From Craspedostauros australis (Eukaryota > Bacillariophyta > Bacillariophyceae > Mastogloiales > Achnanthaceae), in contig JAMXDE010000018.1 in the NCBI GenBank assembly GCA_026770025.1, positions 124,001 to 188,000 on the forward strand: 64,000 nucleotides of DNA, written 5' to 3'. The notes below the pieces were generated by a model. That model was not told where the DNA came from. It saw only the letters and a program-made list of their open reading frames with translations, and searched no databases. The number at the start of each line of letters is the position of its first letter. Position 1 is the first letter of the stretch. Shown one piece after another: positions 1 through 64,000 of this stretch. The position numbers and the translations under genes are program-made.

Positions 1-2860
1 AAGTTTCAACTGATGCATATGGTAAAATAAATGCACATGCCATATCAATCCGTACGCAATATGCTCTCGCATGCCCTGGCGTCTTGAGGTAGGAATGGAC
101 ATGGAACGAAGTCGGCCCAGACCACCAGAGCCAGCCAGGGACGCAAGTAGCCTTTCGTGCCGAAATCGTGGAGGGGGGATCCACTCGCTCTGTTCAGCGA
201 CTGTCAGTACTCGAGCCAGGGATGAACCGGATTGCCTGGCTGGAATCCGTGTTCATGAGAGTGTTTGGGATATCGGTGTTGCCAGAGCGCGTGAAAACGA
301 GAGAGGGAAACCAGAACAGATTGGCAATAGCACTTATGCCATACTTATTGTCGTCCGCACGCCACGCTCCCGCTAGGGTTCGTGCGTCTCTGCGTTTCGA
401 ATTCGTTGAAGGTCGACCGTGCCGAAGGTTGGACAGGGAGAGAGGGCCCTGAGCGTTATTGCCAATCCTTGGCAACGTGCTCCTGTTGCCATGCCGATAG
501 ATCGCAGCTCGTACCTGTGCGCTCTCCATGTCTTCGCTGCTACGACTTTGAGCGGTAAAATTGGCGTTCTGATGGTCGTGGTGTATTCGGCATTCCTCCA
601 TCTTCTACGAATACGTACGGGTACTTGCATGTTTACGTCCATGCCGACACAGCTGTTTCGTAGAGTACTGTGCAGAGTACCATACATACCCGCTGTCGCA
701 AAGCACCAAATGCCTGTGCGAGTACCTATGATCAGAGCGTTATTCGTATCGTACAGAGCACTCGCCGCGGACTCACCTGGATGCGACAGTGGCTGTTGTA
801 GGTATCGTAGTATCGCCTCGCTTTGAATATGGCCCGGAGGCCACTTGTTCACAGTAGTCGGTGTCCTGTTCAGTGGCCTTCCTCGTTCATTCATCCGTGC
901 GTTCGTCTGTTCGTGGACTTTTGCCATGCCCTCGCTGCCTCTCGCCGGCTTCTCGAGAGCGGTTGGATTGTATTGTGTTTTGTCTGTTCTTGTCTGATGG
1001 CCAACAGGGAAAGCGATTTCTGCGCGCCGAGTGACACCTTGTCGTACCTTCGCTCCTTCCTCTACCTGCCTGATACCACCTTCAGGTACGAGCGTGGTAC
1101 CACTCCAGCTCGCACAACAACATCTGCAAAGCTGTGGACGGAATTCCCAGCCTCTCGAGATGAGAGTGATGGATCAGAGAATTGGGTATTGGAACCGTTT
1201 GATGCCGCATTTCCGACTTCATTCGTTTTGGACGCTGATTGATGTTCACCAGATGATGGGATGAGAACCCTTGTATTCTCGGTTGGCTGCGTCGAAGATC
1301 CAATGACGCACGGTTGCGGGTGGTGGTTTTGGCGCGAAATTCCTTTCTCCTTTTTCAGGGCGCAAAAGGAATGCGCGACAAATCCATGTTTGATCTGGAA
1401 CTGACCTGATGGTGATGTTACCGGAATCTGCAGGGGTGTTGATGTGGGTGTTGGTATTGGTCTCACTCCATATATTCTACTATTCTATTATGTATGTAAT
1501 GTGCGTGCCGTGCCACAGCAAGGAGGCGGCGCTGGTGATGATGATAGATTGGTGTTGGTGATTGTTGCTGATTGTTGGCAACAGTTGACAATGGTGCGGT
1601 TGCCATCACACCACCTCATTCCATTCAGCGTACTCGTGCAATCGGACTTCAACGTGATGGCAACGGAGGAAAGAGGGACAGGAGATCGGAACCGAGGTCG
1701 CTGTCCTTGGATTTTCAAATGCTCCCATACATGCCTGACATATTCATTTTGATCGTTGGCACGAGCAGATCCATCGGAATGCCGATTGAGTACCTGTCAC
1801 TCGTTATACCTGCACTCCATAGTGTTCTCGAACACAGGTATAAGGAACATTCGTCCAGACATATTGTGCAGTCAGGCCAGCAAGTCAACACACAAAACCA
1901 GCGCCCAAGGCGTGCGCATGAAAAGCATGGCATAACAGTGGGCGTATGGCCTGTTGCGCTACCAAAAGAGTGAAGCCGTGCTGTTTTTGCGATACTGGTG
2001 ATGTTGCGCGCGATCTCGCACGAGAAGCACAATCCAGTGCAGAAGCTCAGAGAGCGGTGTTCCAGTTCGTCGGTGATGTTTGTATCGTGTTCAAACTCCT
2101 CCAAAGGTGCAGAACGCAGGCTCAGGGTCCTGGTGGAAGTTTCCCGAAGCGCGTTCCCATCAGCCGCGGCTTTTTGTCAGTGAAGCCGATCCATTGCCGC
2201 TGCCGCTGCCGCTGTCGTTGCCATCGCGACCGGCATCGCCAATGGCGTCGCTTTTGCCATCGTGGGATCACAGGAATGACAGTGAGGTCAATAGTCGTAA
2301 ATGTGCCAATACCGATAGCGGGACCACATCAAAATCAAGGCTCCAAGATTGTCCCCCGAAAGTACTCCACCTTCGAGACGAACCCGCTTCACTTTCAAGA
2401 CGAATGCCCTTCGCACCGACGTGCGAGTACTTTCCTGTACAACGCGCTGCCTGGCTTGCTGTTCGGATGTAGGAGACAGAGGTGTTCGTCCCACACAACT
2501 AGTTGAAGTCGTGTAATAACTGATACGGTATGGAGAAGTGTAACAGTAGTATCTTCATCCTCCAGCGACACAGCGCAGGCTTTCTTGTGCAGATCAAGTT
2601 GAACGTACTCGTAATGCTATAAATATTCGTGCTATTTCTAGAGAGTGGGTGTTGCCGTTGCTGTTGATCAGCCGGCGGGGTGGATGATGAGGTCACCAAG
2701 CACCTCGGCAAGCTGCAGTAGATAAGTTGAGCAGAGGAAGTCGGAGCGTTAGAAGCCAAGTGCGCTTGCCACCACGTAGTTGTTCAGGAGTACACGCATG
2801 CATCCATTTATTCATTCATCCATCCATCTATCTGCCTTTGGACAGTATCGTGATGAACGT
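1..2860. other. Region without a confident gene; possible decayed gene on minus strand
   Basis: No long open frame has family motifs. Several minus-strand stretches do look like eroded coding sequence: a 68-residue frame starting at 2494, a Gly/Ser/Asp-rich stretch near 2180-2270, an acidic/Ser stretch near 2040-2160, and a Ser/Asn-rich frame ending at 1062. They lie in different frames with no clear splice signals between them. A short (GCCGCT)n tract sits near 2195-2215. I cannot assign a product. Confidence 0.2.
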
Positions 2861-5566
2861 TTATGGGTCCAGCCCTTGAGCAGGAGCAGCTGTCACGGGC
2901 GGATTGTACGTCCCAGCGTTTGCCATTTCTGTGAAGTTGGGAATCAGTGATGTTTTAGTTGATGGGATGATACAAGTAGAGTGGAGGAGTTGGGAAATGT
3001 CACGAGTACAAGTCACATTCACACCGCACATTTGCATCGTCAAGCACGGACAGGACAACGACGCAGGTAAAAGAGAGAGTGCGAGACAGGCATGGAAAGA
3101 GCGTATGATGGGAGCGTGATGGGGTACAGCGTTCGGTGTCAGAAGGGAAGAGCTCGAAAGTACAAGTGCACAATCCACTCTGACAGACAACAAGTCACCC
3201 GTTCGCCATGCGCCTTCTGCGCGTTGATGCGATGCATAGTCGCATTATCATTTTTGATGTGATGGTATTTCGTGGCGATTGCGTTCGCACGCACACATTC
3301 AAATTCACAGAGAGTCGACTACTTCGTAGATCCGCCACAAGCGATTGTCGCACGGGTACTCACCTTGCGAGGACCTGGGTTTCCTCGATTTGTACTTGAG
3401 GTTCTCCTTTTCGACCATCGCCCGGAGCTTGGACCCCCCGGTTCGGACGTCGTGAGGATGACGCACGACGTAGGTGACGCAGTAGAGCGACAGACAGCCG
3501 AGGATGGAGATGTAGAAGCCCGGTACCATGCGCGGCATCAGGGATTGGTACCAGATGCTGTTGTCATCTGCCACGATGTCGGACGACCTGTAGTACAGGA
3601 ATGTGGCGATGAGGGGCATGGTGCCACCGAAGAAGCATGCTGCGAGGTTGTGACCGACGGCCACACCTGTGAAGGACAAGGTGGGGTCATTCATCCACAG
3701 CTCAACCTCCCAGGCCGCCATGCAGCCTTGCACCATGGAAAGAGCCGCTGCGAGCTGCAGCTGACCGAGGAGGATGCCCCACCACGACTCGCTCTCGAAC
3801 ATGCCGAACATGGTGGGACAAGCGACGATGACGCCTGGCAGACCGATTCGGATCAGGTCCATGCGATGCGGCAGTCCGTCAGAAGCGCGTCCCGAGATGA
3901 CCAGGAACACCATGTAGATGCCGACGACGACGAAGTTCAGCAGATCCGCATCGGACTGCGTCATGAGGCCACGAAGTTCGCTAAGGTACACCGGCGTCCA
4001 CAGGAAGAGGATGTAGAAGGCGCCGGTGACCGTGGACAGCACACCCACCATCCCGGCGAGTTGGCGTCGGCGGAACGGCGAGTCCATCAGATCGAGGACG
4101 GCTGGTCGGGTCTCGACATGCTCCGCCTCGCGGATCATATTCTCCGTGTCGCGGTTGTCGGCGCGTTCCTCCCAATGCTTGGATTCTTCGGTGTTGCTTA
4201 CGACCGTGAAGAGGATGGGAGCGAGAAGCAGCGAGAACCAGAATGGAACTCTCCATGCCCATGCATCGACCTGCTCGTTGGTGCAGAAGAGTCGGACCGT
4301 GCTAGTGACTGCCGAGGCCAAGAGGAAGCCACCGACCTGAGGGAAGAAGATGGGAAAATGGGCGTGTGGTGGGTGATGGATTTGTAGTGACGAGAGTGAG
4401 GAAGTTTGGAAGACAAGTGACAAGTGAGAAGATATGTCTGAAGGCACAACAGCCACAGCAGCACCAAGAACAACGTAAAGAGGCTACACCTTCTCTGTTT
4501 CGTAACCAATCCATCAGTCAATCAATCCAGCTATGCATCGACCATCCAATCAGACAATCCGTCAACTCACCGAGCTTGCATCGCAGATGGATCCTCGGAA
4601 TCCTCTGGCACCGGAGCTGGACTGCTCGATGCTCAGAACGTACGATCCTGCCAACTGACCGCCAACGCTGAGTCCTTGCAGCATTCTCAGCAGCACGAGG
4701 AGGATGGGCGACAGCGCACCCCACGTAGCGTACCCCGGCAGGAGACCCATGAGGACGGATGGCACGGTGATGAGGACAATGGAGAAGACGAGGGCGTACT
4801 TGCGTCCCACCAAACGATCCCCGATTTCGCCAAACATGATGGCACCAATCGGCCGCATGAGGAAGGCTGCGAGGTACACGCCGAAGGAGTTGATGAGCTG
4901 GAGCTCGCGGTTGGACTGCGGAAAGAAGCAGGCGCCGATCTCTGGTGCGAGCAGGCCGTAGACCGCAAAATCATACCTGCAGAGTGATCGGTACGTGGCG
5001 ATTGCATGAAATGTGATGTTGTGTCGATTTCGAGGATTGCAAAAGGATATCGGAGAGAATGGGGGATACATGAAATGAAGATGGAGGGAATGATGAGTGC
5101 TATGGACGTTGTTGCATTGCGCGTTTCCGAATTGCGCTGCAGTGAGCGACAGCAGACTCCGTTTCAGTGATATCAGGAGCATGCTTCCTACTGAATTCCA
5201 TCAGCAACAGCATTTGTACACTCACCATTCGTAGATATTTCCACCAACTCCGCTGAGCAATCCCCAGATGTTGTCATCTCCGTGCTCATTCTCGCTGTTG
5301 GTGTAGAAGGACAACTCCTCCTCCTGCATGCGCTTTTCGGCATCCGTGAGGTTGGTTTCCTGGTCATGCTGCTGCTTCTCCACAACGTCCATGCCCTCCA
5401 CCTCGACGGGGTGTTCGGAACCTTCTTCGTACTGTTGTGGTCCTTCCACTTCTTCCACTTGCGTCATTTCCACAGTCGTCGATGCTTGTGTTGTTGGTGT
5501 GGGGAAGGCCGATTGGATGGGGGCCGTGAGGCCCGAGGGGGAAGCGGGGTTGTTGGTGGTGGACAT
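2861..5566 (-). CDS. MFS transporter, metabolite:H+ symporter (MHS/ProP-like), 4 exons
   Basis: Proposed exons are 5226-5566, 4571-4976, 3364-4336 and 2861-2928. Introns are 249, 234 and 435 bp with GTGAGT donors and AG acceptors, and phases agree, giving 595 aa. Residues 1-113 are hydrophilic and acid/Gln-rich, presumably cytosolic. The membrane part opens with EWYDFAVYG, the TM1 signature of bacterial MHS proteins; the Trp codon is split by intron 1, which supports that splice. GEIGDRLVGRKY is the MFS motif A loop between TM2 and TM3, and RMLQGLSVGGQLAG is TM4. About 12 hydrophobic segments follow, then a short tail ending PAQGLDP. Known MHS members import proline/betaine, 2-oxoglutarate, shikimate or citrate with protons; substrate here cannot be told. 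The start codon is only 27 bp from the end of the 9-kb transposon, so the transcript leader or promoter probably lies in transposon DNA. Confidence 0.88.
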
Positions 5567-5593
5567 CGTTGTCCTTTGTTAGTCGTAGGGTAA

Positions 5594-5725
5594 TATCCAT
5601 AATGACGTTTTTCTTGCGTCCGGACGCATTCTCTACGTAGCTTGCGTCCGGACGCAAATTGAACGCTCAGTTTGCGTCCGGACGCAAATTGGGCCAATTT
5701 GCGTGGGGACGCAAATGCAAGCTCG
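5594..5725 (+). repeat. Left terminal inverted repeat of the 9-kb transposon
   Basis: Begins TATCCATAATGA. The 16-bp palindrome TTGCGTCCGGACGCAA occurs at 5642-5657 and 5672-5687, with a 15-bp version at 5614-5628 and a variant with GGGG in the centre at 5699-5714. CTCTACGTAGCT lies between the first two copies. The palindromes are candidate transposase binding sites. Confidence 0.85.
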
Positions 5726-6220
5726 CCGAAAATACCACTTGTACTACCTAAGTCCCATGTTCCTCCACGATGTCCCGTGTTGCAGAAAAAAAAACCCCGA
5801 TTTCGGTCCGAAACCCGAAAGTGGGTTGTTTTTTTTTCTGACTCCTTCGAGTAACACATTTATTTGGCGATTTAAAAAAAAAAACCCCACGATACAGCAC
5901 GGCGTCATTGGTCATGTCTCAGGGGTTCCTTTCCGTGCGCCTGTCTTGCTTTCTCGACGTCATGGGATCTGGGGTAATCATATTCTACCTTGCTATTTCG
6001 ATGTCTGGTACCTGCGTCCACCAACATGCTTGTCGTGCTTCTCATCATGCATCAGTTTTTCGGCACTGTCTCCTTCACAATCCCGGCACCGGATTCTGGT
6101 GATTTTGGTGCAGCTTTTCACAAATACTTGGCGACAACAGTGCATCCTCTCTCCTCCTCCTCATGGCACATGAGTTCCTTGCAAATCTAATCTTATGACA
6201 GTTCCATTATTCCTGGATCC

Positions 6221-9200
6221 TTACATCAAGTTATCATTTCTTGATCGCATTCGTTTCCTCGTACGCTGCCTGGCTGCCGCGAGTTCCTTCTTTATTGTGC
6301 GCGATAGTCTGTTTGGACTTCCATCTCTTGCATTGGCACCTCTGCTTGGCTTTGGTGTCGAATTCTTGGCAGCAACATGGACGGAGGCAGAGGCTTCTCT
6401 TCTCGTCTCCACCAAAATCACATCTTCGTCACATGGTCCATACTCGGTTCGTCTTCCTCCCGAAGTTCCTTTCGATGTGGCAGGATGGTTGTTGCCATTT
6501 CCAAAGTCACCATCGGTGCCAACAGACAATGTCGAAGAAGAGGCATCGCACGTCGTCTGACCCAAACTTGCTGGGACGCCCCTTCTTTCTCCTCTTCGTC
6601 TCTTCCGAAGTCTTGAACCAGATCGTTGCACCACAGTTGCTCCAACATGTACATCTCCGGCTGCTGAATTGGTCGATACTGACTGGCAATCGAAGTCTCC
6701 TTCCAGTGCATTCCGTTTGTTTCCATCTCTGCCCGACGCGTGTCGAAGCGATGTGTCTACCATTGATGGTGGCACATTGTTTGTTTGCTGTGCCATGGTT
6801 GTTTCGCTTCTGCGGAGGTCAGTGCCCAGTTCTTCCACAGCGTCCGCAGTGGCCACAAAGGGGCCCTCTCTCCTTGACCCTGCCTCGTAGACGTCCTGAT
6901 CTCTCCTCCCCATGATCTGCATGGTTGCATGTGGCGCCATGACACCACTGCTTTCATCTGGTCCATCGGTAGAATCTGAGATGTTCGCACCAGTATTGTT
7001 CAGTCCATGGACAGGAACAGCAGAGGCCTGGGCAAGCAATGCATCTTTGGCATCAGCTTCTGCAGTTGCAGCAATTGCCGTGGCAAGCCTTGCTCTTTCT
7101 TGGGCGATCCTTGCGGTAGCACGCTTTGCCCGGGCATCTGCCTTCTTCTGTTGGACCTCCTCATTTGTGCTGCGCTTGGTGTAGTCCAGGTTGGTTTCAG
7201 CACACCATAATGTTGGGTTGCGGTGGAGAAGATGATGGCATGTGTTCTCGACCACCGCTGCCACATTCTTCACAGGGAAATTGCACAGTGCCAGGGTAGG
7301 TGGTATCCCTTGTGTCTCCATCCACGCCCTCTTTTCCTCATTTGACTGTGCACACACAAACATATGGCATCCCGCGCACACCCAGGGAGTCACGATGTTG
7401 CAAACGACGCAGGTTCCTCGTTTGGCGACGCACTTCCTTGGGATGTGCTCTCTCTTCTTCATGTTGGCACGTATCCTGCCTTGTCTTGGGGTATCTGGAG
7501 TGGCCTTCAGGCGAAGGATGTCTCGTAGTTCCGCTGGTTGTACCGAACTCGAATTTGTTGGAGGATTGCCTTCGAAGAGCCTTGGTATACCGTGTGGGAT
7601 CCTTTTGCAATGGACCGATATAGTGCCAGAATGGTTGCCATCAGCCTCAGCCCTTTGGACCTCGTCGTCATCGCATAGGCGCTGCAACATGTGCCGGAAG
7701 CACGTGTTGATTTCCACCATGGTCTGCTGGAAACTGCGACGCTGATTCACCCTGTTCCTGTAGTGGCCGAGCGTGTCACTTTCGATAACGTCAGTGTTGT
7801 CTGCTGGCCGATTCGGATCCACATGTTGGCTGACCTTGTGAATGGCCATGAACATGACTTGCAGCTGTCGTGAGACGGCAGTGCAGCCCATGGTTGGGAT
7901 GGGCAGGTCCGGAGAATGTGATTCCATCATCCTGGTCATTATGTCTGAGCCTCCCTTCAACGAATTCCATACGGAGTAGATCTTGGGCAGGAAGGTTTTC
8001 ACCTTGGGTACTGGAAACTTCAGGTGCTTGTGACAGGCTTGCCATTTCCGTACCTCCTGCATGAGGTCGTCCTCTGTGAGCGATGCGAGGACCTCGTTAC
8101 ACCCTCGAAATGGTGCTTGCGTCGACATGGAAGCAAGAAATCTTGTCAACAATGCATAGGATGGTGATGCTGTCGCCCCCATTACAGGAGTTTCCGAGTA
8201 TGCGAATTCCAGAACCATTTTGTGGAGGTCCTTCAGCACCCTGCTGTAGGCTGCAAGAAGTGATGGTCTGAAGCTGGTTGCAATGGTGCGAATTGGTTTT
8301 GCTGCCATGTCGCCTGTGATGTGGTGACACAGTTCGTCCCGTTGCAATCCAATGTTGTGAGGTGATTTTCATGACAAGTGAAGATAGAGGATGGAGGTTA
8401 GTGATGTGGATTGTCATGCAAGGACGGGAAATGATGATATCACTTCAGATACGTACCAATGCAAAGGAGGGCGTTCGGAACACCAAAGACAAAGGAATGA
8501 TGCAACAACTGTATCATTTCCTCTGGTCTTGAAAAAGCCGCTCTGAACTCATCATCCTGCAGTGGGAAGAACGCATTGTTGTTGATTGGGTGACCAGGTC
8601 GTTGTTTTGCCTTTGAATGCCACTCCTTTTCGTCCAGTTCTGTCTTTGGTGATGCTCGAGTTTTCATTTCGACCACGAACACCTTTTCTTGTAGTTCACT
8701 GCCAGATTCTCCCACAACTGCAAGAAAGTCCACTGATGCTCGAGCATAAGGCTGGTCAGGATGCCTCACCAGCCCAGCACTGAATGCAGCTTTCAGTCGA
8801 GTGTTGGGCCCACAAATGTTGGCATGTGTCATCACCTCTTCCATCAAAGGGTCTTCGTTGTCTAACCCGAGCTGGATTGGTTCTCCCTCTTCACCCTTGC
8901 GGGGCTTCATATACCAGGAGGACAGCACCTGTTGCATGAGGCGCATCTGCAGCTCCTGCAGGTATTTGTTGGTACCTGCATCCTCCGACTCCGTCCTGTT
9001 GTTGCATGGCTGAGAAGTGTTCGCAGGTGCGGACGGCTGTGCTTGGTCTTGTTTGACCAGCATTCTCCGGAGGTCCGCAGCAGCAATCTTTTCCCTCCTG
9101 GATGCTGGATATCTTTTGGTGTGGATTGATTTCAGCATTGTTGTAGTCATGAGGCAGTATCGTCGATGAAACTTGCACTTCATTTGTAGGATCTTCTTCA

Positions 9201-12200
9201 GTTTTGATAGCAACGTGCCCAGTCCACGAGAGTTGTTGTCACCATAGAAGAGCCCGACCAATGCTCGGATTTCTTCCTCAGCTGCTGCTTGAGACAACAC
9301 ACTGTGGTCACAGAGTAATGCATGTAGCAGTATCTGCTCATCCGACAGTGTGTTGCCTGGAGCTGAATCATCCTCATGAGAGGCACTGGTGGCACTGTCC
9401 GAGTCAGGAACCGATTCTGCACGTTTGCTCAACGCGTCGAGCATCTTCTCTTCCAAAGCAGCCGAGTCGATGCTGTTCTCTGTCAGCGCCTTGTACACCG
9501 AATGGGCCCTGTCGTTGATCTTCCGCATTTTCTTAGTTCGATCAAGGTCTCCCAATTTTGCGCCATGGTCGATCCCAAGATACTCTGCAACTGTCTTCCA
9601 TGCTGCAATATCGAAGGTGCTCATGTTGGCTCTGTCAACCCACTCCTCTGATTGAAGAATAGTCGAAATGAGCTTGTATGTTGATGAGCTTGTGAGTGCG
9701 AACTTCCGTAGCATGAACCAGAGTGGGTCACGTTGGGCACATGTCAGTCCCTCAACCTGAAGGTCGTGGATGTGTGACGACCATCTTGCCTTGGCCGCTT
9801 CCCGTCGGCGCCTTAATTCCTCTGTGGCAACGTGGACCTGGGTCATGGCATCTCGTCTTTCGTCTCCACCTTCAGCTGCAAGGAAGAGATGATCAGCATG
9901 CGCCAAATTCCTCTCTCCTTCTTGCACTGCATGGGATGTACCATAGTTGTAGGCAAATGGCACGAAGTATTGGGGAAAGGAAGACGTCCTCAGGTCTGCA
10001 TCAGGAGGAGCGTTGACAAGGTTGTTGTACAGCTTCTCGTCCGCAAAGTTGACAAGAGTCAGGTCCCACTCAAAGCCACCCCTCTTGGTCTCAACCCCAA
10101 CCACCATCTTTCCGTTGTCCCTCATGGCATGGCATGTCAATACCTTGTTTGGTATCTTGTCAGTGGAAGCAATCCAAACGTACGGTATCCCTTTCATCCG
10201 AAGATCCATTTGACCTTTCGGTCTCCGTTCACGTTGACCAAAATCAAATGGGAGGTATCCGTCACGCTTGTGGGTGCTGAGGATATCAGCTCCAACTTCG
10301 ATGAGGTTCTTGACTATCTCTTCGCAGCTGTAGCCTCGATCGAATAAGACGGTGACATCCTCCAGCCACATCATTCCCTTCCCAAGCTGCTGCTTGATGG
10401 CATCCAGTGTCAACTTCGTGTCTCCACCTTGAGATTTCCTGAGCCAGAACAGACCACATGGCATACCTGAACAGGTGAATGCCATTGTGTTGGCAACAAG
10501 GCTGAGAAAGAATAGAAGGAGAGTGGAATGCAAGAAAAGAAAATAGGTTGAGAGTATGGATACAACTGACTGGAACTTCACAGAGAAACGAAACACACGG
10601 CCAACTCAACCATTGTGATGATCATCGCACACGTACCCAAACCGATTTTTTTGGATGTGTCGTACTCTGCGAAGGTTGCTCTTGCTGCCACGACTTCCGC
10701 ATTGGACTTTGTCATCGTCAAGGGTGATGTACCTCTCGGATGTCATGTTTCGTAGCACCATGTGATCGAGGACTTCATTGCAGCACTTCTCCAGAGTGAA
10801 CCATAGGTAAGTTGGTCGGTCACTTTCTGGTACTTCACCATCATCTGAAATGAGGTCCCATGCCTGCATGTACTCCTCCCTGGTTGGAAATCCACTGCCA
10901 GTTTGCAGAATTTTGGTGGAGTACATCTCCTTCACCGACAGATTGAAGCATGCCTGAGTTGTGAAGCCAACCATGAACTGCACAAAGTTCTTGAACCCCA
11001 TGCCCAACCCTGCTGGACCAAAGGCTGAAGAGAAGATGATGGAGTGGTCTCCGAAGACAAACTTTGTGAAGTCATCTGTGGTTGGGTTGTGTTTCTTGGT
11101 GTTGAGTACTGCACGAGCACGAATCTGAAGAACCTCAGCCACCATGAGCTTGTGGCAAAGCCGCTGTGCAGCGCTGACGGAGACAGAGAATTTGGCTGTA
11201 CGCCAAGGCAGAAGGTCCCACTTCATCGGCATAGTTTTGATTCCAGAGGCGTTGTTGTCATGGAGAGTCTGCGAAGGCAAAGTGACAAGGTAGCCATCAT
11301 TGCCATTTTCATCTCCATTACCGTTGTCATCTCCATTGCTTATGCTGTCAATATTGAAGCCAACATTGCCATTGTCATCATTGTCGGAGTTGGCGTTGGC
11401 ATTGTTGTGGTCAACATTGTTGTTGCTGGTGTTGTCGTTGCCACTGTTGAGGCATACACCGAGGCCAGTGGCAACACCAATCAAGGATTGGTTTGGCGCA
11501 ACTGAAATATGTCGAGGTGGACTCTGGGACACTTGATGGATGTCACCATCGGCAGGTGCTGTGGCTGGCTGTGGATTTGGGTCCTGTGTTGCATTATGCA
11601 TGCTGAATGCGCCAGTGCTGACACCCTGCCCGTAGGTGCTCGCATTGATGATGCTGTCTGTCACCGGAGTGGAAGTTGATCGAGCACGGTGCTGTTGGTT
11701 TGGTGACTTGTTCGCATTGATGATGCTGTCTGTCACCGGAGTGGAAGTTGATCGAGCATGCTGCTGCTGCTGTTGGTTTGGTGAGTTGTTTGCATTGATG
11801 ATGCTGTCTGTCACTGGGATGGAAGTTAATCGAGCACGGTGCTGTTGGTTTGGTGAGTTGTTCGCATTGATGATGCTGTCTGTCACCGGAGTGGAAGTTG
11901 ATCGAGCACGGTGCCGTTGGTTTGGTGAGTTGTGCGCATTGATGATGCTGTCCATCACTGGGATGGAAGTTGATCGAGCACGGTGCCGTTGGTTTGGTGA
12001 GTTGTTCGCATTGATGATGCTGTCTGTCACTGGGGTGGAAGTTGATCGAGCACGGTGCTGTTGGTTTGGTGAGTTGTTCGCATTGATGATGCTGTCTGTC
12101 ACCGGAGTGGAAGTTGATCGAGTATGGTGCCGTTGGTTTGGTGACTTGTTAGCATTGATGATGCTGTCCATCACTGGGGTGGAAGTTGATTGAGCACGGT

Positions 12201-14007
12201 GCCGTTGGTTTGGTGAGTTGTTCGCATTGATGATGCTGTCTGTCACTGGGGTGGAAGTTGATCGAGCACGGTGCTGTTGGTTTGGTGAGTTGTTTGCATT
12301 GATGATGCTGTCCGTTGCTGGGGTGGAAGTTGATCGAGTACGGTGCCGTTGGTTTGGTGAGTTGTTCGCATTGATGATGCTGTCCATCACTGGGATGGAA
12401 GTTGATCGAGCACGGTGCCGTTGGTTTGGTGAGTTGTTCGCATTGATGATGCTGTCTGTCACTGGGGTGGAAGTTGATCGAGCACGGTGCTGTTGGTTTG
12501 GTGACTTGTTAGCATTGATGATGCTGTCCGTTGCTGGAGTGGAAGTTGATCGAGCATGCTGCTGTTGGTTTGGTGAGTTGTTTGTATTGATGATGCTGTC
12601 CGTTGCTGGGGTGGAAGTTGATCGAGCACGATGCTGTTGGTTTGGTGAGTTGTTTGTATTGATGATGCTGTCTGCCACCGGAGTGGAAGTTGATCGAGCA
12701 CGGTGCTGCTGCTGTTGGTTTGGTGAGTTGTTAGCATTGATGATGCTGTCTGTCACCGGAGTGGAAGTTGATCGAGCACGGTGCCGTTGGTTTGGTGACT
12801 TGTTTGCATTGATGATGCTGTCTGTCACCGGAGTGGAAGTTGATCGAGCATGGTGCTGTTGGTTTGGTGACTTGTTCGCATTGATGATGCTGTCTGTCAC
12901 CGGAGTGGAAGTTGATCGAGCATGCTGCCGTTGGTTTGGTGAGTTGTTTGCATTGATGATGCTGTCCGTTGCTGGAGTGGAAGTTGATCGAGCACGGTGC
13001 TGCTGCCGTTGGTTTGGTGACTTGTTCGCATTGATGATGCTGTCTGTCGCCGGAGTGGAAGCTGATCGAGCATGCTGCTGTTGGTTTGGTAAGTTGTGCG
13101 CATTGATGATGCTGTCTGTCACCGGAGTGGAAGTTGATCGAGCACGGTGCTGTTGGTTTGGTGAGTTGTTAGCATTGATGATGCTGTCCATCACTGGGGT
13201 GGAAGTTGATTGAGTACGGTGCTGTTGGTTTGGTGAGTTGTTTGCATTGATGATGCTGTCTGTCACCGGAGTGGAAGTTGATCGAGCACGGTGCTGTTGG
13301 TTTGGTGAGTTGTTTGCATTGATGATGCTGTCCGTTGCTGGAGTGGAAGTTGATCGAGCACGGTGCTGCTGCCGTTGGTTTGGTGACTTGTTCGCATTGA
13401 TGATGCTGTCTGTCACCGGAGTGGAAGTTGATCGAGCATGCTGCTGTTGGTTTGGTAAGTTGTGCGCATTGATGATGCTGTCCGTTGCTGGGGTGGAAGT
13501 TGATCGAGCATGCTGCTGTTGGTTTGGTGAGTTGTTTGCATTGATGATGCTGTCCGTTGCTGGGGTGGAAGTTGATCGAGCATGGTGCTGTTGGTTTGGT
13601 GAGTTGTTAGCATTGATGATGCTGTCCGTTGCTGGGGTGGAAGTTGATCGAGTACGGTGCCGTTGGTTTGGTGAGTTGTTTGCATTGATGATGCTGTCCA
13701 TCACTGGGGTGGAAGTTGATTGAGCACGGTGCCGTTGGTTTGGTGAGTCGTTTGCATTGATGATGCTGTCCGTCGCTGGAGTGGAAGTTGATCGAGCACG
13801 GTGCTGCTGCTGTTGGTTTGGTGAGTTGTTTGTATTGATGATGCTGTCTGTTGCTGGGGTGGAAGTTGATTGAGTACGGTGCTGTTGGTTTGGTGAGTTG
13901 TTTGTATTGATGATGCTGTCCGTTGCTGGGGTGGAAGTTGCTCGAGTGTGCTGCTGCTGTTTTTTGTGAGAACTGGAAAGAAGACATGCTTCAATTGTGT
14001 TTTGCAA
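6221..14007 (-). CDS. Giant transposase-nuclease fusion of the 9-kb transposon, 3 exons, 2,499 aa
   Basis: Exons 10611-14007, 8457-10466 and 6221-8313; introns of 144 and 143 bp. Donors are GTTGAG and GTACGT, acceptors TTCAG and CACAG. The total is exactly 7,500 nt and both junctions keep sense. Residues 24-790 are 32 tandem copies of a 24-aa unit (TSTPVTDSIINANNSPNQ plus a basic HRARS-like end). An Asn/Asp-rich linker follows. A DDE-like core spans about 880-1300, with ITLDDDK (Asp 1097-1099) and VLFDRGY (Asp 1175); the third acidic residue is not identified. From about 1375, RDPLWFMLRKFALTSSS, then SVDFLAVV and FVVEMKTR (Asp1712, Glu1732, Lys1734) and a late Gln/His helix before ALLCIG, match the PD-(D/E)XK layout of YqaJ/lambda-exonuclease nucleases. 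A Cys-rich block (CVVC...CAGC...C, 2104-2123), an Ala/Lys/Glu helix and a basic tail close the protein. The start is the first Met of the frame. Function in transposition is inferred. Confidence 0.8.
8314..8456 (-). other. Intron 2 of the transposase-nuclease gene
   Basis: Donor GTACGT at 8456 and acceptor CACAG ending at 8314. Read unspliced, the frame stops three codons into the intron. Spliced, LLCI-G-DMAAKPIRT reads through and completes the helix that follows the nuclease core. Confidence 0.75.
10467..10610 (-). other. Intron 1 of the transposase-nuclease gene
   Basis: Donor GTTGAG at 10610, acceptor TTCAG ending at 10467. Splicing joins DDHHN-G-MPCGLFWL within the DDE-like core. It brings the first Asp cluster to 75-80 residues before the second Asp, a spacing that only exists in the spliced product. 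Confidence 0.75.
11640..13938 (-). repeat. Coding minisatellite: 32 copies of a 72-bp (24-aa) unit
   Basis: The unit is 24 codons, occasionally 25-26 through extra CAG/Gln codons. Positions vary in a patterned way (A/V before T or M, NNS/NKS/HNL, QQ/RQ/RH), so neighbouring combinations recur and suggest local duplication of blocks. All copies keep the reading frame. The opposite strand is also open over most of the array, which is a by-product of the repeat. Confidence 0.95.
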
Positions 14008-14461
14008 CAGCAGAAGAAGCGAGTGTCATTGCAATGTTGGCATGTCGAAGTGTGGGATGGGCAGATTGCAAGTGCATGTTGAACATGTGTTGATGTGGAG
14101 GAAGATGGGGAAGTGATGTGTGTGATGGGAAGATCAGTGGAGTGGCGATGGAGAAACGACGAGGTTGTGGATTTCGTTGGCGAGTATCCACGAGCAACAG
14201 TGAAAGCAACGGAATTGGCGGAACAGGTGTGTGTGAGTGCATGCGAAACATCAACCCACGATGACAGCAAATGCAAAATCACAGCAACGGTGCGACACGA
14301 CAAGGAGGGTGACGCACGACGCATGATCATTGTTTGTTCAATTCCCACAACTGCAACGATTATTATAAATTTAAGACATGAGGCATGTCGTGAGTCGAGC
14401 TGGCCAGTGCAAGAGGATTTAAAAAAAAAACGGCTTCTCATAAAGCGTATTTGGGCGAGTC

Positions 14462-14587
14462 CGTTGAGTCGCCGCTTGCGTCCGGACGCAAATTGGCCCA
14501 ATTTGCGTGGGGACGCAAACTGAGCGTCCAATTTGCGTCCGGACGCAAGCTACGTAGGCCAGTACCAGGCCAAAATCATTATGGATA
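14462..14587 (-). repeat. Right terminal inverted repeat of the 9-kb transposon
   Basis: Inverted relative to the left end in its outer part (TACGTAGC next to the palindrome, ending TCATTATGGATA). TTGCGTCCGGACGCAA occurs at 14476-14491 and 14533-14548, and the GGGG variant at 14503-14518. The inner block (about 14476-14518) has the same orientation as at the left end, i.e. it is flipped relative to the inverted arrangement. Confidence 0.85.
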
Positions 14588-14760
14588 TCCATAATGAGGG
14601 TTTTCATGTCTGTGGAGACAAACTCTACGTAGCTCGACTCCAGAGTCAAATGGGACCTTCCAAACGACTGTGGATGCAAATTGAACCTCATTTGACTCTG
14701 GAGTCGTTTGACGACTACGCCGGCTGCGCCAAACGCCTCCACTTTTTTCATATCCGGTGA
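14586..14760 (+). repeat. Terminus of a related (sister-family) transposon abutting the 9-kb element
   Basis: Starts TATCCATAATGAGGGTTTTC and contains CTCTACGTAGCT, both shared with the left end of the 9-kb element. Where that element has the GCGTCCGGACGC palindrome, this one has GACTCCAGAGTC. Two 18-bp arms, CGACTCCAGAGTCAAATG (14635-14652) and its exact reverse complement (14689-14706), form a hairpin. No second end or gene of this sister copy is visible, so it looks truncated. Confidence 0.6.
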
Positions 14761-15247
14761 TTTTTGGCTTTGGCGATCCTTGCTTGTCGCGTGCCGGCCT
14801 TGGCACATGGTCTTGACGCACAATATCTATTTATTTTTGCTGTTCCACGTAAGCTGCGGTAAACTAGGATTGTTTCAATTTGAATGCTCCGTTGTTGCTT
14901 TCATTTGTTGTTCGATATCTCTATGTTCGGGTACCGTTGCTCTCCGCCTGCTTCACTCGGACTGCCGCTTCCGGCGATTGCGCACAACAACAGCGCCAAA
15001 CGGGATCGACTTGTGTGCAACGATTTGCGAGTTTCCGTGACGTTTTCCGTCCTTCGGGTGGCTTGTTCTTGCACCCATCAACATTGTTGTGTTCTTCCGC
15101 ACATGATGGCTTGCACTACTTCCCATTGCACCAAATCTTTTCCCTGCTTCACATCGCAACACACAAGCGTCCACCAAGCTTGCAGGATGGACATCAGAAG
15201 TTGCAATTGTTCAACACATAATTTCCACCCTCCAGTAGGTCCAACAA
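14761..15247. other. Intergenic/unassigned
   Basis: Short frames only, with no family motif. It may be the remains of the sister transposon's interior. I see no RNA gene. Confidence 0.5.
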
Positions 15248-15410
15248 TAATAATAATAACTCATGGATTACGATATATATGTGCTCTGTAGGCTTTACCC
15301 TTGCCTCCACCGGCCCCGTAGGGCCTGGTCTCGAACGAGCCGTCAGATACCCGTTACGATAGGCCCAACCAATGGAGCATCAGATGACCCTCTTGTTGCA
15401 TCGTTCGCCA

Positions 15411-16250
15411 TCACACGGAAACTTCTGTTTGGACTCCCACCATACCACGCATCCACTGCCGCATCTGCAACTCCGTTCCGTATTCAATCTGCTGGCCCTC
15501 TCGGAGGAGCGCTAGTTCTGACTCTGTCATATCCTGACTTGCCCCACTTGCCATCCGTCGGACCTGTCTGCGGAGGTTGGCCAGGGACGGGTGTTGCTCC
15601 TTGTCATGTACCTTCTTGTTGCGCGCTTTCCATACTTCCCATGGGACTTTCCACACCCACTAGATCACCTCTTTTGCCCAGGCTTCATCCGTGGGGAATC
15701 GACAGTCATGCGACTGCATCCATTGGACCTGCAAGCATCTCCAGTATTTGCGTAGGAAACCCCAAGAAGAGGGGGTACCAGCCCACATTGCCTTGAATGC
15801 CAGGGTTGCCTGATGCCGTCGCCACTTCACCAATCCTGTGCGCATGCCTGCCACCAGCCGAGGGGCTGTGCCGACCTCCCGCATACAATTTAGAAGGGCT
15901 TCGGTCGTGTCAGTCCACGCCGACTCGTGCTCTTGGCATTGCAGCGCGTGATGGGTGGTCTCCTCCTGGTCGCAGAACTTACAACGGGAGCTCTCTTGTT
16001 GCCCCATCTGCCGCAGCTTTCGTCCCACACCCACGAATCCGGATGACCACTTCGTCATGAATTTCGATGTCTCCTGCCTTTTCTTTGACGCTCGGGATCC
16101 TTGATATGATTCCCAGTCCACCGTTGTTGCCATGGCCATGGACCACTCAAGTTTGTTGGTCCAGTAGGCAACAGACGACGCCGATTGCAGCGCCTTATAC
16201 ATCTCTGCCCCACGTAGGAGTAGTGCTTGCCGTAGACCTCCAGCGTTCAC
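15411..16250 (-). pseudogene. LINE C-terminal region with CCHC knuckle
   Basis: A third frame carries CKFCDQEETTHHALQC, a CCHC knuckle typical of LINE ORF2 C-termini, and then, after a stop near 15658, KVPWEVWKARNKKVHD, a tail motif common in plant and algal LINEs. Two frame changes separate it from the RT frame. Confidence 0.65.
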
Positions 16251-16404
16251 CGTTTAGTCGACGATCGCCATTGGCGCACCTGCCAACAGGAGACACTCAT
16301 GAGCCAGAAGGCTTTGGCTCTCTTATCACATTCCACGTTGAGCTTCTCCAGGATATTGAGCTCTTTGTCCGTATCATCCTGGTGTCCACGAACCCATTCC
16401 CACC

Positions 16405-16836
16405 TCAGTCTGGCCTTGATTCCTCGCCTGAGGCGGCGGATCTCCACCAGGATGTTCCAGTCACGTCGACTGGGGGCATGTAATCCTCTTGCGCCTGGTG
16501 AAGCGCTTGGGACCCGTCAAGTGCGATGGTGGCTGAGCAGTCGTCGTCCAGCCCAGGTATCATGGCCAACATTTCGAGAGACGCCCATATACCCGCCAGT
16601 TCACTGCGAAAGGCGCTGTGCACTACGGCTGAGCCTGGCACGAAGGTATCGCATGCCACGTGACGCTGTGAGCTGGTGTCGAACATGATGGAGCTCGAAG
16701 TCCCGCGTGCGTCCTTGAAGGACCCGTCGCTGACGAGGAGCAGTGTGCCTTCGTTTGCTGCCGTGAGCATCTGATCGAAATTGGCGTCTCCACCGAGGTC
16801 CTTAACTGGATCGTAGGGAGGTGTAGGCTCGGCCAT
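16405..16836 (-). pseudogene. LINE RNase H domain
   Basis: LLLVSDGSFKDARGTSS supplies the first Asp, FRSELAGIWASLEML the catalytic Glu and IALDGSQALHQAQ a further Asp. It is in the RT frame. The domain's last part (WVRGHQDDTDKE, 16247-16447) has moved to another frame, so a frameshift lies inside or just after this domain. RNase H removes the RNA template in intact elements of this type. Confidence 0.7.
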
Positions 16837-16935
16837 GTCCTGAGTGAGTCCGATTCTACCGTCCCACTTGATACCATTGTCAGCAACCGCAATTGATATC
16901 CGATGCCTTAACTCTGGGAGCTCCGATACAGTGCC

Positions 16936-17592
16936 TCACAGCTGGTACTTGGACGTTCTTGTCCGTCGCCGTTGTGTTCGCCGATAGACCAACGGAGGCT
17001 GATGGTTTGTGTCGTAGATCTCGTCAGTCAGAGCTGACTTCCACCATCGCCATGAGTCATCGTCATGACACCACTTACCGAGTGTGCGGAGGAGGAGCCG
17101 TCCTCGGTAGCACAGGGTTTTGCACCATCCTCGCCACTCCTTCCACCAGCCGCTGGGCAGAGCGGTTGGTAGCTGGGCCCACTGTTTGACACCTGCAGGG
17201 GCGGGCTGGCCTTTCATCACGTCGACCGCTATGGACACTCCCGCGGCATCCACGATATCTGAGAGCCGCACGACTCCCAATCGCTGCCTGCACATGTTCA
17301 TGTGGTGGAGTTGTGCACCTTTGATTCCTTGGGCGATCCAGATGTCCATCAGAAACCTGTCCCCTTCACGGAGAGTGCGTGGGCTACACGTGGTTTCGAG
17401 GATCCCCAGTCCCGAGTCTTGGAGCTGTCTCCACACCTCAGCCACCCAACACAGCGTCACGCAGCGACGCATCAGGTCATAGGGACGCGAGAAAAGGGAA
17501 CCACCCACCCCCAGCTCCTGTTTGAGTGCCTGTATGGAGCACACTATCATTCTACCGGTGGAGGTGTCTCCATGGACCTCGTTGAACGCCAT
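16936..17592 (-). pseudogene. LINE connection region downstream of the RT thumb
   Basis: Same frame as the RT, separated by one in-frame stop (TAA near 17596). It has LINE-like Trp-rich helices (GWWKEWRGWCKTL, WRWWKSALTDEI) and no separate known domain. It ends in another stop just before the RNase H segment. Confidence 0.6.
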
Positions 17593-17598
17593 TTGGAT

Positions 17599-18958
17599 TT
17601 ATTTTTTGAGCTGTCGATGCACCGGGTTAGGGATACCAAACCCTCCAAGTGACACCGGTGCGTACACCAGGTCCCTGGGGAAGGTCCTTAAGCATCCCAT
17701 CTTTGGTAAGGAGGCTAGCAGGGCGGGCGCCATGATCCTTCGCCATTGCTCAGCCGTGAGCTGCGTGATGCCCATGACGTACTCGATCGACTTGATAAAC
17801 CTGAGCGTGAGAGCTGACCTCGCATCGGCCGCCAAAAGCTGAGACCGCCGAATTTTGCCTGCGAAGTCTTTCGCCCGCTGCCGCAGGGCTTGCGCCTGCT
17901 GAGCATCGTCGCCGTCGAAGTTCAGAAACACTCCCAGCGTGAACAGGGGACTGTCCATGAACTTGCGCGAGATAGGCTGCTGCCGTCCATCGCCGTCCGT
18001 GATGACGATCACCTCGTCGCTCGCGTCATCGCACCACTTTCATTCACCTGCCGAGAATTTGGGGCGTATCGCCCACCATGCTGACTTGTTGGGCACAATG
18101 GCTCCTCCGGTCACCCTTAGTAGCCCGCTCCAATCGTGTACGATGCTGGCGAACTTATCGGCTTCTCGTCCATCGTCGTTGCCAAGCATCACCAGATCGG
18201 TATCGTCCACGAATGCGGACCCCAGGACATCGAAACTGCCGCCTGCGTCAGGGTAGCTGATGGTTTGTTTGTGACCCCTGAGCTCCATAGCCTTGAACGT
18301 CACAGAGCTTATCACTGCCCATATCGCTGGGCCCGCTCCGTTACCTTGTCCGATGCTGTGCATACTGCAATTGGGACCGCTGCCGTAGGATCTTTCTGAA
18401 ACCCCGAAGGCTGTGCTGATCCTGTTCTGAGCGTCTCTGAGGGTGCAGAACATGCACCGAGTTGCTGCTGGGTTCGCCCCTGCTGCTATCATCACCGCCG
18501 CAGCAAAGTTTGGAACGATACGGTCATAGCAAGATTTGGCGTCGTCGGAGCAAAACCATATGGGATTTCTGCGCTGTCTTCCGATGTCAATGCTCACGTG
18601 CTTATTCAAGGCGGCACTGATCGCCGACCGGTTCTTCCTGCTTCCAAACTGGAAGTCCGAAAGCCATCGGGTGGCTTCTGCGGTGGCCATCATTTGCCTG
18701 CCCAACCTTTTGTTGTTGAAGTTGAATTGTGCGTCCATCAATTGGATCGTGCACATTTTTTCGATGCTAAACACTTGTACCTTTTCCAAGATCTCCACAT
18801 CTGTGATGCGCTGCCATTCCCGTAGAGAGATACCTGTTTGGTATGGGATCTCTCGGATGGCCATGTCGACTTCAGCCAGGGTTTCGTCTTGGGACGCCGC
18901 CTTGTAGTTCCTGAAATGAGGACCAGCCGGCTCCGAGTTGGTGAGTTCGGTTTGGGTC
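17599..18958 (-). pseudogene. LINE reverse transcriptase and thumb
   Basis: RT motifs visible: FCSDDAKSCYDRI (motif A), SIGQGNGAGPAIWAV (motif B) and SAFVDDTDLV (motif C, with the DD pair). The frame continues after one in-frame stop (TGA near 18040) into the thumb (FLNFDGDDAQQAQALRQRA, then VSLGGFGIPNP). It copies RNA into DNA at the target site in intact LINEs. This copy lacks everything 5' of the RT because the copia LTR begins at 18959, so it cannot act alone. Confidence 0.8.
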
Positions 18959-19166
18959 TGTTGGCAAGTTCCGCTCACGGTAACCTACGAACGTGGAAGA
19001 TGGTGTTGGTTGATAGTCGTCTGTTTGCTATTTCATTATGTTGGCACTCCGATACTCTCAGTGTCCGTTCGTTCTCTTGCCCAATGCTCTTGGCGCTTCA
19101 ATCTGTTTCGTAGATTCAGACTCCGACTATGAGTCGGTATGCGAGATCCTCTCTCGCTCCTCTCTG

Positions 19167-19200
<34 letters not shown>

Positions 19201-19767
19201 ATCGTGTGCTCATGCTACACGATACTCCGTGTTCAATGCGTGCTCCGCGTTCGACACTCTGTTCATTCAGTACTGGCTTCTACTCCATGAGTACTTACCA
19301 TTTGAAGTTCACCTTCAGTATCCATGATGCTGATGCCCTTCGGTCATCGGATCTTTGCCTCCTGCTCTGACTTGGAGACAGCTGTTGACGTGGTGACATG
19401 TTGACATCCTGTCAACGTCAGTGGGTGTCCTTCTGCTCTCCAGATGTCACGTTCCATTGGTGATGCAGTAGTCTGTCAGATGATATCGTCATCTGAGGTT
19501 TAGTTGGGAAGTACCTCGAGATTCTCTTGGTACCATTGATGCATGGACGGACGATCTTCTGATTCTCTCAGAAATCGTTATTTGCAAATTTCCTCCAGAA
19601 ATCTTGCCCCTTTTCGTGTGTTCCATTTCCCCTGTAATTCTGACGAATCACAGTATACTATCGAAACGAGTATAGTTATACCGTCCAAGTGTGTATGAGA
19701 GAATAACGGGTGAACGATGCACATATACACGTACATCTTGACATATACTCACATGTACATCTCGACA
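18959..19767 (-). repeat. Copia 3' LTR
   Basis: Begins TGTTGGCAAG on the plus strand and ends CTCGACA. It contains a (CT)n tract near 19169-19198. Nearly identical to the copy at 26121-26925. Confidence 0.9.
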
Positions 19768-19787
19768 CCCTTCCTGTGTGCATTCGG

Positions 19788-22700
19788 TCATTCGAATGTT
19801 CTCGATGTGTCAAGGTACGACTTCTCATGTTCACGTTGCAAGTCGGCCTTGATGTTCTTGGTGAATCCGTCGCTTGTGTTCTGCTCGGATTTGACAAAAA
19901 TGATTTCGATGGTTTTGTTGATTACCATGTTCCTCACGTAGTGATGGCGCACGTCTATGTGCCGCGATTGTTGGGATGTTGATGGGTTCTTGGCGATGAA
20001 GATCGCTCCGATGTTGTCCACACGGACCTTGATCGGTGTCTTCACTGGGACGCCCACACTTTCGAGTAGCTGCACAACGAAGAAGATTTCCTTTGCCGCT
20101 TCGGAAAGGGCAACGTATTCTGCTTCGGATGAGCTGAGTGTGACGGCCTTCTGTGCCTTGGATCGCCAAAGGATTGGCACCTTGCACAGGTATAGGATGA
20201 ATCCCCCTACGCTGATTCTCGTGTTCTTGTCTCCTGCATATTCGCTGTCGCAGAAGAGCTCCATGTCCCAGCCGTCGTCGTCTGGACGTGCTGGATGGAT
20301 CTTCAATCCATAGTCCTTCGTATCGATCACATACTTGATGATCTGATACATCTCCTTCATTGCGGCCTTGGTGGGCCCGATCAATACCTTGGAGAGTTCC
20401 CTCACAGGGTTCGCAATATCTGGTCGCGAGTGTTTGATGAGGAAGAGTAGCATACCGACGCCTCGGCGATATTCGGCATGTTCTTCCGGTCCGACCTTCT
20501 GTAGTCCGTTATCTTTGGATGGTCGTACGATGATTTGACCCGGGGTTCCCGGTGTCCCATAGCGTTGCATCTTCTCAACCTTGGTTCCGAACTCTTCGAT
20601 GAGGTGTCGGATGAGATGTGGTTGACGTAATGTCGCTCTAGTCTTGTCATGGTTCAGTTCAATGTTGCAGCTGAGGTAGTCTCCGAGTCCACGCTCGATC
20701 GTTACCTTGAATTTGCTGCCTTGGATGTCCTTCAGGAATGTCTCCAGTGCCTTGGAGTCTCTGCAACAGAAGCAATCGTCCACGTAGATGGCCACGATCA
20801 TGCTTCCTTCGTTCGTCTTCCTGTAGAACAGGCACGGGTCTGCTGCGCTCTGTTCGAAGTTGATATTCTTGAGGGTCGATACCAACATCTTGAACCATTG
20901 CCTGGCGCTCTGCACAAGTCCGTAGATTGGCTTGTGTAGGGTCAGGGCTTCGTCTGGTTGATGATCCATCCCGTTGGGACAGTTCATGTAGATCTCCTCG
21001 TCGAGGTCTCCATGTAGGAATGCCGTTACGACATCGACGAGTGCGCAGTCCATCTTCTTGATTAGCATGATCACCATCATGACCCGATAGGTCACGTCAT
21101 GGATGACGGGTGAGTAATGCTCTTGGAAGTCTACTCCTGCGACTTGTGAATAGCCACATGCAACGAGCCGCGCTCGATGCGTACCGTCACGCTTCAGCTT
21201 GAAGACCCATTTGCACTTGCAGCATCTGCGGCCGCGTGGGATGGCGTCTCGTTTGATCTTGCTATACACCTTGCGTGTATCCATGGAGTCGAACTCCTTC
21301 TTGATGGCTGCTCGATATCCCTTCCGGTGGATAGGATCTGGGTGATTGAAGGCTCCGTTGAACGTTGTAGGTTCGATATGCTTCTCTGGTTCCTTGTTCT
21401 CGTCCTGCATCGACAGTCCGATGTCGATCGCTGGTGATTCGGTAATGATTGCATTCATTCCGTATAGTCCTGTTGTGCTATGATGAGTGATCTCGATCTC
21501 TTCATCTTCGTCTTCGATTTCTTCGTCATCTGTGGTTTCGTTGTTAGAGTCGTCGATCATCTCGTCGCTGAGTTCGTCGCTCGCCTCATTGGACGATGGA
21601 TCGCTCTCATAGCCTTCTTCCTTTCGACCTCGTTCGTTGAAGTCTGCGAGCTCACGCAGAGCTCTGGGAATACTCTTCCCTGCAGCTGACTTGGGATTAG
21701 CTTCTCCCTTCCTGCCTCGTGCTTCGTGACGTCGGATCCTCTCCTTTCTGGCTATGTCATGCTTGCTTGGTTTGCTTGGTGGAGATCTGGATGGTGTATT
21801 ATGTGTAGACCTTGCTGGTGTGTTCGGAGGAGTGACGCCTGTGTCATCATCGGCTTCGTCGCCGGATGGTAGGATCTCATCATCCTCATGATTGGATTCG
21901 CTCCGATCCTCCTCGTTATGTCGGATTACTTGAGTCACTACTCCGTCGTCCTCATTATCCTCATCATCGCTGTCTGATAGGATGTAGTACCTGTTGCTGT
22001 CAGCGAAAGATACTCTCTTCGCTTCTGATGTTTGACGCGTTGCCGTCCTTGGCGTTGCTCCCTTCCGTCCGATGGTTGTGAAGCCGTCTGCGTCCGTTGT
22101 TCCTGTTTCGTTGGATATGTTTGGTGCTGGTGCCCAGCCACGGAACTGTCCGTATGATTGGTTGAGCCACTTGATGTCCCGTGAACAGATGAGTGACTTG
22201 GTCGATGGTCTGTACATGTTGTAGACCCCTGATGCGTGTTGGTGTGCATATCCAATGAACACCATCTCTTCTCCTCTGTTCTTGAGTTTGGCGGTGATCC
22301 CGCCGTAGGTAGTCTTCACAACACCCACCTCTCCAAACGTGCGGAGTGCATCCGCATATGGTGGATCGTTGCCAAAGAATTGTCGATGTGGTGACTCCTT
22401 CTGGTTCTTCGCTACAGTGATGTTGGCGATGGCGGTGGCAGTGCTAGCAGCTGCTGCCCACAGGCCATGCCTATACTCTTCGTCGAGCTGTGCTCCGTTG
22501 AGCATGGAGCGGATCTTGGTGTAGAGGTACGCGAACTTGCGTTCCACTCTGCCGTTCTGTTGCGGCGTGTTCGATGCCGTGTATTCGAATTTCACGTTCA
22601 GTCCTGCATCGATGAGAATATCCTCCGTGGATTTGTTCTCTCCGCTGTTGTCACCTCGGAAGATGATCTGTTGGTCACCGGTCTGTGACTTGATCGTCTG

Positions 22701-25700
22701 GACGAATCGTTTGATGTATCCTGGTTGATCACTCTTGTTCTTGAGAAAGAAACTCCAGCAGTGATCCGTGCAGTCGTCCACGATCAGGGTCCAGTAGCGT
22801 TTATCTCCGAAGCTTATGTGTTTAGTGTAACTAATGTCAATGAAGAACCGTTCGCCACGGCGAGTTGCTCTTGGGATCGTCGCCTTTGAGATGTTCTTCA
22901 CTCTTGCGTTCGCGACCGCGCAGTCGCGACATACTGGCATCTCGCCGATGATTTTCCATCCGTACTGAGTGGCCGTCCGCTTCATGGTCTCGAGTGGCGC
23001 GTGGCCGAGCATTCGGTGCAGGTTCACCGCGCTGATCTCCTTGGATGGATTCTTGACGATGGCTGTGCAAGCCTTGTCGTCGTCTGTTGGCATGATGGGA
23101 TGCATCTGCACTCCCGTGATGAATCCGTTGGATGTAGGGAAGACTCGATCGAACACGATCTTCGTTCTGGATCCGTTGATGATGTCCATCAGAATGCCGT
23201 TGTTACCAAGCTGGTAACCGTTGTACAGAGCCTTGTTCGTGGAGAAAAGGTTCACCGCCATCTTGGGTGTGTACTTCACATCATCGAGTCGGATGATGTG
23301 GCCAGTGTTGTCTCGCTGTTTGATTTTCAAGCGAATGGATCCCATCTTGGGAGAGTCTAGCTTTGTGCTGTCTCCCACTTGGACGAAGGACTTGATGTGC
23401 CGCACGTTGAATAGAGCGGCGTCAGAGTTGACGATGTGACACGAAGCTCCGCTATCGGCGAGCCAGGTGTCCTTGTTGACCTTGTCCTTGTACTTGGTGC
23501 TCAGCTCGTGGAGTTGCTCCACAGCTGCCGCAGCTATCTCGTCGTTGAAGCTGCCGTCATCGTCGTCTTCGTGGACTCCATCTTCGTTGTATGGAGGATG
23601 ATGATCTCCGTCATCCATGTCATCGGGTAGTTGCGCGTAGTCTGATGGAATCGTGTTGCTTCGATGTGATCCTGTAACAGGATCGTATGGGTGGACGCGT
23701 GGACGCTCGCGTAAGAGTACGCGCATACATCCTCCAAGGATGTAATGAAGATCCGTCTCTGGGATCGTCTCTGTCTCGGCTACTTCCAGTATGCGATTGA
23801 TCACAACCGAATTGGCGAGAATCTCTTCAATCGATCTAAAGTTCTCGGATAGGATGGATTCCATCATGTTAACCCATATCGGTCTGAGTACTCCTCGTTC
23901 GACTCCTGGGAACAGGCTCACTCCTGCTTCCATCACTGCATCGAAGATGAGTTGCTTCTGGATCACCAATGCTGTCTCTGTTGCATATGGGACGGTGTCA
24001 TGACGATGGAGGTAGTTGGACCTGTTGGGATCTTCGATTGGTGGGAAGTCGATATTCCCTGGGTAGACGACACGCTCGTTTGGATTGAAGCTGTCGTCTG
24101 GATGATTGCTGTCCTCGGATTCGTCGCTGTCATCCTCGTCGAAGATGCCCGATCTGTTGTTCCCCGCCGCTGGAGGAGGCGGCGCCGCGGCGCGGCGCGT
24201 TTCGCCTTGATTGATGAAGGTTCCCGTTCTCTCGTATCTCCCAGCTTGAGGAGGAGGCAACTCGTCGCGGTTCGCCTCGTCGTCTTCATCTGCGCCGTCC
24301 TCGTCGGCGTCGTCGTCGTCATCGCTCATGGCCTCTTCGATGTCGCTATCGTTGGCCTCGTTGTCCATCTCAGCTTCGTTGCCGTATGAACCGATCAGGT
24401 CGTGCGCGTTGAAGCAGCATTCGTAGCTCACTTCGCGTCTTGGATCCACCTCGTGGATGATTGGCTCCTCACTGAGCCACTCTGGGACGATCTCATCGTC
24501 CTGCACTTCGTCGTCACTCCCGACGTACTCGAAGTTATCGAAGAAGGAGTCTTCGATGTAGTCGTCGGACACCAACATGCAGAGCGGCATGTCCTTTGCT
24601 GAGAGTACCATCTCGTGTCCGCTCTTGTCGTGTCCTTCCGTAGCCGCGTTGGCTTGCTCGTCGGCCTTCTTCTTCTCGTTGAACTTCTTCTTTTGGCACT
24701 CCGCCTCGCGGTGTCCGAAGATGCCGCAGTAGTTGCACTTGCCCTTGAAGCCGCTTCCCTTGTTGCGCTTTCCGTTCATCTTGTTGTTGTTGTTGTTGTT
24801 ATTTTTCTTGTTGTTCGATTTCTTGCGTTCTGGGCAATCGGCGGATCTATGGCCATACACGCCACAGTTGTGACAAGTACCCTTGAAGTTACTGGTGCTT
24901 GTGAAGCCGGTATCGTTGCTCTTCGTGTTGCTGTCTTGGAAGTCGTCGACGTATGCTTTGCCTCCTCTGTGCGTGGCGTATGCAGTACGGAGTACTCCTC
25001 TGATTGCGTTGATGGTAACCAGCTCTGGATTGAACGTGAGTTGGTGTTGGAAGTTCACGATGTGAGTTTTGTATTCGTTGCTCACCGTGCTGAGGATTTG
25101 CATGATCATTTCCTCGTCCGAGATCTTATACTTGACATCGTGGAGACGCGATCGTAGACTCTCGAGTTGCGTGATGTAGGTGTCGGGGTCCGTGTCTCTC
25201 TTCATCTTTTCGTTGTTGAATTGGCGCTTGAGTTTCATCTTCGTCACCGCATCGGATGGTCGGAACTTCTCTGCGAGAACGTTCCACGCTCCGTGTGCGT
25301 CTCCTTCAGGGTAGTCGTCGGAGATGCATTGGTTGATGTACTGGATGGCCTGCTTGCCCTTTCCTTTCTCTGCATCCATCATGAGGATCAGATCACTGAA
25401 GCAGTCGCATCCCAGCTCGTAGATTTCCTCCATCGCTTCCTTGTCTTCATCGGCGGCTGCCGCGATCTCGCTTATTGTTGGCACCTTGGTCTTGCCCAAC
25501 ATCACGTCTCTCGTCTTCTGTGTACGAGCGTATGCCTTCGCTTGGGACTCCCATGCGCTGTAGTCTTCCTGTTCACCGCTGAACATAGGTGCCTTGATGC
25601 GTCGCTTGTTCACGTTGGCTGATGTCGCCATGTTGGTTCGTTGTTTCGTCGTTGGTGCGCTCGCGCCCTTGATTTCCGTCTGTTTCTGTGTTGTCACTTT

Positions 25701-26036
25701 TTCGAATTTCGCCTGTTGTTGCGCAGAGATTGTTTTCGTCACAAATTCTCCTCCTGGTGGTGTCTCACTTTTCCCACCCTGTTTGGCTGTGCGAATGCTC
25801 TTCGTCACACCAGTCTCCTCTTGCTTGATCGCCTCGAGAATCCTCTTTTCCTTACGATGTAGTCTTGCAGACCGTTCCTCTTCGGTCTCGTCGATCGCGC
25901 TTGCCTCTGCGCCTGATAGGACAGTAGCCACGGCTGCTTCCTTCTCTTCTCGTGGTGGAGTCTCACTCGCACCTTCTTCTCTCTTGATAGTCGGATTGGA
26001 CAGAGGGATGTCTTTCAATTCCTCTTCCTTGCTCAT
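19788..26036 (-). CDS. Copia Gag-Pol polyprotein, 2,082 aa
   Basis: A single open frame. The N-terminal gag part (about 1-500) includes a charged region, a UBN2-like capsid segment and two CCHC knuckles (CHNCGVYGHRSADC and CNYCGIFGHREAEC) separated by an Asn/Lys-rich run. An acidic stretch follows, then protease (WLADSGASCHIV), integrase (LIVDDCTDHCW, FRGDNSGEN, ASNTPQQNGRVERK), RT (IYVDDCFCC) and RNase H (LFCDSEYAGD, SSSEAEYVAL, QQSRHIDVRHH). Gag and pol are in one frame, so no recoding is needed. It reads as a whole element relic and its activity is unknown. Confidence 0.93.
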   Translation of the reverse strand: MSKEEELKDIPLSNPTIKREEGASETPPREEKEAAVATVLSGAEASAIDETEEERSARLHRKEKRILEAIKQEETGVTKSIRTAKQGGKSETPPGGEFVTKTISAQQQAKFEKVTTQKQTEIKGASAPTTKQRTNMATSANVNKRRIKAPMFSGEQEDYSAWESQAKAYARTQKTRDVMLGKTKVPTISEIAAAADEDKEAMEEIYELGCDCFSDLILMMDAEKGKGKQAIQYINQCISDDYPEGDAHGAWNVLAEKFRPSDAVTKMKLKRQFNNEKMKRDTDPDTYITQLESLRSRLHDVKYKISDEEMIMQILSTVSNEYKTHIVNFQHQLTFNPELVTINAIRGVLRTAYATHRGGKAYVDDFQDSNTKSNDTGFTSTSNFKGTCHNCGVYGHRSADCPERKKSNNKKNNNNNNNKMNGKRNKGSGFKGKCNYCGIFGHREAECQKKKFNEKKKADEQANAATEGHDKSGHEMVLSAKDMPLCMLVSDDYIEDSFFDNFEYVGSDDEVQDDEIVPEWLSEEPIIHEVDPRREVSYECCFNAHDLIGSYGNEAEMDNEANDSDIEEAMSDDDDDADEDGADEDDEANRDELPPPQAGRYERTGTFINQGETRRAAAPPPPAAGNNRSGIFDEDDSDESEDSNHPDDSFNPNERVVYPGNIDFPPIEDPNRSNYLHRHDTVPYATETALVIQKQLIFDAVMEAGVSLFPGVERGVLRPIWVNMMESILSENFRSIEEILANSVVINRILEVAETETIPETDLHYILGGCMRVLLRERPRVHPYDPVTGSHRSNTIPSDYAQLPDDMDDGDHHPPYNEDGVHEDDDDGSFNDEIAAAAVEQLHELSTKYKDKVNKDTWLADSGASCHIVNSDAALFNVRHIKSFVQVGDSTKLDSPKMGSIRLKIKQRDNTGHIIRLDDVKYTPKMAVNLFSTNKALYNGYQLGNNGILMDIINGSRTKIVFDRVFPTSNGFITGVQMHPIMPTDDDKACTAIVKNPSKEISAVNLHRMLGHAPLETMKRTATQYGWKIIGEMPVCRDCAVANARVKNISKATIPRATRRGERFFIDISYTKHISFGDKRYWTLIVDDCTDHCWSFFLKNKSDQPGYIKRFVQTIKSQTGDQQIIFRGDNSGENKSTEDILIDAGLNVKFEYTASNTPQQNGRVERKFAYLYTKIRSMLNGAQLDEEYRHGLWAAAASTATAIANITVAKNQKESPHRQFFGNDPPYADALRTFGEVGVVKTTYGGITAKLKNRGEEMVFIGYAHQHASGVYNMYRPSTKSLICSRDIKWLNQSYGQFRGWAPAPNISNETGTTDADGFTTIGRKGATPRTATRQTSEAKRVSFADSNRYYILSDSDDEDNEDDGVVTQVIRHNEEDRSESNHEDDEILPSGDEADDDTGVTPPNTPARSTHNTPSRSPPSKPSKHDIARKERIRRHEARGRKGEANPKSAAGKSIPRALRELADFNERGRKEEGYESDPSSNEASDELSDEMIDDSNNETTDDEEIEDEDEEIEITHHSTTGLYGMNAIITESPAIDIGLSMQDENKEPEKHIEPTTFNGAFNHPDPIHRKGYRAAIKKEFDSMDTRKVYSKIKRDAIPRGRRCCKCKWVFKLKRDGTHRARLVACGYSQVAGVDFQEHYSPVIHDVTYRVMMVIMLIKKMDCALVDVVTAFLHGDLDEEIYMNCPNGMDHQPDEALTLHKPIYGLVQSARQWFKMLVSTLKNINFEQSAADPCLFYRKTNEGSMIVAIYVDDCFCCRDSKALETFLKDIQGSKFKVTIERGLGDYLSCNIELNHDKTRATLRQPHLIRHLIEEFGTKVEKMQRYGTPGTPGQIIVRPSKDNGLQKVGPEEHAEYRRGVGMLLFLIKHSRPDIANPVRELSKVLIGPTKAAMKEMYQIIKYVIDTKDYGLKIHPARPDDDGWDMELFCDSEYAGDKNTRISVGGFILYLCKVPILWRSKAQKAVTLSSSEAEYVALSEAAKEIFFVVQLLESVGVPVKTPIKVRVDNIGAIFIAKNPSTSQQSRHIDVRHHYVRNMVINKTIEIIFVKSEQNTSDGFTKNIKADLQREHEKSYLDTSRTFE

Positions 26037-26108
26037 TCAGCCTGCTGCTCTTGAATGATGTTCGTCTTCCTCGCACGATCCGATTCGCGGGCTCGCCCTG
26101 ATCTATAT

Positions 26109-26120
26109 CGTTTATAAACG
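26109..26120. repeat. Perfect 12-bp palindrome next to the copia 5' LTR
   Basis: CGTTTATAAACG lies directly between the 5' LTR and the gag leader, where the primer-binding site of such elements is expected. No classical initiator-tRNA-Met complement is obvious there. Confidence 0.6.
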
Positions 26121-26925
26121 TGTTGGCAAGTTCCGCTCACGGTAACCTACGAACGTGGAAGATGGTGTTGGTTGATAGTCGTCTGTTTGCTATTTCATTA
26201 CGTTGGCACTCCAATACTCTCGGTGTCCGTTCGTTCTCTTGCCCGATGCTCTCGGCGCTTCAATCTGTTTCGTAGATTCGGTCTCCGACTATGAGTCGGT
26301 ACGCGAGATCCTCTCTCGCTCCTCTCTGTATTCTCTCTCTCTCTCTCTCTCTCTCAACATCGTGTACTCATGCTACACGATACTCCGTGTTCAATGCGTG
26401 CTCCGCATTCGACACTCTGTTCATTCAGTACTGGCTTCTACTCCATGAGTACTTACCATTTGAAGTTCACCTTCAGTATCCATGATGCTGATGCCCTTCG
26501 GTCATCGGATCTTTGCCTCCTGCTCTGACTTGGAGACAGCTGTTGACGTGGTGACATGTTGACATCCTGTCGACGTCAGTGGGTGTCCTTCTGCTCTCCA
26601 GATGTCACGTTCCATTGGTGATGCAGTAGTCTGTCAGATGATATCGTCATCTGAGGTTTAGTTGGGAAGTACCTCGAGATTCTCTTGGTACCATTGATGC
26701 ATGGACGGACGATCTTCTGATTCTCTCAGAAATCGTTATTTGCAAATTTCCTCCAGAAATCTTGCCCCTTTTCGTGTGTTCCATTTCCCCTGTAATTCTG
26801 ACGAATCACAGTATACTATCGAAACGAGTATAGTTATACCGTCCAAGTGTGTATGAGAGAATAGCGGGTGAACGATGCACATATACACGTACATCTTCAC
26901 GTATACTCACATGTACATCTCGACA
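26121..26925 (-). repeat. Copia 5' LTR
   Basis: Same sequence as the copy at 18959-19767 apart from scattered substitutions and a shorter (CT)n tract near 26335-26354. Confidence 0.9.
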
Positions 26926-28088
26926 CCACGGTTGCATGCATTTTCCTTTCGCCGCCTCTCCTGCAATGAGTTTGAATGATAAAATCCTTTTGGAATGGTT
27001 GGGGCCTTGTAACTCCCCTGCAATGACTTCCCACTGTATCTGGTCGCTGCTGCTGAACACCTTTCGCGCCTGAAGAATACCAATCGCCTATCGAGTGGCT
27101 TGCTCCCCGATACGTTGTCCTATCCTATGGACGTCAGCTTGGATTGGCGGTGGAATGACGCTCGCTCCCCTCAGATATGGCAGCTGTAAATGCACTCCTC
27201 TGACAGGGAAGCGCGCACCGCCCCTGCGAGTCGATCTGCTTCCACGTTGAGGTGGGCCCAGTCGTCTAGCTCTGCCCACGCCCTGCTGCTGTCTTGGTGC
27301 CCTTTTATGTGCCGCCCTTGCACCTCGATCGGGAGCTCATGACTTTGATTATGAACTGCTCTCTGCAGGTCTGCATCTGCGGACCCTGGGGATAAATTCC
27401 AAGCTCGGCCGAGATCCTTGAGAGCACCCACGGTATTGCACTCTGGCACAGCTTTGCCTTGGGTGACTTGGCATGCCTCGCATATCACCTCTAGCATGAC
27501 GAGGACCCCGTGAATGCCTGCCAGCTCCACTCGGTGCGATTTCATGACCTTGTTGGTGGCCAGTGTGCAGTGGGTTATCCACAGCCTGGCTGCTTTGTCA
27601 CCATGCTTGGCGTGTATGCCTGCGCCATCTGCGCCTCTACAAGCTGTGACCAAACCGTCACTGCACTCCATGAGCAATCCAGATCACATTGCTTCTGTGA
27701 ATGTGAGTATGTCTCCCATGATATCATGAACCTGGATTGCCCAAGATTTGGTCTGCGACACCTGGCCGATCAGATCGGGAAACTACAAGCTTAGCACCTC
27801 AGATTGTGCCAGTCCCAGCCCCGAGCTCGGGACGATGATACGCCCTCTGTATTCATACCCATTGACCACTTCTTGACCCGGTCCAACTGTTCTGTCAGCC
27901 ATTGCATAGAGCTGCCGCCCTAGATCTGTCACGGAGGGACCCAATTCAATGAATGCTGATATCACGGATTTCTGCGTGGGACGGGCCTGTGCGGTGGGCA
28001 TGGCGCTGTACAGTCTTCTGCCTATCCATGGATTTGGCCGGCCTTCTTGAGAGATTCTATCAACCGCACCACTCCAAGTAGATTGCAA
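26926..28088 (-). mobile_element. Second LINE fragment, cut by the copia 5' LTR
   Basis: Same orientation as the LINE at 15248-18958, but it holds the RNase H and neighbouring regions and no RT. A 101-residue frame at 27783-28088 precedes the RNase H and is probably LINE-derived. Sequence after the RNase H runs in other frames to the copia boundary. It therefore does not form one interrupted LINE with the left copy. Confidence 0.6.
27171..27677 (-). pseudogene. LINE RNase H domain (second fragment)
   Basis: MECSDGLVTACRG (first Asp), SHRVELAGIHGVLVML (Glu) and IKGHQDSSRAWAELDDWAHL followed by NVEADRLAG (final Asp region) outline a full RNase H fold. A stop separates it from the upstream fragment. 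It is more diverged from the RNase H at 16405-16836 than two copies of one family would be, so it may be a different LINE family. Confidence 0.7.
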
Positions 28089-29931
28089 AAGCTACAGCCA
28101 TGAAGTTTGAAATAGTGTATCCATTTGGAAGTGATCCAATTCTACGGATAGTGATGGCAGGTGGCACTGAGCGGTGTCATGACGAGTGGATCACCTGAGC
28201 GCATCTCGATACGCCTTCCTGATGCATTCACAGCATCAAGCTGCATATCCGTGCTCTATGGAGTGTGTTCGGAGTCATCAAAGCATTGGATTGGAATATG
28301 GTCGACATGCCATAGGCACATGTTCTCAGAACGCTGCACAACACGATGATCACCGTTCAGCATTGTGACATACCAGCATCTGTAGACAGCAATCCCTTCA
28401 TGACAGATCGAAGACTTCAAACTTCACAACCACACCCATTTGAGTATATCCAAAGCGATACGCTTCTTTGAATGCAAAAATACCAACATTGTATGTTGAC
28501 ATATGCTTAGAACGTTGTCTACCGTGATGCTTATTGTGTATTAGCGCACGCTAAATCTCTAACAATAGCGACACCCGTCGACCAATCAGAAATCTCCACT
28601 TTTCTTACCTTTTCCGTTCCGAACGGAAATTTTGGTCGAAAATCCGTTGTGTCAAATTTGTGTCGCATTTCGCGTCGCAGGAATCGTTTTCCCGTCAAAC
28701 ACAGTTCCAAAATGTCGCGGAAATTGATTTCTTGCCAAGATGAACCAATCTGCCCAATCAGGACAGACTTGGATCTTGGGTGTGACATGTGCGAATCTTA
28801 CCAAGACCTTCTCAAGTGAATACGATCAATCGTGTGATCGTACTACTAGCAACATCGTGAGAAGATGTAATTCACAACACGGGCTATTGCGGTGTTTTGT
28901 TCATTGACCTTTTGCACCTCATCTTCACGCAGTAACACGCACATTTGCCGTGTTGTCTCCGTGTTAATTTCACTTGCAATTTGCATGAGACCTGTCATGT
29001 CTCTCTCATGCTCACAGTTCTCAAGAATCCATCTTGTGAGCTCGCCCGCATTCATACTACCATACGAATAATACTCAATAACAACACTCATCCTCACCCC
29101 AACAACGATCTGATCACTCTACGTTTCGGTGCGGAATCCCATCCCTGATTTCGTTCTAACATTGTGCAGTATTGCGTGATATTAGCATCCATAGAATTGG
29201 ATCCCTCATTGACGGATCTAGGACTCCACACTCTATGTATGTACTCTTTGGAGTGTGATTGGAGTGATATGGATGGTTGGATTGCTCCAAACGGTCTGTG
29301 GAATGCATAGATATGAAGAAGAATGTACAGTGTGATGCGTGCCGTGCAGTATCATACGATTCACAGATTTGGTTACCAGCGTCTCTTCCAGATGGATCTA
29401 GATGTTTGCAAGCTGGTAGTATACCCATTGGAATGCCCTCAATACGCTGATCTTGTTATAATGTAGGATATTTATCCTTTCCAATGTAGGTTCTGTCGGA
29501 ATACGACCCACAACGCAAGGAATTGGAGCCAACAGATGGATGATGCACATATCTACGACTAAATCAGGCACTTATTCTCTTCATTAGATACTATATTTTA
29601 TGGATTAATTAAATGCATACTGTGAAGACTATGACAAACATGTATGATGTGGCTTGTACTTTTTCTGTGTAGTACAGGTGATCTACATTATGTACTAGCC
29701 TTGGAAGTTGATGCAAAGCCTTTGTGTCCATGGGATGTCACATAGACATTTGGACGTTTTGTGCTACTAAGTATTGTAAACACAGGCAGATTCATTCGCC
29801 ATTATCGTGGTTGCTGTTTGCCATGCGCACAGATGCGCAACGAATGGCTTCTGTGGAACAAAACCCAAGCAACACAACAAGATAGAACTTCGCCGTTGGA
29901 TCACATCCAAAACATCCAAAATGTCCCCCCT
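28089..29931. other. Gene-poor, AT-richer region
   Basis: No recognisable gene family. The best small frame is at 28846-29097. From 29460 to 29760 the sequence is AT-rich with no structure I can name. Confidence 0.5.
28846..29097 (-). CDS. Hypothetical small protein, 83 aa (uncertain)
   Basis: A frame with balanced composition and helical character (ELTRWILENCEHERDMTGLM, then ARVVNYIFSRCC). I recognise no family, and no splice partner or regulatory context supports it. It could be an exon or a relic. Confidence 0.22.
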   Translation of the reverse strand: MRMSVVIEYYSYGSMNAGELTRWILENCEHERDMTGLMQIASEINTETTRQMCVLLREDEVQKVNEQNTAIARVVNYIFSRCC

Positions 29932-31370
29932 CTGTCCCCCCTGTGTCCCCCCTGTGTACCCCCTGTGTACCCCCTGTGTACCCCCTGTGTCTCTCCTGTG
30001 TACCGCCTGTGTCTCTCCTGTGTACCCCCTGTGTCTCTCCTGTGTACCCCCTGTGTCTCTCCTGTGTCTCTCCTGTGTCTCTCCTGTGTCTCTCCTGTGT
30101 ACCCCCTGTGTCTCTCCTGTGTACCCCCTGTGTCTCTCCTGTGTACCGCCTGTGTCTCTCCTGTGTACCCCCTGTGTCTCTCCTGTGTACCCCCTGTGTC
30201 TCTCCTGTGTACCCCCTGTGTACCCCCTGTGTCTCTCCTGTGTACCCCCTGTGTCTCTCCTGTGTCTCTCCTGTGTACCCCCTGTGTCTCTCCTGTGTCT
30301 CTCCTGTGTACCCCCTGTGTCTCTCCTGTGTCTCTCCTGTGTCTCTCCTGTGTACCCCCTGTGTCTCTCCTGTGTCTCTCCTGTGTCTCTCCTGTGTCTC
30401 TCCTGTGTCTTTCCTGTGTACCCCCTGTGTCTTTCCTGTGTACCCCCTGTGTCTTTCCTGTGTACCCCCTGTGTCTTTCCTGTGTACCCCCTGTGTCTTT
30501 CCTGTGTACCCCCTGTGTCTTTCCTGTGTACCCCCTGTGTCTCTCCTGTGTACCCCCTGTGTCTCTCCTGTGTCTCTCCTGTGTACCCCCTGTGTCTCTC
30601 CTGTGTACCCCCTGTGTCTCTCCTGTGTACCCCCTGTGTCTCTCCTGTGTACCCCCTGTGTCTCTCCTGTGTACCCCCTGTGTCTCTCCTGTGTACCCCC
30701 TGTGTACCCCCTGTGTCTCTCCTGTGTACCCCCTGTGTCTCTCCTGTGTACCCCCTGTGTCTCTCCTGTGTACCCCCTGTGTCTCTCCTGTGTCTCTCCT
30801 GTGTCTCTCCTGTGTCTCTCCTGTGTACCCCCTGTGTCTCTCCTGTGTACCCCCTGTGTACCCCCTGTGTCTCTCCTGTGTACCCCCTGTGTACCCCCTG
30901 TGTCTCTCCTGTGTCTCTCCTGTGTACCCCCTGTGTCTCTCCTGTGTCTCTCCTGTGTCTCTCCTGTGTACCCCCTGTGTCTCTCCTGTGTACCCCCTGT
31001 GTCTCTCCTGTGTACCCCCTGTGTCTCTCCTGTGTCTTTCCTGTGTCTCTCCTGTGTCTTTCCTGTGTCTCTCCTGTGTCTTTCCTGTGTACCCCCTGTG
31101 TCTTTCCTGTGTACCCCCTGTGTCTCTCCTGTGTACCCCCTGTGTCTCTCCTGTGTCTCTCCTGTGTACCCCCTGTGTCTCTCCTGTGTACCCCCTGTGT
31201 CTCTCCTGTGTACCCCCTGTGTCTCTCCTGTGTACCCCCTGTGTCTCTCCTGTGTGCCCCCTGTGTACCCCCTGTGTCTCTCCTGTGTCTCTCCTGTGTC
31301 TCTCCTGTGTCTCTCCTGTGTACCCCCTGTGTACCCCCTGTGTCTCTCCTGTGTACCCCCTGTGTCCCCC
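29932..31370 (+). repeat. 11-bp minisatellite, about 130 copies
   Basis: Unit CTGTGTACCCC alternates with CTGTGTCTCTC. A third variant, CTGTGTCTTTC, is clustered near 30411-30540 and 31030-31110. The first units are all-C versions. The array contains almost no unit-length changes. As 11 is not a multiple of 3 and no frame creates a stop, all six frames stay open for about 500 codons; these are not genes. The minus strand has repeated G4-G5 runs spaced by TACACA, so it could form G-quadruplexes. Confidence 0.97.
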
Positions 31371-34112
31371 GACACAAAAACTCAAACAAGGCCAAACTTG
31401 GTACTTGTTCTACGTATATTTGTACACAATGTTTTTGATTGGTGGTAGGACATTTCAAACATAATCGAAAGAGCTAGCATATTGTGTGTATGCGACACGA
31501 AATCGTGACTTGTCCAAAAATGAAGAACACATTTGTTCGAATTGAAACAATGTAACATGTTGCAGTACTCTGAAGCTTGTTTTCGGCATCACGCCCGTTC
31601 ACCAAACGACACGAAAGTGACACTCGTTTGCACAAGCGAACCTCACAACTAACCAAGCACACGATTGGGAATCGGGCGAGAGCGGCGTTCCGGGATCAGG
31701 CACGCCCGGCGCGCATCTTCAGCGCTTGACAGGAACTACGTCATAAAGCACGACTCGATTCAGCTCAATCACGAGCTTGTGGAGTCGTGAGTGGACAAAT
31801 TACCGTGTTCCCCCGTGTTTTCCTCTTGGCTGAATGTTTTGAGAAGGAACAAGTTAGAAGACGTTCACGGATCGAGAATCGCAGGTTGGTTGTTTGTGGC
31901 GAGCACGCTTGGATGTCTTTTGGATGTGTTCGAATGTGTTTGGCTGTGTTCGAATGTGGAAGAAGACTTATTTCGGAGTTTGCGGACTGATGAGGAGACT
32001 CGGCTTTTGTGAGTCGAAGTAGCAGAGATGTTGGATGGAACGAAGATGTGATCGAGTGCTCTGATCTGGTCGACTCCAGGTGCAAGTACATCGAGTGTGA
32101 GCAATGTTGCTGTCGTTGTTGTTGTTGCTGTTGTTGCTGTTGTTGATGTGTTGATCTTGAATGAGCGATCGGAGTCCTTGCCGATCATTTGTTCTTCTCT
32201 CTTTTGGATGATGGCGACATCGCTTTTGTGCCAATGGTTGCAATCGCCAATCGTGAAAAGTGCACGCTGTGATGTCGCAAGGGAAATACGGAGAGAGTGA
32301 TGTTCTCCATCCACACCGGAGAGGAATGAAGATTCTGCTGCTCTGTTCTGCTCAACTCCGCTTCTCTCGCCCCAACGACGCCAACCTTGCCTCCATTGCG
32401 CACCTTCTTGCATTTGTTCCTCATCTGTTTGTCTGTTTTTTGCTGCGTTTCTCCATCCTGTGTGCGTTGTTGTCAAGTCGTGTGTTTTGGTGTGAAGTTG
32501 TGTGCGAACAGTTCTTGGCGGGAGTTGGGGTGAGTCACGAAGAGGCTGGCGCGACAACACTATCGCTGAATGTCGCCAGGACTGAAACAGGGCCTCTTGA
32601 TTGGGCAACCATTGCTGTGCGAGCGCGACGACTGTACGACTACGACGACTAAAACGACAGGCGAGCATCCACCTCTCATCATGATCGCGACTGGCCTCGA
32701 ATGGCCTGTCTCCGATTCGGACACAATCAATGTCGTTTCCGTGTCACATGCAGCACGGGTGTGCCTTCTCGTTTCGTGATACGACGACTGTTGCGACGGT
32801 CGTTCCAGTCCACTCTTTGATTTGATGTCAATGCAAAAGAGACTAACACAGTCCCATCACCTCCAACAACAACACGAGCACAACAAAGGAAGAAGACAAC
32901 CAAACACGCCCATCGCGCTGCCAAACGAGTTGTTGTTGCCAGACGCCGCAGCACTAACAAAAACAGAACGCGTCTCGCTTCACGATGCGACATCATCACT
33001 GGGCACATCACCTCAAACTCAAACTCAAACTCAAACTCGCACTCACACCATCCATCACCCATCCTCTCGTCAGCAACACAGACATCATCATCGTCATCGT
33101 CATTGGCGTTGTCGTTGTAATCGACGTCGTCCTTGTCGCCGCAACCATTCCATTGCGACAGTGTAACATTCACATTATCAGCATCAGCGTTGACACCAGC
33201 TTCCGCAAACACGGCATTTGGTATCGTGTTTCATTTCGTCGCCACCCCGACCAAAATCGTGCCAACTCTGGTGTCTCGTTTTGTGCACAAGGCAGATTTT
33301 TGGCGCATCTCTTTGTGGGGGGACTATCATAGCCCCGTGTTCGAAACAGCACACGAAAGATCGCCCACACAGACGCAACTCTCTTGTCGCAACAGTGCAT
33401 GGTAGCGACAGCAAACGGAACCGCAAGGGCTGGGCTGCAAGAATCGAAGCAGACACAAGAGTGGAGTAGGCGCAGCTGCCGCTCCACACTCATCAAACGC
33501 AGAATAGCACATTGGAAGGCCATTCCATCGCACAGCGACTTCCACACTCAAGAACAGCACGGTCAAGACTTTATACTCATACGCGATCGTTTGATACCAA
33601 AGAGAGGCAAGGCATCGGTTGGAGTGCATCAGCTGACCAATCAATAAATCCTTGCGCTGTGTGCGGGATTGTACACTCGAATAGTATAGTAGCGCGGATA
33701 GCGATCGAAGGAAGGAAGGAAGGAAGAGCATACCGGACCATCTCCTGCTCAAGTTCAGACCAGGTCCATTCATACCGTTCAAGCTATTCAAGTCATTCAA
33801 TTCACCAAGCAGGAGATTGGGGACGGGACTGGCAAGCAGCACAGCATCAGGATCTGCAGAATTGAATCCCCAAAGGGTTGATTGCCGCATTCATACACAG
33901 AGTGCCTACGATTGCCAATACGCACACACGGACGCACACCCACGGACACTCGTACAAGCGCATCTCTTTTCGGCAACAGGAGACTCTGCCCGCAACCACT
34001 TGCACTCCGTCTCTGGTGAATGTGCATGGCGCACACCGATAGCAAGCTACTCCACGAATTTCCCGCTACCAATTGACAGACGATCAGGCGGAACAGCCGT
34101 TAGACCGGCAGA
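31371..34112. other. Intergenic region upstream of the HSF-type gene
   Basis: Low-complexity patches: Thr/Ala/Asn-type triplet runs near 32100-32160, (CTCAAA)n near 33015-33040 and (GGAA)n near 33712-33728. Frames here are short or biased and lack motifs. The 3' part probably holds the promoter and leader of the gene that starts at 34113. Confidence 0.5.
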
Positions 34113-37100
34113 ATGGTGTTCAGTATGCTCGGCATCAAGCAGGAAGACGGGAGTGAGCCACCGATGCCTGGACATGCACCTTTGGCGCCAGCGCCCACGC
34201 TGAGCATGTCCAACGAGGGCATCTCACAGCATCCCGCCAACGGCCCGGGTTCCTCATCGTCCAATGGTGCCGATGCACAGTCGAGACCCAATCCTCCTGG
34301 ACCGTTGGCTATGCCTCCCTCAGCTGCTGTGGGCCCCTCACCGCTGGCACCTCAACCAGCAACATTCATGGCGACGTCGGCTCCATCGTCAGCAACGCCG
34401 CAGCAGGGAGGGGCGACGATAGCACCAAACACAGCGGCGGCGCCTTCCCGACAGCAGCAGCAACAACAACAACACGGGACCTTCGCAGACCAGCACATGT
34501 CCAGCATGCCGCAACCCATAGCACCTGCACCGGCTGTGCCCACTCCGAAGGACACGCTGGACATGAAAGATATGAACGCTACGATCCAAGCCATGATGCA
34601 CACTGAATCCGCAAACAGGAAGATCGCGGTGAATGGACCCAGCATGATTGCAGTTGGAAATGCTCCAACCAGCGGCAGCCTCACCGAGGCATCCATGGAG
34701 GACAAGCTGCGCGCCATGTACATGGCCGGCTTTCGTGCAGGCACTGGGCAAAACGCGATGCCGCCAGCACCGTCGGTCATGTCATTCCAGCAACCACCAC
34801 CGCCGCAACAACAACAGCAGCAGCAGCCACTGCGCCAACCGATGCCGCCGCAACATCAGCCGATCCAGCCCGCCCCCATCCAACCAACATCAATGTCGGG
34901 GACGCTGTCGCACAGCACATCCGCCAACTCTCTGCAAGAGAACTTCGCCATGGCACATCAGCAACAGCAGCAACACGCGCATGGACAGCCGATGGCACAA
35001 AATGGACAACCATCGCCGGGCATGGCACCCGCAGGATCGCAGCAAGGTCCCGTCGTCCTGCCTATCCAGCACGGCATGGCAGCCGGCGTCATCAAGATCC
35101 CCCAAGGCGTGTCAGTCTCGCCAGCTCTCAGTGGCGACGACAGATCATCGTCCACGGGAACGAAGAGCTCCGGCGGCAAATCACCCTCGTCAGGTAGGAG
35201 GGTCCAGACGAGAGGCTCGTCTGCCTCCCCCGTCCACAACTCCTCGTCTGCAGGATCAGCTTCGCCCACGACAACGGGCCATTCCAATCCCTTCCCTCGG
35301 AAACTCATGGAGATGCTGCGCAAGGAGGATCCCAACATCGTCTCCTGGCTGCCAAGCGGCGATGCGTTCACGGTGCGTGACCAGGACAAGTTCGTGACGG
35401 ACGTCTTGCCGAGGTACTTCCGGCACACCAAGATCACCTCCTTCCAAAGGCAACTCAACCTCTACGGCTTCCGGCGCGTCACCAGAGGCCCCGATTCCGG
35501 CGCCTACAGGCACGAAAAGTTCCACAGGGATCATCCGGAACAGTGCCTGCAAATGAAGCGCACGAAGCAGAAGGGGTCGTCGAGTCCGCAGCTCAAGGCC
35601 TCGCCACGCAGCAGTGGAACGCGATCGCCCGGTCTGGGATCACCGTACGTGTCGCCCACGTCCAGTCCCGGATCGGTCTACGCGCTGGATTCTCCCATCA
35701 ACCAACCAGGCACCGCCATGTTGCTGACGCCCGCGGTGGCAGGGTACGTACTTTCGTGATGCGCATTGGAATGGCTATCGCTTTTGTTGCGCTGACTTGC
35801 GTTGATCTGTATCTGCGTGCATGTATGTCAGTCTATTTGCTTGTTCGTGTGGAGGATGCGTTGAGGAGGATGCGCATGTGTGAAAAAGCGAAAACGACCG
35901 GAGAACATTGAACAGAGTGAGAATGAAGATGGGGATGAGCTCTTCACAGCTCGTCACATTGGTTGTATTCTTGAATCGACATAACTTCGGCATGGTTCAT
36001 TACAGAGTGCCCGCAGTGTCATTCTTCACATCAGACCAATAAATACGATGAGCTAATTTGCACACGCACGCAACAACGCACTCACACTTGTATCCATCAT
36101 TGCTCGATCCGCCCTGTCGCTCCACTCGTCTCCACCGCACGCCCACGATGCTCCAAACATCACAGCGGCAACACGACACAGACGGCACATTTCCGGTCCA
36201 TGTCGCCAGCGAACTTGCAGGGGCAGAACACAACACCCCAAACCGGACTCGGCATACTGATGGGCGGCAACGTGGCACAGCCAAACGTTGCGACGACCAT
36301 GTCCGCGATGCAATCCAATTCTCAGTCAGTCCTCCTGCAACCTCCATTGCAGCACTCCACCAGTCATCCGCAGATACATAACCTCGCCAATGGATTGCCG
36401 CACGCCAGGAGTACTCACACGTTGCAGCACAGCACAAGCACACCGCAGCTGGTCTCGGGAACGGCGCAGCACGCCGTGGCCCCCAACGTGGTAAATGGCA
36501 TTGTGCATAGTGGCCCTCCTGCCGCCGTGCCTCAGGCTACCAATGTTGGCGCGGCACCCAGTGCTAGCGTCACTGGCAGCGGCGGAATTTTCTCTAACGC
36601 GGCGATGGGAGCAACGAGCAAGCCGCCGGCGCCGGAACACCGAGCGCGGATGGACAAGGATCTGGCAGACCGCGAGGCGCAGGCCAGCGCGTTGGCTCAT
36701 GCTGGGATGGTTGCAGATTCTGTGTCACTGACGCGACCAGCCAGCGGCACCATCGCTCCGCAGGCAGCGCACTCCGGGGTTGGCCAAGTTCTGCACGCGC
36801 CTCCCATGTTGCGGGCGCCAACCAGCCTGGCCGCCGCTGGTGCTGCACCAGCAACACCCCCGGCAATCCAGCTCGACGGGATGGACTGGAACATGATCAA
36901 CCCCAACATGGACGAGGAGACCATGGAGATGGACTTTCTGACGATGTTCGATCAGGAACGCGAGACCGACTTCATGGTTGACGAGCCGCCGGACGGTGCC
37001 CAACAACCGCATGCATCCACCAATGGCATTGTGCCAACACCAGTGAACATGAATCCGAATCCTACGGCGCCCGCGGCCACGCCCACCAGCGTCCCATCGA

Positions 37101-37276
37101 ACTCGCCTCCGGCTCCAAGCATCAATGGTGGTGGACAGATGGATACATTGGGTGCGAACGTGGCACCTGCGGCACAACCCCCTGGGACTACGAAGGGGAA
37201 TGCTGCCAGCCATGCACAAAACGGGACCGCAAATCCTTCGAACGGAGCTTCTGTGGCGGCACCATCATCGACGTGA
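34113..37276 (+). CDS. Heat-shock-factor-type transcription regulator, 2 exons
   Basis: Exons 34113-35743 and 36166-37276 (422-bp intron, donor GTACGT, acceptor CATCACAG; phase agrees) give 913 aa. Residues 1-390 are Pro/Gln/Ser/Ala-rich with three poly-Gln runs. The HSF DNA-binding domain is at about 391-485: [49 protein letters not shown] with the recognition helix, and [12 protein letters not shown]. Residues 480-780 are again low complexity. An acidic/aromatic segment ([27 protein letters not shown]; about 782-807) resembles an AHA-type activation motif. I see no clear heptad trimerisation region after the DBD, which is unusual for a classical HSF. HSFs are the largest transcription factor family in diatoms; the target genes of this one are unknown. 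It acts in the nucleus. Confidence 0.9.
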
Positions 37277-37800
37277 TGCGCTGCTTGAGAATCGATGCAG
37301 CGCAGCGGATGCCGAGCTCCTCGCCTTGCCAGAGAAGGTGGGAGAGAGAGAGAGCATGCTACTCTGCTCGCTCCACTCTGATCTCTCTTGCTCCCTTGCA
37401 TACTCGTATCAATACATTCTGTCCCACCATATCTGTACTCCATTCCATGCACGGCGTGTCGCATGGAGTCTTGTTATTGCGGCCACCGCTCGTATCGGGA
37501 CGATCGGCTTTCGGGGAGGCAGCAAGAACCAAGGCCCGCGCGGAGCTACGTACCACTGCACTGGCGCGTATCGGTACCATAGATTCCTGTCAAGACCAAC
37601 CAGGTTGCAACACTTCCGATGAACCACTTTTGAACGCAACGCGCTCCTGTGCCATGCTCATACCCGTACTTATACTCGTACCCACCCATGTACCAATGCC
37701 ATGTCATGCTACAAACATCATGCCGTGCCATCCTCCACACTTTAATATTAATTAAACCACAAGTAGTTTTGAATCTTCGTCAATCTTAAAACAGTATGTA
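37277..37800. other. 3' flank of the HSF-type gene
   Basis: Contains a short (GA)n near 37347 and AT-rich DNA near 37740-37760. No gene seen. It ends at the TA target of the mariner-like element. Confidence 0.5.
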
Positions 37801-37853
37801 CTAGCTGCACTCAATGTAAAACGGTGTCACGATAACACTAGTTGTGGAGTTTT
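37801..37853 (+). repeat. Left TIR of the mariner-like element
   Basis: Matches the right end inverted, apart from the outer four bases and two internal substitutions. Confidence 0.85.
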
Positions 37854-38269
37854 GGCCCCTTGTTGCCACTGGTTTGCTTGCTTTTGGGAGAAACGGCGAT
37901 TGGATATTTAGAGCTATTTCGTGTTTACTCTCAATGATCCGTCTTCTACGTCACAGGGAACGGATTCCACGTCATGCAACACGAGTCACAACACAAGACG
38001 TGAGTGCGTCTCGCAGCACGTGGCCCTTGCTTCGCGACACAACGTGATGGCTGCGCAGCACACACCAATCGCGCCACAACACACGCGGACCACGCCACAA
38101 CACACGCGGACCACGCCACAACACAACGTGACGGTCCTCGTGGCAAAAATCACATCACTCATCACAAAACACAAAAAAACACAAACACAACACATCACAC
38201 CACAATCCTCCATGCCATCAAGCAGACGATGCGCACACAACCATTCGAATCACAGGTGTACCTCACACA

Positions 38270-38271
38270 TA

Positions 38272-38303
<32 letters not shown>
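38270..38303 (+). repeat. (TAC)n microsatellite
   Basis: About 11 TAC/ACT triplets, just 3' of the transposase stop codon. Confidence 0.9.
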
Positions 38304-38304
<1 letters not shown>

Positions 38305-38313
38305 AATTTGCAG

Positions 38314-40917
38314 CTACACCTCTGCTGTGTTGGCATCCTGCTCTGCTTTGCTGTGATGCTCGTCCTTGCCAGCGAACATGGCCACGTCGAATGTGTTCAT
38401 GGTGGGTGCTGCTTCGGCTTTGCTGTTGCTGTTGCGAGGCTCAATGATGTCGGCTTTGCTCTTGCTGGGTTGCTTCTTTCTCTTCTTGCCTTTATTCTGT
38501 TGTTCAGTCTCCTTGTTGCACTTGATGGTCTCAACAATTTGCTTCTCCAGCAACGGAATGAGGCTGCTGGTTGTTGGTAGGTTCGTTTTCAGGCACTGCA
38601 GTCCACTCACAGCCATCACCTTGAGCGCATCATTGTACATACCTTTGATGTCGGGCTTGGCGTATTTGAAGCCAGCTGATTTGCCTTTCTTGCCTGTTGC
38701 AGTTGGTTTCTTCGTGGTCGTGTTGGTTGCCTCATCATCATCCTCCTCCAACGCGAAGTCCATGTGAGACACAGTCACACCAATCTCGTTGCCGTCCTTG
38801 TCAGTTTCAGTGAACGTTTGTTTCCGCACATTCATGCTCAGTCCCTTGCGCTCCGTCACAAATTCGTCACCTCCTTCCGCAGCACAAATTGCGTAGGCGA
38901 TCTGATGGTGACGAACATACGCACGCGCCAGCTTGTCCAGCCCAAATTGCTCCCAACAGGTTTTGCAAGCTTCCCACAACGCATCAGTGGTGAACATGCG
39001 ACTCCCGTGGTGCTTACCTTGATGTGCTGACACGTGTTTCGACATCGCTGGGAATATCGCATCGTCTTTCACGTTCGTGATGGGAGAATTCGATGGTTGA
39101 AATCGTAGATGCCATCCGCAACTGTCGAACTCTTCGTTGATGAACCTGAGTAGTTCCGTGTCTCTGTGTGGCCCTGCGCCATCCATCTGGTACCGAATCA
39201 CCACGTTCTTGCCCGTTTCGTCCCTGATTTTGTTGGCGAGCGAATCCAGTGCGGGGAGTTCTTTTTCGCGGAAGAATTTCTTGAGGCTGTATTTCGGCTT
39301 GGGCTTATCAAGACGACCATCTGTTTCCTTGCTGCCTGTGATCTCCAGTGCTTGGAAGTACAGTTCACCCTTCACACGAGAGATTTTGTTGGGATCAGGA
39401 AGGTGCTTGTACTTGGTTGGCGAGACCCAAGTTCGCTGGTACGTATTCTTCTGCGCTGGGACCATGCGCCCAACACGTTCAAAGCTGACCCGATACGCCT
39501 TTCCTCCTTTCGCAAAACAGTTATTTGTTGGGGCGAACGCTGTTGATGCAATCGCCATGGTCTTTTCGATGTGGCACTTGTGGTGCACAGCATGGTCAAC
39601 AGGCTTAACTCCCATCTGGGGCACATGTTTGAGGTTGCGCCGAGCGACAATAGAGTAGAACCACTTTTCGTCCATGTGGACAACAACAACTTGCGTTTTC
39701 AGGAACAGCTGCGCTGATTCCCAGAACACACAGAAGTCCTTGGCCCACCTGTCGCGTTTCACCTTGATGTCGCCCTTGATCTTGGGGAGCATCGTTGTAG
39801 AACGGTAGTTGCTGCCCTCCAATCCCATCACGTATGTTCGAATGGTGTTCGCGCAAACGCATTGGACATTGCCCCTTCCTGCTAGTTTGCGTGCAATATC
39901 GTCCCACGAGATTGTGCCATTGCATCGTTGCAACACATCCTGGAGCTCAAATTGCAGGAACGGACCACGCTCCAACCACGAATCAGACAGGGATTTTGCG
40001 GATGCCAGCTCTTCAGGAGAAGCAGAGGCATAGGCATAAGAGATGTCTTCGGGCGGCAACCGTTGTTGTGGATGTTTGAGCTGCAGTTGTTTCGCGAAGA
40101 TGGCACGCGGCGTGAAGTATTGCTTTTGCTTCTTGGGGCAGGTGAAGATGGTGCTGCCTGCATCACTGCGCTTCTTCCGTTCCAGCTTGTTCTTTTGGAA
40201 TTTCTTGATGTTGCTTGCAACAGTGGTGGCACCAATATCCCAAGCATGGGCGATCAATTTCGTGTTGGCTGGGATCGCACCCAAGTTGAAGTAGAGAACG
40301 ATGTAGTTGTGCTTGTCTTGCGTATCAAGTTGTTTCTTTCTATTGGTGGGCTTAGTGTTGCTACGCCCTCCATCCTTTCGCAACCATCCTTTTGTTTTCG
40401 CGCCTCTCTTCATCTGCTTCGTGAGACGGTCGATTGCTGTTTCCTTCTGCCGGCATGAGACCTCGAGAAAAGCAGCGATGCTGGCTTCTTGCGATTCTGT
40501 GGTAGTTGGGGATGGTGTGGTGGGCTTAGCCTTGTTGTTGGCACGCGCGGCAGCGACGGAGCGATGCTGGGGAGAAAGGAGGGAAGGCTGAGCAAGGCCA
40601 CCAGCAGTGCGAGTCCGTGCGAAGGTAGCAAGGCTGTGTGGTGCGCACAGATCCTCACGAACGATGTACATTCGGCGCTGCCCCATCACTGGGGTCACCA
40701 TGACCATCGCCACCTCTCCTGGTGCAAGGGGCCCATCGCGTTTGACTGTAGCACCATCCGTGGTCTGCTTCATTGCAAACTCAACATGACATATGCCCAG
40801 GTCACGGATCCTGTCATTTGAGTCCGTGTGAGGTGCCACCTTCACACAATCACCAGCGCGCAGCATGTTTGCAAGGTGAAGAGGACAGTGATTGCGGGAT
40901 GATACAACTACGTCCAA
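38314..40917 (-). CDS. Mariner-like transposase, 867 aa
   Basis: Single open frame. Catalytic triad: Asp416 in VVVHMDEKWFYS, Asp579 in YQMDGAGPH, and Asp618 in QPSNSPITNVKDD, about 38 residues further. The QPxNSP...N signature and DEKWF are those of plant-type mariner-like transposases (DD39D). An upstream helical region (about 195-360), including a WDDIARKLAGRG segment, is the likely DNA-binding part. The N-terminal 150 residues and the Lys-rich C-terminal 150 (GKKRKKQPSKSK, a nuclear signal) are extensions beyond the usual size of 350-500 aa. No internal break is seen, so it may still be functional. Confidence 0.88.
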   Translation of the reverse strand: MDVVVSSRNHCPLHLANMLRAGDCVKVAPHTDSNDRIRDLGICHVEFAMKQTTDGATVKRDGPLAPGEVAMVMVTPVMGQRRMYIVREDLCAPHSLATFARTRTAGGLAQPSLLSPQHRSVAAARANNKAKPTTPSPTTTESQEASIAAFLEVSCRQKETAIDRLTKQMKRGAKTKGWLRKDGGRSNTKPTNRKKQLDTQDKHNYIVLYFNLGAIPANTKLIAHAWDIGATTVASNIKKFQKNKLERKKRSDAGSTIFTCPKKQKQYFTPRAIFAKQLQLKHPQQRLPPEDISYAYASASPEELASAKSLSDSWLERGPFLQFELQDVLQRCNGTISWDDIARKLAGRGNVQCVCANTIRTYVMGLEGSNYRSTTMLPKIKGDIKVKRDRWAKDFCVFWESAQLFLKTQVVVVHMDEKWFYSIVARRNLKHVPQMGVKPVDHAVHHKCHIEKTMAIASTAFAPTNNCFAKGGKAYRVSFERVGRMVPAQKNTYQRTWVSPTKYKHLPDPNKISRVKGELYFQALEITGSKETDGRLDKPKPKYSLKKFFREKELPALDSLANKIRDETGKNVVIRYQMDGAGPHRDTELLRFINEEFDSCGWHLRFQPSNSPITNVKDDAIFPAMSKHVSAHQGKHHGSRMFTTDALWEACKTCWEQFGLDKLARAYVRHHQIAYAICAAEGGDEFVTERKGLSMNVRKQTFTETDKDGNEIGVTVSHMDFALEEDDDEATNTTTKKPTATGKKGKSAGFKYAKPDIKGMYNDALKVMAVSGLQCLKTNLPTTSSLIPLLEKQIVETIKCNKETEQQNKGKKRKKQPSKSKADIIEPRNSNSKAEAAPTMNTFDVAMFAGKDEHHSKAEQDANTAEV

Positions 40918-43034
40918 TGTGGGTGAAGGTTGATAGAACTGTGTTATTGTGTGTGCTTGTTTGAAGTGATGGTTTACAAAGTTAAGTTTGTTGAGATTAT
41001 GAGCTCATCAATAAGAGCTCATCATCTTCCTGTTTTCTACTTCTTGGCTCCACTAATGGTGCTATTCACCATTGTCCATCGTGTTGTAACCATGCCAAAC
41101 TTCTGGTTACTCCTGCTAATTAGTGTATCTGTGTCCAAACATGTGCTATGACACATGTTTGGAGGTCTAATAGAGTCTCTTTGATCCTCTTGGATCATCT
41201 TCATAATTTTGTCTTGGGTCTGAAACCCGCATCACATTTTCCGAATTCTATCGAGCAGTTTTCTTGGATCTTTCGAATCGAAGCGTGGTTGACACAAAGG
41301 ACTCAAAACTCGAACAACGATTGGATTGATTCAGCACACATGGTCTAACAACAAGGGAACTCATGGTGAATACTAGCTGTGTGCCAATAGAGGTTGCAAG
41401 CTGATTGTACAAGATTGGCTGGTCATGACGCACATCAGGCACACAAGGAGAACAGCACAGCACAGCACAGCGCATCACCAGTCATTGACGCGCAGCACGG
41501 CGCAGCGCACCACAGAACGGCATGGACAACACAGGAGGATGGTCACAAGGTGCCTTGTACCATCCACTTTTTCCTTTGTGGGAAGGTCACAGTCATTCTA
41601 CATTCTGTGTAAGCTATGACTACAAGCAGCAGAGAAACAGGAGGAACTCGTTCGAGATGCGCTGTCTTTCCTGTGTTCACTTTGTGAGGAGAATTTTGTT
41701 GCCTCGGTTGTGTCGTTGTGGAATGGATTCGCAATTCGGGACTCGCACAGTGTTCCCATTGGTTGGCACAGTCGGTAGAATTGTGGTTAATTTCCATGGC
41801 CCCCAACAGCAAAAACTGTTTGAGAACACCAAACACAACACAACAACACGACAATGGAGAAACACAACAAAACTCCTCAAGCGCTGTCGAATGGCATCAT
41901 CGTCACTGCCACAACCAGCGGTCCAGTGCAAGATCTGAGCGCATAGGCGGAACCGCCATGTAAAGCTTGGTGGATGAGCGAGAGGGGGATGCCATCGTGG
42001 TTGATTTGGGACCGTGGCAGGCCCACGCGCAAACGACACGATTCGGAGGAAAATCTGCTCGTTGGATATGGTCTCTGCCTGGAATGCACAGGCCATTCCA
42101 ACGACCATGGATGGGCAAGATGCATCCAAGAGGATACGATGAAGATGCACACGAAGTTTGAGGGTCGGGGGTGGCCTGGAAGGTGCCCTCCGCAAGAAAC
42201 AAGTGGCGGGCAAGAGTTTTTTGGTGGGTGGCGGCGGACACATCACGTGACTTCGCCGGTGATGGGTGCCATTCACAAGTCACCCAGATCGCCAAGCCAC
42301 CCATTCAAGATGTGTTCAGAATTAACTCAGGGATAGGTTACTGAAGCGTCGGACAAATCAAAGGTCTGGAAGAGGCTGCAGCCTGGGATGCACACAAAAT
42401 GGTGTTTTTGGGGTGTCGCAAAAACTCCATGGCGGCATCATCACATGGAGATGTACCTTTGGAGGTACGAACTCCCAACCCATTCTGAACACATCAGTGT
42501 GTCGCCAGAGAATGTGGGAACGCATGAGGGGCATGTGGAGGAGCTGCAAGGATCGTATCGACGAGATACGGATCCAAATACGAATGGCATCCGTGTCGGA
42601 ATCGGGTGTTCGAAATTTCTGCGTTTCAGTGCAGGGAGCCTTTGGGATATCCAATGCGCCCAGATTTGCCTGTCCTTCATGGAGTGGATAGATGGGGGGT
42701 ATGCGGAGCCAATGTGGTGCGCGGATTGTGAAAATGCCAGGGATGATAATGATGATCATGGGTGCTGAAGGGAGGGCAGCATGGTGCCATCGAGAATTTT
42801 CGCACCCACCACCTGACAGACAGCAAGCCAAAACGACATTAAAAATAAAGTGCATACAAATTTAACTTCAATATTCAGAATCACTGATAGCCACTCGTCC
42901 GGATGCACTGTTTATTTTTAATTGTAAGCGATGTGTTGTTGAGATATAACATCATAAGCAGTTGTTTGGATGGTTTTGGATGTGCTCTATTTTAGTCTAC
43001 TTTATCACGACTCATCACGAGTAAAACTCAAAAA
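40918..43034. other. Unexplained interior of the mariner-like element
   Basis: No recognisable gene. A (CAGCA)n patch lies at 41453-41480. A 126-residue plus-strand frame at 42388-42768 and one of 120 residues at 41974-42336 have Cys/His pairs (e.g. LCLECTGHSNDHGWARC) but no family I recognise. It may be a decayed accessory gene, captured DNA or a nested element. Confidence 0.35.
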
Positions 43035-43086
43035 ACACTCCACAACTAGTGCTATCGCGACACCGTTTTACATTGAGTGCAGGTCG
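43035..43086 (-). repeat. Right TIR of the mariner-like element
   Basis: Inverted copy of the left TIR; followed by TA at 43087-43088. Confidence 0.85.
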
Positions 43087-43442
43087 TACACTCCCACATG
43101 GCGTCGCACAGGAGAGACGGCCGCCTCCTTGCTATCCGCAATCTCGAGTTTTCGTTGTTGATGAGTCCATGTAGTCGAACCACGCAACAACTGGCCTCCA
43201 GTTTACTAAACCCATAACCCAATACATCCAGCACAGCAAAAATCGCGTGGGGAGCAGCGAAAAATGAAAAACGCCAACAACAGCCGCAACCGTAACCACC
43301 ACCGCAAACGCAAACGCAACAAGGACACCACACCACCTCCGACCAAGACACAGACCAAGAATCAACACTCTCGCGAGACGCAAACAAGCACCTGCTTCCG
43401 ACAAACCGTAGTTCCTGTAGAAACGACAAGCAAACGATCAAG

Positions 43443-44083
43443 ATGGCTGATGAAGAAGTTATGGAGACCGAGGCTGAGGCCGAGGCCGAAGCCCCAGCCC
43501 CAGTCGAGGATGTTGAGATGAGCGTCTTGGATGCCCTCAAGGAGGTACGTGCCGAGAGTACGGGGACTGTCGCATGACATGAAACATGCGCCTTGTCTGG
43601 TTTGGCGCGCTGACGATGATGAATTGCAACGATGGCGATGCCTATGAATGGGAATGGGAATGCGATGAAGTCCAGTCCTCTCACCTCATCAATCCGCACC
43701 AATTTCCCCCCACTCTCGTCCAACGACAGGTCCTCCAAAAGGCCATGATCCACAACGGCCTCAAGAAGGGACTCCATGAGTGCACCAAGGCCCTTGACAG
43801 ACGCTCAGCCCGCCTCTGCTGCCTCGCCAAGGACTGCGATCACGACGAGTACAAGAAGCTCGTGCGCGGCCTCTGCTCCGAGGGCGAGGTCCACGTCATC
43901 ATGGTCGAGTCCGGAAAGGAGCTCGGTGCATGGTGCGGCCTCGCCAAGCTGGAGGAGGACGGATCCGTCAAGAAGGCAGTCCGCACTTCCTGCACCGTCG
44001 TCACCGACTTCGGTGAGGAGACCCGTGCCCTCTCCATCCTCCTTGACTACCTCCAGAAGCAGGCAGACGGCGCTGAGTTGTAA
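43443..44083 (+). CDS. RPS12: 40S ribosomal protein eS12, 2 exons
   Basis: Exons 43443-43544 and 43730-44083, with a 185-bp intron (donor GTACGT, acceptor CAACGACAG) and phase 0, give 151 aa. Residues 1-30 are an acidic Glu/Ala extension, as in many eS12 proteins. The body follows the L7Ae-like fold: SVLDALKEVLQKAMIHNGLK, GLHECTKALD, LCCLAKDCDHDEYKKLV, and near the end RTSCTVVTDFGEETRALSILLDY. It is a small-subunit component in the cytosol. The promoter space is short because the mariner-like element ends 356 bp upstream. Its 3' end converges with the PPC gene on the other strand. Confidence 0.97.
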
Positions 44084-44660
44084 ACCAACCAGCATGCTGG
44101 CGAAGAAACAAGACAAGACGATCGGGGGAACACAGAATGGAGCCAGGTATTGGAGCCAAACGAGTCACAAAGCAGCAGCACCGTCCAGCACTTTTGTTAG
44201 TCATGGATAAAATAGGCAGTTTGGTGGATGTGGACTGTGTGATGAGGGTTGGTAACCTGTTCTCTGTCGAATTATGAGCTCTTCTATTTCCGATAGACTC
44301 GCGCCCCGGCGACTAACCACCAACGCTCCAACATCGCGACCTCTCTCGAGGAAGAACGCCGTGCCGGAATGGTCGGGTGCCGAGTTTTGTTTTTGATGTT
44401 ATCACTGTTACTGCTTGTTGTCGTGCAAGTCCTGCTGTTAGCACGAATGACCATGTGTTTAGCTTAGTTCGGTATTGCAGGTGGAAACTGTGCAATCCCA
44501 ATGCGTAGGAGTGCAGGCAATCAACCACAGTTCGTGCAATGCAAATGCGGATGCGATGTCGGAGGGGACCGACGTCAGATACACTTTCGTATTGTTCGAT
44601 CGGCAGGGCGTCTGGCTGTGGAGCACTCTGCTCTATGCTGAAGCACATCCATGCATCGCT
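44084..44660. other. Convergent 3' region between eS12 and the PPC gene
   Basis: Holds the 3' untranslated parts of both genes. No other gene is seen. Confidence 0.5.
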
Positions 44661-45326
44661 CTACGATGTATCTTTGCCTGTGTTACCACTCCCATCCGCG
44701 GCCACCACCAATTCTCTGTATCCAGTTGCCTCGTCCGCATCCCTTTTGAACTGAACACCGCCAAGTGTCGCAATCACCAACTCCAACGTCGTGAAGATAC
44801 GCCCAGCCATGAAGTGCCCTCCCCAAACATGCCCATTCGAATCCGACACAGACATGTGCAGGTGCTTGCCGCCATCACCCGAGAACGTGCCGTTGAGGCT
44901 CAGTATCTCCAACCGCTCGTGCCACTCTTTGATGTCGTGATGTGAATCATTGGACTTTGCGGCATCTCCACCCTCCGACTTGACAGCAGTGTTCATACCA
45001 GCACGGCTGGCGCTCGCCATCCTCAGCCGAACGAACTCGAGGCTGCCAACGGAGGAGAGGATGACCGCCGATTGCGCACCAGAGCGCTCCATTGCCTGCT
45101 TTGCGGCTGCCAGAAGGCACTCTCCAAGATCATCGCCTGGTTGCAAGCGAACGGCATGTGCCTGCATGCTTCCGCCCGAGATGAGGAACGACGACGAATG
45201 GGACGATACGGACAGCATTGACATCGTTGGTGGTCGAAGCGATTGGCTTGTGCTCTTTTCCTGTATGTTTGTCGAGCGCTGTCGGTGGTGCAATATTGCA
45301 GAAGTAAAACGCTGCACAATGCTCAC
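44661..45326 (-). CDS. PPC (DUF296) domain protein, AHL-like
   Basis: 221 aa. The PPC fold is visible from about residue 55: AHAVRLQPGDDLGECLLAAA, GAQSAVILSSVGSLEFVRLR, LEILSLNGTFSGDGGKHLHM, and VWGGHFMAGRIFTTLELVIAT, with the conserved Gly-rich and His positions. Plant AHL proteins combine this fold with an AT-hook (RGRP). None is visible here, so this is a stand-alone PPC protein as in bacteria and archaea, and DNA binding is not assured. The first Met is at 45326; Met35 (45224) is an alternative start. Confidence 0.85.
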   Translation of the reverse strand: MSIVQRFTSAILHHRQRSTNIQEKSTSQSLRPPTMSMLSVSSHSSSFLISGGSMQAHAVRLQPGDDLGECLLAAAKQAMERSGAQSAVILSSVGSLEFVRLRMASASRAGMNTAVKSEGGDAAKSNDSHHDIKEWHERLEILSLNGTFSGDGGKHLHMSVSDSNGHVWGGHFMAGRIFTTLELVIATLGGVQFKRDADEATGYRELVVAADGSGNTGKDTS

Positions 45327-46465
45327 CGAACGCAGCCGTCCCCAAGATGATCATGCCAATAGAGAGAAGATGCCGATAGTCCGAAACGAAGGACACCAGC
45401 ACCAACAACACCGCTGTTTTGTGTCGTTTGTGATGTGTTTGTTTGCTTTGGATTCTGCTCGTGACACACTTGCTGACTGATTCCCGAATGAATGAGTTTG
45501 CCACGATCTACACTTGTTGTTAGACGTTCACTGTCGTTGAGAGCCATTGTCCGTGTGACTAAATGGACTAAAGAGAACGGCCAACAAAGCTCTCGATTTG
45601 TGCGCGAGTGTCTCGTTCACACGACTGACAAGATTGACCAATCGAGGGGTCGTTATCAAGGCTGTTCGTCAACGCCTGTTTTCGTGTCGCAGCACGAGTA
45701 TTGACAAAAAGGATTGTCGGAAGTGTCGTCCGATGGGAACACGCTCTTAACGCGGAGTTTATCCGTTGGCGATGGATGCGATGGCCGGCTTGGAGGGCTT
45801 ATCTGTCCACACGACAGGAGAGAACGCAATTCAAGCCACAAATGACAGGAGCAATAGCCCAGGCACCGTCACCACAAAAGAAACAAAAAGGAGAGAAGAG
45901 GTCGACAAAACGCGCCCCAACTGACAACGTCTGAACGCACGAGTCGTGACAACACGAACCACCGTTGCAAAAGTACGGTATCGCACCAACAAGGAGAAAC
46001 GACACAAACTGCCCGCCAGTACGCGTCACTCGCACAAGTTCGCCAAAAACAACGACAACTCGCGCCGCAGAGGAGAGAACAGAGAGAGGCCATGTCAACA
46101 AAGACACAGGACAATGCTGGAGATCGTCAAGGAGGCATCCTCTTGATTGTGCACATAAAACAGAAACGACACAGACAGAAGACCCTGTGCTTCCGGAACC
46201 AGATCGCACGCTCGCATCAAGGTCATCATCATCAGCAGCAACAGCGACAGCAACAACAACAGCCGAGCTGACAGACTCAACAGCACCGCCATCGTCGACA
46301 AGGCGCCTGTACCACAACGACGAAACAACAGGACAAGAATCCATTGTGCCCATACTGCAACATCATTGCACCATACTCGTCACATCCTTGCGCCCACATC
46401 GGTACGGTACTCCAGTCCATCCATCGCAGAAGCAACAACAACAGTAGCAGCAGCAACAGCCCAAC
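45327..46465. other. Intergenic region
   Basis: Overlapping frames on both strands near 45800-46450 are Thr/Ser/Arg-rich and lack motifs. A CAG/CAA-rich stretch near 46210-46460 precedes the next small gene and may be its leader. Confidence 0.45.
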
Positions 46466-46840
46466 ATGACGGTGTCAGCGGAACACAATCAAGCACCTTC
46501 AATCGTGCCACAGACTCATCGGAGACGGTACAAGCAGACCTTGTCGCAGCCACGGCACCTTTGGAACAATGACGCGGCGGTGTCCCAAAAGCTGAGCAAG
46601 ATGGTGTGGGTCACGGTCGGCAAGACTGAACACGTGGCATGGCTGGTCGATAATGACACGAAGAGCAACGGCGCAAACCGAGGCAACAGCAAACCCGACG
46701 GCTTTTGCAAACCTTCCGGGGCGTACTCGAAAAGTGTGCTCGTGCAGTGGGAAACAACGCAACGCCGCGAATACGTGCCCGCCTGGAACATCCGATACAA
46801 CCGCCCAGGCACGCGGACGCGGAGACTGAGAAACTCGTAG
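46466..46840 (+). CDS. Hypothetical protein, 124 aa, possible small chromatin-reader-like barrel
   Basis: N-terminal 40 residues are polar. Residues 45-115 alternate hydrophobic and polar positions: KMVWVTVGKTEHVAWLVD, a Gly/Asn-rich loop, then KSVLVQWETTQRREYVPAW and RTRRLR at the end. The VLVQWETT...EYVP pattern resembles Tudor/SAWADEE-type small beta barrels, but I cannot name a family. The basic tail would suit nuclear location. No intron needed. Confidence 0.45.
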   Translation: MTVSAEHNQAPSIVPQTHRRRYKQTLSQPRHLWNNDAAVSQKLSKMVWVTVGKTEHVAWLVDNDTKSNGANRGNSKPDGFCKPSGAYSKSVLVQWETTQRREYVPAWNIRYNRPGTRTRRLRNS

Positions 46841-48468
46841 AGTTTCGTTGACACGCTGCAGTCGTGCCGCCGAGGTGCAAACCCGGCCACTGCACTTCCA
46901 ACCGAACGACGCTGGGAAAGACGCGATTGGCGATCGGAACGACGTGATGTGATGTGATGTGATGTGATTCAGGATGGTGCGGCGCGGTCTGCTACTGGGA
47001 GTTGCACCAGCATGCTGCCTGCATCATGGAACCGATTGGTGCACAGAGATACAAATGTGGGAGAGGGCATTGAAATCATCGCAAAACCGGTACTGGTACT
47101 GATACTGCCGCTGGTTCGTCGGCCTGAACTGCTCTGAACTGGTCTCGAGCGAAGATCTCCGGCGACATGCTGCAGGCAGATTCTAGAGACTTTACCAATC
47201 CTGCCTGCTGGTTGCAACAGAACAGAACCAATACCGAACGAGTTGAGAAACTACAAGTCATGCATGGGTGGGTGATACTGCTGTTCCTGTGCGGATGCAA
47301 CCACCGCCTGAACATACGGTTGCCGTTGCCCATCTGCGCAGCCAGGCCCAAGAACAACAACAAAAGAGAGCACATGGATGAACAAAGAGATCGATACAAC
47401 CAAACAAGAATGTCAGCCAGGTGAAGAAAGGTCCCACATTCGGAGCATGATTTGGCACGTGTATATCACGACAGTGCGTGGCATAAAGATGGACGAAGGC
47501 GGCGGTTGGCTGTTTGCTCTGCGACCTACGAGCTCGAGTACAGAAGCTGATCAAGCAAACAAACAAGCATGGGGAATTTCAAAATAATAGCGTGCATTTA
47601 CATACCTACGTATTCCACGAATGTTGGACAATGCAACTGTGATCTGGAGAGCATCTTGGTGCGATCAATGTGGCCCAATCTACCTACGAGTACGATGGGT
47701 CACACATTCAGTCAGAGTACAAGACCATCTCTCAGATCGCACAGAGAGACAGCATGTCTCGAAGAGATTCAACATACCTAGGATACTTTGGGATTTATGT
47801 GTCGTACGATAGATCGCACAGGAACAGGTACCTGAGTCGAAGTGAAGACGATAGCACATTGGCAACCGTTTCCCAGTCTCAATCTTCCAATAGGAGATCG
47901 CACTCTTTCCGTGGATGAATAATACTTTGGCATGTCTACATATTGGTACGTAAGTGCCTTTTCGTATGTACGAGGATGGTATGCGATGAGTGTACATGAG
48001 ACAACCCACACCAAACCTGGAGCCTGATGCCATCTGCCCACAGTTCCTGGATCCTCAGTTTTGGATCCGGCCAAGAGACCCAACCGAATCAGGAAATGAA
48101 TGCGACATGATACTCTGAGACAGAAGCAAAAGTAGCATCGCCAGATTGATGCCATGCGAGCTACGCATGGCCAACCTGAGTGAATCGACAGATGATGCGT
48201 GTTGAAGCTGCTGCTGGTACTGTTGCTTGTTCTGGAACATACTCTAGTACAATAGATGCCATGTCATACTTTATGGCATACTATATCACCCCACTCCACT
48301 TCTCTTTGATCCTTCCACCTCGTTCAAACATGAAGACATGAACTTGATCGGGCGCTTCCCTACATATGCCTCTTTCCGTCACCGTCGTTGCCACGACAAA
48401 CCTATTTCATGGCACCTCTTCCTCCATGCTCCGACGACTATCAAACTGCATGTATTACATAGGATACC
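46841..48468. other. Intergenic region
   Basis: A (GTGAT)n run lies at 46945-46968. No frame with recognisable features. The last few hundred bases hold the 3' end of the surface-protein gene on the minus strand. Confidence 0.5.
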
Positions 48469-50619
48469 CTATGACAGTCCGTCAAGGCCTGATTCGGTGA
48501 TTCCGGTGACATCCTCACCACCGAGGAGGTTCGTGGATGTCGAGTACGGGCAGAACAACCCGGTGCCGTTGTGCGATGGCGCAAGCAATGCATCATTGCT
48601 GCTTGCTGTCGTGTCGCTGTTGCTGTAGTTGGATATGTCGTCTCCAAGAGTAGCGGCAGCTGGCGCAGTGGTAGTCCCTTGCTGCGGCGTGGATCCCATC
48701 TTTTGCCATTCCTCCTCCCATTTCAATGTATTTGACGCCACGGCCTTTCTTTTCGTGCTGGATCCTGCGGTCATGTTCGATCCTCTGCGACTGTTTCCTC
48801 GCTGAAGATTGTCCTTGCCGACATTGAGCTTCTTTCGACCCACGCTGCCGTACGAAGAGGAGTGGTGGGAGTCCGAGTCTATATCCGACGCCAACTCCAA
48901 AGGCATCGGTGCTGTTCTGTAGCCTTCGTTGAGCGTGGTGATCTGCGGTTGCGTCAGTGTCGGCGATGCTGTTGCTGACCTTGATGGACTGTGCTGACCA
49001 TGGTGTATGTGGGTTCCGTCCGCCATCAGGACGACTTCATTTGCGGATGGGATGTGCACGCCGTCCATCGCTCGATCGTACTTGTACTTGCGGTTGTTCC
49101 GACCATCGCTCGGCGTCTCACGATGAGGCGATGCGACAGCCGCGACCGCTTCCTGCGAGTAGAGCAAGGGCGGAGGCTCCGATCCCGTCACGGCATTGCG
49201 CAGCACGAAGGAGTGCTCCCTATCTACCTGCCTTGCGTTGGCAACGTGGTTGCTCTGGTGGTCGACCTTGGCACGCTTGCGTCTTTTGCTGCCACGGTAG
49301 CCATCGTCTCCTTCGGTGTCGAGCGATGCCAGGTCATCTAGATTGACGCCCTGACGACGGCGGAATGCGATCCAAATGGCGGTGAGAACAAAGACGCCCA
49401 ACGAAACGATGAGCACGGGCCAGAATGCCTGCGTCTTGTCTTTGGACAGTTGCGGGATGTCCCTGTTGGCACCCGCGACGGTTGCTGTGGGTGGTTGGTT
49501 CGAGTCTCCGCCTGATGCCGGCGCTGCTGTGGGAGCGTCCGTGACTATGGGGACCGCGGTGGGTGCTGCGGTCGGTGGGAAGTAGAGCACAGTCGTGACC
49601 TTGCTCAATTCGTCAATGTTCGACAGGGTAAGATTGGACAGGAGGTTCTGCGATGGCTGCCCCTGTCCGGAGCGTCGCGAGACGGAGGACTCCGTTTGAT
49701 TGTAGTTGTCCAGATCTCCTCTCAAGGCCTGTTCCACGAGGTCTTGGAAGAGGTTCTTGGTCGACGTGGTGACGATGGAGCTGCCGTCTATGCTGTCCAG
49801 ACCTTCGCCGTCCTCTCCCGGAGAGGTCCATTGGATGGAGACCTCAAACTGCAGCCTGCTTCCCGTGATCGACCCGCCCTGATCCTGTGCCGTGTCGGTG
49901 GCGTTGATGTTCCGCCCATCGATGCCGTCCCTGTTGACCTGCTGCACAATGGCCTCTCTGTCTCCACCATCGCCATCGCCATCGCCCTGCCTTGCCTGAA
50001 TGCGGGTGCTGGGAGACTGCTCGGCCAATGGCAGAACCGCATTCGAGTTTTCAATGACCGTGCCGGAAACAAAAGTGAGAACAGGCACGAGATCCAGCAG
50101 CAGCTCGAACTCCCTTCTCGTCCTCTGGTCCGTCGCGAGATGCCGCTGCAGGGTGAAGTAGAGGTACCTGGAAAGGCCAAAGGCCAACTCATCGCCAGCC
50201 ATCGCCGAGAGGAAGCCGGACGTCTCGTAGAGCTCCAGCACCACGGGCACCGGCAGCTCCGTTTCCTTGACATCATCAGCGGAAGTGAGCGAGTCGCGCA
50301 CCAGATCTCTGGCATGTTCTTCTCCATCCGCTGCCAGTCTTTGTGTTCGCCTCAGCGCCCGCGTGCGTCTCTGTCTCCGATGCCTACGCTCCTGCCTTGA
50401 TTCAACATGATGATGCGCAGCGCCATCCGCGGAGGACCGAACGTGACGCAGCCGTTGTGGTTCGACCTGAGCTGCGGCGTGACCCTCATCATGCGGAAGC
50501 ACCAACGGACTCCCCTTCTCTGGTTGGTGGAAGCGCACATCAGCGTAGGCAGCAGTCGAAGCAGCCGCAGACACGGCAGCCACTGTGGACCACCAGCAAG
50601 ACAGAACGGCGGGCTTCAT
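48469..50619 (-). CDS. Single-pass (type I) surface protein with Pro/Thr/Ala linker
   Basis: 716 aa. Residues 1-26 form a signal peptide (hydrophobic core LSCWWSTVAAVSAAAS, cut near AYA-DV). The ectodomain runs to about 395 and has an Arg/His-rich patch (73-95), a helical segment (125-180) and several N-glycosylation sequons (e.g. NLTLS). It ends in a PTAAPTAVPIVTDAPTAAP linker of a type frequent in diatom surface proteins. The TM helix is at about 399-419 (FWPVLIVSLGVFVLTAIWI), stopped by FRRR. The cytosolic tail of about 295 residues is Ser/Gly/Asn-rich with a basic GSKRRKRAK cluster. No catalytic domain is visible, so the role (adhesion, sensing or wall linkage) is unknown. Confidence 0.8.
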   Translation of the reverse strand: MKPAVLSCWWSTVAAVSAAASTAAYADVRFHQPEKGSPLVLPHDEGHAAAQVEPQRLRHVRSSADGAAHHHVESRQERRHRRQRRTRALRRTQRLAADGEEHARDLVRDSLTSADDVKETELPVPVVLELYETSGFLSAMAGDELAFGLSRYLYFTLQRHLATDQRTRREFELLLDLVPVLTFVSGTVIENSNAVLPLAEQSPSTRIQARQGDGDGDGGDREAIVQQVNRDGIDGRNINATDTAQDQGGSITGSRLQFEVSIQWTSPGEDGEGLDSIDGSSIVTTSTKNLFQDLVEQALRGDLDNYNQTESSVSRRSGQGQPSQNLLSNLTLSNIDELSKVTTVLYFPPTAAPTAVPIVTDAPTAAPASGGDSNQPPTATVAGANRDIPQLSKDKTQAFWPVLIVSLGVFVLTAIWIAFRRRQGVNLDDLASLDTEGDDGYRGSKRRKRAKVDHQSNHVANARQVDREHSFVLRNAVTGSEPPPLLYSQEAVAAVASPHRETPSDGRNNRKYKYDRAMDGVHIPSANEVVLMADGTHIHHGQHSPSRSATASPTLTQPQITTLNEGYRTAPMPLELASDIDSDSHHSSSYGSVGRKKLNVGKDNLQRGNSRRGSNMTAGSSTKRKAVASNTLKWEEEWQKMGSTPQQGTTTAPAAATLGDDISNYSNSDTTASSNDALLAPSHNGTGLFCPYSTSTNLLGGEDVTGITESGLDGLS

Positions 50620-52343
50620 AGTGTGGCTCGTTGGACTAGCTCGTGGAGTATCTCTTGGAGTATCTCGTGGAGTAGTCGAACTGACGGATCAGCACCGATG
50701 GATCTGGAAGGCAGTGCCACGAGTTGCGATGCGACGATGAAGATGACGATGATGCCTTCGTTGGCTCACGAGCGCGGATGTCCTGCTTCGTCTTCCAATG
50801 ATTGATGTATGATTGATGTATGTGTGTGAAGGCTGGGGTGCTGCACGAGCAAGAACTTCCACTTTCACTCCACTCAGAGTTGGATGCTGTTGGTCTGCTC
50901 GAATATATAATACTGCTCTATTCGCATGTGGGAGAGCGACTTCATCAATGTTGTTGATGGTGCAGCTTGCTTGGATGGGGTTGTTGGATGGAACTGTTGG
51001 GTATAATTCTACTACTACTAGGAGAGCTGTCAGCTGTCGCAAGAGAGAGAGAGGTTCCGTTTCGCCCCTGCGCCTCTTCTCACGAATCTGGCTGTCTTGT
51101 GCATGTCTGCTCGTGCCTCCCCTCATTGGATGGACATGTCTTGCCTCTGTCTGCTGCGTGTGTTGCATTACCGCCATCGTTGGCAGCCACTTTGTGTGTG
51201 TGTCACAGCGTTCACACTGGCGTCATGAGGAACCTCGCAACTGGCGGGCGTTGGAATTTACGTCGAAAGTACTCGCATTCATTTAAGTATTCTTGGCAAT
51301 GGACGCCTTCCACATGCCCAACGACACGATTCAAAGTCAGACAAAATGTGTGTCACATTTTTGTGGCGTCGTGTTTTGTGGCGTCGTGTTTTGTGGCTCC
51401 TCTGTTTTTGGTGACCGACCATGGCGCGGCCGCCGAGCGTTGAGGTTGTTCGAAGATGGAAGATGGAAGGACTGGATGAGAACACTCCCACAGGGCGAAT
51501 GTACGAACACAGCTCCGCATCACAAGCATCCTCAGAGACAGGACACAGCAACACGATGGGGGCATTCAAATTCAAATTCATGATGTCATTCTGCTAAGAT
51601 GTCATGCTGCCATGAGACCTTGAGATCAAGATCAAGATGAAGAGGAAGAGGAAGCAACGCAGATGAATAGAGGTTGCCCAAAGCGATCGAAAGGGTCGAA
51701 TCGATGCAGAATCCAGCACCGGCAATGACATGGGCTCTTTCAGAACACCCACAGCACCATGCTCACGGCTCGTGCCCAAGACCATCGAGATCAGTCATCG
51801 ATGAGTCGTCAACCCAACTGAAGACCAAAGCTGGACGATTGCGGACAACTCCGGTATCTTTCACTGTCGACACACGTCCGCGATCGTGGGCATCCAGAAA
51901 ACGTGACGAACAACGCTGCGCCGTGTCAACCAACTTCAAGGTGCACCAAGCCATCAGTCCATCCAGGGCATCGGGTCTTGCACGATACCATCCAAAGCGC
52001 TCACGATGCATGCAATGTGCGCCACGTTCATCGCATCAACAACTGCATCTCTTTCCATGCATCAATGCGGCACAGCGCAATGGATTGCATTCGCGCAGCC
52101 ATCCAGTGATGAATCGATCGATCGACGGAGTGATGAACCGGATGAGCGCACAAATCAAAGAGACTCACAATCGCAACAAACAAACAAACAAGCAGACAAG
52201 CAAGCAGACAATCGATCGGACCAAAGGATCAGCATACGGTTCATCTTTCAGCATTCCATCTTTGTTCATTCTCACAAGTACCGATCATCTATCAGACTCA
52301 TCAGGCCCATCAGATTCGGCAACAACTCAACAACAACTCAAAC
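50620..52343. other. Intergenic region
   Basis: Contains the likely promoter of the surface-protein gene (minus strand). Frames at 50689-51177 and 51674-52495 lack domain-like patterns. Tandem CAAA/CAGA-type repeats lie near 52173-52212. Confidence 0.45.
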
Positions 52344-52811
52344 ATGAAGAACGTTTCCTCAATCCAACTCAGCAACAGCCCCAACCAGCATGCACCGCAA
52401 GGACGATCCGAACGGACCATCCGCGGTCTTTCCAGGTTCCAGCGTGTTTACAACGCGAGACGATCGCAGTACCGCAGCGACGCGGCGATCGATAATGACG
52501 AGGATGATTTGCCCAGATTGCACACCATTCCTTCCAACACAAGGCGCATTGAGATTGATGTTCGCCACTGCGCGTCGTGCACATCGATCACCACCATTAC
52601 GCGCCTGCGCAAGTACCTCGAGGAAGCGGAATGCAAGGACGACGACGTGTCCACGGCAGCATCATCGTGCTGCACGAAGGATGTCAGCCATCTGTCACGG
52701 CATATGCCCCAGCACTTGTTGGCCTCCATCTATGGACCCTGCACGCCGCATCCGAACAATGTGGTTTCTCGGTGCGCGGCCTGCGAGATGATGAGCAGTT
52801 TCGCGGGCTGA
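52344..52811 (+). CDS. Hypothetical Cys-rich protein, 155 aa
   Basis: Basic N-terminus (RTIRGLSRFQRVYNARR), an acidic spacer (DNDEDDLPRL), a compact hydrophobic stretch (RRIEIDVRHCASC, TRLRKYLEE) and eight or more Cys including HCASC, SSCC and RCAAC. The Cys pairs and His could bind metal, but spacing matches no finger I know. Neither a signal peptide nor a TM is present. The frame is supported only by composition. Confidence 0.45.
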   Translation: MKNVSSIQLSNSPNQHAPQGRSERTIRGLSRFQRVYNARRSQYRSDAAIDNDEDDLPRLHTIPSNTRRIEIDVRHCASCTSITTITRLRKYLEEAECKDDDVSTAASSCCTKDVSHLSRHMPQHLLASIYGPCTPHPNNVVSRCAACEMMSSFAG

Positions 52812-53388
52812 AGGAGCATGTCGCACAGTAGAGTCGAATAATGCGCCGTCGAGAAATGCAGGAGGCCGGGCGGGAGCGGCTGGACTGCACGATGCAGGAA
52901 GCATCATGGGCAAAGAGGAAATCGCAGCAGTCAGGCTTGGTGAAATACAGAACACGCAAGGAGCAACATTGGGACCATGAACAAACATGGCATGAACAAA
53001 CGACACGAATTGAGGAACATTTTATATGTAACATTCAACAGCAATTAGATCACAAACAGACACACCCTCTCGCGATACTTTGCAGTCTTTGGTGACGTAC
53101 GGCTCAAGGACACAGCCTCCGTTGTCCACATGCTGCGTTTCTTGCACTTAGTGATCTTGAAGAGGAGTACGCACGCACAGGACCAAGCAATTCATGTTCC
53201 CAGAAGCACGAAAAGCTTGAAGTGGAAGACTGTGCTCTTGCATGCAGTGTAACTCCTCGTAGTAAGCACGGCGCTGCTCCTTCATCTTCTGCTTGCGGCC
53301 TCTGGACAGGCACTGTTGATCCACTCTCAAACGTGCCCATGGATTTTGGCGCGACGTTTGTCTGTCCGCAAACCGTCTCGATGTCAAC
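52812..53388. other. Intergenic region upstream of PRORP
   Basis: No motif-bearing frame. Probably the 3' end of the small Cys-rich gene and the promoter/leader of PRORP. Confidence 0.5.
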
Positions 53389-55959
53389 ATGCAACACGTT
53401 TGGAAGGATTCCTCAAACCAACCAACGCTTCCGCCAAGACGCGAGAACAGTGATGGCGAACTCGAACAACAAGACAGAGCCTCGTTGGGAGACAGCAAGG
53501 TATCACAAAGTCGACGACTGCGACTATCCACACTTTCAGACAATATCACTTTTGCATCTCTTGATCCTGCAGCGATGAACTCGAACGGCAACGCAGAAGG
53601 CTCGAAGGCGGACGGCACTTCGAACGCATCACCAAGCTCGAAGCGTCGCAAGGTGGATACGCTCGGATCTGCGAATGCGATGGATGATATGAGCGGTTCC
53701 GAGGCGCAAGTTCAGCCCAACCATCAGCCACAGCACGTTGTAAACAAGGCTCATGATCATGACGTGAAAGATAATAGTCAACAGCAGAAGAAGCAGCAGC
53801 AGCAGAAGAAATCGAATGAAATGGCGAAGAAGAATGGAGCGAACATTGGCAATGGCAATGACAATGAGACCAACACAAAGTCCAAGTCCAACACAAATAC
53901 CAACACCAACATCCCGACCAAATATCCAAAACACGAAATCAACCGAAAGAAGAGCAAGCATCAATCGAGCAAGAAGGTGGATCCGCTTGTGCTCTCGATC
54001 CGCAGGGAGATCCAGATGAGCTGCAAGTTCAACGATCTTGCCAACGCCATCCGAGTGTACAACAAGGCACTGGCGCAGAGCATCAAGATCGAGCCGCAGA
54101 TATTCTACTCTCTTCTCAACTTGTGCGATGGTTTGGGGCGGTCTGTCCACGTTGGCACGCCGAAAGGGCCGACGGGTGCATCGTCGTCATCTGCTTCCGC
54201 TGAACCGCAACAGAAGCAGAAACAACCCAAGAATGCGCAAAAGGAACAGCAAAAGAAGGAATGGAAGAAGCTGGAGAAGGAGGCCGAGGAGCGCAAGTCG
54301 ATGCCCTTGGAGGAGGTCTCATTCGAAGAACGGCGCAAGTTCGCCTTCGAGATCAAGGAACAAATGGATCGCATCAATCTGCGACTCACGGAGACCTGCT
54401 ACACAGCGCTGGTGAAGTTGCTGGCGAGATCGCACGAGCTGGATGAGGCACTCAAGTTGGTGAAGGAAGCCGAGAACGTGCAGCAGTGCAAGCCAAAGCT
54501 GCGCATGTACACACCGCTGTTGATGGCCTACTGCGAAAACCAGCAGATGGTTCCAGCGCTGACGTTGTGGCATCAGATCCTGCAGCAAGAGGCGCTGCAA
54601 CCGACGGAACGGGAATGCATCGCATTGCTCAACTGTGCGACGGCCACGCGGCATGTCAACGTCGTGGAGTACGTCATCACGTTCGTTGCGGATGAAGTGC
54701 CTGTGCCGTCCAAGGAATTCGACACGGCGGTTATCAACTGGTTTGGCAACGATCCCAACGAAACAGCAGCAGCAGTACAGGATGAGACAGATAGAAAGAT
54801 GCCATCCAACACCGCAAATGCAGCGATCGGGAGGTTGCTGAAGGCAATTCGTGATCTACACAAGGCAAGGGATGGAGAACTGCCGCCCTCCATGGGACCG
54901 GTCACCACTTCCAAAAAGTCACGAGGTGAATGGATCATATCGCCTGTGTGTGCCGTGGACACTGCCACTGGAACGTTGAAGGACGGCTGCCTGCAAGGCT
55001 TCGCTCTCAAGCCATGCTTCATCTCCGCCAACGCATGGGAGAGGATGGAAGAGATGAATGCGACCATCGTCACGAAGGGCGGGGTGGAAGGTGACACGTC
55101 GCAATTCCAAGGTGGACGCAAAGGAAAGAAACGACGCGACTTCAGCATCGAGGAGCGCGAGGAACGTTGGACGCAGTTCACCAACTTTCTGGACAAAAGC
55201 TTCCCGGGCGATCGCAAGGTGGATGTCGTGGTCGACGGCGCCAACGTGGGGTACTTTGAAACGAACTTCGCCGGCGCCCCGCGTCACGTGGACTACAACC
55301 AGATCGATTGGATCGTGCGGCATTTCCTCAAGGCGGGGAAGAGCGTGTTGCTGTTCCTGCACGAGCGGCATTTTGCAAGACACCTCATGCCCTCCAGCTA
55401 CAGGCCGGTCGTGGAGCAGTGGCAGGAGTGGGGCATCCTGTACCGCACTCCCGCCGGCATGAATGACGATTGGTTCTGGATGCACGCGGCCATGAAGTAC
55501 CGATCGTTGGTGCTGACGAACGACGAGATGCGGGATCATCACTTCCAGATGCTGGCCCCTCGCATGTTCCTGCGATGGAAGGATCGGCAGCAGATCCATT
55601 TCGAGTTTGGTGATTGGGAACCCGTCCATCCGGTGCGGAAGAGGGACAAGAAGAATGAGAGCGCTGCTGCTGCTGAGGGTGGTGCATCCACAACATCATC
55701 AGAAGAGACGATGGTCCAAATACAGGGACGCGACGTCGTCTTGCCGAGACCTCCGTATCGCTCGTACCGCAAGATCATTCTGGCCTACCCCGAGGTGTAC
55801 TCTCGCCGCGTGCAGCGTGTCAAGGACGGACTCGCAATCCCATTGGCGAAGCAGGGCGATGAAAACCGATTCCTGGACGGCAGCCACGTCGCAAGCGAGG
55901 ATGAACCAAAGGACGAGACCTACCTGTGCATCCGACCAGCCACATCCTCGTCGTCTTGA
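53389..55959 (+). CDS. PRORP: Protein-only RNase P (PRORP)
   Basis: 856 aa from the first Met; Met63 (53575) is a credible alternative, giving 794 aa. Residues 60-195 are Lys/Asn/Gln-rich with basic clusters (SSKRRKV, KHEINRKKSK) suited to nuclear targeting. PPR-like helical pairs span about 196-450 (DLANAIRVYNKAL, ALVKLLARSHELDEALKLVKEA, YTPLLMAYCENQQMVPALTLW). The NYN metallonuclease domain has Asp616 (VVVDGANVGYFE), Asp693-Asp694 (MNDDWFW) and Asp712 (LTNDEMRDHHF), the metal-binding set of PRORP. It removes 5' leaders from pre-tRNA. Of the central-domain zinc ligands, the C-terminal His and Cys seem present (SHVASED, YLCIRP), but the usual CxxC looks reduced to GCLQG. No intron. A Lys/Gln/Glu-rich insert lies between PPR motifs (about 264-310). 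Confidence 0.92.
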   Translation: MQHVWKDSSNQPTLPPRRENSDGELEQQDRASLGDSKVSQSRRLRLSTLSDNITFASLDPAAMNSNGNAEGSKADGTSNASPSSKRRKVDTLGSANAMDDMSGSEAQVQPNHQPQHVVNKAHDHDVKDNSQQQKKQQQQKKSNEMAKKNGANIGNGNDNETNTKSKSNTNTNTNIPTKYPKHEINRKKSKHQSSKKVDPLVLSIRREIQMSCKFNDLANAIRVYNKALAQSIKIEPQIFYSLLNLCDGLGRSVHVGTPKGPTGASSSSASAEPQQKQKQPKNAQKEQQKKEWKKLEKEAEERKSMPLEEVSFEERRKFAFEIKEQMDRINLRLTETCYTALVKLLARSHELDEALKLVKEAENVQQCKPKLRMYTPLLMAYCENQQMVPALTLWHQILQQEALQPTERECIALLNCATATRHVNVVEYVITFVADEVPVPSKEFDTAVINWFGNDPNETAAAVQDETDRKMPSNTANAAIGRLLKAIRDLHKARDGELPPSMGPVTTSKKSRGEWIISPVCAVDTATGTLKDGCLQGFALKPCFISANAWERMEEMNATIVTKGGVEGDTSQFQGGRKGKKRRDFSIEEREERWTQFTNFLDKSFPGDRKVDVVVDGANVGYFETNFAGAPRHVDYNQIDWIVRHFLKAGKSVLLFLHERHFARHLMPSSYRPVVEQWQEWGILYRTPAGMNDDWFWMHAAMKYRSLVLTNDEMRDHHFQMLAPRMFLRWKDRQQIHFEFGDWEPVHPVRKRDKKNESAAAAEGGASTTSSEETMVQIQGRDVVLPRPPYRSYRKIILAYPEVYSRRVQRVKDGLAIPLAKQGDENRFLDGSHVASEDEPKDETYLCIRPATSSSS

Positions 55960-56666
55960 TGCAATCATTCGCACCAGATCAAGTGCTCTAAATGAAGAGC
56001 ATTTGCACTCGTAGTCCACCACCAATAGCTTCAGTAACTCGAGTATTGCGGTGGAACACTTGTATGGTAGTATAGCTTGCTTGAGTGTCTTCCGCAATCG
56101 TGTGGTCTGCCGGTCATGCTTCCCGAATGCGCTTTGGGAGTTCAGAGTAATATAGTCTAGACTTATTAATTAGCCTGTTCGATGCAGAAAAAGTGATGTC
56201 AAGTGAGTCAATCAAGTCATTGACAATCCCTAGCGTGCGTGAACTTTCTAACAAATTTGAATAGGATTGTTTGTGTGAGAATGCTAGGGATCAGATTTTC
56301 AAGGGAACCGCTGCGAAATGTCCCGTGTTGGCACCAGAAACGGTCGTTGAAACAAGCAAAGCACGCAGAGGCAGAACACAGAGGGAGAGTGCACGAATGC
56401 GCACCACCAACATCAACGGCAACACAGAGAAGTTTCCCCCTTTCTGAACCAACACGAACAACCTCAGCAAGAAGAGCACCACAAGGATCCAACCAACACC
56501 AACGGTCGCAACGACGACAGCAACAGCTACAACGACAGCAACAAAAGAACAAAGCCTTCCCTCTCGCATTGCATTCCATCCGAATCCATGCCAAACCAAA
56601 CCACAACAGCTCATCACTAAGCATCATCCACCAACCCGCAACCAACAACGAATTGAAATAGACACA
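55960..56666. other. Intergenic region between PRORP and SKP1
   Basis: No gene on either strand. The segment 56480-56660 is CAA/CAG-rich and A-rich and is the probable SKP1 leader. Confidence 0.5.
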
Positions 56667-58000
56667 ATGGACGTGGAAGAGAAGACAGTCGAAGTCAGCC
56701 TTGTACGTGCCACCACTCTGTGCAGCTGCCCGCAGCAACGGACCGTTGACGGCCACATCCATGTCTGCGTTTGTGGTCAGGTTTGCTGCGTGATTGTTAC
56801 TGTAAAACGAACGCAGGCAGCAAAGCGCAAACAGCACAATGCAAACAGCAAGATGAGGTCTTGTGGCAACCGGTTTCTTGGCTGTCCGTCTTGCTCGGCT
56901 GCAATGTTGGCGCTCTGTGCTTTTGCACACGAATGGGGCAATGGGACGAACGGCGAAGATATGGGCGAAGGCGATCTTCCTGTGGGCAAACCAACGCATC
57001 GCAATCCCTTGCTGCGACCACACTCTCAATCTCACCCAATGCTAATCCCTTTGCTGCTGATGACGATGATGATGATGATGATGTCTCATGTGCACTCACA
57101 TTCACAATCGCAACCACTTCGTTTCATGACAAAAATGATCTGATGTGCCTCACTCGGCTCAATGTGATGACATGCCACGCTACTCTCTTCTATTCCATTC
57201 TATTATGCAATGCAATGACATGCAATGCCCCGCTTTGTGTCTGACAGATCTCCAAGGAAGGAGATGCCTTTCCAGTGAAGCTGAACGTCGCCACCATGTC
57301 AGAGCTGGTCAAGAGCATGATAGACGAGGATGAGGAGGACGATGACGACAATGCCGCCAAGGAGATCCCGCTCCCCAACGTCAAGGCCAACATCCTGCAA
57401 AAGGTCATCGAATTCTGCCAGCACCACAACACGGAACCAATGACGGAAATCGAAAAGCCCCTCAGGTCCAGCCAGATGGCCGATGTCGTGCAGAAGTGGT
57501 ATGCGGACTTTGTCGACATTGAGCAGGTGCTGCTCTTCGAATTGATCCTCGCTGCTAACTACATGGACATCAAGCCGCTGCTCGACCTCACCTGCGCGAC
57601 TGTTGCCTCCATGATCAAGGGAAAGACCGTGAGTTTGGAACAGAGCAGAATAGAACAGAGTGCCCTTCTTCATGGAGAGTTGCATGTGTTGTGTTGTTTT
57701 CGAAGACACAAAGAGAGAGAGAGAGAGAGAGATATGCAACGCATCCCACCACATGACATGACCTTGAAAGAGTTCCTGGTTGAGACTGCCCTTATCATCA
57801 CAACCATTTCTCAACCACTCACAACTGCATCACTCATTTCTGCCCCATGATTTCATCACTCCATACGTGGCTCATCTCAACCGACGAACGGACAACAACA
57901 GCCGGAAGAAATCCGCCAGACATTCAACATCCAGAACGACTTTTCGCCAGAGGAGGAAGCTCAAGTACGGGAGGAGAACAAGTGGTGCGAAGATGCGTAA
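56667..58000 (+). CDS. SKP1: SKP1, adaptor subunit of SCF ubiquitin ligases, 3 exons
   Basis: Exons 56667-56702, 57248-57628 and 57902-58000; introns of 545 and 273 bp, all phase 0, give 171 aa. The first exon encodes only 12 residues ([12 protein letters not shown]). The POZ-like part has [44 protein letters not shown]. The F-box-binding part has [41 protein letters not shown] and the final exon supplies [20 protein letters not shown] ending in NKWCEDA. This is the family's near-invariant C-terminus, which confirms both splices. It bridges cullin-1 to F-box proteins. Intron 1 contains a (GAT)n run at 57059-57083 and intron 2 a (GA)n run near 57713-57731. Confidence 0.97.
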
Positions 58001-58910
58001 ATGCATCAACCATACCGAGACCCCCTTATCCCTGCATCGCGCAGCGTGATGTTGCAGACCTCCAGTGACTTCTGCAGCAGAGCGTAACCAAACACAACTC
58101 GGCAAGAAAAGTGGCACTATCCTTCATGCTGAGGCCATGTCAACACCGCATTCGCTATTTCGCCAGAGGGGGCGACGATCGCATGAGCAGATGCGATTGC
58201 TCGTATCGGAAGAGAAGCGTCCGGAAGCAACATCGCAACTTTTTCATCTGACGAGGCATGCCACTCTCTGGTGCTCACAAAGCCTCTATCGCAGCGTGCA
58301 CGATACCATACAAAGGACAAATCAAATCGCTGTTGTCTATGAGCCGATGTGCGAAACAACCAAACAAGTAGGCAAACACAATCCAAGGGTGCGGTACGCC
58401 ATTTCAATAGAAGTAAACCGCGCGCATCCGACAAGCACTCGTATCACCTTTTATTCTCATCCTGGACAAGTACGCTTATTCACGATACATGGTAGGAATA
58501 CGGCGTTGCTCGCTTTGTCTTGCCACGCCATGTTTCCCCGCAATGCTGTGGATCAACCAGAGCCGCTCGACATCCTCTGCTCGATGGTGTTCTGCTCTCC
58601 ACTGGCTTGTTGCGTGGTGTTTGTGGTGGGGAGATGGGGTGCGGAAACCGGCTCCAACAGTTTCTCACCAGGAGATCTTTTGTGTCGCGGTGTTCATTCG
58701 TGGTGAGAAGCCATTTCGCAGCAAGACTCACCGACCGTTGGCCGATCCTCTTGGCGTTGCACAACCTCCACTCGAGCGCAACAACCACTTGGGTACAACT
58801 ATCCGACAAACCAAGCAGAACGCATCACCGTCACAATACCATCATACCATTATAATACTCTCATATCATCTTATATGATAAGATAACAACAGCAAACACA
58901 GGTAGCAAGA
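58001..58910. other. Intergenic region between SKP1 and the arrestin gene
   Basis: Frames present on both strands have no motifs. Probably SKP1 3' region plus the arrestin promoter. Confidence 0.5.
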
Positions 58911-60916
58911 ATGGGCAAGGCAGACTTCGGCATCCAACTGGAGAACCCTGGCAAGCCGGTGTTCGCCGGATCCACGCTGGTGGGCAAGATCTGGGCCAAC
59001 ATCCAGAGCGAGATCAGCGGCACCAACTTCACCCTCACCTTCACTGGATATGAAAGGTGCAAGGTCCGATACACGCAATCGGACAGCAATGGATCCAAGA
59101 CGAGGGTGAGTGTGTTGCTTGTGTTACTTGTGTTGCTTGGTTGTGTCGTATTGGTTGTCTCTTTGAAACGTGTGGATTGGTGGCATCCTCGTGTCATACT
59201 GCCTGTGTGCTTCGTCTCTGCGCAGTGCAAAAGCAGAACAGCAACTTTCGACCTCCATCTGGCATGGCCTATCCTAACGTTTATATTGTGAATAATAATA
59301 GAATACAATACTTCATAAGTATTGCTTTACCATACCATTCTATTACACACTATTGTGCCAAACTTCACTCTAACCCACTCTCATGTGTGGTATTATACTT
59401 CCATGCACTCTCAACAACACTCTCAAACACACTCTCAAACACAATCTCATCTGCCTGTCTGCAGACAGCAACCGCTGGAAGAACCCTCGTCACGCTTGAC
59501 GTCCCTGTCAATGGAGCTTCCATGATCCAACATGGCAAGATCTATCCCGGCAAGTACACCGTGCCATTCGAGATTGAGATTCCCGACGTTCTCCCATCCT
59601 CGTTGGAAAAGACCGGCGGCAGCGGTTCCTGCAAGATCAAATACAACCTCAAGGCCGTCCTCAAAGGCAGCGGCACGGTGTACGATTACAGCTTCGAGAA
59701 GGACATTGCGTTGATCGCCAAGCCCATCGACCCGGAGATCAAGCCATACGAGGGCAAGCCCGTCCAGAAATCCATCAAGATGTGCTGCTGCTTCGACAAG
59801 GGCACCATGACGTTCGCGGCGCGTCTCAGCAACAGCATCGTGGCGCGCAACGGTACGCAGGGCCTTCAGCTCTCGCTGTCGTGCCGCAATCATTCCACCG
59901 TCGACATCGAATCCATCACGGCCAAGATCACGCAGAAGGTGGCATGGAAAGCCCATGGTCACCACGCCTCGACGCACCACACGTTCGCCAGACTCTCGTT
60001 CGACAAGAACGCCATCGAGGGCATCACGGCCGTCAACGAGGCCAAGCAGCGCGGCGATTCCGTGCGCATGGAGAACGTCGCCATTCTGGACGAGCTGAGG
60101 AACGAGAAGCACTCCCAGATCTTCCCCGTCGCATCGCTGTCGTCGATGGAGAATTCCTACAGCGGCGGTTGCCTGTCCGTCGAGCACATATTGAAGATCA
60201 ATGTCCAGACGCCATCCAACATCACCAACCCATCCATCGAAATCAAGCTGCGCGTCTGCGACTTTTCGGATAAGCCATTGCCGCAGCAGGATGATGGCGG
60301 CGCGGAGATGGATCCGGGAAGTTCCATCCTGCCGAATGACTTCAAGTCGGATTCCGTCGTCGTGGAGCCCACTCTCAAGATTCCCCAATCCAGTTCCACC
60401 ACCGGTGGCAAGGTCTACGAAATGGACACGGAGATCGAGATCAATTCATCGCAAGCATTTGGCGGCGGTGACGATGACGACATGTTGTCATCCACGATGG
60501 CGTCCGGCCCGTCGATGCAGAAGCTGCTCAAGGAGATGGAGATCAGCGTCGCCGATCTGGAGATCGTTCGCAAGTACCTGGGCGACCCCAGCAGCAGGGA
60601 CATCGTCATGTCCGTCACGCCCATGAACCTCAGCAAGATGATCCAGCAGGTCGACTCCGACTTCGACCAACCGCGCGTCGCCGAGCTCGTCGCAGAAAAT
60701 CACTCGGCATTCACGTGCAATCACCTCATCGCATCCATCCGCGTGGCGTCCGATTGGAATCGCAGTTCGATGGTGGAAAAGCTGCTGCAGCATTGCAAGG
60801 ACGCCAAGCAAAACACCCCCGCGGTCGAGGCGGAGCTGACGGATTGGGAGAAGACCGTCTGCGGTCGTGTCCTGAAGGAATACGGGCCCAGCGGCAACTA
60901 CAACACGTTCGGTTGA
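58911..60916 (+). CDS. Alpha-arrestin with C-terminal DUF4476-like domain, 2 exons
   Basis: Exons 58911-59105 and 59465-60916; the 359-bp intron (GTGAGT, CTGCAG) is phase 0, giving 548 aa. Arrestin N lobe: FGIQLENPGKPVFAGSTLVG, TLTFTGYERCKVRYT, GKYTVPFEIEIPDVLPSS, KIKYNLKAVLKGSG. Arrestin C lobe from about 170: KMCCCFDKGTMTFAARLS, LSLSCRNHSTVDIESITAKI, and VEHILKINVQTPSNITNPSIEIKL split over its last strands. The last 130 residues are helical (MQKLLKEMEISVADLEIVRK, HLIASIRVASDWNRSSMVEK, LLQHC) in the DUF4476 style. Alpha-arrestins link ubiquitin ligases to membrane cargo; no PPxY motif is visible here, so the partner is unclear. Confidence 0.85.
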
Positions 60917-61697
60917 GCGGAGGGTGGCGCTGCTCATACGCGTACCATGCATGCTCGGCATAGCCGTATCGTTCCATGTTGTCGTGTCCAATTGAATTGT
61001 CCAGACGCTTTCAGTGCTTCGAGTACCAGGAAAATAGCTTGCTCTACTACACCATACGTGCATGTCCACGCACACGCATCTTGGCACGCTGTACGACCAT
61101 GATGCATTCATGCAAGGGTACTCGCATCGTATCTGTTTGTATTGGCAGAGGTGGTCGGACTTTGTTCGTCGTGGAATCTCTCTAGCCTGCTTTCTCTCTC
61201 TAGAGCGAGAGAATCGCATTGAGTCGTTGATTACTCGGGATTCGATGGATTTGACATGTCCGACTTGTCACAAACAAATTTGCGACCTCGATTTTGGCGC
61301 GTGTCTGGTGGTGTTCTCGTTGTGTTTGTTCTTTGTGCGCAGAGCACCACAAGCATCACAAGAACTACCCGCCTCTGACCTCTTGAGGCGGAAACGCGAT
61401 TTCTTCTCGTTGTGATCCTTGCTCCGTGATCCTTGCTCTGCGATACGTTGAGATCGTGCAGGGAGGAGGGATGTGGAAGGTCACCGCGGTGCAGCCCAAG
61501 AGAGCATCAGGAGCGACTTTGCACATTGTCTCCATCGAACAGGAGACCTCCTCGTGCTGTTGGATGCGAGGCGCCGGAGCGGCTCAACTTCAGCCACCCA
61601 TCCATAGTCATACAAACAAGGTCTGCCTACTCCCAGCCATCTCATAGCGTAGGCATCACAAGAGAGCAGCTTCCCTTCTGCGACTATCATATTATAC
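60917..61697. other. Intergenic region
   Basis: No gene seen. A (TCTC)n tract lies near 61748-61770, just inside the next frame. Confidence 0.5.
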
Positions 61698-63641
61698 TTG
61701 CCGACGGCGGTCTGCCATACGAGTACGTGTGGTACTGCCTCGTTCTCTCCAAGTCTCTCTCTCTCTCTCGCTGTCGCTCTCTTCAGCACGCGAAAATCGT
61801 CCACGCCAGTCACGATGAAATCAAGCGTCGATGTCTCAGCTGCTACGATCACTGCTGGCAACAATAGAGATATGAGCGCAACGACAGCCCAGGCTTGCTA
61901 CCACACATATCCACAGGGCGACGAAATATGCATCACGGATACTGAGTACGATAACGGGCGTCAGACTTGCTCGGCCAACTTGAACGGGTTCGCATGCTTG
62001 AGCTGCACTCGCGATCAAAACCTCTGCATGGGTGGTGGCGACAGCGTTGGCCTCACAAGAGGCCACAGACTGCATTGCCGCCGTATGGGTGCATCATCCA
62101 AAGCGGAGTGGATCGAGTTGTGCGGAGACAGAGTAACGTACGAGGACAAGGGGAGATCGGGAGGAGGCAACTTCCGAATCAGCGGTTCCTCCGGAAGCTC
62201 TTCGACGGATTCCTCCGTCGTCTTTGGGTTCTTGATGTTCATCTTCATCTGTCTGAGAGTGGCGCTGCTCATTGCAAGGTGCAACAGGTACAATGCAGCC
62301 AGACGATACCGACAAGTCAGGGCAAGCGCAGCAAGCCCGGCGACGACGAACATTGCCAACTCCGTGGAATTGGAGCTCTTCACCATGGCAGGAAGAGAGG
62401 CGCCACGCCAGGGTACCGAAGTCCTTCTTGATGACCATATTGTGGACTTCACATTTCACGAACCGAGCGGCAACGATCCGCGGGCAACAGCATTGAAACA
62501 GGCGGTGATCAACAATAATTGGAAGATGATATCAAACGACCTACGAGCATCGTGGGCGGGACAGGGTCGCGGCGCGGAGAGTGCATCAACGATGGCGAAG
62601 GCGTCGGGAGAGAAACCGGGAGTCAAAGGCAACGAACATGACATCGACACGTTCTACGTTGGTGTTGTCGTGAGCAAAATCGCAGAACATTGGACTACGG
62701 CGTTCCTGGAAACCGAAGCAACGTCAATGAGCACCATGCTGAACGAATGGGTGCAAGCAGAACCATCCTCACTGCAATGCCGCGTCGTCCGCATGGAGGC
62801 ATTCATGCGATGGGCCTGGAAAGCAAGGACCGACGCGGTCATCCAGAGGGTGTCACAACGCCAAGCGCTTGCCTTCGTCATGCGGCTTCAACATGCGCTG
62901 GCTGAGCTGAAGTGCCTGTTCGATCTGGGACATCGGATGCATCCATTGGTCGTGGCCGGCCAGATTACGATTGGCATGGGTCTGGGACGTCGACAATCGC
63001 AGATCGATGTCCGCACTGTGTTGGTAAACTACGAACAGCAGCCACACAGGACCACGGATGATATCTGGAACTATTCGATCTACGTCCGGGCGCTGCAGTA
63101 CTTTTGCGCCAAGTGGCATGGCAGCCACGAGCAGATGTTCGCTCTTGCACGGTCAGTCGTGGCACGGCTCCCGCCTGGGCACTTCCTGTGGGTGCTCATT
63201 CCAATGGCCCATTTCGAACGAGCATTCGGTGCGGACGTGATCGAGACTCCGTACTGGAAGTCGCCCAGTCTTCAGCAGGAGGTCGGGCATGCGTACCACC
63301 AGGCATTTCCACCCGATTCTCATGAAACAAGTTGGCGATACGACGAACAGCTCCACCCAGCCGAACACAGTGTGGAACGCACCACGAGAACCTGGTTTCT
63401 GTACGCCATGTTCATGATGGGCAAGTACGAGGAAGCTCGCAGGCAGGTCCGATTGGTCGGGAAACGACCATCCAATGGTGCTCCTTTTCACACCATCGCG
63501 AAGTATCGTCGTGTCGCGACCGGATTGGGGTTTGGAACGGAGGTGGTGGCAGAGGTGGTTGGCGAGGACAGCACGACCCCGACGGCAGAGGCGGTTGGCG
63601 AGGACAGTACGATCCCGATTGCAGAGGCAACGCTCGTTTGA
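61698..63641 (+). CDS. Single-pass membrane protein with DUF4034-like cytosolic domain
   Basis: 647 aa from the first Met; Met40 (61815) is likelier, because residues 12-30 are encoded by a (CT)n tract. An upstream exon supplying a signal peptide is also possible. The outside part (60-150) is Cys-rich: ACYHTYPQGDEICITD, TCSANLNGFACLSC, LHCRR, ELCGD, probably disulphide-bonded. The TM helix is at about 172-194 (SVVFGFLMFIFICLRVALLI). From about 260 to 600 the cytosolic part is helical, with YVRALQYFCAKWHGSHEQMF and ALARSVVARLPPGHFLWVLI, the pattern of DUF4034. A 12-residue repeat (AVGEDSTxPxAE) closes the protein. Function unknown. Confidence 0.72.
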   Translation: MPTAVCHTSTCGTASFSPSLSLSLAVALFSTRKSSTPVTMKSSVDVSAATITAGNNRDMSATTAQACYHTYPQGDEICITDTEYDNGRQTCSANLNGFACLSCTRDQNLCMGGGDSVGLTRGHRLHCRRMGASSKAEWIELCGDRVTYEDKGRSGGGNFRISGSSGSSSTDSSVVFGFLMFIFICLRVALLIARCNRYNAARRYRQVRASAASPATTNIANSVELELFTMAGREAPRQGTEVLLDDHIVDFTFHEPSGNDPRATALKQAVINNNWKMISNDLRASWAGQGRGAESASTMAKASGEKPGVKGNEHDIDTFYVGVVVSKIAEHWTTAFLETEATSMSTMLNEWVQAEPSSLQCRVVRMEAFMRWAWKARTDAVIQRVSQRQALAFVMRLQHALAELKCLFDLGHRMHPLVVAGQITIGMGLGRRQSQIDVRTVLVNYEQQPHRTTDDIWNYSIYVRALQYFCAKWHGSHEQMFALARSVVARLPPGHFLWVLIPMAHFERAFGADVIETPYWKSPSLQQEVGHAYHQAFPPDSHETSWRYDEQLHPAEHSVERTTRTWFLYAMFMMGKYEEARRQVRLVGKRPSNGAPFHTIAKYRRVATGLGFGTEVVAEVVGEDSTTPTAEAVGEDSTIPIAEATLV

Positions 63642-64000
63642 TGATACGATTGATAGCAGTATGTGTCGGAAGGGGTAACTGTACGATCCATTATATTATA
63701 CGAGCTGGGACAGGGAGCAGATGTGAGAATCTTGCAGTCCAAAGTGACGGCGATCCAGCCAAGCACAAACAGGCGGACGCAAACAAGTGTAATGCTCACT
63801 GCCACTCTCCCACATCGATGCGCAGAAGTGCCAACCCATCACAACGCTCACTCGATCTTATTGTATGATACCATGCAGCTACTTGCATCCACCATGAATG
63901 TGAAAAAGAAGATAGAGTCCACTCTTTCTAGTAATACGTACTCCAGTCCAGGATCTGATCGAGGACCAATGGCTCGTACGGAAGCGACCCGTCCGCAGGC
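63642..64000. other. 3' flank to window end
   Basis: No gene seen. Confidence 0.5.

Follow-up and report, generated by a model that had tools for sequence, protein, structure and literature searches.

Is the 9-kb segment at positions 5594-14587 of the window (the whole stretch of 64,000 nucleotides of Craspedostauros australis DNA that was analysed) a mobile element, and if so, to which known transposons is it related? A sequence-only reading had described it as a single-gene DNA transposon, recently mobile to judge from its preserved ends and open frame. The segment (C16:129594-138587 in contig coordinates) is a real, multi-copy DNA transposon of a eukaryote, and it apparently represents a recently active mobile family. 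Its features are as follows.

5594..14587, gene on the minus strand: whole element, with an ATAT boundary at either side
5594..5605, plus strand: terminal inverted repeat (TIR) on the 3' side of the gene, TATCCATAATGA, its TA being part of the duplicated target
5611..5718, no strand: four subterminal palindromic repeats of the TTGCGTCCGGACGCAA type, putatively bound by the transposase
6221..8313, minus strand: exon 3, with a conserved region and the Cys/His-rich tail
7304..7411, minus strand: Cys/His cluster CxxC-x7-CxxCHxxxC and following residues
8314..8456, minus strand: intron 2, 143 nt
8457..10501, minus strand: exon 2, with the candidate second and third catalytic Asp and the RecE/YqaJ-like nuclease region
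8662..8856, minus strand: putative nuclease motifs E (LDNEDP), D (ASVDFL) and ExK (VVEMKT)
10063..10065, minus strand: candidate third catalytic Asp (FEWDLTL)
10339..10341, minus strand: candidate second catalytic Asp (DRGY)
10502..10636, minus strand: intron 1, corrected, GTACGT...TCTCAG, 135 nt
10637..14025, minus strand: exon 1, its 5' limit being that of the stop-to-stop frame
10717..10719, minus strand: first Asp codon of the invariant DDD in TLDDDK, candidate first catalytic site
11640..13946, minus strand: coding tandem array with a 72-bp/24-aa unit, 31.6 units (TRF)
14471..14551, no strand: three subterminal palindromic repeats of the opposite end
14576..14587, minus strand: TIR on the 5' side of the gene

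The ends had been described as well matched, and the two 12-mers are indeed identical. The adjoining 20 bp or so are unlike between the left and the right end; further inward, blocks of palindromes are alike at both. Other genomic copies had been named beforehand as the test of mobility, and they exist. The terminal 12-mer has 101 matches in the 74.8-Mb host genome, against one for the reversed control. ATAT is present at 98 of these 101 ends, so that the TA flanks expected from the sequence correspond to the centre of a longer target. Six full-length copies were compared, the window copy included; they are 7.5-9.2 kb long and share 92.8-98.3% identity. Short derivatives of 635-780 bp are bounded by 36 pairs of element ends. 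Eight more protein copies in the host genome show 95-99% identity along 700 or more of 721 aa, and in four of them a single stop falls within the aligned part (intron 1 included). A search outside the host genome (query A1; 8 pattern stretches in viral contigs and 52 in genome contigs) gave no confirmed relatives.

One insertion, a derivative from a sister subfamily (L042), has unoccupied paralogues within the window, at 19120-19516 and 26281-26674, which are two copies of one repeat. The alignment around the junction is gap-free if one TA is kept. This fits a TA duplication. What is duplicated is the central TA or the whole ATAT, which the sequence does not separate. For the window copy, whose left flank (394 bp) is single-copy, no allelic empty site was found. 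A search with the joined flanks of 30 insertions against the loci collected, in which matches due to element ends or neighbouring elements were set aside, gave two paralogous sites. One is that of L042; the other belongs to C51, a copy of a PF13843-positive piggyBac family of the host, and its paralogue has TATA in place of the one TA that would be expected. That family may duplicate its target otherwise.

The gene had been modelled with three exons, 2,500 codons and no internal stop. The open frames are real, and the frame extends over 2,508 codons from stop to stop. As the 2,500-codon model begins at a TTG (read by eye), the length of 2,499 aa given for the protein is not established. There is no in-frame ATG upstream of the coding array, the first being codon 109, within the array. 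Intron 2 is where it had been placed. Intron 1 had been assigned to 10467-10610 and is relocated to 10502-10636, because the GT donor directly follows NRxG in all 13 gene regions (the window and 12 relatives, including some near-identical pairs) and the acceptor in the window, by alignment to the relatives, is CTCAG. In broad terms, the proposed domain order (array, DDE-like core, nuclease, Cys-rich tail) is correct. The array counts 11.6-34.6 units in the remaining five full copies. Its matches to PLN_propep (4.8e-22, 77.9 bits, cut-off 28.1) cover stretches of about 20 residues and are taken as a repeat artefact; this is the only Pfam family above cut-off in the protein.

Might the element be a dead relic, with a frame that persists by chance? 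The missing ATG before the array points in this direction, as do three broken copies among the six full ones: the arrays of C2, C20 and C28 each contain a stop, and C2 is frame-shifted as well. Against it, the other three are open throughout, over more than 2,000 codons. Moreover, dN/dS is 0.35-0.65 in the ten pairs computed, values given without a significance test and excluding five pairs with C2, the frame of which shifts between array and core. A relic is thus improbable. The recent mobility proposed from the sequence is supported by the similarity of the full copies, the open frames, the dN/dS values below 1, the 36 short derivatives and the unoccupied paralogous sequence of the sister subfamily.

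The core has a candidate DDD triad with about the spacing of piggyBac. Counted from the second Asp of TLDDDK, the spacings in the window are 80 and 92 aa; in the 11 of 13 gene regions tabulated, which are not all independent, they are 76-80 aa (D1-D2) and 91-92 aa (D2-D3). In piggyBac (D268/D346/D447), they are 78 and 101 (PMC2533014). A motif resembling the piggyBac GTVRxNKRxIP, which begins 23 aa past D346 (PMC2533014), also follows the second Asp. Ten of 11 regions have it, as GTHKRxGxLP or similar (also GTHMR, GTQKR), 21 aa downstream of D2; the window copy has ST in place of the GT of its relatives.

Profile comparisons (hhalign) were made with three overlapping sets of PF13843-positive proteins from the host genome. 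They gave scores of 32.3 (nine sequences), 29.6 (seven) and 28.8 (subset A, three), which beat every one of the column shuffles made (59, 100 and 60, respectively). The alignment with the piggyBacs is colinear over D1, D2, GT..P and the next strands. The more divergent subset B alone gave 15.6, a score reached by 40 of 60 shuffles. The hhalign probabilities were 4.8-6.7%, that of the positive control (piggyBac subset against subset) being 3.0%. No PF13843 match at the element is among the matches listed for a six-frame genome search, in which the core is split by intron 1, and hmmscan of the exons was negative for this family. DDE_Tnp_1 is the only Pfam transposase family matched, below cut-off (3 of 16 members, best E=1.2e-4, 22.4 bits, cut-off 23). 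The piggyBac triad itself was first put forward from weak pfam01609 hits (PMC2533014). There was no significant PDB match, the sequence searches giving nothing or one chance-level match each (E 2.8, 4.1).

The transposase resembles that of piggyBac, to judge from its sequence. It is not filed as piggyBac, because PF13843 and TTAA were tested for and neither was found. The lack of a PF13843 match among those listed, the subthreshold DDE_Tnp_1 and the absent signal from subset B would also be compatible with a DDE transposase from some other superfamily, as yet undescribed, within the broader IS4-like clan. Its piggyBac motifs would then be convergent, and the TATCC ends shared with host elements coincidental. 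We consider this unlikely in view of the colinear alignment, the scores that no shuffle reached in the three overlapping comparisons, the similar Asp spacings and the termini, since a PF13843-positive family of the host has TATCCC...GGGATA ends in 10 of 10 copies. The earlier statement that the domain order matches no known element holds for the architecture as a whole, for which no counterpart was seen in the literature searched; it does not extend to the piggyBac-like transposase.

The order E..D..ExK is that of the PD-(D/E)xK fold. The region behind the core has this order as found in RecE/YqaJ-type exonucleases, and a RecE-like nuclease is suggested to lie between the core and the Cys-rich tail. 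ExK and the preceding D are kept in all 14 rows that reach them, and E in 14 of 15 (L011, the frame of which runs off there, is left out); identity with exon 2 of the window goes down to 29-36% in these rows. PHROG 434 (RecE-like) gives weak matches to four of the 16 members (E 0.0012, 0.014, 0.015, 0.021). These are the window copy plus three rows from a single close family; none of the remaining 12 rows matches. No Pfam nuclease family reaches its cut-off. Viral_alk_exo has 13 bits (cut-off 20), outside the E..D..ExK part; RE_HindIII has E=0.01 in two of 13 exon-1 rows; YqaJ (PF09588) has no match at the element. An AlphaFold model of the nuclease part of the window, computed from a single sequence, is unusable (mean pLDDT 35.8). 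Nuclease activity is putative and the profile scores are weak and limited to two of the families, so the domain might be inactive, or a passenger that plays no part in transposition. This is somewhat unlikely, given how strictly D and ExK are kept among such divergent frames.

In the tail, CxxC-x7-CxxCHxxxC is found in 8 of 8 exon-3 rows. No Pfam zinc family exceeds its cut-off, zf-B_box being weakly matched (E=0.032) in two of these eight.

As a whole, the element is probably a recently mobile and probably autonomous piggyBac-type transposon with a fused RecE/YqaJ-type exonuclease. The lineage would be common in its host, and one large protein would be made from three exons. The piggyBac-type DDD core would bind the subterminal palindromes, excise the element and join it to ATAT, with duplication of its central TA or of ATAT as a whole. 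The Cys-rich tail may aid end recognition, as in piggyBac. Most likely, the extra exonuclease would serve to resect the gap left by excision, channelling repair into homologous recombination with the sister, by which the donor copy would be restored. The short derivatives, having the same ends, were presumably moved in trans. More tentatively, the element may belong to a distinct major piggyBac-like branch that switched from TTAA to a TA-centred ATAT and uses its fused exonuclease to steer excision-gap repair to copy-restoring recombination. With ATAT left at both ends by every insertion, old copies would serve as targets for new ones, and end-to-end chains would form.

As of 2015, the part played in transposition by extra ORFs, including YqaJ, was called unclear (PMC4482050). 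A fused YqaJ-type version would give a direct handle on it, and with a resection-type nuclease joined to a transposase, the steering of break repair by transposons could be put to the test. With its apparently fused nuclease, the element would also be an atypical relative of piggyBac, which is in wide use as a genetic tool. A mobile piggyBac-like lineage with a TA-centred 4-bp site would show that target specificity can change in free-living elements, and it would be a natural system for mapping that specificity.

The hallmarks of piggyBac are a TTAA target and precise excision, which proceeds through hairpin intermediates; it also has a Cys-rich C-terminal tail, and CC are the first bases inside its target. 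The element shares with this superfamily (DDE_Tnp_1_7, PF13843) the DDD triad with similar spacings, GT..R....P after the second D, CC at the ends, an AT-only palindromic 4-bp target and perhaps the Cys-rich C-terminal domain. It differs in having ATAT rather than TTAA, no listed PF13843 match, a putative RecE-like nuclease region between core and tail, a coding 24-aa array and three exons.

ISL2EU (PHIS superfamily), as described in PMC4482050, has a DDE, HTH and THAP transposase, encodes YqaJ in a second ORF, targets A|AT|T and has ends that start with GG. Like it, the element has an AT-only palindromic 4-bp target, probably with a duplicated central dinucleotide, and would encode a YqaJ-type nuclease, which might indicate an ISL2EU relative with both genes fused. 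Such an origin is highly improbable: the ISL2EU nuclease is in a separate ORF, the element ends start with TCC or CC instead of GG, its target is ATAT instead of AATT, and DDE_Tnp_4 shows no signal in the profile comparison (its score is equalled by 20 of 100 shuffles) and is not among the matches listed at the element. Placement in PIF/Harbinger or ISL2EU was rejected on DDE_Tnp_4 and on the target, end and second-ORF features.

PiggyMac of Paramecium is also a piggyBac-type enzyme with TA-centred sites, cutting there although TTAA is under-represented (PMC3408717). It is, however, a domesticated host gene for programmed DNA elimination and not a transposon, and the available portion of that source mentions no fused nuclease. 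In the PF13843-positive host family (e.g., C28:277753, C41:576039), 8 of 10 copies have a TTAA a few bases inward from one end. This family differs from the element in its PF13843 match (about 6e-37 to 2e-34) and in lacking the invariant flanking A; it shares with it the TATCCC...GGGATA ends and, in 10 of 10 copies, junctions that are free of TTAA.

The 74.8-Mb assembly (90 contigs) was searched with the terminal 12-mer of the window element; the window corresponds to bases 124001-188000 of contig 16, and its introns and gene organisation mark it as eukaryotic DNA. Features in the window are as follows.

5594, + strand: terminal 12-mer TATCCATAATGA of the window element (sequence match)
14576-14587, - strand: terminal 12-mer TATCCATAATGA of the window element (sequence match)
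10502-10636, - strand: intron 1 (conserved NRxG-GT donor and frame-restoring acceptor)
8314-8456, - strand: intron 2 (gene model)
14586-14652: abutting end of a different, related element (TATCCATAATGAGGG... followed by the palindrome CGACTCCAGAGTC)
19120-19516 and 26281-26674: unoccupied paralogues of the L042 site, both belonging to a single repeat
29922-31370: minisatellite array with a 22-bp unit, ~66 units

TATCCATAATGA occurs 101 times genome-wide (reversed control: 1). The sequence-only reading had proposed a check for further copies with TA flanks, and these were found: 98 of the 101 12-mers are flanked as ATAT and read ATATCCATAATGA, so that A-TA-T is conserved at both sides of the elements. 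The base preceding TA is A in 32/32 ends, these being the ones among 43 fetched ends that do not adjoin another TATCC end. Palindromic repeats of the TTGCGTCCGGACGCAA type are present at both ends of the window element. The ~20 bp adjoining the 12-mer differ between its left and right ends, and both end types recur in derivatives (short elements bounded by the same ends). For L042, a derivative from a sister subfamily, the joined flanks with one TA align ungapped around the junction to the unoccupied paralogues, which read ACAT at this position; at C2:497556 this sequence has a ~750-bp derivative inserted. The alignment fits a TA duplication. The duplication may be 2 or 4 bp, because a duplicated invariant ATAT (4 bp) would give an identical picture. 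A same-strand open frame lies at window 5222-5578 (- strand), its first in-frame ATG being ~27 bp downstream of the element (hand count); the element is possibly inserted in the promoter or 5'UTR of this frame.

Six full copies, including that in the window, were compared end to end. They are 7,475-9,186 bp long, show 92.8-98.3% pairwise identity and form two groups (C2, C24, C62 and the window versus C20 and C28, named by contig) with different subterminal palindromes. The coding tandem array in exon 1 has 11.6 units in C2, 34.6 in C24, 13.6 in C62, 29.9 in C20, 33.9 in C28 and 31.6 in the window. Recognised units share one frame within each copy (6/6), which is also the frame of the candidate transposase core in five of the six; C2 is frame-shifted between array and core. 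The frame is uninterrupted from the array to the stop in the window (2,508 codons), C24 (2,582) and C62 (2,070). C20 and C28 have an open core and one stop each within the array, and C2 also has one stop within the array. The dN/dS of the core is 0.35-0.65 (10 pairs, C2 excluded; point estimates without a significance test). The sole Pfam match of the array above the cut-off, PLN_propep, covers repeat-unit segments of ~20 residues and is regarded as an artefact.

The 98 ATAT ends contain 46 neighbouring +/- pairs, of which 36 enclose 635-780 bp and 10 enclose 3.4-22 kb. Same-end pairs lying far apart are:

C4:597095-619159 (22 kb)
C13:228000-244888 (17 kb; read in part)
C17:29354-41414 (12 kb)

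Nested insertions within an element may account for these pairs, or the two ends may belong to neighbours that are unrelated.

The gene model was revised at intron 1, which had been placed at 10467-10610; this would retain 8-9 extra residues and drop ~12 conserved ones. Intron 2 keeps the coordinates originally proposed. A GT donor immediately 3' of NRxG is found in 13/13 gene regions (window included; some are near-identical to each other). An acceptor that restores the aligned frame is also present in 13/13, the acceptors having been picked with the alignment known, and F30, one of these regions, meets a stop soon after. The first in-frame ATG of the window gene is codon 109, within the array. 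A coding exon upstream of the array is possible; none could be placed on inspection of the aligned 5' regions.

An invariant DDDK motif closes exon 1, and exon 2 starts with DRGY, followed by F.WDLTL. Counted from the second D of DDD, D1-D2 is 76-80 aa and D2-D3 is 91-92 aa (11 of 13 regions tabulated). A GTHKRxGxLP-like motif follows 21 aa past D2 in 10/11 regions, the window copy having ST where other copies have GT. An alignment of spliced cores was compared by hhalign with proteins from the same genome that are positive for PF13843, the piggyBac Pfam family, and with shuffles. The score against one such set (32.3) exceeds 59/59 shuffles (maximum 28.2) and the reversed control, that against a second (29.6) exceeds 100/100 (maximum 26.2) and that against subset A alone (28.8) exceeds 60/60 (maximum 27.2), these three sets being overlapping and not independent. 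The absence of a signal with subset B alone (15.6, equalled or exceeded by 40/60 shuffles) and the low hhalign probabilities (4.8-6.7%) count against piggyBac likeness. Subsets A and B score each other at 26.3, so that, at this depth, the core is no less similar to A than accepted piggyBacs are to one another. DDE_Tnp_4 gave no hhalign signal (14.5; reached by 20/100 shuffles), and the Pfam family DDE_Tnp_1 was matched by 3/16 exon-2 rows (best E=1.2e-4, slightly below cut-off). Among the PF13843 matches listed, none lies at the window locus (at least 160 matches genome-wide).

TATCC termini are common to the window lineage and one accepted piggyBac family of this genome. This PF13843-positive family (L077-L096) has termini TATCCCTTCATGACCC ... 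AAGGGATA in 10/10 copies; TTAA is absent from the junctions in 10/10, and in 8/10 one of the two ends has a TTAA a few bases inward. One paralogous site reads TATA, at odds with a simple TA duplication. A second piggyBac family probably has such termini as well: GGATA is found near the 3' end, the only end reached, in 2/2 copies, followed by four further shared bases. The broader pattern ATATCCNTAANGA occurs 279 times genome-wide versus 2 reversed.

The exon-2 region between core and tail is likely, though not proven, to be a RecE-like nuclease. GLTC.Q.D.LWF.R+F..TSS is followed by NE.PLM, SVDFL and VVEMKTR, giving E..D..ExK; D and ExK are conserved in 14/14 rows reaching them and E in 14/15 (L011 excluded). 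PHROG 434 (RecE-like recombination exonuclease) was matched by 4/16 members: the window (E=0.021, exon-2 frame residues 573-662) and, from a single close family, three rows (E=0.0012, 0.014 and 0.015). The remaining 12 gave no match. Pfam YqaJ did not match the window element, and a structure model of the nuclease part of the window protein has a mean pLDDT of 35.8, too low for use. Exon 3 encodes CxxC-x7-CxxCHxxxC in 8/8 rows; RCCVC...YHCLNC was seen by eye in the 3' portion of a divergent piggyBac of the same genome (C46).

Elements also occur in series. The right ATAT of the window element is shared with the related end that starts at window 14586; only the first ~67 bp of that element match fetched loci, and the opposite end could not be located. 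GG, as expected of an abutting end, precedes 15/98 ATATCCATAATGA ends genome-wide (~7 expected, a base-composition estimate). In fetched loci, 11/43 ends, at nine junctions, adjoin a TATCC end, a fraction biased upward by the choice of some loci for closely spaced ends. Within locus L043 (C9:342200-345300), a series of three short elements from two families occupies C9:342677-344803, each pair sharing one ATAT. On a simple reading, every insertion creates a pair of new target sites; the data suggest, without proving it, that ATAT sites at existing element ends are preferred. At C8:817423-817447, ends of two different families overlap by one base in the same orientation.

The best reading is cut-and-paste at ATAT by a DDD enzyme. 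The nuclease might resect at the excision gap and so promote homology-based repair that uses the sister copy. Alternatively, it may process hairpin or flap ends, or have no role. The window lineage resembles piggyBac in its DDD spacings and in a GT..R....P motif after D2: the available text of PMC2533014 gives the piggyBac triad as D268, D346 and D447 (spacings 78 and 101), with GTVRxNKRxIP starting at G369. A silkworm MITE family has ATAT flanks and an end unrelated to that of the window element (PMC2997013, available text). A piggyBac-like element with an ATAT target and a fused nuclease is undescribed in the accessible portions of the literature searched (including PMC4482050, PMC2533014, PMC3408717, PMC5963040, PMC2997013, PMC12477816 and PMC9587614; Repbase and most subscription papers lie outside this scope).
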